Origin: a virus
Length of the DNA: 61,654 nt
Virus record (IMG/VR): IMGVR_UViG_3300047322_000377
Span: 1-61,654 of that record
Reading direction: 5' to 3' (one strand)
A program made the position numbers and the translations under genes. The notes under the pieces were generated by a model. That model did not search any database and was not told the DNA's origin. It saw nothing but the letters and a program-made list of their open reading frames with translations. Positions 1-61,654 of the stretch are shown here, one piece after another (the stretch's first letter is position 1; the number at the start of each line of letters is the position of its first letter).

Positions 1-127
1 ATAACAAGGTTATTGGCGCCGTGGTGCATGTTGTGTACGTCGCAGCCCTGGTCTATGCGGGCTTTCCGGTGCTGGCGGCCATCTACGCGGTCGTTGCCTT
101 TGCCTTCCGTATTGCAGTCGAAATCAA
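1..127. repeat. terminal direct repeat, left copy (circular contig overlap)
   Basis: The first 127 bases are identical to the last 127 (61528-61654). Joining the two copies restores a continuous membrane-protein gene. An exact overlap of 127 bases is the size left by de Bruijn assemblers run at k=127, so it is best read as an assembly overlap of a circular or circularly permuted genome rather than a biological terminal repeat. Confidence 0.9.
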
Positions 128-152
128 GCTGGCTGCGAAGGTGGCGCCATGA
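1..152 (+). CDS. small membrane protein, 3' part (gene crosses the contig junction)
   Basis: This is the C-terminal part of the protein that starts at 61356; the reading frame enters at base 3 and stops at 150-152. Across the junction the whole protein is about 107 residues. It has hydrophobic segments, one ending in GLMVFALPG and another with VVHVVYVAALVYAGFPVLA, and a short basic tail (LAAKVAP). It looks like an integral inner-membrane protein with about three segments. No family was recognised. Its stop overlaps the next start (ATGA at 149). Confidence 0.75.
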   Translation, partial: NKVIGAVVHVVYVAALVYAGFPVLAAIYAVVAFAFRIAVEIKLAAKVAP

Positions 153-322
153 CGCCAGAACAACAAAAGACCATCGACGAGCGCAAGGCCCAAGGTTTCC
201 AGGTCGTGGGCAAGGACTATGACGGTGTCGTGCGCATAACCAAGGGCGCCGACGCGCGCGTGGTGTTCAAGAACGGCAGTGAGAAGCGCGGCCAGCATTA
301 CTTGGCGAGGGCGAAGGTATGA
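149..322 (+). CDS. hypothetical protein, 57 aa
   Basis: A short soluble protein, highly charged, with KDYDGVVRITKGADARVVF in the middle. It starts at an ATG that overlaps the upstream stop by 4 bases, and its own stop overlaps the next start (319), so it is translationally coupled within the early operon. No domain was recognised. Confidence 0.7.
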   Translation: MTPEQQKTIDERKAQGFQVVGKDYDGVVRITKGADARVVFKNGSEKRGQHYLARAKV

Positions 323-780
323 ACATCGATACGGAAAAGCTGGAAGCGCTGGCGCTCGCCGCTACGCCCGGGCCTTGGTATGCGGCCAAGACAACCATGA
401 ACACCAACCCGTTCTATGTCGTGCCAGCGGTGGGCATTGGTGCGGTGGCGATGATCCCGAAGTCCAAGGTCAAGCCGTTGCAGGCGAATGCCGAATTCAT
501 CGCCGCGGCAAACCCGGCCGTAGTGCTTGAACTGTTGGCCGAGATTAAGCGCCTGAAGGCTGAGCAGCCGGGCAAGATCACCATCGACGGCAACGAGCTT
601 AAAGAGCGCGACCTGATATGGGGTGTGATCGCCAACCTTCACGGGCCGAGCAGGTATCGCAGCAAGCGCGGCACCGAGCGTTGGGTGTTGGCGCGTAACG
701 CGTTCGGCTGTGGCAGCACCGTGGCGAATGGCCTGTGCCGTGAGTTCGGCTTTGACCCTGACGAGGAACTGCGCACATGA
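319..780 (+). CDS. Ead/Ea22-like early protein, 153 aa
   Basis: Residues about 1-80 contain TPGPWYA and the segment ANAEFIAAANPAVVLELLAE. This pairing is typical of the Ead/Ea22-like family found in early regions of lambdoid and Pseudomonas phages, whose biochemical role is not settled. The last 70 residues (ITIDGNELKERDLIWGVIAN onward) form a second, separate-looking segment that may be a fused small domain. The gene is coupled by ATGA overlaps to both neighbours. Confidence 0.65.
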   Translation: MNIDTEKLEALALAATPGPWYAAKTTMNTNPFYVVPAVGIGAVAMIPKSKVKPLQANAEFIAAANPAVVLELLAEIKRLKAEQPGKITIDGNELKERDLIWGVIANLHGPSRYRSKRGTERWVLARNAFGCGSTVANGLCREFGFDPDEELRT

Positions 781-962
781 AGTGGAAAGGCTCAGGCCCG
801 CACGCCATCAGCAGGGACGAAGGCTACGTTATTGCGCGTTACCGCGTGGCCGACGTTGAATACTTTCGCCCCAGCCTGCGCGGCTCTTTCATCGGCGCCC
901 CGTTAAAGGACAAGGATGAAGCCAAGCGCGTGTGCATCGATCACCATAAGGAGGCCCGATAA
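777..962 (+). CDS. hypothetical protein, 61 aa
   Basis: A small basic protein with several aromatic residues (ARYRVADVEYFRPSLRG). It overlaps the gene before by 4 bases and the gene after by 1 base, and a plausible AAGGAGG lies just before the next start, so it belongs to the same operon. No recognisable family. Confidence 0.65.
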   Translation: MKWKGSGPHAISRDEGYVIARYRVADVEYFRPSLRGSFIGAPLKDKDEAKRVCIDHHKEAR

Positions 963-1153
963 TGGCCAGTCCCATACTGAAACACTTTGAATACGAGCAT
1001 CTAACTGAAGACCTGCATGATGTGGTCGCCCCAATTGTTTTTTTGGCAGAGAAGCTTGATCTACTGGTGCCGGATGGTCCCGAGAAGTCGGCCGGCCTGC
1101 GCAAGTTGTTGGAAGCCATGGACTGCATGATTCGCGCCGCCACCAACAACTAA
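962..1153 (+). CDS. Acb2/Tad1-type hairpin-domain protein, 63 aa (candidate anti-CBASS/anti-Thoeris sponge)
   Basis: The sequence reads as a two-helix hairpin. HFEYEHLTEDLHDVVAPI forms the first part, then FLAEKLDLLVPDGPEKSAGL, then RKLLEAMDCMIRAA. The order F/Y-x-Y-x-x-L, then LA, then P-D-G-P-E-K-S, then L-x-K-L-x-E-A and R-A-A is that of the small phage hairpin domain grouped with Acb2 and Tad1. Family members bind cyclic oligonucleotide or gcADPR signals and so block CBASS or Thoeris. That this copy binds such ligands is inference. It is the last gene before a strong terminator, with an AAGGAGG-type ribosome site. Confidence 0.65.
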   Translation: MASPILKHFEYEHLTEDLHDVVAPIVFLAEKLDLLVPDGPEKSAGLRKLLEAMDCMIRAATNN

Positions 1154-1164
1154 TGGCAATACCC

Positions 1165-1191
1165 GGAGTGGTTCGCTACAATAACCACTCC
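1165..1191. promoter_or_regulatory. perfect 9-bp inverted repeat, possible operator
   Basis: GGAGTGGTT and AACCACTCC flank a 9-base spacer. The inner 17 bases have the GGTT-N9-AACC spacing of the operator-like sites found at other transcription units of this genome and share 12 of 17 bases with them. It lies between the end of the early operon and its terminator, so it could be an operator or only an RNA hairpin. Confidence 0.45.
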
Positions 1192-1225
1192 TGAGCACTA
1201 CCGACGCGGCTCCCCAGCTGCCATG

Positions 1226-1247
1226 ACCCGCACACGCGGGTTTTTTT
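1226..1247 (+). terminator. rho-independent terminator of the early operon
   Basis: Stem ACCCGC/GCGGGT with a 4-base ACAC loop, followed by seven T. It closes the plus-strand early operon that runs through the contig junction. Confidence 0.85.
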
Positions 1248-1342
1248 ATGACATAATTTTGATGCGGCTAGGCTGATCCCCGAAAAGACGTTTCCTCGCG
1301 TCCTGCCGCACACTCCTGAGGAATTACTGTGAGGATGGTAAT
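1248..1342 (+). other. short structured leader before the HNH-like gene
   Basis: No gene. TGCGGC near 1262 can pair with GCCGCA near 1305, enclosing a GACG/CGTC hairpin, so the transcript leader of the next gene may fold. GAGG stands at 1331-1334, before the GTG start. No clear promoter was seen. Confidence 0.4.
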
Positions 1343-1918
1343 GTGGCTAGACTTGTGTACGGGGTCGGAATCAACGACGTTCCCGGATCTTCAGCGAAAC
1401 GGAATCCGATCTATATCGCGTGGTACGGGCTACTAACAAGGTGCTTCTCCGCGACATACAGAGAAAAATATCCAACGTACCGAGGCTGCACCATTGATCC
1501 TGCATGGCTCAGGTATTCAACGTTTGCAGAGTGGGCAGCCACTCGATTAGGTGACGGCATGTGCCTAGACAAGGACATCCTTCTCCCCGGCAACAAGCAT
1601 TACTCGCCTGAGCTTTGCGCATTTGTACCGAAGTGGCTGAACGCATTCATATCGAATATGAAGCAAAAGGATCGCGGCGAGCTGCCTATGGGCGTCCAGA
1701 AATACGGTAATCGGTTTATTGCGCGGTTTGGGTGTCGCGGCACGGCAATGTATCTCGGCTCATTCATGGATGCTGAGTCTGCGCATGCCGAGTATTTAGC
1801 GGTGCGCAAGGTTGAAGTCGCCAAGCGGATAGATACCTACAGTAAGATGCCGGGCGCCATTGCTGATGTAGTTGCCGCCCTTGTATACTTGCTTGACGCA
1901 GATGAACGCCCAGGCTGA
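1343..1918 (+). CDS. AP2/HNH-type homing-endonuclease-related protein, 191 aa
   Basis: It starts at GTG 1343 with GAGG 9 bases upstream. The N-terminal half has the pattern NPIYIAWYGLLTRCFS, PTYRGCTIDPAWL, LDKDILLPGNKHYSPELCAFVP, seen in phage proteins related to homing endonucleases. The C-terminal half (about residues 115-165, GVQKYGNRFIARF then YLGSFMDAESAHAEY) looks like an AP2 DNA-binding domain. A complete H-N-H catalytic set is not obvious, so nuclease activity is uncertain. It stands alone between the early operon and the structural region, with lower GC than its neighbours, as expected for a mobile intruder. Confidence 0.6.
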   Translation: MARLVYGVGINDVPGSSAKRNPIYIAWYGLLTRCFSATYREKYPTYRGCTIDPAWLRYSTFAEWAATRLGDGMCLDKDILLPGNKHYSPELCAFVPKWLNAFISNMKQKDRGELPMGVQKYGNRFIARFGCRGTAMYLGSFMDAESAHAEYLAVRKVEVAKRIDTYSKMPGAIADVVAALVYLLDADERPG

Positions 1919-2038
1919 TGGGCTATGCGCGCGCAAGGGTGGCCGATAGCGGGTCATGACCGTAGTACCACTCAAGCCGGAGATAAGCACCGGCCATCTG
2001 CAACACCTTCACCCAACCCAAACCTGATGGAGCAGTAC

Positions 2039-2326
2039 ATGATGATCAAACGATTCCTCTGTTATGCCGCGCTGGCGATCTGCGCATGCTTCGGCCCGTC
2101 CGTGTACGCCATGGAGCGACCGGTAAGTTACCTGGTCAGCTCGATGGACCGCATGAGTGACATGCACCTGGCTGCCACCGCGCGCCTGGAGCTGACCCTT
2201 GCCCAATGGCGAGAGGGCAGTGAAGCCACTGACAGTACGATCAGTTCCAACCTGCGCGCATCGAGCAATCACTTCGTCATGTCCTCGGTCAGCGCTCCAG
2301 AAGAGCCCGTAGTCAACTTGTCCTAA
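2039..2326 (+). CDS. secreted small protein with signal peptide, 95 aa
   Basis: The start is chosen at ATG 2039 because GGAG lies 6 bases upstream and the protein then begins with a classical signal peptide (MMIKRF, a hydrophobic stretch to CFGPSVYA, then cleavage before MERP). The mature part is about 70 residues, mostly polar with an amphipathic helix (MHLAATARLELTLAQW). There is a lone cysteine in the signal but no good lipobox. Function unknown. It is followed by a terminator, so it is a self-contained unit, perhaps a moron. Confidence 0.55.
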   Translation: MMIKRFLCYAALAICACFGPSVYAMERPVSYLVSSMDRMSDMHLAATARLELTLAQWREGSEATDSTISSNLRASSNHFVMSSVSAPEEPVVNLS

Positions 2327-2344
2327 GCCTACGCGCCACCCGAA

Positions 2345-2374
2345 AAGCCCCGCCCTCAACCAGCGGGGCTTTTT
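2345..2374 (+). terminator. rho-independent terminator
   Basis: Stem AGCCCCGC/GCGGGGCT with a 10-base loop and a run of five T. It separates the secreted-protein gene from the terminase operon. Confidence 0.85.
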
Positions 2375-2382
2375 CATGCCTG

Positions 2383-2417
2383 TTGCTTAGTACCTGCGAT
2401 GGTTCGATAATCAAACC
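2383..2417 (+). promoter_or_regulatory. terminase-operon promoter with overlapping 17-bp operator
   Basis: TTGCTT (2383-2388), a 17-base spacer and GATAAT (2406-2411) make a sigma70-type promoter. The -10 box is the centre of the palindrome GGTTCGATAATCAAACC (2401-2417). The same layout recurs at 10323-10357, and the palindrome again at 22841. The coding start (2449) is 38 bases after the -10. A protein bound to the palindrome would block RNA polymerase. Confidence 0.7.
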
Positions 2418-2448
2418 TACTGTTTCCACTTTACATCTGAGGCTATCC

Positions 2449-3066
2449 ATGACCGCAACGGCCAAGAAGGCGCCCGTCAAGCGCGCCCCGCCCAAACCAA
2501 AGACAGAGACGCCAAGCGTCAAGGTGCCAGGCAAGAAGGCGCCAGCCAAGCCAAAGGCCGTGCGCAAGCCCGCCACCCCCAAGGTCAAGAAGCCCATCGG
2601 GCGCCCTACCGACTTCTCCGAGGCGCTGTGCGAAGAGATTTGTATGCAGCTGGCAGAAGGCAAGTCGCTCACCGCTGTATGCGCTGATGAAGCCATGCCG
2701 CACAAGTCGACCGTGTTCCGCTGGCTGTATCGACACAAAGAGTTTCGCGACCGCTACGCATACGCGAAGGAAATTAGCGCCTACGCCATAGAGGAAGAGG
2801 CCTACGAAATCGCCGACGACGGCCGCAACGACTGGATGGAGGTTTACGACAAGGACGGGAATGCGGGCTACAAGATCAACGGCGAGCACGTCCAGCGTTC
2901 GCGCCTGCGTGTTGATACCCGCAAGTGGTTCATGGAGCGGATCGCGGCGAAGCGTTTCGGCAACAAAGTCGACGTCAACCACGGTATTCAGGAGAACAAC
3001 CCGATTACCACCCTGATGGGCCAAATGGCTGGCAAAGTCCTCAAACCGGTGGCTGAACATGAATAA
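2449..3066 (+). CDS. terS: terminase small subunit, 205 aa, with basic N-terminal tail
   Basis: Residues about 50-205 match the Sf6-type small terminase family: GRPTDFSEALCEEIC, then a helix-turn-helix (SLTAVCADEAMPHKSTVFRW) and the RVDTRKWFMERIAAKRFG segment. It recognises phage DNA and presents it to TerL during packaging. The first 50 residues are almost only K, A, P, T and V, a histone-H1-like tail ending in an AT-hook-like KKPIGRP. An in-frame upstream extension to 2383 exists but would start inside the promoter, so ATG 2449 is preferred. Overlaps the next gene by 8 bases. Confidence 0.85.
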   Translation: MTATAKKAPVKRAPPKPKTETPSVKVPGKKAPAKPKAVRKPATPKVKKPIGRPTDFSEALCEEICMQLAEGKSLTAVCADEAMPHKSTVFRWLYRHKEFRDRYAYAKEISAYAIEEEAYEIADDGRNDWMEVYDKDGNAGYKINGEHVQRSRLRVDTRKWFMERIAAKRFGNKVDVNHGIQENNPITTLMGQMAGKVLKPVAEHE

Positions 3067-3787
3067 AGCGCGCGCCTGTGTGAAATCTGAGCATATCGGC
3101 GGGGCAATGCCTTGCGCGTTTGTCGCAGGCGCGCGCAAATCAGGCATCTATGCCATCCGCAACAACGTAACCGGAAAGATTTACCTCGGCTCAAGCTCTG
3201 ACTGTGTGCGTCGGTATCGCGAGCATTCAAGTCGGCTGGCCCGTGGCGCGCACGTCAACGCGAAGCTTCAAGCGTCATGGAACAAGCACGGTGCCGAGGC
3301 GTTCGAGTTCGTAATGGTGCTGACCGTTATGAATGACGACGACCTTGAAAGCATTGAGCAGCAGATGCTCGACGAGCAGGACGTAGTCGCCACTGGTTAC
3401 AACCTGTCGCCCGTTGCTGGCCGAACCACAGGCTGGAAGGCCACGCCAGAAACAAGGGCTCGCATGTCCGCCGCCGCCAAGCTTCGCGATAACAGCGTGC
3501 AGGTGGCCGCGATGGCTGAAGCGACTCGCGGCAAGAAACGACCGCAATATGTGCTCGATGCAATGCTAGCCGGACGGCTCGCCAAAGGAACAACCCCAGA
3601 AACTAAAGCGAAGATGTCAGCTTCTGCCGTGGCGCGCGGGCCGTACACCTACGAGCAAGCCAAGGCTATGGCAGCCATGTACGACACCGGATCGTCATTC
3701 AGGGCTGTCGCCCGACACTTCGGCATCAAGAACCATATGGTGGTCAAGGGCTACATCGAGCGATACCGCGCAGGTGATGGCGCATGA
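3059..3787 (+). CDS. GIY-YIG homing endonuclease with NUMOD3 motifs, 242 aa
   Basis: The N-terminal catalytic domain has SGIYAIRN at about 28-35 and KIYLGSS at 40-46, followed by R-R-Y-x-E-H, which together are the GIY-YIG nuclease signature. Two NUMOD3-like DNA-binding repeats follow (TPETRARMSAAAKLR and TPETKAKMSASAVAR), then a C-terminal helix-turn-helix-like tail (SFRAVARHFGIKNHMVVKGY). It sits between terS and terL, overlapping both by a few bases, which is a typical homing site in a conserved gene pair. It is probably selfish rather than needed for packaging. Confidence 0.85.
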   Translation: MNKARACVKSEHIGGAMPCAFVAGARKSGIYAIRNNVTGKIYLGSSSDCVRRYREHSSRLARGAHVNAKLQASWNKHGAEAFEFVMVLTVMNDDDLESIEQQMLDEQDVVATGYNLSPVAGRTTGWKATPETRARMSAAAKLRDNSVQVAAMAEATRGKKRPQYVLDAMLAGRLAKGTTPETKAKMSASAVARGPYTYEQAKAMAAMYDTGSSFRAVARHFGIKNHMVVKGYIERYRAGDGA

Positions 3788-5367
3788 CTACCTGGCGCAC
3801 AGAACACAAACCCATTGAACAGATGACGCAGGCCGAGTTTGTTACCGCGCTCGAAGATCCTGTTTGGCGATTGAATTCGCTCTATTTCATAAAAACTAAA
3901 GACGACGCCGGCAACGATGATGAGGACGAGGGCTCTGAAGGTGTAGTTGTTCGCTTCAAACCGAACAGAGCTCAACGCGCGCTGATGGATCGGCTGCATT
4001 ACAGAAACCTAATTTTGAAGGCCCGCCAATTGGGCTTCACGACCTTCATTCAAATCTACTTCCTCGACGTCGCGCTGTTCTCGCCCAACCGCAACCTGGG
4101 CGTGATCGCCCACACCGAGGACGCGGCGAAGAAGATCTTCAAGAAGATCAAGTTCGCCTATGACCGCCTGCCCGAGGTACTGCGCCAGGCGATGCCGCTG
4201 AAGACCTGCAACATGCTGGAAATGACGCTCGCCAATGGCAGCACCATCCAGGTGGGCACGTCGATGCGGGGCGACACCATCCATTACCTGCATGTGTCCG
4301 AGTACGGCAAGATTTGCGCCACCAACCCGGCCAAGGCTGAGGAAGTGGTGACCGGTTCGTTCCCGGCTGTGCCTGATACTGGGATCATCTTCATCGAGTC
4401 GACCGCTGAAGGCCGTGGCGGCGACTTCTTCGACAAGTCCAACCGTGCCGAAGCCCTGCATGAGTCGGGCGTCAAGCTGCGCCCCAAGCAGTTCCGCTTT
4501 CACTTCTTCCCATGGCACGACGAGGACGGCTATCAGTGCGATCCAGCCGGCGTGATCATCAGCCTGAAGGAGCACAGCTACTTCGACGAGCTGGAAGGCA
4601 AGATTGGCAAGCCGATCACCATCGAGCAGCGCGCCTGGTGGATCACCACCCGCGACGAACTGTTCGGCGGCCAAGATGAGCGCATGTGGCAAGAGTACCC
4701 ATCGACGTCGAAGGAAGCGTTTCAGCAGTCGACCGAAGGCACCTACTACAAGATGCAGCTCATTGCCGCGCGCAAGCAGAAGCGCATCACCACCGTGCCG
4801 TACCACCCGGGCGTGCCGGTCAATACCTTTTGGGACATCGGCCACAGCGACGGCACGGCCATCTGGCTGCATCAGCGCGTGGGCCAGCGCGATAACTTCA
4901 TTGGTTTCATCGAGGGATGGGTCGAGCCCTACAGCTACTTCGTCGCCGAGCTGCAAAAGACCGGCTATGTGTGGGGCACGCACTACCTGCCGCACGACGG
5001 CAACCATATCCGCCAGGGCGAGGACATCAGCAAGTCACCCAAGGAAATGCTTGAGAGCCTGGGCCTACGACACATCGAGATTGTCCAGCGCGTCAGCGAG
5101 TTGCAGCACGGCATTCAAGCCACGCGTAACGCTTTTAGCACCTACTGGTTCGATGAGGTAAACTGTAAGGAAGGGCTCGCGCACATCGAGTTGTACAAGA
5201 AGGCCTGGAACAGCAAGACCCAAACATGGAGTGACCGCCCGCTGAAGGACGGCCACACAGAGGCAGCAGACGCCTTGCGCCAACACGCGCAGGGATATAT
5301 CGACCACGGCCCGCAGAAGAGCGTCGCAAGCGTTCGGGGCTCACGCAAGAGTTGGAGGACGGCATGA
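3784..5367 (+). CDS. terL: terminase large subunit, 527 aa
   Basis: The packaging ATPase/nuclease motor. The Walker-A-like motif is KARQLGFTT (79-87), the Sf6/P22-type variant with R-Q-L-G. The acidic Walker-B-like element is YLHVSEYGK. The C-terminal RNase-H-like nuclease has DIGHSDGTAIW and ends with the HTEAADALRQ helix. Length is normal for the family. It overlaps the GIY-YIG gene by 4 bases (ATGA at 3784), so it is translated by coupling to the inserted gene. Confidence 0.92.
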   Translation: MTTWRTEHKPIEQMTQAEFVTALEDPVWRLNSLYFIKTKDDAGNDDEDEGSEGVVVRFKPNRAQRALMDRLHYRNLILKARQLGFTTFIQIYFLDVALFSPNRNLGVIAHTEDAAKKIFKKIKFAYDRLPEVLRQAMPLKTCNMLEMTLANGSTIQVGTSMRGDTIHYLHVSEYGKICATNPAKAEEVVTGSFPAVPDTGIIFIESTAEGRGGDFFDKSNRAEALHESGVKLRPKQFRFHFFPWHDEDGYQCDPAGVIISLKEHSYFDELEGKIGKPITIEQRAWWITTRDELFGGQDERMWQEYPSTSKEAFQQSTEGTYYKMQLIAARKQKRITTVPYHPGVPVNTFWDIGHSDGTAIWLHQRVGQRDNFIGFIEGWVEPYSYFVAELQKTGYVWGTHYLPHDGNHIRQGEDISKSPKEMLESLGLRHIEIVQRVSELQHGIQATRNAFSTYWFDEVNCKEGLAHIELYKKAWNSKTQTWSDRPLKDGHTEAADALRQHAQGYIDHGPQKSVASVRGSRKSWRTA

Positions 5368-5729
5368 CGCAGCACTACGTCACAAGCAAGATCGTTCAGG
5401 CCCGGCATCAAGACCGCCAGGACATCCCCGGCTATGCCGTGAAGTACGAAGACGGTTACACCAGCTGGAGCCCGGCGCCGCAGTTCGAGGCCGCATCGGT
5501 TGCCTTGGGCCAGGTCGGTCACCTGCCGCCGCACGAACAACGCATGGTCGCCGAGGCGGCACAGCTGAATGACCGCATCCAGAAGCTGGAAGCCTTCACC
5601 CATACGCCGCTGTTCGCCTCGCTGGGTGATGACGTTCGCGAGTTGCGGGCGATGCAGCTCAAGGCTATGAGCCTGTACGGCGACATCCTCGGCAAGCTGC
5701 TGAACAAGATGGAGGCGCCCGCTCAATGA
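5364..5729 (+). CDS. small phage protein with DGYxSWSP and crAss001_48-like segments, 121 aa
   Basis: Starts at ATG 5364 with GGAGG just upstream, overlapping terL by 4 bases. Residues about 1-48 include GYAVKYEDGYTSWSPAPQFE, a segment often found in small phage proteins. Residues 55-118 (PPHEQRMVAEAAQLNDRIQK, then LRAMQLKAMSLYGDILGKLL) look like the crAss001_48-related helical family. Function unknown. It is coupled to the Tad2-like gene after it, so the pair may be co-produced. Confidence 0.65.
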   Translation: MTQHYVTSKIVQARHQDRQDIPGYAVKYEDGYTSWSPAPQFEAASVALGQVGHLPPHEQRMVAEAAQLNDRIQKLEAFTHTPLFASLGDDVRELRAMQLKAMSLYGDILGKLLNKMEAPAQ

Positions 5730-6334
5730 GCCAGTCCGCCACCGAGAACCTGAATTTCTGCGACGCCCTACGTGCGATCAAGGCCGGCAAGCGTGCCCAG
5801 CGTGCCGGCTGGAACGGCAAAGGCCTGTTCGCCTTCCTTCAGCCAGGCAGCGTGCACGGCCCGTACATCGGGCATAAGTTTCAGTTGGCCATGGAGTCGG
5901 CCCCGGATGAAGTCGAAACCATCGACGGCGTGAGCGTGGCTCTGTTCGACACCAACGGCGCCGAGCACACCGCCATGCGTTACCCGCAGCTGTGCCTGTC
6001 CTTTCCGAGCGGCACCTTTGGCGCGTGGGCACCGAGCCAGACCGACATGCTGGCCAGTGACTGGCTGGTCGAAGAAGCCGCGAAGGAAGCGCTGCCGCCG
6101 CTTGCCAAGTACGCCCGGGGTTATGCCATCGTCGACCGCCGCGATACTCGCACACTGTCGGCGCTGAAAGAATTTGCCGTGTCGATTCCATCACCTGTCT
6201 CGCGTGACGACCTGTCATTTATGGTCGTTCACCCCTCACTCCGTGAAATCGAGGAAGGCGAGCGGATTCCTACCTATCGCGCCGCGTGGAGTGATCGCGA
6301 GGACAGCCTAGTATTTGTGGCGGGCAGCGAATGA
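5726..6334 (+). CDS. Tad2-like (DUF2829) protein with C-terminal extension, 202 aa
   Basis: Residues about 10-118 carry the DUF2829/Tad2 pattern: NFCDALRAIKAGKRAQRAGW, then NGKGLFAFL, PYIGH, and near the end FGAWAPSQTDMLASDWLVEE. Tad2 proteins of other phages sequester the signal molecules of Thoeris (and in some cases CBASS) defense. Ligand binding here is inference. The remaining 80 residues (KYARGYAIVDRRDTRTLSAL onward) are not part of the known short domain and were not recognised. It lies in the packaging operon with ATGA overlaps on both sides, so it would be made with virion genes. Confidence 0.75.
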   Translation: MSQSATENLNFCDALRAIKAGKRAQRAGWNGKGLFAFLQPGSVHGPYIGHKFQLAMESAPDEVETIDGVSVALFDTNGAEHTAMRYPQLCLSFPSGTFGAWAPSQTDMLASDWLVEEAAKEALPPLAKYARGYAIVDRRDTRTLSALKEFAVSIPSPVSRDDLSFMVVHPSLREIEEGERIPTYRAAWSDREDSLVFVAGSE

Positions 6335-6768
6335 ACGCGCCCGTCCTCGACCTGACTAACCGCTCGTTTACCCGAGTGCTCGGCGACCTGACGATCATCG
6401 GCACTTGGTACGGCGCCGACATCAACGAGTGCGAGCCGGTGCTGTGCCTGGTGCCGACCTTCCGCATCAACATGTTCGACGGCGTGTCGATCCGCTCCAA
6501 GCCGTGCTGTGTGGCGCTTTCTGCTGCCTACCTGTACGACGAGCCTGGTTACTTGCTCACACGGGCGCGTGAATTCAGCCAGCTGATGGGCTTTAGCGAC
6601 GACATGCAGCGCACGCACAAGATCGCCGAGGCGATTCACGGCAGCCTGCAAGACCTGATCCAGATGCCGCCGCGACCGGTGATTGGTTCGTTCGTGGGCG
6701 CAGACGCGACGCTGACCGACCAGGACACTGGCCGCCAGACCACCCACGAATTGCATCACCATTACTAA
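6331..6768 (+). CDS. hypothetical protein, 145 aa
   Basis: Follows the Tad2-like gene with a 4-base overlap and precedes portal. It is a soluble mixed alpha/beta protein with an unusual CCVALSAAYLYDEPGYL segment and a histidine-rich end (HELHHHY). No family was recognised. Its position suggests either a virion accessory or a second anti-host protein. Confidence 0.65.
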   Translation: MNAPVLDLTNRSFTRVLGDLTIIGTWYGADINECEPVLCLVPTFRINMFDGVSIRSKPCCVALSAAYLYDEPGYLLTRAREFSQLMGFSDDMQRTHKIAEAIHGSLQDLIQMPPRPVIGSFVGADATLTDQDTGRQTTHELHHHY

Positions 6769-6780
6769 GGAGAGACGCCT

Positions 6781-9075
6781 GTGTTTGACTTGGCCAGCGA
6801 CGACCACACCAGTATCAAGAAGGGCTTGGCTTCGCGCGTTGGCCAGGATTTTGAAGGCGAGTACGAGGAAGTAGAGACGCCAGCGAACCCGCTGGATGAT
6901 GACGACCACCACAAATTGCACTGCAAACTGCTCGGTTACTACCAGCGGGAACTGGACCGCCAGAACCATAACCGCATCCAGATGGCGATCGATGAGGACT
7001 ACTACGATAACGATCAGTGGTCCGAAGCCGATGCTGAAGAGTTGAAGGATCGCGGCCAGGCGGCCATCTGCTACAACGTCATTACGCAGTCGATCAACTG
7101 GGTTATCGGTAGCGAGAAGCGCGGGCGCTCTGACTTCAAGGTGCTACCGCGCGGCAAGGAAGACGCAAAGCCGGCGCAGAAGAAGACACAGCTCATGAAG
7201 TACCTGAGCGACGTCAACCGCACGCCGTTCAACCGCAGTCGTTCGTTCGAGGACGCGGTCAAGGTCGGCGTGGGTTGGATTGAATCAGGCGTGACTGAGC
7301 GCGACAACGGCGAGCCGCTCTATAACCGCTATGAGTCGTGGCGCAACATGCTGTGGGACAGCGCATCCACTGAGTTCGACCTGTCCGACGCCCGCTATGT
7401 GATCCGCATCAAATGGGTTGACCTGGACGTGGCCATTGCCATGTTCCCCGACCGAGAGGAAATGCTTGAGCGTTCGGCCAGTTCCAGCGAACGCTACGGC
7501 ACCGACCTGGCCAACGGCGACGAAGTCATGGACTTTTCCGAGGATGAAATGAATTCGCTCGGGCGTGGCATGTCGGACCACAGCGTTGAACGCCGCCGCG
7601 TGCGCATGATTGAGGTCTGGTATCGCAAGCCGGAGCGGGTGAACAAGATTGTTGCCGGCCCGCGCCAGGGCGAAGAGTACGATCCGCAAGACCAGAACCA
7701 TCAGGCACTGGTGCAAGGCGGTGAGTCGGTGGTCGCTGAGCGCATGATGATGAGCATGAACATCTGCATCATGACCACCAACGGCATGTGCTACAACGGC
7801 CGCAGCCCGTACAAACACAACAAGTTCCCGTTTACCCCGGTGTGGGGCTATCGCCGCGGCCGGGACAACATGCCCTACGGCATGATCCGCGCCATGCGTG
7901 ACATCCAGGACGACGTGAACAAGCGCGCCTCGAAAGCCCTGTTCATCCTGTCGACCAACAAAACCATCATGGATGAAGGCGCAGTGCCGGACGTGGCCGC
8001 GTTCATGGATGAAGTCAGCCGGCCCGACGGCGTGATCATCAAGCGCAAAAACCATGAACTGATCATCAACGCTGACCGCGACCTGGCCCCGGCGCACCTG
8101 CAAATCATGAGCCAGTCGATCAGCATGATTCAGTCCGTCTCGGGCGTGACTGATGAGCAGATGGGCAAGACCACCAACGCCAAGTCGGGCGTGGCTATCC
8201 AGGCGCGCCAAGACCAGGGCAGCAAGTCAACCTCCAAGCTGTTCGACAACCTGCGTTACGCCTTCCAGTGCGACGGTGAAATCACCCTGAGCCTGTGCGA
8301 GCAGTATTTCACCGAGCAGAAACAGTTCCGTATCACCAACCAGCGCGGCACGCCGGACTTCATCGACATCAACGACGGCCTGCCCGAGAGCGACATTACC
8401 CGCACGCAAGCCGACTTCATTATCTCAGACAGCGAATGGCGCGCGTCCCTGCGTCAGGCCCAGGCCCAGCAGCTGGCGGAAATGATGCCGACTCTGCCGC
8501 CGCAAGTGCAGCTGGTGCTGCTCGATCTGCTCATTGAAGAACTGGACCTGCCGAACGGTGAGGAAATGGTCAAGCGGATTCGTCAGATCACTGGCATGCG
8601 CGACCCGGACGCCACCGAGCCAACCCCGGAAGAGCTACAAGCCGAGCAGGCCCAGGCCGAACAACAGAAACAACAGCAGATTATGGCCGAGGCGCAGCTG
8701 CGCAACCTCAATGCCAAGTCGATCAAGGACGAGACGGCCGCACAAAAAACCATGGTCGACACCGTGCTCACCAGCATGCAGTCGCAACTGACCGCCGTAG
8801 AAGCGGCGCAAGTGTCCATGCTCAACCCGGGCATCCTGCCAGTCGCCGACGCCTTGCTGCATGAAGCCGGCTTTGTCTCGAAGTCCGAAGAGGAAGCGCA
8901 GCAGGTCCAGGCGCAACAGCAGCAGGATCAGGCCGCGCAGCAACAGCAGATGCAACAGCAACAGATGCAAGAGCAGCAAATGCAGCAGCAACAACAGGAG
9001 CAGGCCCAGCAACAGCAGCAAGGCCCGGCTCAGTCGATGCAGCAGGGCATCCCACTGCCGGGCGGCCCGCAATGA
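6781..9075 (+). CDS. portal protein, P22 type, 764 aa
   Basis: Starts at GTG 6781 after AAGGAGAG. The N-terminal 600 residues have the P22-like portal pattern: an early acidic helix with YYDNDQW, AAICYNVITQSINWVIGSEK, FEDAVKVGVGWIESGV, and the later CYNGRSPYKHNKFPFTPVWG followed by GMIRAMRDIQDDVNKR. It forms the dodecameric DNA channel at one capsid vertex. The tail from about residue 640 is Q/A-rich (long runs of QQ and QAQQQ), a low-complexity extension probably disordered or coiled (barrel-like). Confidence 0.9.
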   Translation: MFDLASDDHTSIKKGLASRVGQDFEGEYEEVETPANPLDDDDHHKLHCKLLGYYQRELDRQNHNRIQMAIDEDYYDNDQWSEADAEELKDRGQAAICYNVITQSINWVIGSEKRGRSDFKVLPRGKEDAKPAQKKTQLMKYLSDVNRTPFNRSRSFEDAVKVGVGWIESGVTERDNGEPLYNRYESWRNMLWDSASTEFDLSDARYVIRIKWVDLDVAIAMFPDREEMLERSASSSERYGTDLANGDEVMDFSEDEMNSLGRGMSDHSVERRRVRMIEVWYRKPERVNKIVAGPRQGEEYDPQDQNHQALVQGGESVVAERMMMSMNICIMTTNGMCYNGRSPYKHNKFPFTPVWGYRRGRDNMPYGMIRAMRDIQDDVNKRASKALFILSTNKTIMDEGAVPDVAAFMDEVSRPDGVIIKRKNHELIINADRDLAPAHLQIMSQSISMIQSVSGVTDEQMGKTTNAKSGVAIQARQDQGSKSTSKLFDNLRYAFQCDGEITLSLCEQYFTEQKQFRITNQRGTPDFIDINDGLPESDITRTQADFIISDSEWRASLRQAQAQQLAEMMPTLPPQVQLVLLDLLIEELDLPNGEEMVKRIRQITGMRDPDATEPTPEELQAEQAQAEQQKQQQIMAEAQLRNLNAKSIKDETAAQKTMVDTVLTSMQSQLTAVEAAQVSMLNPGILPVADALLHEAGFVSKSEEEAQQVQAQQQQDQAAQQQQMQQQQMQEQQMQQQQQEQAQQQQQGPAQSMQQGIPLPGGPQ

Positions 9076-9114
9076 TCATCGTGACACCCCCACTCCCAAC
9101 CCGAGGTTTTACAC

Positions 9115-10107
9115 ATGGCAACTGAAGCAACCGCAAACGCCGGCCTGACCGACGAAGAAACGGCCGCACTGGCTGAAATGAACGAGCAGATCAATGGCGC
9201 CAGCGAAGACGACCCGGTGTTCAACATCGACGAAGTGGTTCGCAAGGGCCAAACCCCGGAAGATGCCGGCCTGATGCAGGCGGCCGCCAAGCTTGAGGCA
9301 GATACCGCCGCAGATGCCAAGGCTACCGAAGACGCTGCCGCCGCTGCCGCCCTGGCTGCCGTCGAAGCTGCCAAGCCGAAGGGCGAGCCAACCCCGGAAG
9401 AAAAGGCAGCTGCCGATGACGCTGCCGCTGCCGCCGCTGCTAAGGAAGAGCCAGCCCCAGTGGTTGACGCTGGCCAGCCGGTGCTGGTTGCTCAAATTCC
9501 AGAAGGAACCGTTGAACGCCTGGCGGCCATTGGTGATGAGAAGAAGGCCATCACCGCCAAGTTCGACGACGGCGATCTGACTGCCAGCGAAATGAACGCC
9601 GAACTGGATGCGCTGAACCGGGAAGAGCGCAAGCTGGAGCGCGTCATTGATCGCGCCGAGATTGCCACCGACCTGGAGAACCAGCGCATCACCAACGACC
9701 GGACCAAGGAAATCAGCACGTTCCTCAGTGACGTCGGCATTCCCAACAACCCGCAGAACCTGCGTTTCCAAACCTTGAATCAAGCGGTCATTCAGGTGGC
9801 CAGCGATCCGGTCAACGCCACGCTGGGCGCGACGGCGATCATGCAAAAGGCGCATGAGTTGTGCGTCAAGGAAGGCGTGTTACCGCCGAAGGCCGGCAAG
9901 GCTGAAGTACCGGGCGCGAAGGCGCCGACGCCGCCGAAGATCCTGAATGCGCCGCCGACCCTGGCCGGTGTGCCAGCTTCTGACATCGCTGCGACCGAAG
10001 AGAATCGCTTTGCTCACCTCAACCGGATGAACCCGGACCAGCGCGAGGCAGCGTTCGGCAAGATGAGCGAAGCCGACCAGAACGCCTACTTGGCCGCAGG
10101 AGCCTAA
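9115..10107 (+). CDS. scaffolding protein (probable), 330 aa
   Basis: Placed between portal and major capsid, where scaffold genes lie. The N-terminal 130 residues are acidic and alanine-rich, then a strong coiled coil (DGDLTASEMNAELDALNREE, then RKLERVIDRAEIA), and a short C-terminal helix-rich end (NRMNPDQREAAFGKMSEADQ). The family assignment rests on position and composition, not on sequence signature. Confidence 0.7.
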   Translation: MATEATANAGLTDEETAALAEMNEQINGASEDDPVFNIDEVVRKGQTPEDAGLMQAAAKLEADTAADAKATEDAAAAAALAAVEAAKPKGEPTPEEKAAADDAAAAAAAKEEPAPVVDAGQPVLVAQIPEGTVERLAAIGDEKKAITAKFDDGDLTASEMNAELDALNREERKLERVIDRAEIATDLENQRITNDRTKEISTFLSDVGIPNNPQNLRFQTLNQAVIQVASDPVNATLGATAIMQKAHELCVKEGVLPPKAGKAEVPGAKAPTPPKILNAPPTLAGVPASDIAATEENRFAHLNRMNPDQREAAFGKMSEADQNAYLAAGA

Positions 10108-10111
10108 CCCC

Positions 10112-10309
10112 ATGCTGCGATTGGACTTAAAACCCGGCGAGAGCGTGAAGATCGGCGAAGGCCCGAACGCCGTCGTGATCACCCTCGAAGACAAATCAGG
10201 CCGTAATGCGCGCGTCGCGTTTGAGGCCGATCGCAGCGTGAAGATTACCCGCGTCAAAGAGGACAGCACCCCGGCGCAGTTTCTGCGTCAGGGCTTACTC
10301 GCCAGCTAA
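10112..10309 (+). CDS. CsrA-like small protein, 65 aa
   Basis: The opening MLRLDLKPGESVKIG, then VVITLEDKSGRNARVAFEAD and RSVKITR, follows the strand order of CsrA/RsmA (short strand, G-E-x-x-x-I-G turn, V-x-V-x-G-x-x-x-R-x-G/A, V-x-V-x-R-x-E). The family binds GGA-containing RNA hairpins and controls translation. The final 15 residues are a short helix. It is unusual in sitting between scaffold and major capsid. If it binds RNA it could tune host Csr/Rsm targets or phage messages; this is inference. Confidence 0.5.
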   Translation: MLRLDLKPGESVKIGEGPNAVVITLEDKSGRNARVAFEADRSVKITRVKEDSTPAQFLRQGLLAS

Positions 10310-10322
10310 CACGGGCGGCCGG

Positions 10323-10357
10323 TTGCAAAATGTAGCTGGCCGTTCGATAATCAAACC
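10323..10357 (+). promoter_or_regulatory. major-capsid promoter with overlapping 17-bp operator
   Basis: TTGCAA (10323-10328), a 17-base spacer and GATAAT (10346-10351). The -10 lies in CGTTCGATAATCAAACC (10341-10357), matching the terS promoter site in 16 of 17 bases. It allows extra transcription of the capsid gene. Confidence 0.72.
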
Positions 10358-10380
10358 AACGTAGAGCGCAGGAGCTGCCT

Positions 10381-10386
10381 ATGTGA
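10381..10386 (+). other. ATG-TGA start-stop element ahead of the capsid gene
   Basis: AGGAG at about 10369-10373 is followed after normal spacing by ATG immediately followed by TGA. A ribosome could initiate and terminate here 32 bases before the capsid start. It may be chance or a leader element. Confidence 0.25.
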
Positions 10387-10417
10387 CTGATTCACTCAAT
10401 CACACGAGGGTAGCCAA

Positions 10418-11515
10418 ATGGGCTCTACTGTCATCGCTTGGGGCGATCCCAAAGCACAAAAAGCATGGTCGACCGGTCTTGCCGTCGATCAAATCAAAAA
10501 AGCCTACTTCGAGAAGAAGTTCGTCGGCACTGACGAAAACTCGATTATCCAGCGCAAAACCGAACTCGAAAGTGATCCGGGCGACCGTGTGTCCTTCGAC
10601 CTGTCGGTACAGCTGCGCGGTGAAGCCACTGAAGGCGACGCTCGACTGGAAGGCAAGGAAGAAAGCCAGAAGTATTACACCGACGAAGTGGCCATCGACC
10701 AGGTGCGTCACGCGGTATCGGCTGGCGGTGCGATGACTCGCAAGCGTACCAACCTGAACCTGCGCGGTAACGCCAAGCGTCTGCTGTCGGACTACTGGTC
10801 GCGCTTCTACGATGAGCTGATGTTCATCTACCTGTCGGGCGCGCGCGGTATCAACAAGGATTTCCTGTTCCCGCTCGACTATACCGGTCGTGCCGGTAAC
10901 GCCATTCAAGCCCCGGATACCGGTCACCTGCTGTACGGCGGTGCTGCTACTTCCAAGGCCTCGATGGTTGCCACCGACAAAATGACCACCCTTCTGATCG
11001 AGAAGGCGCAGGTCAAGTCGACCATGCTCCAAGCGCAAGACCCGGAAGCGGCCAACATGGTGCCGGTCAACATCGACGGTGAAGAGCATTACGTCTGTGT
11101 GATGAACCCGTTCCAGGCGCACGACCTGCGTACTGCTGCTGGTTCTGTCTGGATCGACATCCAGAAAGCCGCCGCTGCTGCCGAAGGTCGCAACAACCCG
11201 ATCTTCAAGGGCGGTTTGGGCATGGTGAAAAACGTGGTTCTCCACGAACACCGCAACGGCATCCGCTTCAGCGACTACGGCGCAGGCGCTAACGTCTCGG
11301 CCGGTCGCGCGCTGTTCCTCGGTCGCCAAGCTGGTGTCGTGGCTTACGGCACCCAGGGCGGTCTGCGCTGGAGCTGGAAGGAAGAAATGAAGGACTACGA
11401 CAACGAACCAACGGTAGCGGCTGGCGCGATCTTCGGCATCAAGAAGGCCCGCTTCAACTCCCGTGACTTCGGCGTGTTGTCCCTCGATACCGCTTGCGTT
11501 GACCCTAACGCCTAA
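10418..11515 (+). CDS. major capsid protein, N4-gp56 family, 365 aa
   Basis: The family pattern is clear: an N-terminal arm, KRTNLNLRGNAKRLLSDYWS, RFYDELMFIYLSGARG, then KVKSTMLQ-like and MNPFQAHDLRT segments, and near the end GRALFLGRQAGVVAYGTQGG and the DYDNEP motif. It forms the HK97-like shell. Start ATG 10418 with GAGGGTAG upstream. Served by its own promoter at 10323. Confidence 0.9.
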   Translation: MGSTVIAWGDPKAQKAWSTGLAVDQIKKAYFEKKFVGTDENSIIQRKTELESDPGDRVSFDLSVQLRGEATEGDARLEGKEESQKYYTDEVAIDQVRHAVSAGGAMTRKRTNLNLRGNAKRLLSDYWSRFYDELMFIYLSGARGINKDFLFPLDYTGRAGNAIQAPDTGHLLYGGAATSKASMVATDKMTTLLIEKAQVKSTMLQAQDPEAANMVPVNIDGEEHYVCVMNPFQAHDLRTAAGSVWIDIQKAAAAAEGRNNPIFKGGLGMVKNVVLHEHRNGIRFSDYGAGANVSAGRALFLGRQAGVVAYGTQGGLRWSWKEEMKDYDNEPTVAAGAIFGIKKARFNSRDFGVLSLDTACVDPNA

Positions 11516-11530
11516 TCCGAGGACGTAATC

Positions 11531-11971
11531 ATGTCTATTTATCAATCCCGTTGGGGTTCGCTTAACCGTCAGGCGCCAGTTTCGGAAGAGGCTGGCACCG
11601 TCAAGTGCGAGCGCTACACCTACACCATTCCGGCCGGCTTGACGCTGAACGTGAACGACATCATCGAGCTGGCGATTCTACCGGCTTACCACACCGTGGT
11701 GGATGCCACGCTGGTATCCGATGACATCGGCACGGCCACCTTTGATGTCGGCATCATGTCGAGCATCCCGGGCGACACCGACCAGGCTCGCACCTGTGGC
11801 AACGAACTGTTTGCCGGTGCCGCTGATGGCGTCAGCGTGCGCATGTCGAAGATCGCCGGTTTCCGCATCGTGCCGATTGCTGGCGATCGCTCGATTGGCG
11901 TCAAGGTACTGACCGCTTCGATTACAGGCGCGGCACAGGTCATTGACCTGCTCCTGTACACCAAGCAGTAA
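11531..11971 (+). CDS. capsid-associated/decoration-like protein, 146 aa
   Basis: A beta-rich protein directly after the capsid gene, ending just before a terminator. It is rich in short strands (YTYTIPAGLTLNVNDIIELA, then STTVVDATLV-type segments) with few charges. Position and composition suggest a head decoration or minor capsid protein. No signature was recognised. Confidence 0.6.
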   Translation: MSIYQSRWGSLNRQAPVSEEAGTVKCERYTYTIPAGLTLNVNDIIELAILPAYHTVVDATLVSDDIGTATFDVGIMSSIPGDTDQARTCGNELFAGAADGVSVRMSKIAGFRIVPIAGDRSIGVKVLTASITGAAQVIDLLLYTKQ

Positions 11972-11990
11972 CAGGGACGTTACGCACCCG

Positions 11991-12016
11991 AAAGGGCCGG
12001 TCTAGGCTGGCCCTTT
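11991..12016 (+). terminator. rho-independent terminator after the capsid genes
   Basis: Stem AAAGGGCC/GGCCCTTT with a 10-base loop, running into a T tract. Together with the promoter at 10323 it defines a short, strongly expressed capsid unit. Confidence 0.85.
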
Positions 12017-12044
12017 TTTGTATCCACCACAAAAGAGCATCCCC

Positions 12045-12752
12045 ATGAAAATCGAGTGCATCCTTCGTCGTGATCCGCCAGCCCTCGTTGTACTGGGCGT
12101 TACTGCCTACCAATTCCAACCTGATGAACAGGGCCGCCACGTCTGCGACGTCGAAGACAACGCGCACCTGGCTCGCCTACTTAGCATCAGTGAAGCCTAT
12201 CGCCTGCCGGGCGATGAGCCGATTCCGCAAGCCTTGATTCCTGCCATCGTTGAGCAGTCGCTACCGACCGCTGCCGCTACCCTGGCCCCGGTTGATGAAA
12301 ACCTGATCAAGGGCAGTACCGTACACCCGGCCACCTTCGACCTGGGCGGCGCAGAACCGACCGAACTCGACGACGTCGTGGCGCATGCGCTGGACCTGAG
12401 CGGCCTTACCACTCCCGAGTGGAACAGCTTGCCGGACGAAGACCGTCACAACTTCATCGACATCGCCCTGGACGCCCTCGACACGCGCAAGCCTGAAGAC
12501 GTGACCGAGCAGAACACGCCGCCAGTCATTGAGCCGCCAGTCGCAAAGCCGACTACCGAGACAGCGCCGGTTTCGGTCGCTGGGAACTCGAACGGCGACG
12601 CGCTGAAAGACGGCCTGGACGCTACGGACGCTGAGCGCGAAGCATTGGCTGTGGCTTACAAAGCCAAGTTCGGCGCACGCCCGCACTACAAGTGGACGAT
12701 TGAAAAGATCACCGAAGAAATGGCTAAGCCTGCTGAAGGCGGCGCCGAGTAA
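12045..12752 (+). CDS. hypothetical virion protein, 235 aa
   Basis: Start at ATG 12045, the upstream ATG-like codon being inside the terminator. Three parts can be seen: an N-terminal globular segment, a Pro/Thr/Val-rich linker around 155-190, and a C-terminal helical KAKFGARPHYKWTIEKITEE element seen in head-tail genes of several phages. Probably a head-completion protein; exact role unknown. Confidence 0.6.
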   Translation: MKIECILRRDPPALVVLGVTAYQFQPDEQGRHVCDVEDNAHLARLLSISEAYRLPGDEPIPQALIPAIVEQSLPTAAATLAPVDENLIKGSTVHPATFDLGGAEPTELDDVVAHALDLSGLTTPEWNSLPDEDRHNFIDIALDALDTRKPEDVTEQNTPPVIEPPVAKPTTETAPVSVAGNSNGDALKDGLDATDAEREALAVAYKAKFGARPHYKWTIEKITEEMAKPAEGGAE

Positions 12753-13405
12753 TGGCCGGCATCAGCGTTGCCACCCTGATCCAGCGCGCGGGCTTCCTGC
12801 TCCAAGATGAATCCCATGTGCGCTGGACCGTTGCCGAATTGATCAGTTGGATCAACGAAGGCGCGGGCGCGCTGGTGACTGTCCGCCCAAGTGCCGGCTC
12901 CAAGCTGGTGGTGTTGACGCTGGTGGCCGGTACGCAACAACAGCTCGACGACGACGTGGTGCAGCTGCTCGACGTGGTGCGCAACGTCGGTGCCGATGGC
13001 GTAACCCCTGGCGGTGCTATCCGCCTAGCTGAGCGCCACCTGTTCGACAGTGCCGATCCCAGCTGGCATACCCGTGCGGGCAAGGCGACGATCAAGCACT
13101 ACATCTATGACGACCGCACGCCGGACGTGTTCTACGTGTACCCGCCTGCTCTGGCTAACACCAAGGTGCAGGCAAGCATTACGGCCATGCCGGCGCTGGT
13201 AGTGACCGGCACAGATTCGCTGCAACTGGATACGCAGTTTGAGAGCGCGCTGGTGAACTACGTCGTGTTCCGCGCACTGGCCAAGGACAGTGAGTACGCC
13301 AATGGTGCCATCGCCACCGGTTACTACCAGGCCTTTCAGGCAGCGCTGGGCGGCAAGGATGCTGGCGAACAATCGGTTTCCCCTAATACCAAGGTGCCCG
13401 CATGA
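12752..13405 (+). CDS. head-tail adaptor protein (DUF6682-like), 217 aa
   Basis: The N-terminus (ISVATLIQRAGFLLQDESHV, then RWTVAELISWINEGAGAL) followed by a central beta region and LIKHYIYDDRTPDVFYVYPP-type segment is the pattern of the phage adaptor family used between portal and tail in podoviruses. The C-terminal helix (YYQAFQAALGGKD) is also typical. It overlaps both neighbours by 1-4 bases. Confidence 0.7.
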   Translation: MAGISVATLIQRAGFLLQDESHVRWTVAELISWINEGAGALVTVRPSAGSKLVVLTLVAGTQQQLDDDVVQLLDVVRNVGADGVTPGGAIRLAERHLFDSADPSWHTRAGKATIKHYIYDDRTPDVFYVYPPALANTKVQASITAMPALVVTGTDSLQLDTQFESALVNYVVFRALAKDSEYANGAIATGYYQAFQAALGGKDAGEQSVSPNTKVPA

Positions 13406-14016
13406 TCGACCTGGACGTGTTTATGCCGCGTATCCTGCCCTTCGCGCCAGGCGTGGCAGAGCCGACTGCCTTCGCCGCCATCATCAAGGCGGCGCAGGAC
13501 TTTTGCGAGCGCACGCGCCTGTGGCGTGACCGTGATCAGTTCAGCGTCACCCCGAGTAGCTGCAACGTAGTCTGCGCCCCAAGTGGTGCCGAGCTGTTCG
13601 AGATTGAGAGCGCGCGCTTTAATGGTTGCCTTTTAGAACCAATCTCGCTTTCCGACTTGGATACCAAGCACCCGACCTGGCGCCAGATGTCCGCAGGCGA
13701 AGGCCGGTGGATTACACAGACCGAGCCTGGCAGCGTGCTACTGGTGCCGACTTGCACCGGAACCTTGGACCTGTCCACCCTGCTGCGCCCGGCCGATGAC
13801 GCCGAGCAACTGCCGGACCTGTTCCGCCAATACACGAAAGTAATTGCCGATGGCGCGCTGGGTGAAATCCTGATGCTGCCGGAGCAGAGCTTTAGCAATC
13901 CACAAAGCGCCCAATTTTATTCGATGCGGTTTGATAATCGAATCGATGAACTGTTTAATCGAACCATCAAAGGCCAGCAGCGGGCACCCGTCCGTTCGCG
14001 CGCCCGATTCTTCTAA
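13402..14016 (+). CDS. head-tail connector/tail protein, 204 aa
   Basis: Begins with a helical AFAAIIKAAQDFCERTRLWR segment and then beta-rich repeats, as in connector or tubular tail proteins of podoviruses. It ends with a basic tail (GQQRAPVRSRARFF). Assigned by position and general pattern. An operator-like palindrome lies inside its 3' end at 13928. Confidence 0.6.
   Translation: MIDLDVFMPRILPFAPGVAEPTAFAAIIKAAQDFCERTRLWRDRDQFSVTPSSCNVVCAPSGAELFEIESARFNGCLLEPISLSDLDTKHPTWRQMSAGEGRWITQTEPGSVLLVPTCTGTLDLSTLLRPADDAEQLPDLFRQYTKVIADGALGEILMLPEQSFSNPQSAQFYSMRFDNRIDELFNRTIKGQQRAPVRSRARFF
13928..13944. promoter_or_regulatory. intragenic copy of the 17-bp palindrome
   Basis: GGTTTGATAATCGAATC fits GGTTYGATWATCRAACC with one mismatch. 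It is coding here and no good -35 stands 17 bases upstream, so it may be a weak site, a decoy or chance. The next gene starts 85 bases later. Confidence 0.4.
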
Positions 14017-14028
14017 AGGAGTACGCCC

Positions 14029-14448
14029 ATGTCCGCAGCATCGGATTACCTGGAAAACGCCCTTGCTAACGCCGTGTTGCGTGGCGTAGCGTTCACCTCC
14101 CCGACCAAAACCTATGTTTCGTTGCACACCGCGTCGCCTGCCGACACTGGTGCCAACGAAGTGTCCTTGGCTGCCTTCCCGTCCTACCTGCGCAAGGATG
14201 CCGCGTTGGGTGGCACGCAGGCTTCCGCGTGGACGGCCGCCTCGGGTGGCGTGACGAAGAACGCCTTGCAGCTGATCTATGCCGTGTACGACGGTGCCGC
14301 GCCGCTGACTATCACGCACTTCGGCGTGTGGGATGCGCTCACCACCGGTAACAACCTGCTCAACGGCGCACTAGCGGCCAGCCGCACCCTGAACCCGGGC
14401 GATGTGTTCGTGATCGACGTGCAGAAGCTGACGGTAACGGTGCTCTAA
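14029..14448 (+). CDS. tail fiber/structural protein, 139 aa
   Basis: AAGGAG precedes ATG 14029. The pattern YLENALANAVLRGVAFTSPT, TYVSLHTASP, then FGVWDALTTGNNLLNGALAA is seen in small phage structural proteins annotated as tail fiber. Mostly beta, no charged coil. The next gene starts directly after its stop. Confidence 0.65.
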   Translation: MSAASDYLENALANAVLRGVAFTSPTKTYVSLHTASPADTGANEVSLAAFPSYLRKDAALGGTQASAWTAASGGVTKNALQLIYAVYDGAAPLTITHFGVWDALTTGNNLLNGALAASRTLNPGDVFVIDVQKLTVTVL

Positions 14449-15288
14449 GTGAACGCCTTCTCCCTCAACGCTGCGTCACTGGACGGCTCCAATCAGATTT
14501 GGAGCTGGTACGGCGACGCGAATATTGTTTTCCAGGCGGATGGCGATGTGGCGTTGGGGTTGGTGGCGAGCGGTTCCGCTGACGTGGTGCTGCAAGCCGA
14601 CCTGTTGCCTCGGTTGAACGTCTCGGCGTCAGGCTCTGCCGATGTGGTGTTCGTGCTGGATGGCGACCTGTTGTATGGGCGCACAGCCAGCGGCGACATG
14701 CAGCTGGTACTGACGGCGGACGGCGATGGTACGCGCTGGACCTTCGGTGCCAGTGACTTGACCGCTGTATTTCAGGCTGATGGCGATGCACAAGTGGTTT
14801 CACAGGTGTCGTCCAACTTCAATATTCAGTTCGACGCCCTGCTCGATGGTCGTGCGGCCACCGTGCAGCAAGGCATAGCTGATTTTTCGGTGGTGTTCGA
14901 CGCACAGCTGGATTACCGCGTGGCCCGCCCGGCTTTCCTTGAGGGTGACGCCCCGCTGGTCTTTGGCATGGATGCCATGCCGTTCATGCGGATCAATTCC
15001 GTCAGCGGTGCCGCAGACATTGCTTGGCAGGCCGGAGTCGACACGCGACTGGGCGGCCGTCTCTACGGTGAAGGATCGGCAGACATTGCATTGATCGCCA
15101 CCGGTTACGCCCTGCAATGGCATTACCTGTACGCCGAAGCCGACGTACAGGTTCGATTCACCGCCGTGGCCGAGCGCCATGGTTTGCCGGTCATCCCGAG
15201 CATCTTTATTGCAGCGCCGCCCGTGCGGTTGCTGTACCTGGGCGCCGAACACCGGGCCTTTATCGTCCCCGCTGAAAGGAGAGCGTGA
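14449..15288 (+). CDS. repetitive beta-rich tail protein, 279 aa
   Basis: GTG start immediately after the upstream TAA. The protein is built of repeated units of about 25-35 residues with the cores ANIVFQADGDVAL, ADVVLQADLL, ADVVFVLDGDLL, MQLVLTADGDG and similar, suggesting a stacked beta fold (solenoid or fiber). It probably forms part of the tail or appendage. The repeat number could vary between relatives. Confidence 0.6.
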   Translation: MNAFSLNAASLDGSNQIWSWYGDANIVFQADGDVALGLVASGSADVVLQADLLPRLNVSASGSADVVFVLDGDLLYGRTASGDMQLVLTADGDGTRWTFGASDLTAVFQADGDAQVVSQVSSNFNIQFDALLDGRAATVQQGIADFSVVFDAQLDYRVARPAFLEGDAPLVFGMDAMPFMRINSVSGAADIAWQAGVDTRLGGRLYGEGSADIALIATGYALQWHYLYAEADVQVRFTAVAERHGLPVIPSIFIAAPPVRLLYLGAEHRAFIVPAERRA

Positions 15289-15564
15289 ATGCTTGGAACC
15301 ATGCGTAAGCGCCCTGACGATACGCTGGACTATGACGTCAGCTTTGAGAAATGGCTGTCGGCGGGCGATACCCTTACCGATGCCACGGCCACCGCTGACT
15401 CACCAGATTTGACGGTGATCAGCGTGAGCCTGTCCGGCGCTGTGGCCAAGGTCTGGCTAAGCGCCGGCCTGGCGGGCAACTCGTACCTAATCACCGTGAC
15501 CGCGACCACCGCCCAAGGGCGGATCAAAGAAGTCACCTTTAACCTTCGCGTCGTGGAGTGCTGA
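15289..15564 (+). CDS. small beta-sandwich structural protein, 91 aa
   Basis: The sequence (DDTLDYDVSFEKWLSAGDTL, then LTVISVSLSGAVAKVWLSAG, then NSYLITVTATTAQGRIKEVT) is the small phage structural protein commonly found next to podovirus tail genes. An Ig-like beta sandwich is likely. Start ATG 15289 with AAGGAGAG. Confidence 0.65.
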   Translation: MLGTMRKRPDDTLDYDVSFEKWLSAGDTLTDATATADSPDLTVISVSLSGAVAKVWLSAGLAGNSYLITVTATTAQGRIKEVTFNLRVVEC

Positions 15565-15565
15565 T

Positions 15566-16342
15566 ATGACGGATGTCATGCTTAACAATAATGCAGAGAG
15601 CCGGCTCGGTTCATCGCTAAGCTCTGGCGCAACAACCCTGTCAGTAGCAAGCGGAGAAGGAACCAAATTCCCAAGTCCATCCGGTGGTAACTGGTTTCCG
15701 CTGACTTTGATCAGCGCCTCCGGCGCCTTGGAAATTGTAAAATGCACAGCGCGCGCAGTGGACGTGCTGACGATTACTCGCGCCCAAGAAGGAACGGCGG
15801 CCACCGCTTTTAGTGTTGGCGATCGTGTTGAATTGCGCCTGACAGCTTTGGCTCTGTCGGAAAAGATTCAAAAAGGCAGCACCAGCGTGCAGGTCGGTCA
15901 GTCGACCACAGCCAGCCAGAATTTTAACTTGCGCGCCCCAGTGGATGGCACCCTGCGCCTGTCGCGTGGTAATGCCGGCGCTGAAACCTCAGACCCTATC
16001 AAGATCAACTCTGATGACAGCGTTGACTTTCCTGGCAACGTCAAGAGCGGAGTGCTCGGTGCTGGGCAGACCTGGCAGCAGCCTACTCGCGCACTGGGGA
16101 CAACCTACACAAACAGCACTGGCAAAGCGATTGCGCTCAGCATGTGGGGCGCATCCAACGGAACGTACTTGGCGTTCCAGCTCACTGTGAACGGTGTAGC
16201 AGTATTGAACGGAGCAATTTCACCAAACGTAGTTGGCGGAACGTGCGGTATCTACAACGCCATTATCCCGCCAGGCGCGACATACTCCATCGCGATTAAC
16301 AATGGCGTCGGAACACTTACTGACTGGAGGGAGCTGCGCTAA
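15566..16342 (+). CDS. tail fiber/receptor-binding protein, 258 aa
   Basis: Residues 1-95 form an N-terminal virion-anchoring domain (LNNNAESRLGSSLSSGATTL, then SVGDRVELRLTA). The middle has SAPVDGTLRLSRGN-like strand repeats. The C-terminal domain (about 165-258, WQQPTRALGTTYTNSTGKAI, ending VGTLTDWRELR) is a compact beta fold like those that bind receptors or carry phage tips. Followed by a DUF4376 gene, as fiber genes often are. Confidence 0.7.
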   Translation: MTDVMLNNNAESRLGSSLSSGATTLSVASGEGTKFPSPSGGNWFPLTLISASGALEIVKCTARAVDVLTITRAQEGTAATAFSVGDRVELRLTALALSEKIQKGSTSVQVGQSTTASQNFNLRAPVDGTLRLSRGNAGAETSDPIKINSDDSVDFPGNVKSGVLGAGQTWQQPTRALGTTYTNSTGKAIALSMWGASNGTYLAFQLTVNGVAVLNGAISPNVVGGTCGIYNAIIPPGATYSIAINNGVGTLTDWRELR

Positions 16343-16749
16343 TGAAATACTACAAGTCGCTTACCGGTGAAGTATTCGCCTATGAACAGGACGGCTCGCA
16401 AGATGATTTTATTCTGCCGGACTTGATCCCGATGACGAGTGAGGAAGTGCAGGCGCACCTAAATCCTCCTGTGACGCCCGAGCACAGTTATGAGGAATTG
16501 AGGGCAGAGCGCGAGCGCGCCGTGGCGGCAATTACGGTCACTACGGCGGCCGGGCATACCTTCGACGGCGATGAAATCAGTCAGGGCCGCATGGCGCGGG
16601 CGATTCTCGGCCTGCAAAGCAAGCCTGCAAGCGAGACGACCACTTGGGTGCTGGCGGATAACCGCGTGGTCCAGGTCGGCGCCCTTGAGCTGACCGAGGC
16701 GCTGGCCTTGGCCGGTACTCGCCAAACAGAATTGTGGGTCATCACTTGA
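16342..16749 (+). CDS. DUF4376 / tail fiber assembly-like protein, 135 aa
   Basis: The C-terminal 85 residues show the DUF4376 pattern: ERERAVAAITVTTAAGHTF, DGDEISQGRMARAI, then TTWVLADNRVVQVGALELTE. Proteins with this domain follow tail fiber genes and are thought to aid fiber assembly or cap the fiber. Overlaps the fiber gene by 1 base. Confidence 0.75.
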   Translation: MKYYKSLTGEVFAYEQDGSQDDFILPDLIPMTSEEVQAHLNPPVTPEHSYEELRAERERAVAAITVTTAAGHTFDGDEISQGRMARAILGLQSKPASETTTWVLADNRVVQVGALELTEALALAGTRQTELWVIT

Positions 16750-16779
16750 TCGGTCACGGCCGGACATAAGGCGGGCGTC

Positions 16780-18531
16780 ATGGCAAAACTGAAGCTGATC
16801 GGCTTCGTCGGCGAGAGCCCGAAGATCATCCCGCGCCTACTCGGCGACATGGCGTCGCAGCAAGCCTATAACGTGCGCCTCGACGACGGAGGCTTGACGC
16901 CGATTCGCAAGCAGCGCTTCGAGCACCAGTTTGGCAGCATGCCGGTGGGTGGCTACAAAACCATTTACCAGCATGCCGGAACCTGGATGGGCTGGCCGAC
17001 CAATGTCTATGCGGAGCCTGGCCCAGTAGCCGATGATCACCTGTACATCACGGGTGACGGGGTGCCGAAAATGCTGGTCGCGGGCGTGACCTACCCGCTG
17101 GCGGTGCCGTTCCCCAGTGCCGCCTTGGTCGCTACCTTGAGCGGTACAGCTACCCCGGGCGCTCAAGGCACCACGCGCATCTATGTGTACACCTGGGTGA
17201 CGGACTTCGGCGAAGAGTCAGAGCCGAGCCCAGCCAGCGCGGATGTGTTCTGGACGCCAGGGCAGACCGCTACCCTGTCCGGATTTGCCGCGACACCAGC
17301 CGGGCGCAACATCACCTTACAGCGTATCTATCGGGCACAGACTGGCAAGACCGGCACGCAGCTCTATTTCATCGCTGAGCGCGCGGCGACCACGGCGAAT
17401 TTTGTCGACACGATCAGCCCTGAATTTCTGCAAGAGGCGCTGCCGTCGGCCAATTGGAACGCGCCACCGGACGACCTGACCGGTTTGATTTCCCTGCCCA
17501 ACGGACTGATGGTCGCCTTCAGCGGCAAGCAGCTGTGCTTTTGCGAGCCGTATCGCCCGCATGCCTGGCCAGAAGCCTATCGCCTGACCATGGATTACCC
17601 GATTGTCGGGCTGGGCGCCTTCAGTTCCTCGGTCATCGTCACTACCACGGGCAAGCCGTACATCGTCACCGGCAATGCGCCCGAGAGCATGGTCAGCGAG
17701 AAGATCGAGCAAGACCTGCCGTGCATCAACGCGCGCGGCATCGTCGACCTTGGCTATTCGGTTATCTATCCGTCCTATGACGGCCTGGTGCAAGTGACCA
17801 GTAGCGGCGCTGTCGTGGTCAGCACCCGGCTGTTTTCGCGCGATGACTGGTTGCAATTGAACCCGGCCAGCATGGCGGCGGATCGTTACAACGGGCGCTA
17901 CATCACCAGCTACAACTATTCCGATGCCAGTGGTGTCGAGTACCGCGGCATGCTCATTATCGACCTGACCGGCGAGCAGGCGTTCCTGATCCGCTCCGGC
18001 GTACTGCCGTCGGCGCTGTATTTCGACCGGCCGACTGGCAACCTTTACCTGCTGATCAATGACCGTGTTTACCAGTGGGATGACCCGAGCCAGCCCAGCG
18101 AGCTGCTGTCATGGAAGTCCAAGCCGTTCGTGTTGCCTAAGCCAACCAACTTCGGCGCCATCCTGGTCGAGGCCGACGATGGTCTGACCCCGGATCAACT
18201 AGCCGCCATTCAAGCCGACATTGATAGCGTCAAGGCGAGCAACGCCGTGATCTTTGCCCAGCCATCGATTGGCGGTTCGCTGGGCGGTGCTGCACTCAAC
18301 GTCTACCCGGTTAACGGCGACCAATTGAAACCGGTGCCGACGCTGAACCGCTCGGTTTCTGTCAATATTTATGCTGACAAGAAGCTGGTCGCCTCAGTAG
18401 GCACGCTTAACAAGATGGCACGGTTGCCGTCGGGCTTTATGGCGCAGATGTGGGAAATTGAAGTTGCCAGCGACCAGGCAATTACACAAATCACCTTGGC
18501 CGGTACAGGCGCCGAACTGGCGGAGGTCTGA
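16780..18531 (+). CDS. tail tubular-like structural protein, 583 aa
   Basis: Beta-rich throughout with repeated blade-like segments (YKTIYQHAGTWMGWPTNVYA, LISLPNGLMVAFSGKQLCFC, GVEYRGMLIIDLTGEQAFLI). This is the pattern of the podovirus nozzle or tubular protein B-type propeller. It likely forms the tail nozzle below the adaptor. Start ATG 16780. Confidence 0.65.
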   Translation: MAKLKLIGFVGESPKIIPRLLGDMASQQAYNVRLDDGGLTPIRKQRFEHQFGSMPVGGYKTIYQHAGTWMGWPTNVYAEPGPVADDHLYITGDGVPKMLVAGVTYPLAVPFPSAALVATLSGTATPGAQGTTRIYVYTWVTDFGEESEPSPASADVFWTPGQTATLSGFAATPAGRNITLQRIYRAQTGKTGTQLYFIAERAATTANFVDTISPEFLQEALPSANWNAPPDDLTGLISLPNGLMVAFSGKQLCFCEPYRPHAWPEAYRLTMDYPIVGLGAFSSSVIVTTTGKPYIVTGNAPESMVSEKIEQDLPCINARGIVDLGYSVIYPSYDGLVQVTSSGAVVVSTRLFSRDDWLQLNPASMAADRYNGRYITSYNYSDASGVEYRGMLIIDLTGEQAFLIRSGVLPSALYFDRPTGNLYLLINDRVYQWDDPSQPSELLSWKSKPFVLPKPTNFGAILVEADDGLTPDQLAAIQADIDSVKASNAVIFAQPSIGGSLGGAALNVYPVNGDQLKPVPTLNRSVSVNIYADKKLVASVGTLNKMARLPSGFMAQMWEIEVASDQAITQITLAGTGAELAEV

Positions 18532-18532
18532 T

Positions 18533-18730
18533 ATGGAAATGACCGCCGCCGATAAGCAAAAGTTGGAAGTGTTGAACGGTGACCGTGGCGACCCGGGGCA
18601 AGCGGCTGCCCGACTGGGCAAAGTGAAAGCCCTGGTGGACAACCTGAACGTAAGCCCGTCCGGCGACAACACCAAGGACATTGCGGCGCTGTTTGCTGCG
18701 ATCAACGCGCTGCGCGTGGCGCTTTTGTAG
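18533..18730 (+). CDS. small virion-region protein, 65 aa
   Basis: The upstream in-frame extension is rejected because GGAGG is placed correctly for ATG 18533. A short helical protein (MTAADKQKLEVLNGDRGDPG) with two amphipathic helices. No family recognised. Confidence 0.55.
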   Translation: MEMTAADKQKLEVLNGDRGDPGQAAARLGKVKALVDNLNVSPSGDNTKDIAALFAAINALRVALL

Positions 18731-18779
18731 CCCTGTGGTTCTATACTGGCGCCATTGGTTCTAAAACCGGAACAACGAT

Positions 18780-19208
18780 ATGTCCAAGCTGGTTTATGAC
18801 GATCAACCCGCACTGCTGCGCTGGGCCGCCGAGTGTATTGGCCTGCGTTGCTTTCGAGGGGATGCCAAGGCCTTCGGCGTGATGAGCGCCGGCCAGCTGC
18901 GCGCGGTGGTGGTGTGGGACACCTTTTCAGAGGTCGACTGCTCTATGCATGTTGCCAGCCGTGGCGATGGCCATTGGTTGAGTCGCGACGCGCTGAAGAT
19001 GGCCTTCGGTTATCCGTTCATTGATTTGAAAATGCGCCGCGTCACTGCGCTGATTCCGGCCAAGAACACCGAGGCGATCCGCTTTAACGAACACCTGGGC
19101 TTCAAGCTTGAGGGGCTTTGCCCGGAAGCGATGCCCGACGATGACATTCAGATTCGCGGCATGCTCCGACGAGAGTGCCGTTTTATTCCCCCGGAGTATC
19201 GCCAATGA
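18780..19208 (+). CDS. GNAT-family acetyltransferase, 142 aa
   Basis: The C-terminal half has LKMRRVTALIPAKNTEAIRF, then NEHLGFKLEGL, the acetyl-CoA-binding and substrate strand pattern of phage GNATs. The N-terminal half has AVVVWDTFSEVDCSMHVASR. The target is unknown. The gene sits between tail and internal virion genes, overlapping the next by 4 bases, and is preceded by a GGTT/AACC dyad-like sequence at 18757. Confidence 0.75.
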   Translation: MSKLVYDDQPALLRWAAECIGLRCFRGDAKAFGVMSAGQLRAVVVWDTFSEVDCSMHVASRGDGHWLSRDALKMAFGYPFIDLKMRRVTALIPAKNTEAIRFNEHLGFKLEGLCPEAMPDDDIQIRGMLRRECRFIPPEYRQ

Positions 19209-20146
19209 TGACGCGAGATTTTTGGACACCGGCAGCTCTGGAGCCGGGCAACCTGCACCAGCGGCCATCGAGATTGGATCGGCACTTGGCGGTGCTCGCA
19301 ATTGGTCGGCACATTTGCTTCGGTAAGGGCGGTGGTGGTTCGCCGGATGCTGACCCGCAAGTGGGTGAAGCGGCGAAGATGCAGGCCAAGACCGGCTCCG
19401 ACTGGCTGGACTTTGCCAAAGAGCAGTTCGCCCAAGCGCAGCCACGCCAGGACAAGCTCGACGCCATGACCGGCAATGTTACTGCGCAGCAGCTGGACGA
19501 CATGCGCAAAGCCAGCACGCGCAGTGATGATCAGTGGGACCGCTATAATCACCTGTTCAAGCCTGTCGAAGACCGCATGGTTTCCGACGCGCTGAACTAC
19601 GATACGCCGGAAGCGCAAGCCGCTGCCGCTGCCACCGCTAAAGCCGACGTGATGAACAACGCCAGCCAGGCGCAGCAGCAGAACAGTCGGCAAATGGCGA
19701 GCATGGGTATCAGTCCAACGAGCGGCCGCTTTGCAGGAGTCGATCGCGCCAATGACCTATCGACCGCCCTGGCTTCGGCTGGCGCACAGAATGGCGCGCG
19801 CGAGCAGGTGAAAGCCACCGGCATGGCCTTGCGTGAAGGCGTGGCCAACTTCGGCCGGGGCGCAACGTCGACCGCGGCGCAGCAAGTCGGGCTCAGCACC
19901 AACTCGGGTAACTCGGCCACCGGTAACCAGCTCGCCGCCGAAGGTAACTTCCGGGCGAACGGGCAGATCATGTCGCAGGGTTTCCAAGGCGCACAGCAAG
20001 GCTATGGCGGCCAAGCCAGCACCTTGCTCAACCAGCAGAGCCAAGCGATGTCTGCGCAAGGTATGGACAACCAGGCCGCGCAAGCGAAAGGCAACCAAAA
20101 CATGGCCATTGCTGGCACCATTGGCACTATCGCCCTGGCATTCTGA
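19205..20146 (+). CDS. internal virion protein, 313 aa, with doubtful N-terminus
   Basis: The body (residues about 40-313, FGKGGGGSPDADPQVGEAAK onward) is a Q/A/G/N-rich, helical protein ending in a hydrophobic tail (NMAIAGTIGTIALAF), as ejected podovirus proteins do. The first 38 residues read in this frame as WTPAALEPGNLHQRPSRLD, unlike the rest. In the -1 frame, entered at GATTTTTGG (about 19215), the same bases read FLDTGSSGAGQPAPAAIEIG, which suits the family much better. A compensated frameshift, slippage or sequencing error is likely. Confidence 0.65.
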   Translation: MMTRDFWTPAALEPGNLHQRPSRLDRHLAVLAIGRHICFGKGGGGSPDADPQVGEAAKMQAKTGSDWLDFAKEQFAQAQPRQDKLDAMTGNVTAQQLDDMRKASTRSDDQWDRYNHLFKPVEDRMVSDALNYDTPEAQAAAAATAKADVMNNASQAQQQNSRQMASMGISPTSGRFAGVDRANDLSTALASAGAQNGAREQVKATGMALREGVANFGRGATSTAAQQVGLSTNSGNSATGNQLAAEGNFRANGQIMSQGFQGAQQGYGGQASTLLNQQSQAMSAQGMDNQAAQAKGNQNMAIAGTIGTIALAF

Positions 20147-20156
20147 GGATTCTCCA

Positions 20157-21527
20157 TTGATCGAGGCAATCAACCGCGCTACTGACCTTTCCCTGGCCCA
20201 AGGTGTACGCGTTATGCAGACCGGGTTTATCGGCGGCAGTCAGGCGGCGCACGTCGAGTACCTGCTGAAACTAATCGATCCGGCGCAGGGCGCGCACATC
20301 GTTGACGCCGGTTGCGGCGTGGGCGAGGTGGCCAAGCTGATGCACGACCAGCGCCCCGACCTGACGTTTACCCTGGTCAACATCAGCGCGCATCAGTTGG
20401 ATATGGCGCCCGTTGGCGAGCAGTACCATCAGCTGCTGGACGACTTCACCAACAGCCAGTTGCCGACCCGCTGCGCCGACGTTGTGATGTTCAATAGCGC
20501 CTTGTGCCAGATGCCGATCAATCAGGCCTTGAGTGAAGCTCGGCGCCTGCTAAAACCGGGAGGCCAGTTGTTCGTGTGCGACCTGGCAACGACTGACTAT
20601 CGTGAATTGCCTGATCTTTACGCGACCTTCATGCCGGCCGACACTTGGAGCGAAGTGATCGAGCGCCACGGCTTTGAGTCAACCAAAACCATTCTATCGC
20701 ACAGCGATATGGCCCACTTTTCTTGTGCGTTTGATGACTTCGATCAGGCCTTGCCCGGCGCCATGACCTATATCGCGCAGTTCCGCAAGCAGACGCTCGA
20801 TGAGCAGCTGGCAAAGACGATCGACCGACATGAACGTATTGCCTTCCAATTCAGCGGGGGCAAGGATTCATTGGCCGCGCTGTTCCGACTGGTCGAGTTC
20901 TGGCCGCAAATGACCGTGTACTGGACCAATACCGGCGACCCAGTGCCGGAAGTGTTGGCGGTGGTCGAGCGTGTTCGTGCGCTGGTGCCGCGCTTTGTCG
21001 AGATTGCCGGCCGAGTGAGCGAGCAGATTGCCGCACATGGCTTGCCGTCCGACCTGGTGCCCACTACGTCGGCGCCGACGGGCTTGATCGCCTACGGCGG
21101 CGGCGTGGCTTTGCAGGACCGTTTTCAGTGCTGCTATCAGTCGCTGATGCTGCCGATGCAGGAGCGTATGGTCGCTGACGGTATTACCTTGATCGTGCGC
21201 GGGCAGAAGAGCGCCGACGTGATGAAGTCGCCGCTGCGTTCTGGCGCCTTGCTCGACGGCATCGAGCTGCTGTTTCCACTGGAGCACTGGAGCGACGCCC
21301 AAGTGTTCGACTATCTCAAGGGCAGCGCCTTCGTTCCGGACTACTACGAGCACTTGACCGCCTCGCCGGACTGCCTGACCTGCTCGGCCTACTGGGGCGA
21401 AAGCCGCGCCACCTGGCTGAAGGACAAACACCCCGAGGCCTACCAGGTCTATCAGGGTAAACTCGACGTGATCCGCGACGCGGTGATGCCGCATATCGCC
21501 CTGTTCAACCTGGAGGTGGCTCAATGA
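20157..21527 (+). CDS. fusion: class I methyltransferase + PAPS-reductase-like domain, 456 aa
   Basis: The start is TTG 20157, preceded by GAGG 9 bases away. Residues about 25-190 are a SAM-dependent methyltransferase: motif I VDAGCGVGE (49-57), then CADVVMFNSALCQMP, and ARRLLKPGGQLFVCDLA. Residues about 225-456 are an adenine-nucleotide alpha-hydrolase/PAPS-reductase domain with the PP-loop FSGGKDS (SGGKDS at 233-238), LYWTNTGDPVPE-type segment and a C-x-x-C near the end (DCLTCSAYWGES). The substrate is unknown. The gene lies inside the internal-virion block, overlapping the next gene by 4 bases. Confidence 0.75.
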   Translation: MIEAINRATDLSLAQGVRVMQTGFIGGSQAAHVEYLLKLIDPAQGAHIVDAGCGVGEVAKLMHDQRPDLTFTLVNISAHQLDMAPVGEQYHQLLDDFTNSQLPTRCADVVMFNSALCQMPINQALSEARRLLKPGGQLFVCDLATTDYRELPDLYATFMPADTWSEVIERHGFESTKTILSHSDMAHFSCAFDDFDQALPGAMTYIAQFRKQTLDEQLAKTIDRHERIAFQFSGGKDSLAALFRLVEFWPQMTVYWTNTGDPVPEVLAVVERVRALVPRFVEIAGRVSEQIAAHGLPSDLVPTTSAPTGLIAYGGGVALQDRFQCCYQSLMLPMQERMVADGITLIVRGQKSADVMKSPLRSGALLDGIELLFPLEHWSDAQVFDYLKGSAFVPDYYEHLTASPDCLTCSAYWGESRATWLKDKHPEAYQVYQGKLDVIRDAVMPHIALFNLEVAQ

Positions 21528-22795
21528 GCGGTTACACAATGAATGGCCTTGCTCAAGGTATCCAAGCGGGCAACATGCTGGTGGATGCCTACTATCGCGG
21601 GCAAGACAACAAGAACAAGGCCGAAGTGAAGAACGTCATGGCCGAAGGGCTGGACACTGCCAAGCAGAGCCGTGCCGATGACATCGCGGCCAACTCTCAG
21701 GTGGGCAGCAAGGCCAACGCCGACAACACCATGACCATGCCGACCTTCGACGACAGCAACGGCAACAGTTATGCCGACGCTGGCGCACAGAAGAAAGCCG
21801 CCGAAAAGAACGCGCCGTCGGTCGATGACTTCTACATGCGCGACGTGGTGCCCAAGATCAAACAAACCTACATCGCCCAGGGCAATCAGGAAGGCGCCGA
21901 TCAGTGGGAAAAGTGGACCCAGGACAAGGAAGCGCAAAACGGCATGAAGAGCTGGACGCAGGCGCTGCGTGCGGCGCAGATCGGCGACTTCAAGGGTTAC
22001 GCCGATCACATGGTCAAGGCCTACAACACCCCCGGTTATTACGACGACGGCCTGCATGCCGAAGGTTACGACCTGGTCAAGGACAAGGACGGCAACACCA
22101 CCGGCCTAACCTTGAACATGAAGAACAAGGAAACCGGCGAGCAGTTCGCGCAGACCATCCATGGTCAAGACGACATGGTGCAGGCGGGTATCGGCCTGCT
22201 CGATCCGGCCAACGCCTTCAAGACCAGCATGGCGCAGATGACTGCGCGCCAGGCGGCCAACGCCAAAGCCGGACTGGAAGTTACCAAGGCCAACAACAAC
22301 ATGGCCCGCGATAATAACAAGGCCGTTGTACAGGGGCAGGTCGCCAGCAAGCTGGAAGACCAGAAGGCCGGCAATGCCTTGAACCTGCAAGCGACCGGCA
22401 AGCAACTCGACGTTAAAAATGCGGGTGCCGCCTTAGACAACAAGATCGCGACATTGAAGAGCGCCGGCTACGACGAGAACTTTATCAAGGCGGCGCTGCC
22501 GCAAATCCTCGGCATTGGCCAGTACAAGAAGCCTGCCGACCCGCAGGAAGTGCGGCGCATGCTGCACCAGGCGCGACTGGCTGACTTTAACTACACGCGC
22601 AAGACCCCGCAGCAGCAGTCTGCGCAGATCGATCAGGACATGCAGTTGATCAACGGTGGTCCGAGTGCTGCGCCCGCTGCGCCAGGCAATCCAATGTCGG
22701 GCGGCCTGCCTGGCGCACAACCCTCGGCGGCACCAGCCAGCAAAACGCCGATGATCTACGACACCAAAACCGGGCAAATGGTCCCCTACCAGTAA
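21524..22795 (+). CDS. internal virion protein, 423 aa
   Basis: Starts at ATG 21524 overlapping the fusion-enzyme stop. The protein is polar and helical with long coils (AQMTARQAANAKAGLEVTKA, then NNNMARDNNKAVVQGQVASK) and a P/A/G-rich C-terminal region. Placed immediately before the giant protein, it is likely one of the proteins ejected with DNA. No signature was recognised. Confidence 0.65.
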   Translation: MSGYTMNGLAQGIQAGNMLVDAYYRGQDNKNKAEVKNVMAEGLDTAKQSRADDIAANSQVGSKANADNTMTMPTFDDSNGNSYADAGAQKKAAEKNAPSVDDFYMRDVVPKIKQTYIAQGNQEGADQWEKWTQDKEAQNGMKSWTQALRAAQIGDFKGYADHMVKAYNTPGYYDDGLHAEGYDLVKDKDGNTTGLTLNMKNKETGEQFAQTIHGQDDMVQAGIGLLDPANAFKTSMAQMTARQAANAKAGLEVTKANNNMARDNNKAVVQGQVASKLEDQKAGNALNLQATGKQLDVKNAGAALDNKIATLKSAGYDENFIKAALPQILGIGQYKKPADPQEVRRMLHQARLADFNYTRKTPQQQSAQIDQDMQLINGGPSAAPAAPGNPMSGGLPGAQPSAAPASKTPMIYDTKTGQMVPYQ

Positions 22796-22840
22796 CCCCG
22801 CTACCCTCGGTCGCGCGATGGCGCTAGAATCAGTCCAACT

Positions 22841-22857
22841 GTTTCGATTATCAAACC
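22841..22857 (+). promoter_or_regulatory. giant-gene promoter region with 17-bp operator
   Basis: GTTTCGATTATCAAACC matches GGTTYGATWATCRAACC with one mismatch. GATTAT (22846-22851) could be the -10, but the -35 at 17 bases is poor, so help from an activator may be needed. The GTG start (22876) is only 25 bases after the -10. Confidence 0.6.
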
Positions 22858-22875
22858 GCGCCGAGGACTTCACCC

Positions 22876-25800
22876 GTGGCAGAAAACCGTTTCCTCATGT
22901 CGCCCTCCGCGACTGGCTCCACTGCCACCGCGCCCGTTGTGCCTCCGGCGCCCGACATTCAGACCCTGCCACCGCGCAGCACCAGCACCGGCCCGCTGAC
23001 ATCCAGCGCAGCCGTTCTGAGCAAAGGTCTTCTGCCGCCACCTGACCTGCAACCCCTGTTCGAGAAGTATTCCGCCGAGTACGGCGTGCCGCTCAACGTG
23101 TTGTCGGCCCTGGCGCAACAGGAGTCGGGTTACGACGCCAATGCGGTCGGCGTGGAAACCCAGTGGGGCAAAGCTAAGGGCATGCTGCAAAACCTCGACA
23201 GCAACGCCAAGTCCTTGGGCATCGATCCGTTCAATGCGGAACAGTCGATTGCCGGCGCGGCCCGCCAGATGCGCGAGCGCATGGACAAGGGTTACAGCAT
23301 GGACGACGTGGTGAAAGCCCACTTCGGTGGCGACAACCGTGCGAAGTGGGGCGAGAAGACCGCCGCTTATGGTCAAGAGGTATTGGCCAAGGCCAGCATC
23401 ATCGGCGACAAGATGATGGCTGGGAAGAAGACCGCCGCGCCAGCACCGGGCAATGACCTGGCTGCGATCCAAGCCGAAATGGACGCCAAGGAACCCGGCC
23501 GCTACAAGGTGATCGATCCGGCCGACATCGCCCAGCGCGATCAAGAGCGTGCCGACATCGCCAGCGGCAAGAATGCCTTGGGCAATGCCATTGATGCTAC
23601 GCAACAGACTGCGCCGTCGCCGCTGACCCTTGCCAATCAGGACAAGGTGAACGCTGCGCGCCAGGATCAGCCGTCACCACTGACCATCGCCAACCAGTTG
23701 CGCCAAGCGGCCGGCATGGCACCGAGTGCTGACGAACCGTATTACGGCGACGTTGGCGGGGCTCAATACCTCAAGCAGTCGGCCAAGGCTGGCGCGTATG
23801 ACTTGGCTGGCGCGGGCGCGAAGATTCTGGACGCGGTCAACCCGTGGACATTTACCCCTTCCGAAATCGCGACGATCTACAAGGATCAGCCGGACAAGTA
23901 CCGTGACTACCTCGATCACAGCGCGGGCATGATCCTCAATCGGTTTGCCGAGGCCATGACCAAGAAGTCGTCCGCCACCATGGCCGACCTGAGCCAGGAA
24001 GACAAAGACAAGTACGGCAGCCTTGAATACGCCACGACCAACATGGACAAGTCGGCGCTGAAGTCGCCTGTCCGCGTGGTAGGTGATGCGGTGCGGTCGC
24101 TGCCATCGTCGGTGGCGCTGGCCGTGACAGCCTTCCTGACTCGTGGCGCATCGGTACGCGCGGAAACGGCGGCACTCGAAGCCGGGGCCAGTGCTGAAGC
24201 AGCCCGGGCCGTCGGCACGCAAGCAGCCATGAAAATGGCGTCGCGTGTAGGTGCCGGCAGTGAAGGCGGAATTGGTTACGCACAGCAGGCGCTGCAATCG
24301 CAGGCCAGCGGAGAACAAACCACCAATGCGGTGATGGATAAATCGCCGGCCTACCAGAAATTGCTGGCGCAGGGCTACGACCAAGAAACCGCGCGCGCCA
24401 AGGTGATCGCTGACGCGGCCGAAGAATCGGGTAAATACGCGGGCGTAGTCGATGCCTCCGTGAACCTGGTCGGCGGTGAATTCCTCGGCAAGATCATCAG
24501 CGAAGGCGGCAAGCTGATCCCGCGCATCATGAAGGGCGTGGCGAACGAGGGTATTACCGAAACCATCCAGAGCGGTGGCGAGCAGTTGGGGCAGAACGTT
24601 GCCCAGCGCAACATCGACCCTACCCAATCCCTGAGTGAGGGCGTCGGCGAATCGATGGTGCAGGGCGGTGTTGTTGGCGGTTTGACCGGTGGCGTTGCGG
24701 CCGGTGTACTCGGTCGTAACCACGTTGAACAACAGCAGCCACAGGCTCGGGTTGAGCCAACGGTTGGCGATCTTAACCAGGCCCAGCAAACACCGGCACC
24801 GGAAGCCGCGCCAGTGGCTGAAGCCCCGGCGCCCGCTCCCACAGGCCCGCTGACCCGTGCCGCGCAGCAGTACGTCGCGCCCGAGCCGCCAGCCGCCCCC
24901 GCTGAAGCCACACCGACTGGCGAGCCGGTCACCGTGCGCAGCTCCGACGGCGAAATGGCCGGCACCCTGCAAGACTACCAGGACCATGGCCAGGGTCAGT
25001 GGACCGCGCGCGTGCTGGCCGACGACGGCAACGCCTACGACTTCACCCAGGACGATGGCGTGCAGCTGGAGCATGGCGGTCAATCCGTTACCCCGGCAAC
25101 TGAACCGGTTCCCGCCGTCGCGCCTGCCCCGCAGGAAGACATTCCCACCCTGACCGACGTGGTGGCGCCGGAAGCCCAGGCCGCCCCCGACTATTCGTCG
25201 ATGGACGTGCCGCAGCTGCGCACCGAACTGAAGGCCATCGCCACTGCGATCAAGGCTGATCCGAAAAACAAGGTGCTGACCAAGCAACGCAGCACCATTG
25301 AAAAAGCGATCAAGACCGGCATCAACACCGCCGACAAGGCGCCAGCCGTCACCGAACTGGCCGGCGACAAGATCAACAAGGAATGGACGCGCTTCGCCGA
25401 TGACTCGGGCAGCCTGAACATCCCTCGCGCTGATATGCCGCAGATCAAGGCCGAGCACCGCGGTGCAATGACCAATTTCCTCAAGGCGCGCGGCATCACT
25501 CACACCGAGGAAGAGGTTCCGGCCAGCAGCCTGAAGCCGACGCAGGAAGAATTCAGCCCGGCCAAGGTCAAGAAAGCCTTGGGCTTCGAGGGGGGCGACC
25601 GCTCGATTCTGATTTCCAGCGATAACCATGTGCTCGACGGTCATCACCAGTGGCTGGCCAAGGTCGAGGGCGATCAACCGGTAAAAGTCATTCGCCTGAA
25701 TGCACCGATCAAGCAGCTGCTCGACGACGTGCGAGAGTTCCCGAGCGCGACCACTGCCAATGGTGCGACCGCAGCGCCAGTACCAAAGGTCGAGCCGACT

Positions 25801-28800
25801 AACAGCCTGTCGCGCACTGCCAGTTGGGCGATCCGCGACAAGGCCACCGGTGAAGTGGTCATGGAAACCTTCGATCAGAAGAAGGTCGACGCGCTCAACA
25901 CTGAAAAGTATGAAGCCGTCCCTATTCAGCAGCACTTGGCTGAAGTGAACGCCTCGATCAAGGCCGGCGATGAAACCGGCAAGATCAAGCCGGCCGAAAC
26001 AAAACCTGCAAAACCTGCATCAGAAGTACCGAAAACTGCAACGCCAGCGGCCGAACCTGCATCAAAAGCAGCTGAACCTGCATCGAAGCCACTGAGCCCG
26101 CAGCAGAAGGCCAAGGCGCGCGCCGAAGCTCAACGTCAGGCCGCGCGCGACCGCATGGGCGGGATCAAGGAAGGCGAGCAGTTCATTCCATCCTCCGATT
26201 TCAGCTACATCACCGGTGGCCAGGCCTACACCGTCGACAGCATCGACAGCAAAGGCAACGTCTACGTCAAACGCAGTGGCAGCAACAGCGGCACGCACTT
26301 GTCGCACGCCGACTTTAACGTGGCTGAGCACAAAGGCGTGACCTTCACCAAGGTGGAATCAGCGGAGACTAACACCGGGGGCGATAACGCCGGCCTCGAC
26401 AAGTCGACCTCTGATCGTGTTCCTGGCGTGCCCGGTGTCCTTGACGATATTCCTGAGAGAAACGCCATCAAGGAAAAGGGTTATCAGTCGCTCGACGTCG
26501 ATGTCCAGCGTAGCGTGCTCGCGAAGGTGCTCGGCGCCATCCATGACCCGAAGGTTTTCCGGGGAGTTGTTGAGCGTGTTCCCGTCGATATGGTGAACAT
26601 GCTCACTGGCCAGAAGCTCACGACCAAGAGTCTGCTCAACAATCCAGCGGTGCTCAGGCGCGCGCTTACCGTCCCGCTCGACCAGCCTGTACCGGTTGAC
26701 GTGGGTCGCATCATCGACGCGATGTTTTCTGCTCGCCAACCCGTAACATCTGCGCCCGCAGTAGGTGTTGGCGCCGAGTCGGTTGATGTCGGGGTATCTG
26801 AAAAAGGTAACTCCGCAGTAGACGCAAATGTAGTCCTGCAAGATGGCAATCCTTCTAATGGTTCGTCCATCATTGTACCAACAAAGGATGTCGGCACTAA
26901 ACAAAAACCAGCAGCAAACGAAAACAAGGTATTCACGGAGGATGCAGCTACAAAGGCTCGCGCACTTCTAAAGTCAAAACTCGGGCAGCTCAACAGCGGC
27001 ATTGATCCCGAGATTGTTCAGGCTGGTATCACGCTTGCGGGCTATCACATTGAAAAAGGCGCGCGCTCTTTCGCTGCCTATGCCAAGGCCATGGCTGAAG
27101 ACCTGGGCGACATGGTCAAGCCTTACCTGAAGTCGTGGTATATGGGCGTCAAGTATGACCCGCGCGCCGCTGGCTTCGATGGTATGAGCAGCGCCGCCGA
27201 GGTGGAAGGCTTCGACGTCAACGCCCCGGCAACTGAGGCAAAAAGTGCCCCAGTTCAAACCGAGCCGGCAACTATGGCAAAAACTGCCAAGGTTCAAACC
27301 GTGACCACCCCGAGCGGCCGCGAGTTCGACGTGCGCAGCAAGGTGGTCGAAGCCGACAGCCTGATCACCTCCAACAGTGCCGACGGCGCGGTTAACCCGG
27401 CCTACCCGAAAGAATTGCAGCCGCGTGACCGTTCGCGTTCGGCGTCGCTGAGCCAGATCAACGACATCGCCTCGAACCTCAACCCGCGCCTGCTCGGCGA
27501 CAGCGCCAGCGCCACCGACGGCGCCCCGATCGTTTCGCCCGAGGGCGTGGTCGAAAGCGGCAACGGCCGCACGCTGGGCATTCAACAGGCCTACGCGAAG
27601 AACACCGACGGCGCGAGCAAGTACCGCGCCTGGTTGGAGTCGCAAGGGCACGACGTCAGTGGGATGAAAGCCCCGGTGCTGGTGCGCGAGCGCGTCACGC
27701 CGATGAATGCCGACGAGCTAAAGGCCTACACCGGCGAAGCCAACGAGCGCACCACCCTGGCCCTGAGTTCCACCGAGCGCGCGGTCGCCGACGGCAAGCA
27801 GCTGGGCGACCTCCTGCACCTGTACCACGGCGGCGACGTCGCGGGCTCGGCCAACCGCGAGTTCGTCCGCGCCTTTGTCGGCGACGTGGCCAGCAAGAGC
27901 GATCGCGGCGCGCTGATGGATGGCGACGGCATGCTGTCGCAGGACGGCCGCCGTCGGATCGAGGCCGCGTTGTTGTCGGCTGCCTACGACGAGCCGAGCC
28001 TGATCAATGACCTGTTCGAGAGCACCGACAGCGACATTAAGTCGATTGGCGGCGCCTTGCTCGATGCCGCTGGCCCATGGGCGCAGATGCGCCAGGAAGC
28101 GCGCGACGGGCAAATCTCTCAGGGCGCCGACATCACGCCGAACCTGATCGAAGCGGTGAATCTGGTGCGCCAAGCGCGTGCGCAGGGCAAGTCGGTGTAT
28201 GAACTGGTCAACCAGAACGATATTTTCTCTGGCGAGCTGGATCAGGCGACCAAGGATTGGGTCGGCGTGTTCTATCGCGGTGCCAGCTTGGCCCGTGCGC
28301 GTAGCCGAGCTACAGTAGCGGACGCTCTTCTGACCTATACTCAGCTGGCCCGCGCGACGCAGCCGGGCACTAACCTGTTCGGCGACCCGGAACTGACCGG
28401 CGCCGACTTACTCCGAGGCACGCATGACAAACTTGATCGCCAAGACGCCCAAGCCAACCAGCAACAAGGCCTCTTCGGAAGCCCAAGCGCTGATGACCAA
28501 AGTGCTGGCGCACGTCGGGCAGACGGACAGCGACCAGCACCTGATGCGCGTGGTGAAGCAACGCAACAAGGGAGTGCAGTAAATGCAACAAGTCCCGGCC
28601 AGCGTGTGGAACCAAATCGCCCAGACGCAACCGCTGCAGAACCCGGACATGCGCCAGCTGTTCACGATGAGCCAGCCGCAGCTGGACGAGGCACTGGCGA
28701 GCCAGGCGCAAGCACTGAGCAAGGCCGGGCAGACGGACAGCGTGATCAACGCCTACCAACTGATGGCACCGTTGCTGGCCGAGAATCAGGCGATCAGCAA

Positions 28801-31800
28801 CTACATCAACCAAACGGGACATTCCGACCTACGCTCGGCACTGCCGGAGGTGCTGAACGCGCCGGAAGCGGTGGCGATAGCGTCACAGGAAAACCCGTTG
28901 AGCAAGAGCGAGCAGGCCACATTGTTGAAACTGCTCCTGCCACTGATGCCGACGAGTTCGGTCAACGTCTAGCGGCGCAGAAAAAAGCCGCTGGCACTGC
29001 CACGGTTCGCGGCGATCAAGCCAACATTGATAAAGCCTTGCCCCTTCTGCTTGAGCCCCAGCGCGGTGACGTGCTGAAGGCCGAGCAGCGTTACGCCGTG
29101 GGCAACGGCATGCTGCTCACCAACGGCACCGGCACCGGCAAGACCGCGAGCGGTATGGGCGTAATCGTGCGATCGATCAACGCCGGCAAGCCCAACGCTA
29201 TCGTCATTGTGCCGAGCGACAAAATCGCCTCTGACTGGGTGAAGTTTGCCAAGATGCTGGGCGTTGAGCTCAAGCAACTGACCAGCACCAGCGACAACGG
29301 CACGGACGGCCAGGTCATCACCACCTACGCCAACTTCGGCGCCAACGACAGCTTGGCCCTGCGTGACTGGGATCAGGTCGTGGCCGACGAGGCGCATTAC
29401 CTGTCGAGCAACGAGAAAGGTGAAGGCACGGGCGCGCTGGCCAAGCTGCAAGGCTTGACCGGTCACCCGGATGGCTTCTATCAGTGGGTGCGCGAGCGCA
29501 ACCCCAAGGAGTGGGGCGATTACAAAGCGGCGATGAATGCCAGCAAAGAGGCCGCCGTGCCTGACTCTGGCTTTAGCGAGCACCAGCGTGAGCAGCTTGC
29601 CGAAGCCGAAGCCAAGCAGCGCGATCTGTGGGCGGCCATCGAAGAGCCGGCCAAGAAGGCCTGGCAAGACCGTTGGGCCAAGCAGCAAGACCTACCGAAA
29701 ACCCTGTTCCTGTCGGCCACCCCGTTCGCCTACGTCAAAAGCGTGGACTACGCCGAGGGCTACCTGTTCGATTACGTACCACCGGCCGAGCGCTTCAGCA
29801 ACAAGGCGGAAATGGCCGGCTCGGCTTACAACAGCGGCGATGCGCGTGAAAAGTTTTTCATGCAGCACTTCGGCTACCGCATGCGCTACAACAAGCTGAC
29901 CGCACCGGAAGCCGGGGTTGACTCCGAACTGATGGAGCAAGGCTTTAACCAGCACCTGAAGGATATCGGCGCGCTGTCGGGCCGCCGCCTTGAAGTGCCG
30001 CACGACTACGACCGCAAGTTTGTGATGGTCGACGACGCCGTGGGGCAGAAGATCGATCAGGGCCTGGCCTACCTGCGCGAGCATGCCGACGGCAAGTACC
30101 GCAAGGTGTACGACGCGGTGATGGCGACCTTCGACTACCAGAAACGCATGTACCTGCTGGAATCGATCAAGGCCAAGGCCGTGGTGCCGATGATCAAGGA
30201 TCACATGGCGCTGGGCCGCAAAGTGGTGGTGTTCCACGACTACAACAAAGGCGGCGGCTTCGATCCGTTCAATGCCGGACTGGCCAGCATCACCGAGGCC
30301 GACACCCGGGCGCTGGCTCGCGAAGCCTTTGCCGCGCGCCCGGACATCTTCAAGAAGATGGACCTTACCGGCCTGTATTCGCCGATTGACACCCTGGCGT
30401 CGGCCTTCCCGGATGCGCTGTTCTTCAACGGCACCGTGCCCAAGGCCAAGCGCCGCGCCAATGCCGATACCTTCAACGACGACACCAGCGGAAAAGACCT
30501 GATTGTCTTGCAGTCGGACGCCGGCCGTGAAGGCGTGAGCTTGCACGACACCACTGGCCAGCACATGCGCGTGCTGATCAATCTGGGGATGCCCGGCAAG
30601 CCTGTGGCTGCGATCCAGATCGAAGGCCGCACCTACCGCACCGGGCAAGCCAGTGATGCAGCCTTTCGCTACCTGACCACCGGCACCGCCTGGGAGGCCA
30701 GCGCCTTTGCCAGCAAGATCGCCGAACGCGCCTCGACCGCTGAAAACTTGGCGCTGGGCACCGACGCGCGCGGCTTGAAACAAGCCTTCATTGACGCCTA
30801 CAACAATGCCGATGATCAGGCGCCGAGCGCCGAGGACGGCAAGGGTGGCAAGGCGCTCGACCGCGAACTGGCGGCCAACGCGACGCTGACCCCGTTCCAG
30901 AAGGCCAAGGCCTATTACTTCGCCCAACAGAAGAACAGCAAGCGCCGCGACCAGCGCGAAGGCACCGATTATTTTGCCACCCCGGAACCGGTTGGCCTGA
31001 AGATGGCCGAGTGGGCCAACATCCAACCCGGCGATCATGTACTCGAACCGTCGGCCGGGCATGGCGCGATTGCGCGGTTCTTCCCACAGCAAAGCCACGT
31101 CACCATGGTCGAGCCGAGTTATGACCTGTCGCAGCGGGCGGCCCTGGCCAACGGCAACGCGCGGATCATCAACGACACCTTCGAGTCGTTGCACCGGACC
31201 AACAAGTACGACGCCGTGGTAATGAACCCACCGTTCGGCAACGGTGGCAAGACTGCCATCGAGCACGTCGCCAAGGCGGCCCAGCACCTGCGCGAAGGCG
31301 GGCGGATCGTCGCCTTGATTCCGCGCGGCGGTTTGACCGACAAGCGCCTGGCGACCTTTCTGGAGAGCGACGAGGCGCAAAGCCTGCACCGTGTGGCGAC
31401 TTTCGACCTGCCGCCGTCGACCTTCGAGCGCGCCGGCACCGCGGTTAACACGCAAGTGGTGGTGCTGGAGAAGCACAGCAACCCGGACGACGCGCAAGGC
31501 ATCCATGCGCGCACGATCAACCTGAGCAATGCCGAGTCGACTGGCGAGCTGTTCGACCGCATCGAGCACCTGGACGTGCCGGATCGCGCGCCGAGCAGCA
31601 AGCCGGAACCCAAGCCTGAGCTGATCGAGCACGTCACCGGCAAGGGCAAGCGCCTGACCGGCGTGGTGCGCTCCGACCTGACCAAGGACGAAGCCAAGGA
31701 AATCGACCCGTACACCTTTGCCAAGGACGGCGGCTGGTTTATCCGCGCCAAGCACCTCGGCGACGGCAATCGCTTGTCGGTGGCCAGCCCGGTCGCTGAG

Positions 31801-34800
31801 CCCGCTTCGCACCAAGAAGTGCGCGACGCCATTACCCAAGGCCCGTTTGGTCCGGTGGTCAACAAGCTGATCGAGGCCGGGCACATCGTCATTCACGGCA
31901 ACGTGCAATCGCTGCCCGAAGGCCACAACGTGCGCGGCGTGCAAGCGCTGACCACCCCGGATGGCACCGTGCATCTGGTGGCGGCCAACCTGACCCCCGA
32001 AAACGCCAATGGCGTGTTGCTGCATGAAATGTTTCACAGTGGCGGCGAGCAGCTGGTCGGCTCGCAGCGCTGGGGCGAGCTGATGAAGCGCCTGGACGGT
32101 TTGCACCGCCAAGCCGAGCAATCCACCGGCAAGGCCCGCGACGTGTTCGACCGCGCCCGTGAGCGCGTGCAGCAAGCGCAGGACGCCGGCGCGGTGGCCG
32201 ACGGCATGACGCCGGAAGAGTTCGGTGCCTACGCCATTGAAGAGCATGCGCAATTGCCGACGGCGTTCCGCAAGTGGGTCGATGATCTGGTGGGCACCGT
32301 CAAGCACTGGCTGTTCAGCCGTTACGGCAAACAACTGGGCCAGGTCACCCCGGCGCAGCTGCGCGCCATGGCCAAAGATGCGCTGGTGTCGATGGCCCTG
32401 GACAAGCGCGGCGAGCTGTTCGGCAAGGCCGGCACCATGTTCAGTGTGCGCCTGGCCGATGAGTTCGCCGACATCAAGGCCGATGCCGACGCCACCAGCT
32501 TCAGCGACAAGATCGGCCCGGTAACCCTGCCGCGACGCATGGCGGATCGCTGGCGCCAACTGACCGACAACCTCGGCCTGCGTTTCCGTCAGGCGGCGAT
32601 CGACCGTTACGCGCCACTGATGCGCAATGACCACGCGCTGTACGGCGCCGACACACTGGAAGGTTCGATTGCCTCCAGTTCGTGGGTGCTGGCGCGCATG
32701 AGCCAGGCCGCAGGCGGCGCGGTGGACGCCTTGTTGCACCATGGCCGGATTTACCTCGACCCCAAGGAAAAGGTGATTGACCTGCACGACAATACCCAAG
32801 GCTTGGGCGACACCCTGAAAAAACTCGGCAGCGTGGCGGAAATGACCCGCTTTATGGGTTGGATCGCCGCCAACCGTTCCAAGCGCCTGCTCGGTGAAGG
32901 CCGGGAAAACCTGTTCACCCCGGCCGAAATCGAGGCGGGGATCAAGTTCAGCGGCGGCAAGCTGGAGAATGGCAAGAGCCGTAGCATGCTCTATCAGCAA
33001 GTATGGAAAGAGTTTCAGCAGCACCGTGACGACGTACTGGGCATCGCCGAACAATCCGGGATCATCACCCCGGAACAGCGCGCGACCTGGAGCGATGAGT
33101 TTTACGTGCCGTTTTACCGGGTGATTGATGACGAAAACCTCGGCGGCCCGTCCTCTGGCGGCGGTGGCCTGTCGCGCCAACAAGCCTACAAAAAGCTCAA
33201 GGGCGGCAAGCAGCACCTCAATGACTTGCTGGAAAACACCCTGCTGAATTTCCACCACCTGATTCAGGCCAGCCTGAAGAATCAGGCGGCCACGCAGGCC
33301 ATGGCCAACGCCGAGCAGCTGGGCATTGCCGACAAGACCACCGAAGCGCACAAGGACAAGAAGGCCAGCACCTTCGTCATGGAGAACGGGATTAAGCAGT
33401 GGTACAACGTCAACGATCCGCTGACCTTCAAGGCGGTGTCGGCGCTCTCTGACCCTGGCGTCAACACCCCCTCGCGCAAGATCATGCGCGGCTTCAAGCG
33501 CTTCTTCACCAACATGACCACCATCACCCCGCAATTTGTGGTGGCCAACGCCATCCGCGATTCGCTGGCGGCCATGGCCACCTCACCAACCAGCGCCATC
33601 CCGCTGAAGACCGCCTTCAAGGGCGCGCTGACCTACGGCAACAAGCGCGCGCGGGCGCGGATGATGGCCAGCGGCGGGGCGTTCCACTTCGGCCAGGTCT
33701 ACGGCCATGGCGCGGCGGATTTCAAGGCCTCGCTCAACGGCAGCATGCGTACCGCGCAAGTGCTCAAAGACCCGATGCTGATCCCCAACACGCTGATGAA
33801 GGCCTGGCACAAGTACCACGAAGTCACCGACTTTGCGGAGAACATGAACCGCGCCGGGATTTGGGACCATAACCAAGGCAAGGGCAAACTCAAGGCGGCG
33901 TTTGAGGCGCGCGACCTGATGGACTTCAGCGCCCACGGTGACGCCGGGATTGTGAAGTTCTTCACCGACGTGGTGCCGTTCCTCAATGCGCGCATCCAAG
34001 GATTGGACAAGCTCTATCGTTCGGGCGGCAAGCCGGCGCTGAAAACCCTGTTCGGCAAGGGCACCACCTCGGACAAGCAGGCGTTCGCCCGTTTCGCTAC
34101 CGTGGTCGGCGCGCTGACCGCCTTCAGTACGCTGCTGTACCTGCGCAACAAGGACGACGAGGACTATCGCAAGCTGGAAGACTGGCAGCGCGACACCTAC
34201 TGGCCAATCAAAATCGGCAACAGCATGTTTTTCATTCCCAAGCCGTTTGAAGTGGGCTCGATTGCCACCATGGGCGAGCGCCTGGCCGAGCAGTTTTCCG
34301 ATCCGACGGTGGGCGGCGACAAGTTTGCCAGTCGTGCCATGCACATGCTCAGTGATACTTTTGCGATGAACCCAACGCCGCAAGCGATCAAGCCGGTGCT
34401 CGAACTGGGTTACAACGAAAACACCTTTACCGGGCGGCCGATTGAAGACCAATCAATGTCGCGCCTAAGCCCAAGCCTGCGTTCGCGTCCTGATACTACG
34501 CGCCTGGCTGAAGCATCGAGCCGCGGGATCGAGAGTGCGCTCGACGTGATCGGCGCCGGCAACTCGGCCCTGTCGCCTGTGCAGATCGACCACTTGATTC
34601 AGGGTTACTTGGGCGCGGTGGGCTCGACTGCCATCGGCATGGCCGACACCTTCTGGCGCGGCGCGCAGGGAGAAGAGTTGCCGGCGCGCAGCTGGGACGA
34701 GTACCAGCCGGTGAAACGCTTCTACAAGGACTTAACCAAGGAAGACAACTACACGCGCTACGGGACCGACTTCTACAACGCCTTGAAGAAATCCGATCAG

Positions 34801-35094
34801 GCCTACGCCGACCTGCAACACCTGGCCAAGTACGGCGAGGAAGAAAAGGCCGCCGAGCTGGAACAGAAAGAGGGCGATGCGCTGGCACTGCGCAGCACCT
34901 TGAACAAGGTCAACAAGGACATGTCGCGGATCAATGCGGAAATGAAGCGGGTGCAGGTCGACAAGGAAATGGACGGCAAGACCAAGCGCCTTGAGCTGGA
35001 CCGTCTGCGCTCGATGCGCAACCTGATGACCGAGGAAATCGGCAAGGACTTGGAGCAGCAGAAGACAGCTAAGCGGGCGTCCGGGGGGCAATAA
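22876..35094 (+). CDS. giant polyvalent virion protein, 4072 aa (SLT, ParB, DdrB, helicase, methyltransferase, peptidase)
   Basis: Starts at GTG 22876 with GAGG 9 bases before. Modules in order: lytic transglycosylase (about 55-175, ALAQQESGYD with Glu83); a hydrophobic Gly/Ala-rich part (394-613); a ParB-like fold (826-954, LDGHHQWLA); a helical domain (1351-1431); a DdrB-like ParB domain (1475-1850, VVESGNGRTLG); an SF2 helicase (NGTGTGKT at 2083-2090, DEAH at 2171-2174, QIEGRTYRTGQ near 2581); an N6-adenine methyltransferase (EPSAGHGAI near 2715, NPPF at 2784-2787); an HExxH peptidase (HEMFH 3050-3054); and a long helical C-terminal part. Such polyvalent proteins are ejected with DNA to breach the wall and protect the genome. 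Residues about 1162-1345 are antisense of an HNH gene and about 1851-2030 are overprinted by two other genes. Confidence 0.88.
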   Translation: MAENRFLMSPSATGSTATAPVVPPAPDIQTLPPRSTSTGPLTSSAAVLSKGLLPPPDLQPLFEKYSAEYGVPLNVLSALAQQESGYDANAVGVETQWGKAKGMLQNLDSNAKSLGIDPFNAEQSIAGAARQMRERMDKGYSMDDVVKAHFGGDNRAKWGEKTAAYGQEVLAKASIIGDKMMAGKKTAAPAPGNDLAAIQAEMDAKEPGRYKVIDPADIAQRDQERADIASGKNALGNAIDATQQTAPSPLTLANQDKVNAARQDQPSPLTIANQLRQAAGMAPSADEPYYGDVGGAQYLKQSAKAGAYDLAGAGAKILDAVNPWTFTPSEIATIYKDQPDKYRDYLDHSAGMILNRFAEAMTKKSSATMADLSQEDKDKYGSLEYATTNMDKSALKSPVRVVGDAVRSLPSSVALAVTAFLTRGASVRAETAALEAGASAEAARAVGTQAAMKMASRVGAGSEGGIGYAQQALQSQASGEQTTNAVMDKSPAYQKLLAQGYDQETARAKVIADAAEESGKYAGVVDASVNLVGGEFLGKIISEGGKLIPRIMKGVANEGITETIQSGGEQLGQNVAQRNIDPTQSLSEGVGESMVQGGVVGGLTGGVAAGVLGRNHVEQQQPQARVEPTVGDLNQAQQTPAPEAAPVAEAPAPAPTGPLTRAAQQYVAPEPPAAPAEATPTGEPVTVRSSDGEMAGTLQDYQDHGQGQWTARVLADDGNAYDFTQDDGVQLEHGGQSVTPATEPVPAVAPAPQEDIPTLTDVVAPEAQAAPDYSSMDVPQLRTELKAIATAIKADPKNKVLTKQRSTIEKAIKTGINTADKAPAVTELAGDKINKEWTRFADDSGSLNIPRADMPQIKAEHRGAMTNFLKARGITHTEEEVPASSLKPTQEEFSPAKVKKALGFEGGDRSILISSDNHVLDGHHQWLAKVEGDQPVKVIRLNAPIKQLLDDVREFPSATTANGATAAPVPKVEPTNSLSRTASWAIRDKATGEVVMETFDQKKVDALNTEKYEAVPIQQHLAEVNASIKAGDETGKIKPAETKPAKPASEVPKTATPAAEPASKAAEPASKPLSPQQKAKARAEAQRQAARDRMGGIKEGEQFIPSSDFSYITGGQAYTVDSIDSKGNVYVKRSGSNSGTHLSHADFNVAEHKGVTFTKVESAETNTGGDNAGLDKSTSDRVPGVPGVLDDIPERNAIKEKGYQSLDVDVQRSVLAKVLGAIHDPKVFRGVVERVPVDMVNMLTGQKLTTKSLLNNPAVLRRALTVPLDQPVPVDVGRIIDAMFSARQPVTSAPAVGVGAESVDVGVSEKGNSAVDANVVLQDGNPSNGSSIIVPTKDVGTKQKPAANENKVFTEDAATKARALLKSKLGQLNSGIDPEIVQAGITLAGYHIEKGARSFAAYAKAMAEDLGDMVKPYLKSWYMGVKYDPRAAGFDGMSSAAEVEGFDVNAPATEAKSAPVQTEPATMAKTAKVQTVTTPSGREFDVRSKVVEADSLITSNSADGAVNPAYPKELQPRDRSRSASLSQINDIASNLNPRLLGDSASATDGAPIVSPEGVVESGNGRTLGIQQAYAKNTDGASKYRAWLESQGHDVSGMKAPVLVRERVTPMNADELKAYTGEANERTTLALSSTERAVADGKQLGDLLHLYHGGDVAGSANREFVRAFVGDVASKSDRGALMDGDGMLSQDGRRRIEAALLSAAYDEPSLINDLFESTDSDIKSIGGALLDAAGPWAQMRQEARDGQISQGADITPNLIEAVNLVRQARAQGKSVYELVNQNDIFSGELDQATKDWVGVFYRGASLARARSRATVADALLTYTQLARATQPGTNLFGDPELTGADLLRGTHDKLDRQDAQANQQQGLFGSPSADDQSAGARRADGQRPAPDARGEATQQGSAVNATSPGQRVEPNRPDATAAEPGHAPAVHDEPAAAGRGTGEPGASTEQGRADGQRDQRLPTDGTVAGRESGDQQLHQPNGTFRPTLGTAGGAERAGSGGDSVTGKPVEQERAGHIVETAPATDADEFGQRLAAQKKAAGTATVRGDQANIDKALPLLLEPQRGDVLKAEQRYAVGNGMLLTNGTGTGKTASGMGVIVRSINAGKPNAIVIVPSDKIASDWVKFAKMLGVELKQLTSTSDNGTDGQVITTYANFGANDSLALRDWDQVVADEAHYLSSNEKGEGTGALAKLQGLTGHPDGFYQWVRERNPKEWGDYKAAMNASKEAAVPDSGFSEHQREQLAEAEAKQRDLWAAIEEPAKKAWQDRWAKQQDLPKTLFLSATPFAYVKSVDYAEGYLFDYVPPAERFSNKAEMAGSAYNSGDAREKFFMQHFGYRMRYNKLTAPEAGVDSELMEQGFNQHLKDIGALSGRRLEVPHDYDRKFVMVDDAVGQKIDQGLAYLREHADGKYRKVYDAVMATFDYQKRMYLLESIKAKAVVPMIKDHMALGRKVVVFHDYNKGGGFDPFNAGLASITEADTRALAREAFAARPDIFKKMDLTGLYSPIDTLASAFPDALFFNGTVPKAKRRANADTFNDDTSGKDLIVLQSDAGREGVSLHDTTGQHMRVLINLGMPGKPVAAIQIEGRTYRTGQASDAAFRYLTTGTAWEASAFASKIAERASTAENLALGTDARGLKQAFIDAYNNADDQAPSAEDGKGGKALDRELAANATLTPFQKAKAYYFAQQKNSKRRDQREGTDYFATPEPVGLKMAEWANIQPGDHVLEPSAGHGAIARFFPQQSHVTMVEPSYDLSQRAALANGNARIINDTFESLHRTNKYDAVVMNPPFGNGGKTAIEHVAKAAQHLREGGRIVALIPRGGLTDKRLATFLESDEAQSLHRVATFDLPPSTFERAGTAVNTQVVVLEKHSNPDDAQGIHARTINLSNAESTGELFDRIEHLDVPDRAPSSKPEPKPELIEHVTGKGKRLTGVVRSDLTKDEAKEIDPYTFAKDGGWFIRAKHLGDGNRLSVASPVAEPASHQEVRDAITQGPFGPVVNKLIEAGHIVIHGNVQSLPEGHNVRGVQALTTPDGTVHLVAANLTPENANGVLLHEMFHSGGEQLVGSQRWGELMKRLDGLHRQAEQSTGKARDVFDRARERVQQAQDAGAVADGMTPEEFGAYAIEEHAQLPTAFRKWVDDLVGTVKHWLFSRYGKQLGQVTPAQLRAMAKDALVSMALDKRGELFGKAGTMFSVRLADEFADIKADADATSFSDKIGPVTLPRRMADRWRQLTDNLGLRFRQAAIDRYAPLMRNDHALYGADTLEGSIASSSWVLARMSQAAGGAVDALLHHGRIYLDPKEKVIDLHDNTQGLGDTLKKLGSVAEMTRFMGWIAANRSKRLLGEGRENLFTPAEIEAGIKFSGGKLENGKSRSMLYQQVWKEFQQHRDDVLGIAEQSGIITPEQRATWSDEFYVPFYRVIDDENLGGPSSGGGGLSRQQAYKKLKGGKQHLNDLLENTLLNFHHLIQASLKNQAATQAMANAEQLGIADKTTEAHKDKKASTFVMENGIKQWYNVNDPLTFKAVSALSDPGVNTPSRKIMRGFKRFFTNMTTITPQFVVANAIRDSLAAMATSPTSAIPLKTAFKGALTYGNKRARARMMASGGAFHFGQVYGHGAADFKASLNGSMRTAQVLKDPMLIPNTLMKAWHKYHEVTDFAENMNRAGIWDHNQGKGKLKAAFEARDLMDFSAHGDAGIVKFFTDVVPFLNARIQGLDKLYRSGGKPALKTLFGKGTTSDKQAFARFATVVGALTAFSTLLYLRNKDDEDYRKLEDWQRDTYWPIKIGNSMFFIPKPFEVGSIATMGERLAEQFSDPTVGGDKFASRAMHMLSDTFAMNPTPQAIKPVLELGYNENTFTGRPIEDQSMSRLSPSLRSRPDTTRLAEASSRGIESALDVIGAGNSALSPVQIDHLIQGYLGAVGSTAIGMADTFWRGAQGEELPARSWDEYQPVKRFYKDLTKEDNYTRYGTDFYNALKKSDQAYADLQHLAKYGEEEKAAELEQKEGDALALRSTLNKVNKDMSRINAEMKRVQVDKEMDGKTKRLELDRLRSMRNLMTEEIGKDLEQQKTAKRASGGQ
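26359..26841 (-). CDS. HNH homing endonuclease, antisense inside the giant gene, 160 aa
   Basis: The minus strand encodes a complete nuclease. It has a zinc-finger N-terminus (CVYCG then YCGRRCYG), APEHRWIVEQTLGRELLASE, the HNH core HVHHIDGNTLNNSPENLRVM, then a helix-turn-helix (LFLDGVSLRNIVKDTGHARN). The TTG start at 26841 has AGAAGG 9 bases upstream; an in-frame extension to 26904 is possible. The opposite strand stays open, so the giant protein is translated through it. The giant-frame text here (KVLGAIHDPKVFRGVVERVP) is what the reverse of an HNH core gives. Confidence 0.82.
   Translation of the reverse strand: MQDYICVYCGVTFFRYPDINRLGANTYCGRRCYGLASRKHRVDDATHVNRYRLVERDGKRAPEHRWIVEQTLGRELLASEHVHHIDGNTLNNSPENLRVMDGAEHLREHATLDIDVERLITLFLDGVSLRNIVKDTGHARNTIRGRLVEAGVIAPGVSLR
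28424..28582 (+). CDS. out-of-frame nested gene 1 inside the giant gene, 52 aa
   Basis: ATG 28424 has CCGAGG 7 bases upstream and the frame is +1 to the giant gene. The product begins MTNLIAKTPKPTSNKASSEA and ends QHLMRVVKQRNKGVQ, a normal-looking basic helical protein. Its TAA is directly followed by the ATG of the second nested gene. The giant frame over the same bases is low-complexity linker (DQSAGARRADGQRPAPDARG). Function unknown. Confidence 0.65.
   Translation: MTNLIAKTPKPTSNKASSEAQALMTKVLAHVGQTDSDQHLMRVVKQRNKGVQ
28583..28972 (+). CDS. out-of-frame nested gene 2 inside the giant gene, 129 aa
   Basis: GGGAG lies 8 bases before ATG 28583. Third codon positions are mostly G or C in this frame, as in the rest of the phage, while the giant frame here reads as G/A/T/R/Q/P linker. 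The protein is balanced and helical (QLFTMSQPQLDEALASQAQA, INAYQLMAPLLAENQAISNY, SEQATLLKLLLPLM). It looks like a conserved soluble or virion protein; no family was recognised. The giant frame is presumably the secondary reading here, joining DdrB-like and helicase modules. Confidence 0.72.
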   Translation: MQQVPASVWNQIAQTQPLQNPDMRQLFTMSQPQLDEALASQAQALSKAGQTDSVINAYQLMAPLLAENQAISNYINQTGHSDLRSALPEVLNAPEAVAIASQENPLSKSEQATLLKLLLPLMPTSSVNV

Positions 35095-35293
35095 GGGCCA
35101 CCACCACAATGAGCGCCGGGATCATCATGACCGGCGCTTTGAACAGGCAGATGGCAAGGATGCCAACCGGGAGCCAACCGAACACAATCAGCAGGAAGCC
35201 GCCGAGGCTTTGCCAGTGCGCGGGCACCTGCGTGTAGATAAAAGCACCGATGATGGTTAGTACCACGCCAAGGCCTACGAAATCGGACAGCAT
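35069..35293 (-). CDS. small membrane protein on the opposite strand, 74 aa
   Basis: The start at 35293 is supported by GGAG 9 bases upstream. Almost the whole protein is hydrophobic, with about three membrane segments (VGLGVVLTIIGAFIYTQV, SLGGFLLIVFGWLPVGIL, VMMIPALIVVVALI). It converges on the giant gene and overlaps its 3' end by 26 bases. A lone, oppositely oriented membrane gene between virion and lysis operons is typical of a moron or superinfection-exclusion gene; a holin-like role is also possible. Confidence 0.65.
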   Translation of the reverse strand: MLSDFVGLGVVLTIIGAFIYTQVPAHWQSLGGFLLIVFGWLPVGILAICLFKAPVMMIPALIVVVALIAPRTPA

Positions 35294-35614
35294 AAGGTCG
35301 TGCTCCGGTGGAAAGTGCTGATATGATAGCACTGCCGAATGGTGGCGCCTCCGGGTGTTCATCAGATACGGCTTGGGAACTGGCGCGTGATCCGGCCCCG
35401 AGCCGTCCATGAAGATGACGGCGCATCTGAATGGGCCTCTGAACAGTGATGGCCGCCACTGAATTGCGCTTAGCGGCTGATGTACCCCCTCCGAAACACC
35501 ACTTTCCCCCTCTTTCTATCTGGCAATCAGCCATTACGTCGCCATTTGGTTCCGTAACAGCACCATAGCGACTATTATCTGACCATATTTAAATGGACTG
35601 GCCAGGGGCGCCGC
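35294..35614. other. 321-base control region with hairpins before the lysis operon
   Basis: No gene. A 9-bp hairpin (CGGCTTGGG with CCCGAGCCG, one G-U pair) lies at about 35370-35405. GCCGC/GCGGC can pair around 35451-35478. GTGCT/AGCAC flank ATATGATA-like bases near 35320-35335, perhaps an operator of the minus-strand gene. GGTTCCGTAACAGCACC (35548-35564) is a diverged form of the 17-base operator about 50 bases before the holin start. CCATATTTAAATGG (about 35583) is nearly palindromic. Confidence 0.45.
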
Positions 35615-35995
35615 ATGATTGAAGAGCTGAAACAGGCCGTCGAGGCGACCAAAGACCCGACCACTTATCCGGTGATGACGTATGCCTGGGTGGTGCTGAT
35701 CGCGGCATGGGGCGGTCTGGTGCGCTTTCTGAATTCACGGCGAGAGCGCAAGGAAACGCTCGGCGAATCGCTGGGCACGCTGTCGATTGGCCTGATCACT
35801 TCAGTTTTCGTCGGCGTGCTGACGTTTTACGCCTGTGAAATCGCCAACTTCGAAAAACTAACGACGGCCATTTGCGTGGCGGTTACCGGGCATTTGGGCG
35901 CGCAGGCCATGCAGCTGTTTGAGAAGGCCATGATCAGCCGCCTGAAAGCCTTGTTCAAAGTGATCTTTGGTCCCGACTCGGTAGATACCCTATGA
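35615..35995 (+). CDS. holin, LydA-like, 126 aa
   Basis: Three hydrophobic segments are visible (MTYAWVVLIAAWGGLVRFL, LSIGLITSVFVGVLTFYA, TTAICVAVTGHLGAQAMQLF), with SRRERKETLGESL between the first two. This is the pattern of the LydA/phage_holin_3_3 family. It would form inner-membrane lesions that time lysis. The stop overlaps the endolysin start by 4 bases. Confidence 0.8.
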   Translation: MIEELKQAVEATKDPTTYPVMTYAWVVLIAAWGGLVRFLNSRRERKETLGESLGTLSIGLITSVFVGVLTFYACEIANFEKLTTAICVAVTGHLGAQAMQLFEKAMISRLKALFKVIFGPDSVDTL

Positions 35996-36579
35996 AACCC
36001 CTCTTGATCTTGGCTGACTTCGAACTGGCCGCCGCTACCTTGCGCGTGCCAGTGGCCGCCATCCGGGCCTTTGCTGAAGTGGAGTCGCGCGGCGCCGGCT
36101 TCCTGATGGATGACCGCCCGGTGATCCTCTTCGAGCGCCACGTATTTCGCCGTCAACTGATCGCGCAGGGCACCAATCTGGCCACCGTCACCGACTTGGA
36201 GCAGGCCCGCCCCGACATTTGCAATAAAACCCCGGGCGGCTACGGCTCCAAAACAGCGGAATGGGACCGGCTCGCCGAGGCGATCAAGATCAACCGAGTC
36301 GCCGCGCTGGAGTCGGCCAGCTTCGGGATGTTCCAGATCATGGGCTTCAACTGGAAACGCTGCGGCTATGCCAGCGTGCAAGACCTGGTCAACGCCATGT
36401 TCAAGAGTTCGGCGGCGCACCTCAACAGCTTCGTGCGCTTCATCCAATCCGACGCCAAGCTGCTGAAGGCCTTGCAGGCGCAGGACTGGCCGACCTGCGC
36501 ACGGCTGTATAACGGCGCTAACTACGCCATAAATTCTTATGACACCAAACTCGCCGAGGCCTTTGCCCGGTACAGCTAA
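35992..36579 (+). CDS. endolysin, N-acetylmuramidase (DUF3380-like), 195 aa
   Basis: The pattern VAAIRAFAEVESRGAGFLMD, then PVILFERHVFRRQL, then NRVAALESASFGMFQIMGFN matches the N-acetylmuramidase family. Glu31 in AEVESRG is the probable catalytic acid. There is no signal peptide, so export depends on the holin. It cuts the glycan backbone of peptidoglycan. Confidence 0.88.
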   Translation: MKPLLILADFELAAATLRVPVAAIRAFAEVESRGAGFLMDDRPVILFERHVFRRQLIAQGTNLATVTDLEQARPDICNKTPGGYGSKTAEWDRLAEAIKINRVAALESASFGMFQIMGFNWKRCGYASVQDLVNAMFKSSAAHLNSFVRFIQSDAKLLKALQAQDWPTCARLYNGANYAINSYDTKLAEAFARYS

Positions 36580-36591
36580 GGGGATGACAGC

Positions 36592-37131
36592 ATGGCGGAC
36601 TGGCAGAAGATGTTGAGCACGGTAGCCCCGTGGATTGGCGCGGCGGCTACCGGTGGCGTTCCGGCGCTGGTGGGCATGGCGGCGGTGCAAGTAGGTCAGG
36701 CCTTTGGCACGGACGTGAAGGCGACCACCGACGCGATCGCCCAGGCCATTGGTGGCGCGACACCGGATCAGTTGTTGGCGCTGAAGACCGCCGACAACGA
36801 CTTTGCCGAGAAAATGCAGGCGCTCGGCTTCCAGAATGCCCAAGCCCTGGAACAGATCGCCGCGAACGACCGGGACAGCGCGCGCAAGATGCACACAGCG
36901 GTGCGAGACTGGTCAACCCCGGTCCTGAGTTACATGATCATGGTGGCCTTCTTCAGCGTGCTCTACCTGATCTTGTCGCAATCGATTGATGTGCCGGCCT
37001 CGATGCGCGACGTGGTGATGATGATGATCGGAACCTTGACTGCCGCCTTCACCCAAGTGCTGAACTTTCGATTTGGTACGTCTGCCGGCAGCAAGGACAA
37101 AACGGAAATCCTCAAAGGTCTGCGTCCATGA
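36592..37131 (+). CDS. second holin, GTA_holin_3TM-like, 179 aa
   Basis: An N-terminal hydrophobic/amphipathic stretch (WIGAAATGGVPALVGMAAV), a long polar helix (ALEQIAANDRDSARKMHTAV), then two membrane segments (LSYMIMVAFFSVLYLILS, VVMMMIGTLTAAFTQVLNF) and the FRFGTSAGSKDKTEIL end typical of this holin family. It may act as holin or antiholin together with the LydA-like protein. Confidence 0.7.
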   Translation: MADWQKMLSTVAPWIGAAATGGVPALVGMAAVQVGQAFGTDVKATTDAIAQAIGGATPDQLLALKTADNDFAEKMQALGFQNAQALEQIAANDRDSARKMHTAVRDWSTPVLSYMIMVAFFSVLYLILSQSIDVPASMRDVVMMMIGTLTAAFTQVLNFRFGTSAGSKDKTEILKGLRP

Positions 37132-37631
37132 AGTGCAAGGGCGACTTACCGCAAGCATACCTTCTGGAAAACCTTAAATATGATCCTGATACTGGATTGT
37201 TCGAGTGGAGAACAAGAGAAGGTAATAACCGCAGGAAGGCCGGAGCCATTGGCTATCTAACAAAGAGTGGCTATCTCGTCATAAACCTAGATTACAAGCC
37301 AAGGTTATGCCATCGAATGGCATGGATTTATATGCATGGCGACATAGAATCCGGGATTATCGATCACAAAAACGGAACAAAGAGCGATAACCGACTGGAG
37401 AACCTGAGACTTACCGATCACTCCGGTAATAACGAAAATATACGAAAGGCCAGGAAGCACAATAAGTCAGGATTGATCGGCGCCATGTCCACAGGGAGGG
37501 CCGGCATTTGGAAATCATCAATTCGAGTTCGCGGGGTTATCCATAAGCTTGGCGAATTTGATTCGCCTGAACTTGCATCAAATGCTTATCTAGACGCGAA
37601 AAGATTACTTCATAAGGCGTGCACCATATGA
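37128..37631 (+). CDS. HNH endonuclease with AP2 domain, 167 aa
   Basis: The HNH core is CHRMAWIYMHGDIESGIIDH, then KNGTKSDNRLENLRL, with AP2-like DNA-binding at the C-terminus (RAGIWKSSIRVRGVIHKLGE, then ELASNAYLDAKR). It is clearly richer in A+T than its neighbours, and the low-GC stretch continues about 110 bases into the next gene. It is inserted between the second holin and the DUF1353 gene with 4-base overlaps at both ends, as mobile HNH genes do. Confidence 0.85.
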   Translation: MKCKGDLPQAYLLENLKYDPDTGLFEWRTREGNNRRKAGAIGYLTKSGYLVINLDYKPRLCHRMAWIYMHGDIESGIIDHKNGTKSDNRLENLRLTDHSGNNENIRKARKHNKSGLIGAMSTGRAGIWKSSIRVRGVIHKLGEFDSPELASNAYLDAKRLLHKACTI

Positions 37632-38095
37632 GCGATTTCACGAAGTTTGACGCGCCATTGCTTATTCAGTTCGACAAAAAAGCAAGCGATATTCTTGGTG
37701 CTGATTATTGGAGGGTTGCAAAACCATTCAAATTTTTCATCGGCAGCGAAAACTCTAAACGCTGGATCACTGTGCCGGCCGGCTACTTGACCGACGGCGC
37801 CAGTGTGCCGCGCGCCTTGTGGTCGATCATCCCGCCATGGGGCGCCTACGGCCAGGCCGCCGTTGTGCACGACATCCTGTGTGAATACCTGTCGATCATG
37901 GTCGGCGGCAAACTCACGCCGATCACGCGCGAGCGCGCGGATGAAATCTTTGCCGAGGCCATGACGGTGCTACAGGTGCCGTCGCATGACGTCGCCCTGA
38001 TCAGTGAGGGGGTGAAGCTCTATCGCCTGGCCAGCGGCGTCAGCGCCCCCTCCACTCGCCCGGAAAAGCGCGCGCTCGAAGCGAGTTGGGCGTGA
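37628..38095 (+). CDS. DUF1353 protein, 155 aa
   Basis: The start is ATG 37628, overlapping the HNH stop. The pattern WITVPAGYLTDGASVPRALW, then PPWGAYGQAAVVHDILCEYL is DUF1353, often found next to phage lysis genes; its role is not known. The first 40 codons are A+T-rich while the rest matches the phage, so the 5' end may have been replaced together with the HNH gene. Confidence 0.8.
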   Translation: MSDFTKFDAPLLIQFDKKASDILGADYWRVAKPFKFFIGSENSKRWITVPAGYLTDGASVPRALWSIIPPWGAYGQAAVVHDILCEYLSIMVGGKLTPITRERADEIFAEAMTVLQVPSHDVALISEGVKLYRLASGVSAPSTRPEKRALEASWA

Positions 38096-38643
38096 GCGGC
38101 TTTCTCGATTACCGCGCCTATCCCGACCTGGTGCCGCTGGTGGACGGCCTGCGCAGTCAATGGCAGGCCTTGCGCCAGGAAGCGCGCGCCGAGATAGGAT
38201 CGTTCATCAAGAGCCCCGAGGTCGACATTCAGGACGCCGACGACATTCGCCTGTTCATCTTGCCGCTGAAGTGGCAAGGGCAGACGGTGAATGCCGGGCA
38301 TAACTTGCCGTATGCGGCGGAAATACTGGAGCGCGTACCTGTCACGGCCGAAGCCATCGCCAACCCGCTGGTGGTGTCGGCGATGTTCTCGCTGTCGGTG
38401 CCCGGCCTTGAACTGATCCCGCACATTGATAACGAGGAATGGATCGGCGCCGTGTGGCGCATTCATGTCGGGCTCGATTGCCCGGACGGGTGCGGCCTGA
38501 TGGTCGACGGCCAGGTGCAGGCCTGGCGCGACGGTGAAGCGATCCTATTCGACTCGGCTCGGGTGCAACACTCGGCCTGGAACCGAGGCGCGGCGCCGCG
38601 CCTGATCCTGATCGTCGACGTTAACCGGCGGTTGTTGGTGTAG
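38092..38643 (+). CDS. aspartyl/asparaginyl beta-hydroxylase-like protein, 183 aa
   Basis: GTG 38092 overlaps the upstream stop; TTG 38086 is an alternative. The segment PGLELIPHIDNEEWIGAVWR, then WRDGEAILFDSARVQHSAWN, followed by RLILIVDV, matches the Fe(II)/2-oxoglutarate-dependent hydroxylase fold with two His and an Asp. The target in a phage is unknown. It ends the plus-strand lysis operon and converges with the minus-strand block. Confidence 0.75.
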   Translation: MSGFLDYRAYPDLVPLVDGLRSQWQALRQEARAEIGSFIKSPEVDIQDADDIRLFILPLKWQGQTVNAGHNLPYAAEILERVPVTAEAIANPLVVSAMFSLSVPGLELIPHIDNEEWIGAVWRIHVGLDCPDGCGLMVDGQVQAWRDGEAILFDSARVQHSAWNRGAAPRLILIVDVNRRLLV

Positions 38644-38932
38644 CGGCACAGGGACCGAAATGCCCGGCGCGGCGTGAGCAGGTCCAGCCGGTAGGCGGTA
38701 CGGTGCATTTTTCGGAGGTGGACTTGTGCATCGGCCAGCGAGGGATGCAATTGCATCCCCACGTCTTTAAGCTGCCTCCGCATTGTGGGCACGGCGTGTT
38801 TTCTTCTGGGTTGGCGGCGAGAATCGCGCGCGCCTGCTGGATAGCGTCATTGATTTCGGCAAATGTACACTCGCTGCTGTTCGCGATTACTTCAAGTAGT
38901 TCGCGCGGCACATCAATTTTATTGCTCATCAT
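38621..38932 (-). CDS. zinc-ribbon protein, 103 aa
   Basis: MMSN start; the second ATG (38929) has the better distance to GAGG. The N-terminal part is helical (FAEINDAIQQARAILAANPE), followed by two cysteine pairs (CPQCGGSLKTWGCNC) like small zinc-ribbon proteins of phages (Lar-type or similar). The 3' end overlaps the hydroxylase gene by 23 bases on the opposite strand. Confidence 0.6.
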   Translation of the reverse strand: MMSNKIDVPRELLEVIANSSECTFAEINDAIQQARAILAANPEENTPCPQCGGSLKTWGCNCIPRWPMHKSTSEKCTVPPTGWTCSRRAGHFGPCAATPTTAG

Positions 38933-38944
38933 TCACCTCGTAAT

Positions 38945-39082
38945 TTAAAAGACTTCGATGTCACCGCGCGGCCAGATCAGCCGCGCGGCATACAGGGCTT
39001 CGGCATGGCTGATGCTGTCGCCGCTGCCCATCTGGAACACGGCGAAGCCTGGCACACGCACAAACCACGATTTCTTAGTCAT
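38945..39082 (-). CDS. small conserved-type phage protein, 45 aa
   Basis: Starts at 39082, overlapping the upstream stop (ATGA), so it is translated by coupling. The product KSWFVRVPGFAVFQMGSGDS, then SHAEALYAARLIWP resembles short phage proteins with the EAL-x-x-A-R-x-I-W-P end. Function unknown. Confidence 0.6.
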   Translation of the reverse strand: MTKKSWFVRVPGFAVFQMGSGDSISHAEALYAARLIWPRGDIEVF

Positions 39083-39255
39083 GGCGCGCGGCGGTCGCGG
39101 CTGCTGCTGATCAGCGGTTGTTGTTCGTCCTTCAGCGTCCACAGCCAGGATGCGCCGCACTTGCCGTTGGTGCAGAGGCGGCGCATCAGCGTGCTGAGGT
39201 CACTCAGTGGCTCGCCGCAACCGGGGCAGGGCTTACCTTGTGGGGCTTCAAACAT
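39079..39255 (-). CDS. small zinc-finger protein, 58 aa
   Basis: Begins MFEAPQGKPCPGCGEPLSDL, with C-P-x-C and later C-T-N-G-K-C, a zinc-binding set. It is coupled to the 45-residue gene by an ATGA overlap. A DNA- or protein-binding role is likely but unproven. Confidence 0.6.
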   Translation of the reverse strand: MFEAPQGKPCPGCGEPLSDLSTLMRRLCTNGKCGASWLWTLKDEQQPLISSSRDRRAP

Positions 39256-39297
39256 GGGGTTGCCTTGAGGGTTGGGCGCCGTAGCGCCCGGTTATGG

Positions 39298-39648
39298 TTA
39301 GCGGTAGTTGGTGAACACCCAGTCGCGCACGTCGGGGTCTTCGATGCCAAAGTGCTCGCTGATCAGTTTTTCCACTTCAATGCGTAGCTCGACGCGGGAC
39401 AGGTCATCAAGGTCGATTGGCTCATTGAAGCCGTAGTTGCCGTTCTGGTCGTCGGTCTTTGCCAGGATACGGCCGACGGCAATGTACTTGCCACCCATGC
39501 CGTCGGCGATCACACACAGGCCGTTGTGGTGGTGAACCCCTTTGTACGCGCTGTCGCGGTACGCCTCGATGTCGTCATGTTCAACGTCTAGGCGGTCGTA
39601 TGGCAGCATGGAACCGACCATCACATAGGTATTTGTTTGCGAACTCAT
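39298..39648 (-). CDS. hypothetical phage protein, 116 aa
   Basis: The start is 39648, with GAGGAAACC upstream. Contains NTYVMVGSMLPYDRL, LCVIADGMGGKYIAVGRILA and DWVFTNYR at the end, a recurring unnamed phage protein pattern. Function unknown. Confidence 0.65.
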   Translation of the reverse strand: MSSQTNTYVMVGSMLPYDRLDVEHDDIEAYRDSAYKGVHHHNGLCVIADGMGGKYIAVGRILAKTDDQNGNYGFNEPIDLDDLSRVELRIEVEKLISEHFGIEDPDVRDWVFTNYR

Positions 39649-39692
39649 GCGGTTTCCTCGGTGAGTGGGCGCCATTCGACGCCCTGATTTAT

Positions 39693-40535
39693 TTAGTCGT
39701 CGATGCCATAGCTGAAATCAGATTCATCGCAGTCGATGACCAGCTGCGCACCACCGAAGTACAGGGCGGCCGTCAGCTTCTCCCACTTCTTGTAGATCAT
39801 AAAGTTGCGGCCAATCGGCTTGCCTTCCAGCTTCGCGCTGTAGACCTCGCCGTATTCATACTTATCGGCATTCTCGCCTTTGATGCTGACGCTGATACGG
39901 TTGTCGCAATCCCACTCGCTGCGCTTGCGCTGTTCGCGGCCAAATCGGTCTGTGCGATCTTCCGGCTCTGGATCAAAGCAGATATGCAGGTGCTTCACGC
40001 TGCTGTAACTGCTCATGCTGTCGTCTTCGCGGATGCTAATACGCGGGCGTTCCCAATGGTTGTCGGCGGCACGCTCTTTGTGCGCCTCGACAAACTCGCT
40101 CAGCAAGTCAGACAGCAAGACGAACTCCGGCACGATGTCATCTTTCAGCGCCTCATCGATGGCGGCCTGCGAGCGGCGCAGCATTTCGCCGGTCACGCCC
40201 GAGGATTCCCACTGCGTTTTCAGTGCGGTGGCGACCAGGTCGTTGTAGCGGGTCAGCTCGAACAAGTCGCTGACGTTGGACGGTAGCGCGTCTTTGATGG
40301 CTTGGCTGACCAGCTTACCCATGTCGCTGTAGGAGCGGAAATTATCCTTGATGATGTCGGTGAACATGCTTTCAACATGCTTGTCGATAATCTCGCCAGG
40401 CTTGGTGCTTTCGGTGAAGCGGGTCACGCCTTCCATCAGCATTTCTTTCAGGGTTTGCGGTGGCATTGGTGGGCGCGGCGGGTTGTAAGGCAGGTTGTCA
40501 GCTGGATTGATTTCTTGGCCGTTATGAGTGGTCAT
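39693..40535 (-). CDS. hypothetical protein, 280 aa
   Basis: Leader GAGGCTTCACC precedes ATG. The N-terminal part is helical (TLKEMLMEGVTRFTESTKPG, SMFTDIIKDNFRSYSDMGKL); the C-terminal half is beta-rich with acidic patches (KHLHICFDPEPEDRTDRF). No family was recognised. It belongs to the minus-strand recombination operon. Confidence 0.65.
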   Translation of the reverse strand: MTTHNGQEINPADNLPYNPPRPPMPPQTLKEMLMEGVTRFTESTKPGEIIDKHVESMFTDIIKDNFRSYSDMGKLVSQAIKDALPSNVSDLFELTRYNDLVATALKTQWESSGVTGEMLRRSQAAIDEALKDDIVPEFVLLSDLLSEFVEAHKERAADNHWERPRISIREDDSMSSYSSVKHLHICFDPEPEDRTDRFGREQRKRSEWDCDNRISVSIKGENADKYEYGEVYSAKLEGKPIGRNFMIYKKWEKLTAALYFGGAQLVIDCDESDFSYGIDD

Positions 40536-40566
40536 GGTGAAGCCTCTGGTTTATTGAGTTGGTTGG

Positions 40567-41277
40567 TTAGGCGGTAACGGTTTCGACTGGTGCCGGCGCT
40601 TCTTCCTTCGGCATCAGCCAATCGGGCAGCGGGGTTTTAGGTGCGTCGGCTTGCATCGGCATCATCAGACCGAGAAAGCGCTGCTCCAGATCGTTGCTGG
40701 TGAATCGCGCCAGCACCGACGTATTCCGTCCGGACGACAGCAGCTCCACGCCCCAGCCGTAGCGGTGGTTCGGGATCAGCAGCTTGGCCACCGCATGCAG
40801 ACGTGCCAGGTACAAGGAATTGACGCACGGGAAGGCAGCGCCGAGTTCGCGTGTCATGTTAATCACGCGGCGGTAATCGGGGAACTTGCCGTCGACTAAT
40901 TCGATTTTGCTCATGTGCAGCGAAAGCATGGCGAACGGGTTGACCTCAGAAACTACCTGGCTGTCACCGCTGACCACGGCGCCGTGCTGGCTGATGTACA
41001 GCAGCTTGGGGACGGTCATACGGTGCTCGACGCCATTGGCCGCGCAGGCGCTGATCAAGCCCTTACTGATGTCGCCAACGATGATCGGCGCTGCCACCCA
41101 GCCGTCCGGATCGTGGATCAGGCCCAGGGTATGGCCGTCGGTGGCGACCAGAATCACGCCCTTGACCGGGTGCGGTTCGATAAACACGCCGTTCAGGTAA
41201 TACCGCACGTCGTTGACCGCGGCGAACAGGTTCATGGCGGCGAAGTATTTCGGGTTAACGCGGGCAATCGGTTGCAT
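40567..41277 (-). CDS. DNA polymerase sliding-clamp (beta)-like protein, 236 aa
   Basis: The start at 41277 has GAGG upstream. DVRYYLNGVFIEP then GVILVATDGHTLGLIHDP are the pattern of the DnaN beta-clamp fold (strand, then ATDGHRL-type loop). At 236 residues it is much shorter than bacterial DnaN (about 366), as in some phages. It may act as a processivity or recombination partner on host polymerase. Confidence 0.7.
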   Translation of the reverse strand: MQPIARVNPKYFAAMNLFAAVNDVRYYLNGVFIEPHPVKGVILVATDGHTLGLIHDPDGWVAAPIIVGDISKGLISACAANGVEHRMTVPKLLYISQHGAVVSGDSQVVSEVNPFAMLSLHMSKIELVDGKFPDYRRVINMTRELGAAFPCVNSLYLARLHAVAKLLIPNHRYGWGVELLSSGRNTSVLARFTSNDLEQRFLGLMMPMQADAPKTPLPDWLMPKEEAPAPVETVTA

Positions 41278-41325
41278 GCAGAGAGGCCTCGGCAATGGCG
41301 CCCGTAGGCGCCGGTCAGGGTTGGA

Positions 41326-42483
41326 TTAGTAAGTGATCGCGATAGCGGGAATTTGCCCGCGAATGATCGCGGTAATGATGGCCTTGGCTTCGGCCTGCGA
41401 CATGAAGCCTTCCGGCAGTCCTTCGGCTGACAGGTTGACCAGCATCAGCGCGTCAACGGCGGCCTTGTTGATCGCCCCGCAATGCGCGCGGTTGGCGGCA
41501 CGGGCTTCGTCGTCGCGGCGTTGCTGGTCAAGCGTGGCCTGCACCTGTCGATCTTTCTCGGCCTGTTCGTCGAGCACCTTCTGGCGGGCGTCGGCGGCGG
41601 CCTGATCCTGACGGCGTTGCGACTGGACGCGCTCGTCTTCAGCGCGCTGCTGCGCATCGGCCAAGGCTTGTTTGGCACGGCGCTCGTTGTCCTGGGCATC
41701 CTGCACGCGCTTAGCATCGGCGTCGCGCTTCTCTTGTTGCTCACGTTCAACCCGGGCGCGCTCGTTGGCCACGGCCAGGTCGGCGGCGTCCTTGATGCGC
41801 TTTTGTTCTTCCAACTCAGCGATCTTGCGACGATTCTCGACCAGCTCGGCCTGCTCACTTTCGTACTGTTGACGCTTGGCCAGCTGCTCGGTCAGCAGGG
41901 TGATGCCGTAGGCGCGCTTCTGTTCGGCTTCTTCCAATCGGTGGCCGAAGTCTTCAGCGGTCAGCGGCTCTTGTTCCAGGCCAAACAAGGCGCCTCGAAT
42001 CTCGTCGGCGGTCGCGTCGGCCGGTAGGGTGAAGCGCGCCACCACTTGGTCGATACCAGATTGCAGACGATCCTCTTCGGCGTCGACCTTGGCCTGCCAT
42101 TCGTTCAGGGGCTTGCGAACCTCGTCGCGCAGGGCGTCCATGTCCGTTTCGAACTGGCGCAACTCGGCCTCGATCGGCTTGGTCATTTCCTTGAGCTTTT
42201 TCAGGTACGCGCGGCCCGCGGCATCGACGGCGGTTTTCGAGCGGGAAACCGTGGCGGCCACCGAGGCAATGCGCTTGCGGCCTTTGTCGGTGCTCAGGTC
42301 CGGCACTTCATTGATCACCGCCGCCCGAGCCAGCTCGACAAACTGGCCCAGGGTGTTGTGGCCGAAGATGCTCGGCGCTTTCTCGGCGCTGAGTTCCGGC
42401 AGCTTGATCAGTTCGGTGGCCGGCGCTTCGGTGGTTGGGTTTTCAGCGGCGGCGTCCGCTGCTTTGGGCTTTCTGGCTGCCAT
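41326..42483 (-). CDS. long coiled-coil protein of the recombination operon, 385 aa
   Basis: Residues 150-330 form a long charged coiled coil (EQAELVENRRKIAELEEQKR, then ARVEREQQEKRDADAKRVQD). The N-terminal 150 residues are helical with a KAPSIFGHNTLGQFVELARA segment. It lies in the operon after the clamp-like gene and before RecT, and may be a scaffold for recombination proteins. Extended leader GAGGCATCACGAC precedes its ATG. Confidence 0.6.
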   Translation of the reverse strand: MAARKPKAADAAAENPTTEAPATELIKLPELSAEKAPSIFGHNTLGQFVELARAAVINEVPDLSTDKGRKRIASVAATVSRSKTAVDAAGRAYLKKLKEMTKPIEAELRQFETDMDALRDEVRKPLNEWQAKVDAEEDRLQSGIDQVVARFTLPADATADEIRGALFGLEQEPLTAEDFGHRLEEAEQKRAYGITLLTEQLAKRQQYESEQAELVENRRKIAELEEQKRIKDAADLAVANERARVEREQQEKRDADAKRVQDAQDNERRAKQALADAQQRAEDERVQSQRRQDQAAADARQKVLDEQAEKDRQVQATLDQQRRDDEARAANRAHCGAINKAAVDALMLVNLSAEGLPEGFMSQAEAKAIITAIIRGQIPAIAITY

Positions 42484-42510
42484 GTCGTGATGCCTCTGTG
42501 TGCGGTTGGG

Positions 42511-42780
42511 TTAAGCGTCTTTTTTCGGTTGGTTGACCTTGGACAGGAACTCGGGCGAGAACTCACGCTTCGGTTTGTCGTCGCGGCGGGTGCCAGGCTC
42601 TTCGGACTGCTCGGCCTCGTACTTGATCACGTCGCTCAACAGATAGCCGGGCTTGCCAATGATCACGCGCTTAGGGCCTTTGCCTTCGTTGAACCAGTTT
42701 TGCAGGGTGCGCGGGGTCAGGTTCCAGCGCTTGGCCAGTTCAACCTGCGTCAGCACGCGGTCTTCAGTTTCAGCGGTCAT
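42511..42780 (-). CDS. helix-turn-helix DNA-binding protein (AlpA/MerR-like), 89 aa
   Basis: ATG 42780 overlaps the 3' end of recT. TQVELAKRWNLTPRTLQNWF, then PKRVIIGKPGYLLSDVIKYE is a winged helix-turn-helix of the excisionase/AlpA type. It might regulate its own operon or act with DNA-processing proteins. Confidence 0.7.
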   Translation of the reverse strand: MTAETEDRVLTQVELAKRWNLTPRTLQNWFNEGKGPKRVIIGKPGYLLSDVIKYEAEQSEEPGTRRDDKPKREFSPEFLSKVNQPKKDA

Positions 42781-43696
42781 ACTCGGGGCACTCGTCAAGG
42801 TTAGGGGTGTCGTCGCCGAAATAGGGTTCGTCGGCGGCCTGTTGTTGGGGGTTGGCTTGCAGCACTGCGTCGGCTTGCGGCTGGGTGTTGCCGATGATCG
42901 CTTGCAAGCGTGACGGCTGGCCGGGCTTGTGCTCGACTTTCAGCGGCTCGGGTTGCTGCTCAAAATCGAAGTCCATCGCCGCGTTATCGTGCTCGATGGC
43001 GCGTAACAGGTCTTCACTGTCGGTCGGCATTTGTTTGTAGGCGCGCTTGATCACCGCCTTGATGCAGAATTGATCCTCCCATTTAGTCCAGCCTGGGCCG
43101 TTGGACGACTTCGAGGCGGCACGCACGGACGCCAGGTCGCGAGCGTTCATCACCTCGCGCTTCACTTCGCCGTTGTTCAGCTTGATGATGCAATAGGCGG
43201 CAATGATCTTGCCCGGGTCTTCGGCGCCCATGTACGGCTTGTGGACGATGCGCGGCTGATCACCGCGCTCATACTCAAACACGTCCTTGGCGCGTACCGC
43301 CACGCCATCGATCATGGCCACGTCGCCCGTGCGATAGAGGATGCTGATCAGGCCGCGCACCATCGGCATGTATTGGGCTTGCTGCTCCCACACAGCTGGC
43401 TGGCCTTTCTTGGCGACGTTGACGTTATACGACTGAATCACCGCTTCTTTGCCGTCGGGCAGCAAGCCGTCCTTGGCCGCCAACATGATCGAGCCCATCA
43501 GCGACGGCATGGTGCAGTTGAGCAGGTCCGGGTTCATGCTCACCACGGTCATGGCGGTGCGAATGAAGCGGTCGACGTCGATGCCCTTGGGCAGCTGGGC
43601 GGCGATCTGCTCGCGCTGGTTGCCGGCCAGTATCTTTTTGAAGGCATCGACCGGACGGACTGCTTTGCCTTCGGTGGTGGTTACGGTAGTGCTCAT
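42770..43696 (-). CDS. recT: RecT-like single-strand annealing protein, 308 aa
   Basis: Contains FIRTAMTVVSMNPDLLNCTM, then SIMLAAKDGLLPDGKEA, then QYMPMVRGLISILYRTGDVA and EDQFCIKAVIKRAYK-type segments, diagnostic of RecT. The C-terminal 70 residues are Q/P-rich. Partnered with the YqaJ exonuclease just upstream in transcription. It promotes annealing of processed DNA ends. Confidence 0.9.
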   Translation of the reverse strand: MSTTVTTTEGKAVRPVDAFKKILAGNQREQIAAQLPKGIDVDRFIRTAMTVVSMNPDLLNCTMPSLMGSIMLAAKDGLLPDGKEAVIQSYNVNVAKKGQPAVWEQQAQYMPMVRGLISILYRTGDVAMIDGVAVRAKDVFEYERGDQPRIVHKPYMGAEDPGKIIAAYCIIKLNNGEVKREVMNARDLASVRAASKSSNGPGWTKWEDQFCIKAVIKRAYKQMPTDSEDLLRAIEHDNAAMDFDFEQQPEPLKVEHKPGQPSRLQAIIGNTQPQADAVLQANPQQQAADEPYFGDDTPNLDECPEYDR

Positions 43697-43723
43697 GCTG
43701 AAAGCCTCGGAACGGTTAAGGGG

Positions 43724-44716
43724 TTACTGCGCCTTGGTGTAAATTCTCATCATTCGGTAACCCGAACGACCGCCCAAGCGCTGACCAATGTGCGCTGGAG
43801 TGATCAGGGTGCCGGCGCTGTCCTTGGTGGTGCCGGCGCTGATGCTGAAGCCGGGGACCAGCACCTTGGCGTTATGGCCGATGGTCAAGAGGATTTCCGC
43901 CTTGAGCGCCTTCTTTTTGTCGTCGGCGGCTTTGTAGTCCTCGCCAGCCTTTTCATGCAGGGCAATCAACTCTTTCAAGCGCGCGTTATCGCTCATGTCG
44001 ACGGTCTTGCCGTTGTCCTGGTACAGCAGCTGGGCGATGGTATCGCCGTCGGCGCTGAAGTCCGGGGCCGGTGCCTTGCCGGTGTCGACGCTGTGCCAGA
44101 ACTCGCCGACCTTGTCGATGATGGCGCGGCCAATGGCGCGATCCCGCTGGCGCATGAATGGCATAGGGGCGTTACCACCGACCAGCGGCGCGATCAACGT
44201 CCACTCCATGTCCGCCGTCTCTTGCTGGTGTTGCACCTGCAACTCAATGTGCGGCGGCGCTTCCATGATGTGATCGTCGGAAATCCAGGCACGCTTAAAT
44301 TGCAGGCCGTCGACGTTCTTCACTTCCATGATGCCCGGGCCGTTTTCACGGAAAGCGTCGCGGTAGGTTTCATCGGTGCCGGTATAGCTGTCGTCCAGGC
44401 CGATGATCTTGAAGTCGAACGAGGAGCCCATGCGCAGCTCAGGGATGCGGGCGTAGATTTTGAACGGCTCAACGCGCAGGCCGGTGTCTTCAGCGATGCC
44501 GTAAGCAATCGCCGTTTCCAGACGGTTGCCCCACTTGATGCGGTCGTTCAGTTCAAAGTCGGCTTCCAGCTGGCCGGTCTTGGTGTGGAACAGGCTGTAC
44601 GGCGTGGCGTAGGGCGAGCAGCCAAACAGGGCGGCGGCTTCGGTCGATGTGATGTCGGCGGCGCGCATGGCCAGCCATTCGGCTTCGCTGTTGAAAGTCA
44701 GGAATTCGCGTTTCAT
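43724..44716 (-). CDS. YqaJ-like viral recombinase exonuclease, 330 aa
   Basis: The start is 44716 (leader GAGGCATCC); the longer upstream frame crosses the promoter. MKREFLTFNSEAEWLAMRAA, DITSTEAAALFGCSPYATPY, then GSSFDFKII and GIMEVKNVD supply the Asp, Glu and Lys of the lambda-exo/RecE-like nuclease core. It resects double-strand ends for RecT. The C-terminal part is a charged helical region. First gene behind the promoter at 44750-44778. Confidence 0.85.
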   Translation of the reverse strand: MKREFLTFNSEAEWLAMRAADITSTEAAALFGCSPYATPYSLFHTKTGQLEADFELNDRIKWGNRLETAIAYGIAEDTGLRVEPFKIYARIPELRMGSSFDFKIIGLDDSYTGTDETYRDAFRENGPGIMEVKNVDGLQFKRAWISDDHIMEAPPHIELQVQHQQETADMEWTLIAPLVGGNAPMPFMRQRDRAIGRAIIDKVGEFWHSVDTGKAPAPDFSADGDTIAQLLYQDNGKTVDMSDNARLKELIALHEKAGEDYKAADDKKKALKAEILLTIGHNAKVLVPGFSISAGTTKDSAGTLITPAHIGQRLGGRSGYRMMRIYTKAQ

Positions 44717-44749
44717 GGATGCCTCAAAGGTGATGACTGTGGAGGCCCT

Positions 44750-44778
44750 ATAATGAATAATCCATTTCGCTTTGACAA
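44750..44778 (-). promoter_or_regulatory. promoter of the YqaJ-RecT operon
   Basis: On the minus strand TTGTCA (44778-44773), a 17-base spacer and CATTAT (44755-44750). It lies between the repressor gene's stop and the exonuclease gene, so the recombination operon can be transcribed apart from the repressor. Confidence 0.6.
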
Positions 44779-44811
44779 CAGTTATTTTCGCCAGCAGCTG
44801 GCGCTGTTTCG

Positions 44812-45387
44812 TCACATCCTCGACAGCAGTACCGGCGAGGCCCACTCCAGCACCACCGATTCAGCGGTGTACGGCCCGGACAGGTTAAAGGTGCCGACTT
44901 GGTAACCCCGGCGCACCGTGGCCAGCACCGCCGCGCCGCCTTCGATCTTGGCGTAACAGAAGCGCCCGACGGCATCGCCCGCCACCTCACTGGGGCGCAC
45001 GCAGAAAAATGACCATCCATCGAGCCAGGCATTGCCCGAGTCAGCGGTGTGCGCTTGCAAGGCAATCGCGCCTTCAGGCAGTCCATCCGGCGACGGTGTG
45101 CGTTCGGGCCTATCGAGCAATTCAACGGTGCCGTCTCCGCGCATAAAGCCCAGCATCGGTAGCCGCGTATCCCGCACGCTGGCAATGCCGGCCGCCTCGG
45201 CGACACGCGCCAACGGTACGCCGAAGATTTTCGCCAACTGGTTGGCTTCATCCAGCTGCATGCGCCGCTTGCCGGAAAAGGTCAGGGATAGTTGGGAGTG
45301 GCCCAGGCCCATGCGCGCGGCGACGGCACGCATGGAGAGTTTTTGCTGCGCCATCAAAGCCTTGAAAAAACGCTTATCGACGGTCAT
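44812..45387 (-). CDS. XRE-family CI-like repressor, 191 aa
   Basis: The start at 45387 follows GAGGCATCACCCC. Residues 1-60 are an XRE helix-turn-helix (LMAQQKLSMRAVAARMGLGH, then SQLSLTFSGKRRMQLDEANQ). Residues 70-191 resemble the S24-like C-terminal fold of phage repressors (GNAWLDGWSFFCVRPSE, then RFCYAKIEGGAAVLATVRRG), but no clear Ser-Lys self-cleavage pair was seen. Divergent from the AlpA-like gene, with a dyad between. It is the likely reader of the 17-base operators across the genome; this is inference. Confidence 0.78.
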   Translation of the reverse strand: MTVDKRFFKALMAQQKLSMRAVAARMGLGHSQLSLTFSGKRRMQLDEANQLAKIFGVPLARVAEAAGIASVRDTRLPMLGFMRGDGTVELLDRPERTPSPDGLPEGAIALQAHTADSGNAWLDGWSFFCVRPSEVAGDAVGRFCYAKIEGGAAVLATVRRGYQVGTFNLSGPYTAESVVLEWASPVLLSRM

Positions 45388-45405
45388 GGGGTGATGCCTC
45401 TGTAA

Positions 45406-45453
45406 AGTTTTAGAATCAAACCGGTTGATTCGCTGAGCTGACGGTATTACGAT
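45406..45453. promoter_or_regulatory. divergent control region: operator dyads and rightward promoter
   Basis: GAATCAA and TTGATTC (45413-45431) form an inverted repeat with a 5-base centre. The overlapping 45406-45422 matches the genome-wide operator GGTTYGATWATCRAACC in 14 of 17 bases. TTGATT (45425-45430), a 17-base spacer and TACGAT (45448-45453) make a rightward promoter whose -35 lies in the dyad. A repressor bound here would shut the AlpA/replication operon and could control its own gene. Confidence 0.65.
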
Positions 45454-45504
45454 AGCACCACAACGCGTCTCGTCGAACCAAATCGCGTCAAAAGGGGCTA
45501 TCAA

Positions 45505-45699
45505 ATGAACGAGCGGCTGTTAAAGCTGAAAGAAGTAATCGGCCTGACCGGGCTGAGCAAGTCCACGATTGACCGCAAAGAAGCGGCGAACGAGTTCCCC
45601 AAGCGGGTAAAACTGGGTTCGCGCTGGATTGCGTGGCCGGAAACAAAAATCAAGGAATGGATTCAAAAAGCTATAACAGAGGCTGGAGGGCGTGACTAA
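45505..45699 (+). CDS. AlpA-family transcriptional regulator, 64 aa
   Basis: LLKLKEVIGLTGLSKSTIDR, then EFPKRVKLGSRWIAWPETKI is the AlpA/excisionase-type helix-turn-helix. First gene of the plus-strand replication operon, divergent from the repressor, so placed like Cro. It could be an activator or a Cro-like antirepressor. Confidence 0.8.
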   Translation: MNERLLKLKEVIGLTGLSKSTIDRKEAANEFPKRVKLGSRWIAWPETKIKEWIQKAITEAGGRD

Positions 45700-46180
45700 A
45701 AAATCTAGACATCGTGAATGCAAGAACTGCGGTTCAATCTTCATGGAGTCGCGCAGAGATTCAGAATTGCAGTGGTCAAAACGGCAGTTCTGTAGCGCTA
45801 CATGCGGCAGCTCAAGAGTTGATCGAATAACCAGTATTTTTGATCGGCTTGTGCGATATCAGATCAAGAGTGATGGTTGCTGGGGTTGGTCTGGCGCGAC
45901 GGGGAGGCATGGGTACGGATCTTTGAGTTCGCGGGACAAGAAGGTTTCAAAATCACCAGAAAAGGCCCACCGAGTCAGTTATGAAAAAACCTTTGGACCA
46001 ATACCTGAAGGACTTCATGTTTTGCACCGGTGCGACAACCCGCCATGTACTAACCCTGAGCACCTTTTTCTTGGAACACCTAAAGACAACGCAGTTGATC
46101 GTACGGAGAAAGGCAGAAACAACCCAATATCGCTACTCAATCTAAGGCCAGGCGCTCCGGGAATCCGTGGTGCTAATTAA
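45692..46180 (+). CDS. HNH endonuclease with zinc finger, 162 aa
   Basis: The GTG start overlaps the AlpA-like stop by 8 bases with GGAGG close by. N-terminal zinc finger (CKNCGS, FCSATCG), then YEKTFGPIPEGLHVLHRCDN and PPCTNPEHLFLGTPKDNAVD, the HNH core. Lower GC than its neighbours and placed between AlpA and SSB genes, so probably a mobile homing-type nuclease. Confidence 0.82.
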   Translation: MTKKSRHRECKNCGSIFMESRRDSELQWSKRQFCSATCGSSRVDRITSIFDRLVRYQIKSDGCWGWSGATGRHGYGSLSSRDKKVSKSPEKAHRVSYEKTFGPIPEGLHVLHRCDNPPCTNPEHLFLGTPKDNAVDRTEKGRNNPISLLNLRPGAPGIRGAN

Positions 46181-46199
46181 TAATCAGTAGGAGAAAAAT

Positions 46200-46790
46200 A
46201 TGGCGCGTGGAGTTAACAAAGTAATATTGGTAGGAACGTGCGGACAAGATCCTGACGTCCGCTTTATGCCAAAAGGCAATGCTGTTACCAACCTGAGTCT
46301 GGCGACCAGCGAACAGTGGACCGACAAGCAAACCGGTCAGAAGGTCGAAAAGACCGAATGGCATCGGGTGTCGCTGTTCGGCAAGGTGGCCGAAATCGCT
46401 GGCGAGTACCTGCGTAAGGGTTCGCAGGTCTACATCGAAGGCAAGCTGCAAACCCGCGAGTGGGAGAAAGACGGCATCAAACGCTACACCACTGAAATCG
46501 TGGTTGACATGCAGGGCACCATGCAGTTGCTCGGCGGCAGACCTCAACAAGATGGTGAACAGCAAAGCCAGCAGCAACAAGGTCAGAACCAGCAGCGCCA
46601 ACAGAACCAGCAGCAACAGCGCTCAGGCAACAATCAGCAGAACCAACAACAGGGTAATCAGCAGCAGCGCCAGGCGCAGAACAACCAGCAGCAACAACGC
46701 TCCCAGCAAAACCAGCGCCCGGCGAATAACCAGCAACAGGCACCGCAACAGGATCAATACGACAACTTTGACGACTCGATCCCGTTCTGA
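46200..46790 (+). CDS. ssb: single-stranded DNA-binding protein, 196 aa
   Basis: OB-fold residues 1-110 ([20 protein letters not shown], then [20 protein letters not shown], then [15 protein letters not shown]) match bacterial SSB. A long Q/N-rich tail (about 115-185) leads to the acidic tip DDSIPF that docks partner proteins. The Q/N tract is longer than in most SSBs. Confidence 0.93.
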
Positions 46791-46846
46791 TTTCCGTTAT
46801 AAATAAACACGTTACAAACCAAACTTAATCTGAAATAGAGGCTTCA

Positions 46847-48040
46847 ATGAACCTGTTCAAAAATGCTTGTGTGTTCTCCGCCGAACTACCTGCCATCGAC
46901 ATGATGGTCAACCACTTGGCCGAAATCCCTTTCGAGCCGATTGGTGAAACCTTTGTGTCGCGGGCCGGCTTTATTCTGAACAGCGCCACCGCCGAACTGG
47001 TGACGCCTATCGAGGGTGGTTACTCCTTCAGCGTGCGACTGGATGAAAAGCTGTTGCCTAAGTCCGCGGTGAAGCGGGCGATCAATGACGCGATCCAGTC
47101 CTACGCCGACGACAACGAACTCGACATCGCCGACCTGGATGAAGACCTGATTGGCCTGTTGTCTGAGCAGACCATGACCAAGCTGATTGCCAACGCGCTG
47201 ATCAAAACCAGCATCGTGCATTGCTTCTACAGCGAAGCGGCGCAGTACCTGATTGTCCCGACCACCAGCAAGCCGCTGGCGCAAACGGTGATGTCGTTGC
47301 TGATCAAGGCCGTGGGCTCGGTCAAGACCTCGACCATTCACGTGTCGAACATCAAGGGCGGCCTGACCATGCGCCTGAAAAACTTCTTGGGCGTGGATGG
47401 CGAGCCGGGTGATGAAGAGGCCTTCAGCGGCTTCAAACTGGGCGCTTCCTGCCTGCTCAAGGCCAAGGCCGACAGAGCCAAGTTCGACATGGCTGACCTG
47501 ACCAGCGCCCGCGCCGGGCTGGTGGAGTCGCTGGATGGCGACATGGAAGTCGAATTGATGGAGCTGATCCACGCCGGGGTGGCCTTCAAGCTGACCCACG
47601 ACTTCAAGTTGCGCGGTATTCAGTTCCTCAACGAGTTGAGCGAAGAAGAAGAGCAGCAGCTGGAAGAAGCGGACAGCGCCTTTGCCTGGCGCCTGATCGC
47701 GGCCACGCAGTTGCTGCAAGTGGTGGCGCTGATCGAGGCCATCTGCGCGCTGTTCGAGTACAAGCGCGAAGAATTGACCGAGGCGCATATCCAGACCGCG
47801 CCAGCCGATGAGGTGCCGCCCACTGAAGGTGAAGTTGATTCGCTGTATGCCGAGGCCGTGGCCTTCGTCCGTGAAGGTGAGCGCACCAGCATCAGTGCTG
47901 TACAGCGCAAGTTCAAAGTTGGCTACAACCGCGCGGCGCGCATGATCGAGCGCATGGTTGAAGATGGCGTAATGACCCCAGGACCTGACTACGACGTTTA
48001 TCAGGAAAACGACTTGTATCGCGCCAAGGCTAAAATCTAA
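46847..48040 (+). CDS. RdgC-like protein fused to an FtsK-gamma-like domain, 397 aa
   Basis: Residues 1-320 follow RdgC: NLFKNACVFSAELP at the N-terminus, KLLPKSAVKRAINDAI, then FSGFKLGASCLLKAKADRAK and RGIQFLNEL. RdgC binds DNA as a ring dimer and limits RecA. Residues about 330-390 (LYAEAVAFVREGERTSISAV, then QRKFKVGYNRAARMIERM, then VEDGVMTP) match the winged-helix gamma domain of FtsK, which reads the polar KOPS DNA motif. A fusion of the two would give RdgC sequence preference. Transcribed just after SSB. Confidence 0.75.
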   Translation: MNLFKNACVFSAELPAIDMMVNHLAEIPFEPIGETFVSRAGFILNSATAELVTPIEGGYSFSVRLDEKLLPKSAVKRAINDAIQSYADDNELDIADLDEDLIGLLSEQTMTKLIANALIKTSIVHCFYSEAAQYLIVPTTSKPLAQTVMSLLIKAVGSVKTSTIHVSNIKGGLTMRLKNFLGVDGEPGDEEAFSGFKLGASCLLKAKADRAKFDMADLTSARAGLVESLDGDMEVELMELIHAGVAFKLTHDFKLRGIQFLNELSEEEEQQLEEADSAFAWRLIAATQLLQVVALIEAICALFEYKREELTEAHIQTAPADEVPPTEGEVDSLYAEAVAFVREGERTSISAVQRKFKVGYNRAARMIERMVEDGVMTPGPDYDVYQENDLYRAKAKI

Positions 48041-48312
48041 TGACGTACCGGGTTGACTGGAAGCTGCATTACCAGTCGCCCCGGATTCGCGGCAAGCGCT
48101 TCGCACCAAAGCGCCCCGTGAACTGGAAAGGCGGCGTCACGATGACCTACAAGAATGAAAAGGAGACGATGACCGACAGTCGTGAATGGGTGTCACCTTA
48201 TCCGCTGACACGGGATCAGGCGCTGGACGTGATGAAAGCCATGCTGCAAGACATCATTGATGACAGCGGCCAGGGCGCCATCGGTGCGGCGTTCTGGATG
48301 GAGGTAACGTGA
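48040..48312 (+). CDS. hypothetical protein, 90 aa
   Basis: The ATG overlaps the RdgC-like stop by 1 base. A basic N-terminus (YQSPRIRGKRFAPKRPVNWK) and acidic helical C-terminus (LTRDQALDVMKAMLQDIIDD). It may be two parts, as an internal ATG with GAAAAGGAG at about 48169 could give a shorter protein. Function unknown. Confidence 0.55.
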   Translation: MTYRVDWKLHYQSPRIRGKRFAPKRPVNWKGGVTMTYKNEKETMTDSREWVSPYPLTRDQALDVMKAMLQDIIDDSGQGAIGAAFWMEVT

Positions 48313-48779
48313 AGTGCTTTTTCAAAAAGATGGCCGGGGGCGTACTGGTCCCGGCCAACGATGAAACCGCTGAGTGGATTCAAAAGAAAAAGACCGGTGC
48401 CGTGCTGAGCGGTGAATTCGTCGAGCCGCGCAACTATGGCTTCCACAAAAAGGCCTTTGAGCTGGTCAAGTTGGCGTTTGGTCACCACTGCGAAAGTTTT
48501 GATGAAGGCGTGACCTACAAGGGTATTCCTGTAGAGCCTGACTTTGAACGCTTCCGTGAGGACATGACGATCCTGGCCGGTTACTACACGGCCACGTTCT
48601 GTATCACCGGTGAGGTGAAGTTGCGCGCCAAGAGCTGGGCGTTTGGCAGCATGGGGCAAGAGGAGTTTGAGAAGTTCTACAGCGCGCTGATCAACGTGGC
48701 GCTGAAGAATATTTACCGGGGGCAGTACAGCGAGGCTGAGCTGCAAAAAATGGTTAACGACGTGTTGGGGTTTGCATGA
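48309..48779 (+). CDS. DUF1367 protein, 156 aa
   Basis: GTG start at 48309 with GGAGG upstream. Contains VLSGEFVEPRNYGFHKKAFE, KLAFGHHCESFDEGVTYKGI, then AKSWAFGSMGQEEFEKFYSA, the DUF1367 pattern of phage replication/recombination regions. Its job is not known. Confidence 0.8.
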   Translation: MKCFFKKMAGGVLVPANDETAEWIQKKKTGAVLSGEFVEPRNYGFHKKAFELVKLAFGHHCESFDEGVTYKGIPVEPDFERFREDMTILAGYYTATFCITGEVKLRAKSWAFGSMGQEEFEKFYSALINVALKNIYRGQYSEAELQKMVNDVLGFA

Positions 48780-49342
48780 CCATTGAAGAGTGGAAGCCGA
48801 TTCCAGGGTACGGCGGACTTTATGAGGCTTCAAGCCTTGGCCGTGTCAAGGCAAAAGCGCGCACCGTAGTAAAGCGCCATGGCAGCGGTAAGATGATGAG
48901 CCAGAATTACCTGGAGCGGATTCTAAATCCAATTGCCAGAGACAAAGACGGTTATGCGCAGCTTCACATTAGCGTGGACAAGAAGCATTTTTACGTGCGA
49001 GTCCATGCAATGGTTCTTCTTGCGTGGCGCGGACCGCCAAAGCCTGGCCAAGAATGTCTCCATAAAAACGGGGTGCGCGACGATAACCGGCCAACAAATA
49101 TTTCATGGGGGACAGGCAAGGAAAACGCAGAAGACCGAATGCGTCACGGCAACTACAAGGATTGCGAGCACCACAAAATGGCAAAGCTGACGGCGGCACA
49201 GGTCAGCGAAATAAAAGCCAGCCTTGAAAGCGGTGTAAGCCTGGCTGACAAGTTCAAAGTTTCAACCGCCACCATATCGAGTATTCGTTGCGGCAAGACC
49301 TGGAAGAACCATGAAAAAAGCGGAAAAGCAGCACCTCAATAA
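48776..49342 (+). CDS. HNH homing endonuclease with NUMOD4, 188 aa
   Basis: NUMOD4 at the start (EEWKPIPGYGGLYEASSLGR), then VRVHAMVLLAWRG and CLHKNGVRDDNRPTNISWGT, the HNH part, then a C-terminal helix-turn-helix (LTAAQVSEIKASLESGVSLA). Inserted between the DUF1367 gene and the Ref-like gene, overlapping both. Confidence 0.85.
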   Translation: MTIEEWKPIPGYGGLYEASSLGRVKAKARTVVKRHGSGKMMSQNYLERILNPIARDKDGYAQLHISVDKKHFYVRVHAMVLLAWRGPPKPGQECLHKNGVRDDNRPTNISWGTGKENAEDRMRHGNYKDCEHHKMAKLTAAQVSEIKASLESGVSLADKFKVSTATISSIRCGKTWKNHEKSGKAAPQ

Positions 49343-49601
49343 AGTTGCCGAGTTCGGCTGTATCGCTTGCTATGTACAAGGGACGCCCGGCACACCGTGC
49401 GAAATTCATCATCCGCGTGCGGGCGGTGAAATAGGCGCAGGCATGAAGGCCAGCCATTACGATGCTATAGGCCTTTGCGCGCCGCATCACCGGGGCACGG
49501 CCGGCCTGAGTATTCCGAGCATCCACGCCAGCAAGAACGCGTTTATCGAGGCCTTCGGCACCGAGGCGGACTTGCTGGAACTGTCGAAAACATTGATCTA
49601 G
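49311..49601 (+). CDS. Ref-like HNH nuclease, 96 aa
   Basis: KQHLNKVAEFGCIACYVQG, then PCEIHHPRAGGEIGAGMKAS, then HYDAIGLCAPHHRGT is the pattern of the P1 Ref (RecA-dependent nuclease)/HNHc family. Shorter than P1 Ref, with the core H-H and C-x-x-H-H residues present. It may process recombination intermediates. Its start lies inside the end of the upstream homing gene. Confidence 0.75.
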   Translation: MKKAEKQHLNKVAEFGCIACYVQGTPGTPCEIHHPRAGGEIGAGMKASHYDAIGLCAPHHRGTAGLSIPSIHASKNAFIEAFGTEADLLELSKTLI

Positions 49602-49609
49602 GGGGATTC

Positions 49610-50104
49610 ATGTTCATGATCATAGGTATTGACCCAGGGCAAACCGGCTCACTGGTGGCAATGAAGCGAGACGGCACGATCCTCGACACGCTGCTGATGC
49701 CGACGATCAAGATCGGCACCAAAACCCGCGTCAACGGTGCGGCGATTGCGGCCTGGCTCGAAGAAGTGCAAAGCGGCTGGAACTGCATGTGGTATGCGTA
49801 CCTGGAGAAAGTCGGCCCGATGCCCAAGCAACAAGCGTCGAGCAGTTTTTCGTTCGGGCATGCCGCTGGTCTGGTCGAGGGAATTATTACCGGCGCCGGC
49901 ATTCCGCTCACGCTGGTGTCGCCACAAGCCTGGAAGAAGCACGCCGGTCTGATCGGAACTGACAAGGATGTGGCCCGCTCGCGCGCGGTTCAATTGTTTC
50001 CGACCTGTCGAATCTTGGACCAAAAGGGCAAAGGTCAGGCGGTCGCCGACGCGCTACTGATCGCCCGCTATGGCCTTTCCTGCGAGCCTGGCGGTTCGAT
50101 TTAG
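49610..50104 (+). CDS. RuvC-like Holliday-junction resolvase, 164 aa
   Basis: Starts at ATG 49610 (GGGGGA upstream). IIGIDPGQTGSLVAMKRDG carries the first Asp, YLEKVGPMPKQQASSSFSFG the Glu, and KGQAVADALLIARYGL the final Asp, matching the RNase-H-like RuvC family. It would cut four-way junctions before packaging. Confidence 0.85.
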   Translation: MFMIIGIDPGQTGSLVAMKRDGTILDTLLMPTIKIGTKTRVNGAAIAAWLEEVQSGWNCMWYAYLEKVGPMPKQQASSSFSFGHAAGLVEGIITGAGIPLTLVSPQAWKKHAGLIGTDKDVARSRAVQLFPTCRILDQKGKGQAVADALLIARYGLSCEPGGSI

Positions 50105-50342
50105 CCACCATTCGGTCATGTCAAGCTAAATAACTGCTATATCTGGTTGGAGTGCCGCGAGTTTTAAGCGGTACACTCCCGCCGCGTCTTAAAAAACGTA
50201 AACGCCCCACCTTGGCGGGTGGTATCATTTTAACAGGCCTCTCCAAGGTCAGTGCAGGGTCGTTGAAATACCTGTCCGCCAACACCTCCCCGGTGACTGC
50301 TCTTGGAAAGGCCTTTTTTTGGGTCATAAAAAAGTGAAAGGA
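50105..50342 (+). ncRNA. structured non-coding region / possible small RNA with terminator
   Basis: About 240 bases without a convincing gene. Hairpin 1 is GGAGTGCCGC with GCGG-TA-CACTCC (50149-50179). A CCACC/GGTGG hairpin follows at about 50208-50223. A long stem pairs AGGCCTCTCCAAG (50235-50247) with CTTGGAAAGGCCT (50302-50314) and runs into seven T, ending near 50320. This is the layout of a stand-alone RNA ending in a terminator. A -10-like TATATC lies near 50139 with no good -35. Confidence 0.45.
50235..50320 (+). terminator. long-stem rho-independent terminator
   Basis: A 13-base stem with one mismatch, a 54-base interior and a 7-T tract. It ends the transcript of the recombination/replication genes or of the structured RNA before the next gene cluster. 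Confidence 0.7.
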
Positions 50343-50564
50343 ATGAATTCACAATGCGCATCCATTCTCAAATGGTTGCGCGACGGTAAACCCATCACTC
50401 CGCTGCTGGCCCTGGATCAGTTCGGCTGTTTCCGTTTGGCCGCCCGCATCAATGACCTAGTAAAATCAGGTCACACCATCGATTCCACCATGATCGTCGT
50501 CACCAACCGCGACGGAACGACTTCGCGCGTGGCCGAGTACCGGCTGAGCGGGGTGACCGCATGA
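50343..50564 (+). CDS. helix-turn-helix protein, 73 aa
   Basis: ATG 50343 with AAAGGA just upstream. CASILKWLRDGKPITPLLAL, then FRLAARINDLVKSGHTI is the small phage helix-turn-helix domain that often precedes replication genes. A DNA-binding regulator is likely. Confidence 0.7.
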   Translation: MNSQCASILKWLRDGKPITPLLALDQFGCFRLAARINDLVKSGHTIDSTMIVVTNRDGTTSRVAEYRLSGVTA

Positions 50565-51136
50565 GCCATGACATTGCCGAAAAATGCCGAGCCGTTGTCG
50601 GCTCGGAGCGCTTCGAAGTCTTGAGGCTTGCCGCTGATCTATGGCTTGAAGATGTACAGGCCGATGGTCGAGAGCCGATTGCATGTCTTGATGTGCCTGA
50701 GCTGGCCATGGCCATCAAGGCCGCACGCATTCGTGATGCTGCTGGTTATGACGCGGCTCGCGAATATCTGAACGACATTGCTCGCATCCTATTTCTTGAG
50801 CCTGCTCACGCCGAAACGGTTGCACAGAATCATGATGTGAAGACTTCTAAGCCGGGGTACGTGTATGTCCTAACGAATCCTTCGCTTATTGGTCTGGTTA
50901 AAATTGGCATGACAACCGCCACGGTTGAGCACCGAGTAAAACAACTGTCTCGATCAACGTCGATACCCACCAGCTTTGAAGTGCTGGCCAGCTTCGCAAG
51001 CGACAATCCATCAGCGGACGAACAGAAAATCCATGCGCTGCTTAAGCAGTCGCGCGTGCCATCAAGTGAGTTTTTCCGGGTGTCCATCAAGCAGGCGATT
51101 GAAGTGTGCGCCAGTGTTTTAGGGGGTGCAGTTTGA
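50561..51136 (+). CDS. GIY-YIG/T5orf172-domain protein, 191 aa
   Basis: Residues 1-85 are a helical phage domain (FEVLRLAADLWLEDVQADGR, then LAMAIKAARIRDAAGYDAAR). Residues about 95-190 (PGYVYVLTNPSLIGLVKIGM, then HRVKQLSRSTSIP, then ADEQKIHALLKQSRVPSSEF) match the T5orf172/GIY-YIG-like domain. Nuclease activity is possible. Coupled to the initiator gene at its 3' end. Confidence 0.72.
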   Translation: MSHDIAEKCRAVVGSERFEVLRLAADLWLEDVQADGREPIACLDVPELAMAIKAARIRDAAGYDAAREYLNDIARILFLEPAHAETVAQNHDVKTSKPGYVYVLTNPSLIGLVKIGMTTATVEHRVKQLSRSTSIPTSFEVLASFASDNPSADEQKIHALLKQSRVPSSEFFRVSIKQAIEVCASVLGGAV

Positions 51137-51954
51137 ACATTGATCGCAAATTCAAAGGCGTCTGGATTCCGTCCGAGCTGTGGCTTGACCGTGATCTGTC
51201 GATCACTGAAAAAGTGATGATGGTCGAGATTGAAAGCCTTGAGGATGACGTGCGTGGCTGCTACGCCAGCAATGCGCACTTCGCCGCGTTCTTCGGTCTG
51301 TCCAATTCTCGGGTTTCAGAAATCATCAGCGGCCTGAGCGAAAAGGGCTTTGTTTCCGTCGAGCTGATCCGTGAAGGCAAGCGCGTCGTTGAGCGACGAA
51401 TCCGCTTGTCTACCCCCTTCGATAAACCGAATACCCCTTCGGAAAAGGCTTCGAACCCCTTCGGAAAAGGCTTCGAACCCCCTTCGGAAAACACGCAGGG
51501 AAGTAATACAATATTAGGGAATACAAATAAGGGTAAAACCATTGGTCAGGAAGAGGTGGTAACAGAGCCCGTATGTCCAACCCAGGCTATCGTGATCAAG
51601 GATGTTTTCGATCACTGGCGCCTAGCCATGAACTCGCCGCGCTCGAAGATGGACGACAACCGCCGCAAGCTGATCGTCAAAGCGCTGGGCATGTACGCCG
51701 TTGAAGACCTGAAGCGCGCCATCGATGGCTGCGCCGTGTCGCCGTTCCACATGGGTGCCAACGACCGCAAGGAAAAATACAACGGTCTTCATCTGATCTT
51801 TCGGAACGCGGAAAAGATCGATGGTTTCATTGCCAAGGCCGACCAACCACCGGTAGCGCCGAAGCAATCGCCGGTCAATCAAGACTTCGCCAGCAAAGAA
51901 TACAAGGGCACCGCCAATGACGATTTCGCTGATTTCCTCAAGGACGATGAATAA
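51133..51954 (+). CDS. replication initiator, lambda-O-like, 273 aa
   Basis: The start TTG 51133 overlaps the previous stop, with GGGGG upstream. N-terminal winged helix-turn-helix (VWIPSELWLDRDLSITEKVM, CYASNAHFAAFFGLSNSRVS), a low-complexity linker made by the iteron DNA (STPFDKPNTPSEKASNPFGK), then a helical C-terminal domain (FDHWRLAMNSPRSKMDDNRR) that likely recruits the helicase loader. The origin lies inside the gene as in lambda. Confidence 0.78.
   Translation: MNIDRKFKGVWIPSELWLDRDLSITEKVMMVEIESLEDDVRGCYASNAHFAAFFGLSNSRVSEIISGLSEKGFVSVELIREGKRVVERRIRLSTPFDKPNTPSEKASNPFGKGFEPPSENTQGSNTILGNTNKGKTIGQEEVVTEPVCPTQAIVIKDVFDHWRLAMNSPRSKMDDNRRKLIVKALGMYAVEDLKRAIDGCAVSPFHMGANDRKEKYNGLHLIFRNAEKIDGFIAKADQPPVAPKQSPVNQDFASKEYKGTANDDFADFLKDDE
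51412..51545. other. probable replication origin: iterons plus AT-rich tract
   Basis: Two perfect 22-base copies beginning ACCCCTTCGGAAAAGG (51433-51454 and 51455-51476) are flanked by a diverged copy on each side (51412-51432 and 51477-51497). An A+T-rich stretch follows (51500-51545, including AATACAATATTAG). Tandem iterons beside an unwinding region inside the initiator gene are the hallmark of lambda-type origins. Confidence 0.75.
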
Positions 51955-52927
51955 ACCCATGGACGACCTAACCCCTGTCAGTGTTCGCGGTACCTGTGCT
52001 ACCCACGGCATCTGGTCGCATGAAGTCCCGCGCATCAGCGCCGAGCAGGCCAGGGGTCAATGCCCGGAATGCACGCCGGCCCTGAAGCCGGTGCGCATCG
52101 ACATCGAGGAACTGGCGGGCACTTGCGAGACTCACGGCAACTGGGTTAACCCGGTGCCGTCAGTGCTGGCTGCTCGCATGAAGGATCGTTGCCCGAAGTG
52201 CGACCAGCAGGCGATGGACGCCAAGGAGCAGGACCAGCTCAAGGCCCAGCGCACGGCGGTGATCGGCAAGCGTGCGGCGCACCTGCGCAAACTGGTCGAC
52301 GGCGCCGAGATACCCAAACGCTTTATCGGGCGCAGCTTCGAGAACTACCGGCTGGAAGAGGGTAACGAACCGCAAGCCCAGGCCTTGCACCGGGCGCAGA
52401 AGTTTGCGGCCAACTTCCCGCAAGCCATGGAGCTGGGCGCCAACTTCGTGTTTTGCGGCAAGCCCGGCTCCGGCAAGACCCATTTAGCCTGCTCCATTGG
52501 CAACGCCGTCATGAATAACCATGGCGCTGCCGTGCTGTTCATCACCGTGTTCGATGTGATTCAGCGGGTCAAAGCCACCTACGGCGACAAGGATCAATCG
52601 GAACGCACGGTGATGCGCAGCTTTGCCGAGGCTGACTTGTTGATTCTGGACGAGGTAGGCGTGCAATTCGGCACCGACCACGAAAAGGTGATCATTACCG
52701 ACCTGATCAATCGCCGTTACAACGACATGCGCCCGACCATCATCCTGTCCAACTTGGACGAGGCCGAGTTGGGCCAGTTCCTGGGTGAGCGGGTGATGGA
52801 TCGCATGTTCGAGGGCGGCGGCGGGGTGATTGCCTTCGGCTGGGGCAGCTACCGGGCCAAGGTGGCCAGGGATAAAAACCTGCCACGCGGCGACTACCAC
52901 GCCCCGGAATGGATGCAGGGCGAGTGA
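51947..52927 (+). CDS. DnaC-like helicase loader ATPase, 326 aa
   Basis: ATG 51947 overlaps the initiator stop; ATG 51959 is possible. N-terminal zinc-finger-like part (CATHGIWSH, CPEC, CETHGNW, CPKC), then AAA+ core with Walker A FCGKPGSGKTHLA, Walker B LLILDEVG, and TIILSNLD, in the DnaC/IstB-like family. It would place the host DnaB helicase on the phage origin. No phage helicase or polymerase gene was seen in the replication block. Confidence 0.88.
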   Translation: MNKPMDDLTPVSVRGTCATHGIWSHEVPRISAEQARGQCPECTPALKPVRIDIEELAGTCETHGNWVNPVPSVLAARMKDRCPKCDQQAMDAKEQDQLKAQRTAVIGKRAAHLRKLVDGAEIPKRFIGRSFENYRLEEGNEPQAQALHRAQKFAANFPQAMELGANFVFCGKPGSGKTHLACSIGNAVMNNHGAAVLFITVFDVIQRVKATYGDKDQSERTVMRSFAEADLLILDEVGVQFGTDHEKVIITDLINRRYNDMRPTIILSNLDEAELGQFLGERVMDRMFEGGGGVIAFGWGSYRAKVARDKNLPRGDYHAPEWMQGE

Positions 52928-52943
52928 TGTTCAAGTAAGGTTC

Positions 52944-52976
52944 AGCCAGGCACTGGTATAAAACCACGGCCTGGCT
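52944..52976. terminator. hairpin after the replication operon (no T tract)
   Basis: AGCCAGGC and GCCTGGCT make a perfect 8-bp stem with a 17-base loop. There is no T run on either side, so it may be an RNA-stability element or a weak terminator. Confidence 0.4.
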
Positions 52977-52998
52977 GTGCCGCTCCCCCATAGGCGCG

Positions 52999-53082
52999 AT
53001 GAACAGCGCTCAGGGTGGGCGGATGTACCGGCAGGACGAGCAAGCAGCGCAGGCGCGCTCTCAGCGCGTTACAGAAAGATGA
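52999..53082 (+). CDS. possible very small protein, 27 aa
   Basis: ATG to TGA giving MNSAQGGRMYRQDEQAAQAR and a short basic end. No strong ribosome site. Kept as a low-confidence candidate because the product is polar and the gap (52928-53141) is otherwise empty except for the hairpin. Confidence 0.25.
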   Translation: MNSAQGGRMYRQDEQAAQARSQRVTER

Positions 53083-53141
53083 CCAGTTAGGGCAGGTCGG
53101 GGCCAACGGGAGGGGCGGCCCTGCAACGCAGGAGAACCGGC

Positions 53142-53306
53142 ATGATCAATTACGTGAAGGGTTACGCACTGTTAGCGGGGTATGTGGCGCTGACCGAGGT
53201 GGCCGGGTGGAATTACTGGCAGGTGGAGCCCGCCAGTCGCCCCTGGTGGATGGTGGGCGCGCTGGCGGTGCTGGTGTTGGCGCCCAGGCGGCGCCGGGTG
53301 ACTTAG
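53142..53306 (+). CDS. small membrane protein, 54 aa
   Basis: GGAGAA 7 bases before ATG 53142. Two hydrophobic segments (YALLAGYVALTEVAGW, WWMVGALAVLVLA) and a basic C-terminal tail (PRRRRVT), so an inner-membrane protein with two passes. It overlaps the end of the converging minus-strand gene by 4 bases. Confidence 0.6.
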   Translation: MINYVKGYALLAGYVALTEVAGWNYWQVEPASRPWWMVGALAVLVLAPRRRRVT

Positions 53307-53512
53307 GGTTTCTTCAGCCAGTTGAGGCCGTCACGCTCGCAGCGCTTGATGGTGCTGTAGATCGTGCGGTCATGCAGGCCGAAGTAGATGGCGATGTTCT
53401 TCCAGATGTAACCGGAGTGATACATTTCGTAGGCCAGCGCCACGTCGGCGCGGCCCATGCGGCAATCCACGCCGCTGCGCCGGCCGACGACGCGCGGGAA
53501 GCGGTCGGTCAC
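53303..53512 (-). CDS. helix-turn-helix protein, 69 aa
   Basis: VALAYEMYHSGYIWKNIAIY, then FGLHDRTIYSTIKRCE is a helix-turn-helix of the resolvase-like type used by small phage regulators. Last gene of the minus-strand operon that starts at 57775. Confidence 0.7.
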   Translation of the reverse strand: MTDRFPRVVGRRSGVDCRMGRADVALAYEMYHSGYIWKNIAIYFGLHDRTIYSTIKRCERDGLNWLKKP

Positions 53513-54327
53513 GAATCACCCATCATGTCATCACCATGGCATTCGCCGTTGCAGCCACGCTGAAAACAGAACGGGCATGGTGGTTCTTCCTGCGACGGAT
53601 AGAGCTTGCGGGCTTCTTCCAGCGACATCGAAACGGTCGCAGCCCATAAACCGCGAGTTTGCTCGTCTGCGTACTTTGGTAGATACATGCGGCTTTTAGC
53701 GCGCTGGTGATTCGCACAGAACAGGCTGCCAGGCTGGCGTATTGACTGGCAGTGAACGCCGCCGACGCTGGCCGCGCATACCACGCCGTCGATCTGCCGG
53801 TCAGCTACGCTGCTCAACAGGCTTAGCAACTTCAGGCTGTCGCCGTCACGCTCGAACACAGACAAAACCGTCCTATCACCGCCAGGCTCGCCCTGGTCGA
53901 AGCCGATCACCGTCCCGCGATTCATTTTGTCGATCTTATCCCACAGCTCGATACCGCCGTGCAGCAGGCCTTTGTCATAATCGGTCATGCGCTCGTACTC
54001 GTCCTCATCGGCCCGCGGGCGATCAGGCAGCATAATCGAGGGATGTGAACGCATGACTATCGCCCCCGTTGATAGGTCGTCATCAAGGGCGTCAAGGTTG
54101 TCAAAAGCAGAAGGATCAAACACGGGGCGACTGAAGTCAGAGGCATTGTAAACTTCGCAAGAGCCATCCTCATCAGTCAGGCCGGCGTTTTGCAGGTCAA
54201 CACTGGCATACAGCGAGCAACCCGCTTCAAGCGCGGAAATGCCGCCTTCGACGTCAAAGTGAACTTCCAGGCCGTCATTGCCTTCAACCACACGACCGAC
54301 GTAATCAATAACAATGGGCTCTTTCAT
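53509..54327 (-). CDS. hypothetical protein with C-terminal cysteine cluster, 272 aa
   Basis: The start is 54327, with AAGGAG upstream. The N-terminal 80 residues are acidic and beta-rich, the middle has LLHGGIELWDKIDKMNRGTV, and the end has CPFCFQRGCNGEC (zinc-binding). It also has Cys-x(8)-Cys spaced in VHCQSIRQPGSLFCANH. May be two small phage domains joined. Function unknown. Confidence 0.6.
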   Translation of the reverse strand: MKEPIVIDYVGRVVEGNDGLEVHFDVEGGISALEAGCSLYASVDLQNAGLTDEDGSCEVYNASDFSRPVFDPSAFDNLDALDDDLSTGAIVMRSHPSIMLPDRPRADEDEYERMTDYDKGLLHGGIELWDKIDKMNRGTVIGFDQGEPGGDRTVLSVFERDGDSLKLLSLLSSVADRQIDGVVCAASVGGVHCQSIRQPGSLFCANHQRAKSRMYLPKYADEQTRGLWAATVSMSLEEARKLYPSQEEPPCPFCFQRGCNGECHGDDMMGDS

Positions 54328-54707
54328 GGATTCATCTCCTTGACCTTGTCGAGGCAGGCGTTCCATCCCCATTCCGCATCGCTTTGCGGAGAGAATTCGC
54401 GGCGCTCAGGCAGCACCACCGCTACCGGCGCTGGCGGCTCGGCCGGATGGCGGAAAATCGGGAATGGCTCCATATACTCGGCATCGAAAACTTTCTCATA
54501 ACGATGACGCGCATTCTCTGCCGACTTCTTCGATGAAAAGATTTTTTCCGTTCCTGAGATTTCAACTGCCCATGCGAAGACATCACCCTTCCCCGCTTCC
54601 TGAGCGAGAACGGCGCGGAGTTCATCGCGTGCTGCATTTCGAACGTAGCTATGCGTGCTATCCAACCGCTCAGCAAGCTCCCGCTTCACCATCACAAATT
54701 CGCTCAT
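54324..54707 (-). CDS. hypothetical protein, 127 aa
   Basis: FVMVKRELAERLDSTHSYVR then ARDELRAVLAQ at the N-terminus and WGWNACLDKVKEM at the C-terminus, a pattern common in accessory phage proteins of unknown role. Overlaps both neighbours by 4 bases. Confidence 0.62.
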   Translation of the reverse strand: MSEFVMVKRELAERLDSTHSYVRNAARDELRAVLAQEAGKGDVFAWAVEISGTEKIFSSKKSAENARHRYEKVFDAEYMEPFPIFRHPAEPPAPVAVVLPERREFSPQSDAEWGWNACLDKVKEMNP

Positions 54708-54931
54708 GGCTTGATCTCCGTTCCTGCATTACGATCCCTTACGGAAAACAATGCATACCCATCGGGAGTGTTTTCCGGCGCGTTGGATGCGAGCAGCATC
54801 ACCTCTAGGTCTTCTGTTCCGACGTCTTTTGATTCCACAGTGAATCGCCGCTTACCCCATTTTGGATCAGGCCTTAGGCCGTCAGATAGCTTGTAGCCAA
54901 TCTTGCGGTACTCAATAATAAATACGGTCAT
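54704..54931 (-). CDS. hypothetical protein, 75 aa
   Basis: A short beta-rich protein (MTVFIIEYRKIGYKLSDGLR, then RRFTVESKDVGTEDLEVMLL). Coupled by 4-base overlaps on both sides. Not recognised. Confidence 0.58.
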   Translation of the reverse strand: MTVFIIEYRKIGYKLSDGLRPDPKWGKRRFTVESKDVGTEDLEVMLLASNAPENTPDGYALFSVRDRNAGTEIKP

Positions 54932-55575
54932 GACTTGGCCTCTTCGGGTTTGGTGAGGGCGGCTTGTGCTTCCATTATTTCATCAATCGAACGATCAAGC
55001 TCTTCAGCATAGACATATGGAGTGCTGTCGTCTGCTTGAGTTACTTGGACATGCGCAAGAATGTTGTTTTTGCGCAGCCATTGGTAGCGAACAGTATCTT
55101 TCTCAAGCTCCGCATTCCGCCGCTTGGCGTCCGCAAGGCGCTGCTCTGCTTCATTTGCGTCACCTACTGCGGCATCACCACGCAGTCGTTCTGTTTTGAC
55201 TTCGTCGCGGAGAACCATGTTGGCTGCTCGGTAGCCGGCCAGCTCTTCCCGCAAAGCAGCCAGCTCGGATTGGGCGGTGTCATAGTCGGACGCCAGCACG
55301 CAATCACTGTCGAGGCCGACGTTCATGCCCTTGTAACGCGGCACGTCGCGCCGGAAGGCTTGCAGCGGCACATGCTCGGCGCCTTTGTGCGCGGTAATCA
55401 GCATCACGCCGACGCCATGGTTCACCGCGTCAAGCATGGCCGGCAGCATCGCCAGCGGCCCGTTCGGCAGTGGCGTCAAGCCGCCAGCCTTACCTGTCTC
55501 GTCGCACCATTCGCAGCGGCCGCCAAAGACGGTATCAACCTTGGTCCCTGCGCACATTTCACATTGGTCAGTCAT
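54928..55575 (-). CDS. zinc-finger and coiled-coil protein, 215 aa
   Basis: Two Cys pairs at the N-terminus (CEMCAGT and CEWCDET) as in small zinc knuckles, a central segment, then a coiled coil (LAALREELAGYRAANMVLRD, EAEQRLADAKRRNAELEKDT) and WLRKNNILAHVQV near the end, a known phage pattern. Function unknown. Confidence 0.6.
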   Translation of the reverse strand: MTDQCEMCAGTKVDTVFGGRCEWCDETGKAGGLTPLPNGPLAMLPAMLDAVNHGVGVMLITAHKGAEHVPLQAFRRDVPRYKGMNVGLDSDCVLASDYDTAQSELAALREELAGYRAANMVLRDEVKTERLRGDAAVGDANEAEQRLADAKRRNAELEKDTVRYQWLRKNNILAHVQVTQADDSTPYVYAEELDRSIDEIMEAQAALTKPEEAKS

Positions 55576-55720
55576 AGCGGTGGCTCCGTGAGCGTTCGAT
55601 TTCGTCCGAGCCGTAATCGCCGTCCGGCTCGTACTCGTCGTTGGGTTCTTCGGGATCGATCGGTTTGCGCGGCGGCGGCACGAACAGCGGCACGCGCGGT
55701 TTGTCGTCAGGGGTTGGCAT
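55568..55720 (-). CDS. small acidic proline-rich protein, 50 aa
   Basis: ATG 55720 follows GAGGCTGTCCC. The product has VPLFVPPPRKPIDPEEP and an acidic DEYEPDGDYGSDE stretch. It overlaps the gene on each side. Probably real because start site and overlaps fit the operon. Confidence 0.55.
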   Translation of the reverse strand: MPTPDDKPRVPLFVPPPRKPIDPEEPNDEYEPDGDYGSDEIERSRSHRYD

Positions 55721-56042
55721 GGGACAGCCTCTGAGCCAGCGCCTTTACCCGCGCTTCCAGCACCTGCACGTCGGCGGCATGCTGGTCGATGATCGACTGC
55801 AAGGCTTTCAGTGCGCCCAGGTGAATCATTTCCCGACCGCGGATCATCTTCGCGCTGTAGCCAGCCTCCCGACCGCCATTGACGGCGACGTCGATGCGAA
55901 TGCCGTTCACCGTCACGGCATAACCGCCTTGGCCGTTCAGCCCGCGCACGGTGGCCAGGGCGCTAACCGACGACTCATGCGCGGCCCGGGACTTTTCCAG
56001 GTTGGCGACGGCTACCTGGATCGCTTCAATGAGGGCTTTCAT
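55707..56042 (-). CDS. hypothetical helical protein, 111 aa
   Basis: Helices at both ends (ALIEAIQVAVANLEKSRAAH and SIIDQHAADVQVLEARVKAL) with a short beta part in the middle (YAVTVNGIRIDVAVNGG). Overlaps the next gene by 14 bases. No family recognised. Confidence 0.6.
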   Translation of the reverse strand: MKALIEAIQVAVANLEKSRAAHESSVSALATVRGLNGQGGYAVTVNGIRIDVAVNGGREAGYSAKMIRGREMIHLGALKALQSIIDQHAADVQVLEARVKALAQRLSHANP

Positions 56043-56626
56043 TGCTGCGTTCTCCGCTGCGCTTCACGTTTGGCATGACCGCGCGCATACAGAGCGCAGT
56101 CGGCAATGGCGTAGGCTTCCACGGCCAGATCGAGCACGGCCTTTTTGTGGTTGGCGGCGAGCAGGCCTTGCAAGATGCGCATCGCGAAGTCATCGCGCAG
56201 GTCGTCGAGGAACTGGCTCGTTGGCGCTGGTGCTGGCTTGGCGATCAAGCCGGCAATGTATTCTTCCAGCGACACGGTATCGCGCCACCAGTCCACCGGG
56301 TCATGCACGGCGCCGAAGCGCTCGCACAGGCTACGATGGAAGTTCTTGAATGCCTTCTCGCCCTTGTACGGCGCATGGTCAGCAGGAACGGTGTTTACCA
56401 CTTTCAGCCAGCGCTGGTATTCGCTGGCAATCTCGCGCAGGGCAGGCGGCGACGTGACAATTCCGGCGCCGTTGACGCACAGCGCTTGCCATCCGGCACC
56501 AGGCACGGCGATTTGCAGCAGTTGATGCGCGCCCTTGCCGTCGCGGTATTCGATGCCGTTGGCGCTGAGGAACGCGCGCAGGGTTGGCATCTGGTCATGT
56601 TTGAAGCGGTTGCGGTCGTGTGCCAT
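56039..56626 (-). CDS. hypothetical protein, 195 aa
   Basis: ATG follows GAGGCTTTACCTG. N-terminal part RFKHDQMPTLRAFLSANGIE with VPGAGWQALCVNG suggests a small winged or beta fold; the C-terminal part is helical. Unknown function. Overlaps the gene after it by 4 bases. Confidence 0.6.
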   Translation of the reverse strand: MAHDRNRFKHDQMPTLRAFLSANGIEYRDGKGAHQLLQIAVPGAGWQALCVNGAGIVTSPPALREIASEYQRWLKVVNTVPADHAPYKGEKAFKNFHRSLCERFGAVHDPVDWWRDTVSLEEYIAGLIAKPAPAPTSQFLDDLRDDFAMRILQGLLAANHKKAVLDLAVEAYAIADCALYARGHAKREAQRRTQQ

Positions 56627-56699
56627 CAGGTAAAGCCTCTGTTGTATTGGGTGGTGCTTCAGGAAAGCGCTCTCGGTGAAAGCGCAGACCTCAAACGCC

Positions 56700-56930
56700 T
56701 TAGATCAGCTTGGCGGCGGTGGCGAACCAGTAGCCGAACAGGGCCAGCGTGGCGAGGATGACCAGCACCGCCAGCGCGGCGACAAGGATCGGGCGCTTAG
56801 TTCTGCGCGGGGGTGCTACCTGCGTGGTCAGTGGTGGCTTCTCGCCTGGCTGGAAGACGTGGCCTTTGGCGGTCCAGTGATCCCAATACGCGGCTTCCTG
56901 ACGGGTCAAACGGGTGGCTTGTGATTTCAT
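56700..56930 (-). CDS. small membrane-anchored protein, 76 aa
   Basis: The start at 56930 is chosen for GGAG upstream and the ATGA overlap. The N-terminal 50 residues are soluble (RLTRQEAAYWDHWTAKGHVF) with a basic patch (PPRRTKRP), then one membrane helix (VAALAVLVILATLALFGYWF). A tail-anchored or N-in protein. Role unknown. Confidence 0.6.
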   Translation of the reverse strand: MKSQATRLTRQEAAYWDHWTAKGHVFQPGEKPPLTTQVAPPRRTKRPILVAALAVLVILATLALFGYWFATAAKLI

Positions 56931-57022
56931 CCGGTGATACTCCAATGCCAAAGGGTGAAGGTGGCGACCACCAGGTGCGCGGTCAGCACCATGGTGGCGG
57001 TCAGGCGAAGGGTCAGGCGCAC
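56927..57022 (-). CDS. very small membrane peptide, 31 aa
   Basis: GTG 57022 overlaps the upstream stop and the TGA overlaps the next ATG, so the fit within the operon is exact. The peptide is nearly all one hydrophobic helix (LTLRLTATMVLTAHLVVATF). No ribosome site, so it would rely on coupling. Confidence 0.45.
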   Translation of the reverse strand: MRLTLRLTATMVLTAHLVVATFTLWHWSITG

Positions 57023-57237
57023 AGCGCGGCGTTACGGCGCTGCTCACGAATCAGCTTGATGGCGACTTGCTGGTTCGAGTATTCGGCGGCGGTCATGTGC
57101 CCGCAGGCCATGGCATAGGCTTGCATCGAGGCAGCTTCAGCCAGGCTGCGCTCGGCGAACGAATCAATGGCGGTGCTGCGCGCATTGTTCAGGTGCAGGT
57201 CAATGATGTTGCGGCCAGCAACGGGCATCTTGCTCAT
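57013..57237 (-). CDS. hypothetical helical protein, 74 aa
   Basis: AAGGAATTCC precedes ATG 57237. A helical protein (SAFAERSLAEAASMQAYA-type segment, then MTAAEYSNQQVAIKLIREQR). No family recognised. Confidence 0.58.
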   Translation of the reverse strand: MSKMPVAGRNIIDLHLNNARSTAIDSFAERSLAEAASMQAYAMACGHMTAAEYSNQQVAIKLIREQRRNAALCA

Positions 57238-57248
57238 GGTGGAATTCC

Positions 57249-57587
57249 TTAAAACCAAACGCGACGGGAGAACAGGACAGCGGTGCCGACAATCCACGGC
57301 AGGGTTTCCGGGTTGGTGCCGGGGTGCTGCTTGAGCCAGTTGTGGCGATAGATCGCGGTGGCGCGTTCGTTGCGTGGCAAGCCTTTCATATGGCCATTTT
57401 CATCGACAAACATATCCGCAGCCTTGGCGTCGTGCAGCACAGCGACATGCTCGAAATCGTTGTGCTCGCCAATGAGCGGCTGGACGACAGCCTTCACCTG
57501 GAAGTAATCCGGCACTTCCGGTAGCTCGGCGCTGCGAACCTCTTCGTCGCCGTTGGCGCGGATAATCGTGTATTCGGTGGTTTGCAT
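57249..57587 (-). CDS. DUF3846-like hypothetical protein, 112 aa
   Basis: ATG follows GAGGCATCACCC. VQPLIGEHNDFEHVAVLHDA, then ADMFVDENGHMKGLPRNERA, then LPWIVGTAVLFSRRVWF is a recurrent phage pattern resembling DUF3846. Unknown function. Confidence 0.65.
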   Translation of the reverse strand: MQTTEYTIIRANGDEEVRSAELPEVPDYFQVKAVVQPLIGEHNDFEHVAVLHDAKAADMFVDENGHMKGLPRNERATAIYRHNWLKQHPGTNPETLPWIVGTAVLFSRRVWF

Positions 57588-57610
57588 GGGTGATGCCTCG
57601 GTGGTGGGTG

Positions 57611-57775
57611 TTAGTAGCCAGCCCAAGCGCGCAGCTCTTGGTAATCGGTGAACTCGGTTTGCGTGTCACCTTCGAACGAAGGGCGGACATGGACCTTAAA
57701 CTGGCCTGGACCTATGCACTCGCTCCAGCGATACCAGTCGTGCGCCGAAGCCCATGCGGCTTGTCTGTCGGTCAT
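57611..57775 (-). CDS. small protein, 54 aa, first gene of the minus operon
   Basis: The start 57775 has GGAG 9 bases upstream. MTDRQAAWASAHDWYRWSEC at the start and QTEFTDYQELRAWAGY at the end, aromatic and polar. First gene behind the promoter at 57817-57845. Function unknown. Confidence 0.55.
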   Translation of the reverse strand: MTDRQAAWASAHDWYRWSECIGPGQFKVHVRPSFEGDTQTEFTDYQELRAWAGY

Positions 57776-57816
57776 ATCATCGTGCTCCGTTGTTCGTGTT
57801 TCCGGTATGTGTGCAA

Positions 57817-57845
57817 ACTGTAGATAACTTTTTCCGCGCGCACAA
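57817..57845 (-). promoter_or_regulatory. promoter of the minus-strand small-gene operon
   Basis: On the minus strand TTGTGC (57845-57840), a 17-base spacer and TACAGT (57822-57817). It drives the genes from 57775 down to 53303. Confidence 0.55.
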
Positions 57846-57896
57846 TAGACGGGATGAAAAAAAGCACGAAATAAACCGGAGAGGCGACGAAAGCTG

Positions 57897-57924
57897 TTGT
57901 GGCGCTGACGAACTGTGGTAAGGT
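57897..57924 (+). promoter_or_regulatory. promoter of the plus-strand early operon
   Basis: TTGTGG (57897-57902), a 16-base spacer and TAAGGT (57919-57924). It points to the operon that passes through the contig junction. It lies back to back with the minus promoter 50 bases away, suggesting joint control. Confidence 0.45.
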
Positions 57925-57952
57925 TCGTTTTGCTTAGATTTTGAGTGACAGC

Positions 57953-58024
57953 ATGACGTTTAAAGAGTGGCTACAAGAGCAATACAAAATTCTGGTCGAG
58001 CACGGCCTGATCAAACCGCAATAA
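57953..58024 (+). CDS. very small protein or leader peptide, 23 aa
   Basis: ATG to TAA encoding TFKEWLQEQYKILVEHGLIK with a weak GAGTGACAG upstream. Near the promoter, and just before the AAGAGGCATCACCC leader of the next gene. Could be a leader peptide or a true small early protein. Confidence 0.4.
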   Translation: MTFKEWLQEQYKILVEHGLIKPQ

Positions 58025-58044
58025 CCCCATAAGAGGCATCACCC

Positions 58045-58599
58045 ATGACGCAAAAGACAAACCCCGAGGCCGTGATCCTCGGCGCCTTGTTTGACTTCGC
58101 CGGGCACCTGCGCACCGCTGACATCATGAATCCCCATGCGGGCATCGATGGCTTTGCCAAATTGCGCAAGTTGAGCGCCACCGAAGTGCCGACCATGACC
58201 TGGCGCGAGCAGCTCGACACCCTGCGCGACAACGCCGAGCGCCTGCCCAGCGATAGCGAGCTGGTCAAGGACTTGCTGACCCTGGCCGAAGTGTTCAACG
58301 ACGTCGAGCCTGGCGCCGACAATCATGTGTTCGATCTGCTGAACAATGCCGCCGTCCGCTTGCGCCGCCTCGATGTCGAGCCATTGACGCAGGATCGCGC
58401 CCCGAAAGACGCCGAACTGTTCACGTTTGTCATGACCATGGGGTTTAACGAAGCCTTCCAAGAAGCGCTTGATCCACTCATGGAATGGGCAAAGGAAATC
58501 GAGCCGGACAACGCCGAGGAAATGCGCGAGCTTCTGGTGCGCACCAGGGCCACCGCGATTGAACACGGCCTATGGCCGCTGAAGGATGGGGCGCAATGA
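58045..58599 (+). CDS. hypothetical early protein, 184 aa
   Basis: The start follows GAGGCATCACCC, the extended ribosome site shared with many minus-strand genes. A mostly helical acidic protein (ELVKDLLTLAEVFNDVEPGA, AFQEALDPLMEWAKEIEPDN). No family recognised. Confidence 0.65.
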   Translation: MTQKTNPEAVILGALFDFAGHLRTADIMNPHAGIDGFAKLRKLSATEVPTMTWREQLDTLRDNAERLPSDSELVKDLLTLAEVFNDVEPGADNHVFDLLNNAAVRLRRLDVEPLTQDRAPKDAELFTFVMTMGFNEAFQEALDPLMEWAKEIEPDNAEEMRELLVRTRATAIEHGLWPLKDGAQ

Positions 58600-59021
58600 T
58601 CAAACTCGGCCCGGATCATTACCGCTACGTCGACGAGCTAGACCCGAAAGGTCTGGAAGTCACCTGTAAAAAGTACATCGTTATCGGTGAAACCGAGTGC
58701 TGTTGGTACATCGTGGATGAATTCCACAACAACCTTTTCGGCGGCTCGCAGCGTGAATCACTGCTGAAAAAGTACCGCAAGCGCGTGCTGAAGGATGGCG
58801 GCGAGCACGGTCGTCGCTTCGCCTATACCGACAGGGCTCTGGCGCTCAAGTCCTACAAGCATCGAAAAGACTGGCAAATGCGGCACGCTCAGTTGTCGAT
58901 GGAGCGAGCCAAGGCGGCCATCGAGTATTTCGGTGATACCAAAACAGCAAGCCCCGTGCCGGAAGATCGGTTGGTGATTCCGTGCGAATACGTACAGACC
59001 ATGAACTGGAGCGAGTACTGA
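58596..59021 (+). CDS. hypothetical protein, 141 aa
   Basis: ATG 58596 overlaps the upstream stop. Contains HYRYVDELDPKGLEVTCKKY, CCWYIVDEFHNNLFG and RKRVLKDGGEHGRRFAYTDR; basic and aromatic. No family recognised. Confidence 0.62.
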   Translation: MIKLGPDHYRYVDELDPKGLEVTCKKYIVIGETECCWYIVDEFHNNLFGGSQRESLLKKYRKRVLKDGGEHGRRFAYTDRALALKSYKHRKDWQMRHAQLSMERAKAAIEYFGDTKTASPVPEDRLVIPCEYVQTMNWSEY

Positions 59022-59338
59022 TGACCGCCGACCAATTGAAAGACCTGGCCTTTGCCGTGCGCAAGGCCATCTCGGTGGGTGCGGTCGCGGCTGAAGCCCA
59101 TCCCGACGATGCCGGCACCGCCAACCTCGACCACGTTTATCTGTACGGTCTGAAGCGCGTGCGCCTGGAAGCCCTGACCGGGGCCGGCATCGATTGCACT
59201 AAGTGGGCGCCGGGCGAGTTTCATTTGCGCCACCCATTCGGCGGCCAGGGCAACCGGAACTATGCCGGCGTGCAAGCCATGTACAAATCCCTTATTGCTG
59301 ACGGCGTTCAATGCTCCGTCTACTACCAGACGGACTGA
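59021..59338 (+). CDS. hypothetical protein, 105 aa
   Basis: Starts at ATG 59021 with GGAG 9 bases upstream (TGATG overlap). Helical N-terminus (DQLKDLAFAVRKAISVGAVA), then TANLDHVYLYGLKRVRLEAL. Function unknown. Confidence 0.6.
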   Translation: MTADQLKDLAFAVRKAISVGAVAAEAHPDDAGTANLDHVYLYGLKRVRLEALTGAGIDCTKWAPGEFHLRHPFGGQGNRNYAGVQAMYKSLIADGVQCSVYYQTD

Positions 59339-59342
59339 TCTC

Positions 59343-59756
59343 ATGAATCGAGCAAGCCCCACCGACCTGCGCAAGGCGATGGAAGTCGCGCAGACCTATA
59401 CCAAGGCTGGCCTGTGGTTCGTGCCGGTTCCGGTCCTGAACAACGAGGACTACAACCAACTGGTCAGGCAGAGCGATGCGCGCCTGACGCTGCTGGCCGA
59501 AGATGGCGATGCGGCTGATGAGCTGACAACGCGCTACTTCGTCAACGTCCGCACCCGGATGTGCAAGGTGCTGCAAGGCCGTGGCCCCGAGCATGCGGCT
59601 AACGTCCGCCAGGCCAAGCGCGAAGAGTTCGTCGAGGTGACCGGCAACCTGATGGACCTATTCCGTGCCGAGACACAAAAGGCCAAGGACGCGGGTTGGA
59701 AACCATTCGGCCGCACCCCTTACGCCAAGTTTATGGAGCGACTGACCAATGAGTGA
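59343..59756 (+). CDS. DUF1382-containing protein, 137 aa
   Basis: Residues 1-32 (NRASPTDLRKAMEVAQTYTK, AGLWFVPVPV) match the short DUF1382 phage motif, which usually makes up most of a small protein. Here it is followed by about 100 more residues with coiled character. Early gene of unknown function. Confidence 0.65.
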   Translation: MNRASPTDLRKAMEVAQTYTKAGLWFVPVPVLNNEDYNQLVRQSDARLTLLAEDGDAADELTTRYFVNVRTRMCKVLQGRGPEHAANVRQAKREEFVEVTGNLMDLFRAETQKAKDAGWKPFGRTPYAKFMERLTNE

Positions 59757-59955
59757 AGAAGACGACAGCCCGAACTGGCGCCTGAGCCCGCCCGACGCCA
59801 CGCACTGGGGACCGGACAGCAAGAGCTACAGCGAAGCCTGGTACAAGAAGGAAGGCGGTGTGTGGTTCTTCTGCCGCTCCCGCCGTGGCGAGTGGCATCC
59901 GATGCAAAACCCGCCGTCCAAGTTCCGTTTCGGCGCCATGAAGGTGCGACCATGA
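59749..59955 (+). CDS. hypothetical protein, 68 aa
   Basis: A small aromatic-rich protein (WYKKEGGVWFFCRSRRGEWH) coupled by overlaps to the genes on both sides. Unknown function. Confidence 0.58.
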   Translation: MSEEDDSPNWRLSPPDATHWGPDSKSYSEAWYKKEGGVWFFCRSRRGEWHPMQNPPSKFRFGAMKVRP

Positions 59956-60275
59956 ACAAGAAAGACGCCAAACTGGTCGCCGAAACCATCACCGTCGAGC
60001 AGCTGGCCGCGATGTTCGAGCGCGCCAAGACCTCGATTGTCGACTGGAAGAAGCCGAGCCACGTCAACCCGTCGATCAGCCTCGGCGCGGCGTGGAACAT
60101 CTTCTACCCATGGTTTTTGAAGAGTAAGCGCCACTGGCACCCCAATGTCACAAATGCGGTGTGGGTGTTCGGCGACTACCTGGACGACGACCTGAAGCCG
60201 GACAAGAAGAGCAACCACCGCAAGCCGGCCGTTGACGTGTTCCACCAAGAGCCCATCTTTGAGGTGCTGCCATGA
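59952..60275 (+). CDS. hypothetical protein, 107 aa
   Basis: The start 59952 overlaps the upstream stop. Helical N-terminus (KDAKLVAETITVEQLAAMFE) and an aromatic middle (GAAWNIFYPWFLKSKRHWHP). No family recognised. Confidence 0.58.
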   Translation: MNKKDAKLVAETITVEQLAAMFERAKTSIVDWKKPSHVNPSISLGAAWNIFYPWFLKSKRHWHPNVTNAVWVFGDYLDDDLKPDKKSNHRKPAVDVFHQEPIFEVLP

Positions 60276-60784
60276 GCGAATTTGAACGAGCCAAGGCCTT
60301 TTGTATCGCTGCGCATTGCGCCGTGGGCCAGAAGCGCAAGTACACGGGGGAGGATTATTACCATCACCCCTTCGAGGTGGCTGACCTGGTGCTGGCGCAT
60401 GCTGCCCATATCAGTGACGCCATGCTGATCGCCGCCGTACTGCACGACGTGGTGGAAGATACGCAGGTGCCGCTGTCGGTGATCGACGAGCAGTTCGGGC
60501 CTATCGTTGCCGCCTACGTCGAGCAGCTGACCGACGTGTCAAAGCCGGAAGACGGTAACCGCCGCGCACGGAAAGCTATCGACCGAGCGCATACCGCTGC
60601 CGCCAGCCCCGCAGCCAAGACCATCAAGCTGGCCGACCTGATCAGCAACACGCGAAGCATCGTCGAGCGCGATCCTAAGTTCGCCGCCACCTACCTGAAG
60701 GAAAAGCGTTTGTTGCTTCAAGTGCTGAGAGAAGGCGACCCGGCACTGTACAAAATAGCGGACGCCTTGGCCTATTCTGCGTAA
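60272..60784 (+). CDS. MESH1/SpoT-like HD-domain hydrolase, 170 aa
   Basis: YYHHPFEVADLVLAH (His31/His32), then LIAAVLHDVVEDTQ (His58-Asp59 and Glu62-Asp63), then AKTIKLADLISNTRSI with the downstream Asp. This is the HD-ED arrangement of RelA/SpoT and MESH1 hydrolases, which remove pyrophosphate from (p)ppGpp. No synthetase domain is present. It may lower host alarmone during infection; activity is inference. Confidence 0.8.
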   Translation: MSEFERAKAFCIAAHCAVGQKRKYTGEDYYHHPFEVADLVLAHAAHISDAMLIAAVLHDVVEDTQVPLSVIDEQFGPIVAAYVEQLTDVSKPEDGNRRARKAIDRAHTAAASPAAKTIKLADLISNTRSIVERDPKFAATYLKEKRLLLQVLREGDPALYKIADALAYSA

Positions 60785-60819
60785 CACCATAACAACCAAT
60801 AAGCACGGAGCATTTCCCA

Positions 60820-61359
60820 TTGATGAAAGAATCGAGGCAACGGCAATTGCTGGAAGGTCAAAGCAGCGTGGCGCGCAAGGTGTTCGAGGGCGTGCCGATC
60901 CAAGAGGCATGGCATGAGAAGGAAATCATCACGGCCGTGCGCACCGCTGGCGTGACCATCGCCGCCCATACCGTGCGTGGTTGCCTGCTGGACATGAAAG
61001 ATGTCGGCCTGATCAAAGAGCCGCACAAGGGTATGTACCAGCGCGAGCCGGTGCAAAAATTCCTGCGCCTGCCTGAAGTTAAAGACACGCTGGCCATTCA
61101 ACAAATCACTATCGAGCCGACCATGACCGCAAAGACCTACACCCCAGCCAAAGCCCAAACCGTCACCCCGCTGGACCTGCTCGGCACCGTCGCCACTGAG
61201 CTGACGCTGTTGGCCAGTGAGTTCGGCGAGCGCCTGCGTGCCCTGGCCCTGCGTGTGGAAGAGGTGGCGTTGTCGGTTGAGGCGCAGCGTGAGGACGATG
61301 CCAAGATCATCGCCAAGGCCAACCAGCTGAAGGACTTGCTGAAGGGGTTCGGCGAATGA
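60820..61359 (+). CDS. hypothetical early protein, 179 aa
   Basis: TTG 60820 or ATG 60823; GGAG at 60807-60810 fits the TTG best. N-terminal winged-helix-like part (ARKVFEGVPIQEAWHEKEII, then RGCLLDMKDVGLIKEPHKGM) and a C-terminal coiled coil (LRALALRVEEVALSVEAQRE). It could be a DNA-binding regulator. Overlaps the last gene by 4 bases. Confidence 0.6.
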   Translation: MMKESRQRQLLEGQSSVARKVFEGVPIQEAWHEKEIITAVRTAGVTIAAHTVRGCLLDMKDVGLIKEPHKGMYQREPVQKFLRLPEVKDTLAIQQITIEPTMTAKTYTPAKAQTVTPLDLLGTVATELTLLASEFGERLRALALRVEEVALSVEAQREDDAKIIAKANQLKDLLKGFGE

Positions 61360-61654
61360 ACCGCCATCAAATAATCATGCGCCTGGTGGATGCCTCGATG
61401 ATCGCGTGCCTAATCCTTGGTAACGCAGACGTGAAGACATTCGTATTCTGGATTGTTTGCTGCATGGTGGGCCTGATGGTTTTCGCTCTACCCGGCATCA
61501 CGCCAGAGCTGGCTAAGCAGATGGGGGATAACAAGGTTATTGGCGCCGTGGTGCATGTTGTGTACGTCGCAGCCCTGGTCTATGCGGGCTTTCCGGTGCT
61601 GGCGGCCATCTACGCGGTCGTTGCCTTTGCCTTCCGTATTGCAGTCGAAATCAA
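61356..61654 (+). CDS. small membrane protein, 5' part (continues at base 128 after the junction)
   Basis: N-terminal part of the junction-spanning protein (MNRHQIIMRLVDASMIACLI, then FVFWIVCCMVGLMVFALPGI). The frame runs off the contig end and continues in phase at the beginning after the duplicated 127 bases. Confidence 0.75.
   Translation, partial: MNRHQIIMRLVDASMIACLILGNADVKTFVFWIVCCMVGLMVFALPGITPELAKQMGDNKVIGAVVHVVYVAALVYAGFPVLAAIYAVVAFAFRIAVEI
61528..61654. repeat. terminal direct repeat, right copy
   Basis: Identical to bases 1-127; see the left copy. Counting it once gives a genome of 61,527 bases. Confidence 0.9.

Follow-up and report, generated by a model that had tools for sequence, protein, structure and literature searches.

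Introduction

Acb2, represented by Vs.4 of phage T4 and p26/gp24 of a Pseudomonas phage, is an anti-CBASS sponge for cyclic oligonucleotides, a small stand-alone phage protein of 88-94 amino acids that belongs to the Acb2/Tad1 hairpin family (PF24729). It forms homo-hexamers, binds cyclic di- or trinucleotides and blocks CBASS, and its residue K26 touches the phosphates of the ligand. In the T4 protein, Y8 is the ligand tyrosine, and the Y8A substitution disrupts binding (PMC12657218, PMC12657230); T68M lowers it (PMC12657230). The published Acb2 protomer has one short N-terminal helix followed by two long antiparallel helices (PMC12043709, PMC10419184), and Acb2 has been described as relatively rare, its occurrence being limited to specific phage groups (PMC11722364). 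The C-terminal helices of Tad1 (Thoeris anti-defence 1) also match a PF24729-type profile. Tad1 additionally possesses an N-terminal antiparallel β-sheet domain, and two of its protomers jointly form the gcADPR pocket, to which they contribute loops, the C-terminal tail and helices (PMC12043709).

Here we describe a 63-residue protein, encoded near one end of a 61,654-nucleotide viral stretch (hereafter the window), which a sequence-only reading had put forward as a candidate Acb2/Tad1-type anti-defence sponge. Its closest relatives among described proteins are stand-alone PF24729 hairpin proteins of phrog_1454, such as those at the IMG/VR places L084-L163 and the 'Acb2 homolog 43' of PDB entry 9ptq, for which a literature search on 9PTQ and 'Acb2 homolog' returned nothing beyond a review. 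The Acb4 and Tad2 sponges would be at most functional analogs: Acb4 has been described as without structural homology to Acb2, Tad1 or Tad2 (PMC11722364), and Tad2 has β-strands (PMC12043709), whereas the model of the candidate has none.

Results

The candidate gene and its locus

The open reading frame of the candidate, whose full product is MASPILKHFEYEHLTEDLHDVVAPIVFLAEKLDLLVPDGPEKSAGLRKLLEAMDCMIRAATNN, is a genuine gene that starts with an ATG and ends in a stop codon just where the sequence-only reading had placed them, and the motifs named there are present as well, PDGPEKS at residues 37-43 and RKLLEAM at residues 47-53. Its ATG shares bases with the stop codon of the preceding gene (TAATG). 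The gene was correctly placed at the end of an operon, as it closes a tightly packed run of genes on the + strand that is followed by an intrinsic terminator (Table 1).

Table 1. Features of the candidate gene and its surroundings, in window coordinates
Feature	Position	Strand	Basis and remarks
Ead/Ea22-like accessory gene, same gene run as the candidate	319..780	+	PHROG match; Pfam match at E 4e-5, under the cut-off
Preceding gene, 61 aa, phrog_17150, function unannotated	777..962	+	ORF list, PHROG scan; stop overlaps candidate start
Shine-Dalgarno-like GGAGG	949..953	+	Direct sequence reading; ATG of the candidate 8 nt downstream
Candidate ORF, family A protein, 63 aa	962..1153	+	ORF list; ATG at 962, stop 1151-1153
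Candidate codons 37-52, PDGPEKSAGLRKLLEA, loop and first half of the last helix	1070..1117	+	Column counts, hhalign, hmmsearch
Intrinsic terminator 3' of the candidate, GACCCGCACACGCGGGTTTTTTT	1225..1247	+	Terminator scan

An exact 127-bp direct repeat occupies the two ends of the window (1-127 and 61528-61654), which indicates a probably complete genome, either circular or terminally redundant. Given this repeat, the gene run spans the contig ends, with 60272..61654 joined to 1..1153. Within it, at 60272-60784 (+), lies a gene for a 170-residue HD-domain protein that resembles the small alarmone hydrolases MESH1/HDDC3 and the hydrolase domains of RelA/SpoT (top PDB match, E 2e-14), so that, across the join, the candidate's packed run may include another protein that acts on a nucleotide signal. 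On the other side, an HNH endonuclease gene (1343-1918, +; phrog_953, E 2e-60) separates the candidate from the gene for the terminase small subunit. The terminase and portal genes of the window have about 68% DNA identity to those of the Pseudomonas phages Skulduggery and Itty13 and of the Burkholderia phage BcepIL02 group, and about one fifth of the genome is a single uninterrupted frame of 4072 codons (22876-35094, +).

A widespread and strongly conserved family

In the PHROG scan, the candidate fell into phrog_5120/phrog_1761, both without assigned function and here called family A. Relatives were found by tblastn in 347 phage records and 24 plasmid records, at no fewer than 273 places in IMG/VR and at no fewer than 92 in GTDB species genomes, with identities to the candidate of mostly 35-68% over most of its length in the phage and IMG/VR sets; the numbers of phage and IMG/VR relatives place the gene well above chance. 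Nearly all annotated copies are labelled 'hypothetical protein', and chromosomal copies are frequently flanked by phage genes. Proteobacteria, Actinobacteria, Cyanobacteria and Chloroflexi all include genomes that encode the family's core, and members are present in further groups as well.

A 38-row alignment gave the consensus MxSPIxKYFEYxHLPxxLQxVSKPIxxLAxxMDxxLPDGPEKSAGLRKLLEAKDCFVRAxL, from which the candidate deviates by S22V, K23A and K53M; a member close to the consensus is gp111 of Yoloswag. H13, L14, E41, L46, R47, L49 and E51 are unchanged in all 50 aligned members, and F9, L18, D38, K48, A52, D54 and R58 have at most one exception each among the 50. Codons 37-52 of the candidate correspond to the near-invariant core of the family, which in the hhalign and hmmsearch comparisons was also the portion alignable to PF24729.

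Such conservation allows a different reading, in which the protein has the fold of Acb2/Tad1 by common descent and is no sponge; instead, its highly conserved PDGPEKSAGLRKLLEAKDC surface would bind a protein partner of host or phage origin. The invariance of E41, L46, R47, L49 and E51 would be unusual for a host-driven arms race, a single core extends across genomes of four named phyla, and several residues linked to ligand binding are lost (R47 in place of T; V22-A23 in the candidate). A conserved core would, however, also be compatible with a conserved ligand across many hosts, and no partner gene recurs adjacent to family A; we consider this alternative unlikely.

Two members have unusual forms. 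In Brevibacterium phage AGM9, the family A gene (L171, 2606-2707) has the 51-bp LPDGPEKSTALRKLLE segment twice in tandem, a natural insertion within the core helix that is marked as repeated sequence in the record; AGM1 and AGM12 gave shorter matches that are apparently single-copy for this segment. In Cellulosimicrobium phage DS1 (L170, 2087-2674), the hairpin forms the C-terminus of a 195-residue protein whose N-terminal part resembles a C2H2 zinc finger and which is annotated as 'sliding clamp DNA polymerase'. The first 78 columns of phrog_1761 were considered as a fused domain and rejected, as members begin at or near the hairpin and have no conserved second domain. Pfam matches of family A members to the 'Occludin homology domain', a label that has been copied into some phage annotations, were weak (best E 0.006) and were treated as false.

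Sequence comparison with PF24729

The profile search for Acb2/Tad1 type gave a mixed outcome. The candidate scored 12.8 bits (E 0.14) against PF24729 in the Pfam scan, under the curated cut-off of 27 bits, which was reached by none of the family A members scanned; the highest score, 22.7 bits, belonged to the AGM9 copy, in which the segment is doubled. No match was obtained in NCBIfam or PADLOC, and a single-sequence PDB search returned nothing relevant. The candidate did match phrog_1454 in the PHROG scan (E 3.3e-4, database-scaled), as did other family A members (E 3.7e-5, 8.9e-5 and 1.4e-4). This is the PHROG of PF24729 proteins, including L085, L124 and L153 (E to 1e-28) and matched at 7e-4 by T4 Vs.4, which itself scores 71 bits against PF24729, and the match therefore supports the link to the Acb2/Tad1 hairpin.

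All PF24729 comparisons were made with real sequences, which replaced a consensus query (102.8 bits versus Pfam). Aligned by hhalign with 35-36 PF24729 proteins, family A gave probabilities of 81-90% and, taken as one comparison, E-values of 1.8e-6 to 1.2e-5. The score was 32.7; 200 column-shuffled controls did not exceed 19.0, and reversed profiles gave 7.8. In reciprocal hmmsearch runs the top scores were 21.7 and 19.0 bits, the best of 5000 shuffled sequences reaching 8.9 and 9.4 bits, respectively; these shuffle controls leave general helix periodicity uncorrected. The alignment is gapless across LA-x7-PD..EKS....KL.EA, and the F-x-Y elements pair after a four-residue gap. Searched against 23 viral records that carry PF24729, the family A profile produced two matches, both at the coordinates of the PF24729 genes, and a fragment of 9ptq scored 13.7 bits (best of 5000 shuffles, 11.4). 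Directly against T4 Vs.4 and Acb2 p26, the profile scored about 0 bits, and by sequence the link from family A to these two proteins passes via PF24729 intermediates. PF24729 was absent from the 27 family A records searched (positive control, 7/7); the two record sets came from separate searches, probably with different hosts, and this non-overlap is weak evidence.

The resemblance might instead reflect convergence of amphipathic helical hairpins with unrelated functions, since small helical proteins readily match one another, the PF24729 score lies under the cut-off and a fold search of the PDB returned neither Acb2 nor Tad1. The database-scaled E-values of 3.3e-4 to 3.7e-5 against phrog_1454, the scores far over those of all shuffles, the ungapped common stretch with an F-x-Y element ahead of the first long helix and the prominence of PF24729 proteins in the fold search of the viral library make this improbable. 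Family A is likely to be a distant homolog of the Acb2/Tad1 hairpin domain. On these sequence comparisons it is a distant sister family, rather than a straightforward Acb2, and its significant profile similarity places it in an Acb2/Tad1 hairpin superfamily drawn wider than the Pfam cut-off, though outside formal PF24729 membership; of the Acb2/Tad1-type identity proposed for the candidate, the remote homology thus stood and the straightforward assignment did not.

Predicted structure

With the family alignment as input, AlphaFold2 modelled the candidate as an all-helical monomer with helices at residues 4-9, 16-35 and 40-61 (pLDDT 95.6), which agrees with the two-helix pattern noted from the sequence and adds a short N-terminal helix. 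The order of helices is that of the published Acb2 protomer, and a PF24729 control modelled likewise had helices at 4-7, 17-38 and 43-66. From the compactness of the model and its short loop, the long helices would pack antiparallel. When the candidate model was searched by Foldseek against a viral model library, the top matches belonged to family A, and most of those below carried the label 'Acb2/Tad1 hairpin domain-containing' (TM up to 0.74). A Foldseek search of the PDB with the same model did not recover Acb2/Tad1, and the PF24729 control ranked T4 Vs.4 first with a weak E of 0.36. The fold evidence from these models is thus supportive in the viral library and negative in the PDB.

Residues linked to ligand binding

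The ligand tyrosine Y8 of T4 Acb2 aligns with Y11 of the candidate (hhalign and the T4/PF24729 alignment), a position that is Y or F in 46 of the 50 family A members. T68 aligns with R47, an Arg in every one of them. Residues S22-K23 of family A, which we take to be the near-equivalent of K26, are V22-A23 in the candidate. Three features, the Arg in place of T68, an almost constant R58 and the absence of S22/K23 from the candidate, suggest either a ligand other than 3',3'-cGAMP or a mode of binding unlike that in T4 Acb2. Judged from these substitutions, the ligand specificity of the candidate is probably unlike that of T4 Acb2, and binding by this particular member may be weakened or lost.

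Genomic neighborhoods

The 151 immediate neighbors of the IMG/VR relatives fell into 116 sequence clusters, with Pfam matches scattered over terminases, portals, head-tail connectors, integrases, lysis genes and methylases. No recurring partner family was found beside family A by neighbor clustering and Pfam, and a conserved gene partner was rejected on these grounds. Varied neighbors without a recurring partner are the pattern of a stand-alone accessory gene, which fits an anti-defence role without proving it and argues against an obligate structural one. As the relatives occupy such varied contexts, the operon-end position of the candidate adds little to the anti-defence reading.

The candidate could also be an accessory protein of packaging or lysis, given that in the window and in several other genomes it lies beside terminase, portal, head or lysis genes. 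In the window it adjoins the HNH and TerS genes, the copy of Vibrio phage martha 12B12 sits between TerS and TerL, copies of Acinetobacter and Vibrio phages are near a capsid gene and others near holin/Rz genes, and prophage copies are close to terminase, portal and Rz. The contexts are nevertheless diverse, with small accessory gene regions and nucleotide-metabolism genes among them and the many clusters noted above, and in the window a terminator separates the candidate from the TerS side. A packaging or lysis role is quite improbable.

Discussion

The candidate resembles Acb2 as a small stand-alone phage protein whose F-x-Y tyrosine aligns with that of the T4 protein and whose last-helix core can be aligned via PF24729 intermediates, and differs from it in its shorter chain and inter-helix loop, in the replacement of T68 by Arg and in a direct profile score near zero. 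The stand-alone PF24729 proteins are closer, with the ungapped stretch, the F-x-Y motif and a comparable length in common. Compared with them, family A is about four residues shorter ahead of the first long helix, has R47 for T, C55 for W and DCFVRA for WANAAIAR, and scores under the Pfam cut-off. A Tad1-like architecture was rejected, since the 63-residue, all-helical model has no β-domain. Because this domain is missing, T68 is an invariant Arg and the homology is remote, the anti-defence sponge of the sequence-only reading is a role that we infer.

What was observed comprises the gene, its family, a remote relationship to PF24729 and, in the predicted monomer, a helix layout of Acb2 type. 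From the sequence comparisons and the model, we give a chance somewhat short of even to the reading that the candidate is a divergent sponge that acts as Acb2 does, probably with a ligand different from that of T4 Acb2. On this reading, family A is a divergent sister of the Acb2/Tad1 hairpin family and the candidate a stand-alone member with three helices; its protomers would associate through both long helices and form a small oligomer. Pockets between protomers could capture an immune signal of nucleotide type that the infected host makes, and with this signal captured the defence effector would stay untriggered, which would amount to an anti-defence role. That family A as a whole is a so far unrecognised branch of the Acb2/Tad1-type sponges, very widespread and directed at another messenger, with the change from T68 to Arg marking a new specificity, is possible and decidedly tentative.

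In summary, family A is a compact family with distant homology to Acb2 that occurs in phages and in genomes of several bacterial phyla, nearly always as a 'hypothetical protein', and its size of about 62 residues makes it readily testable. If its members sequester nucleotide signals, it would rank among the most widespread sponge families, and the invariant motif would predict one common ligand; were it a sponge branch for another messenger, hairpin sponges would be far commoner than the 'relatively rare' Acb2. Family A might also be relevant to Panoptes and other guard systems, which respond to the activity of sponges.
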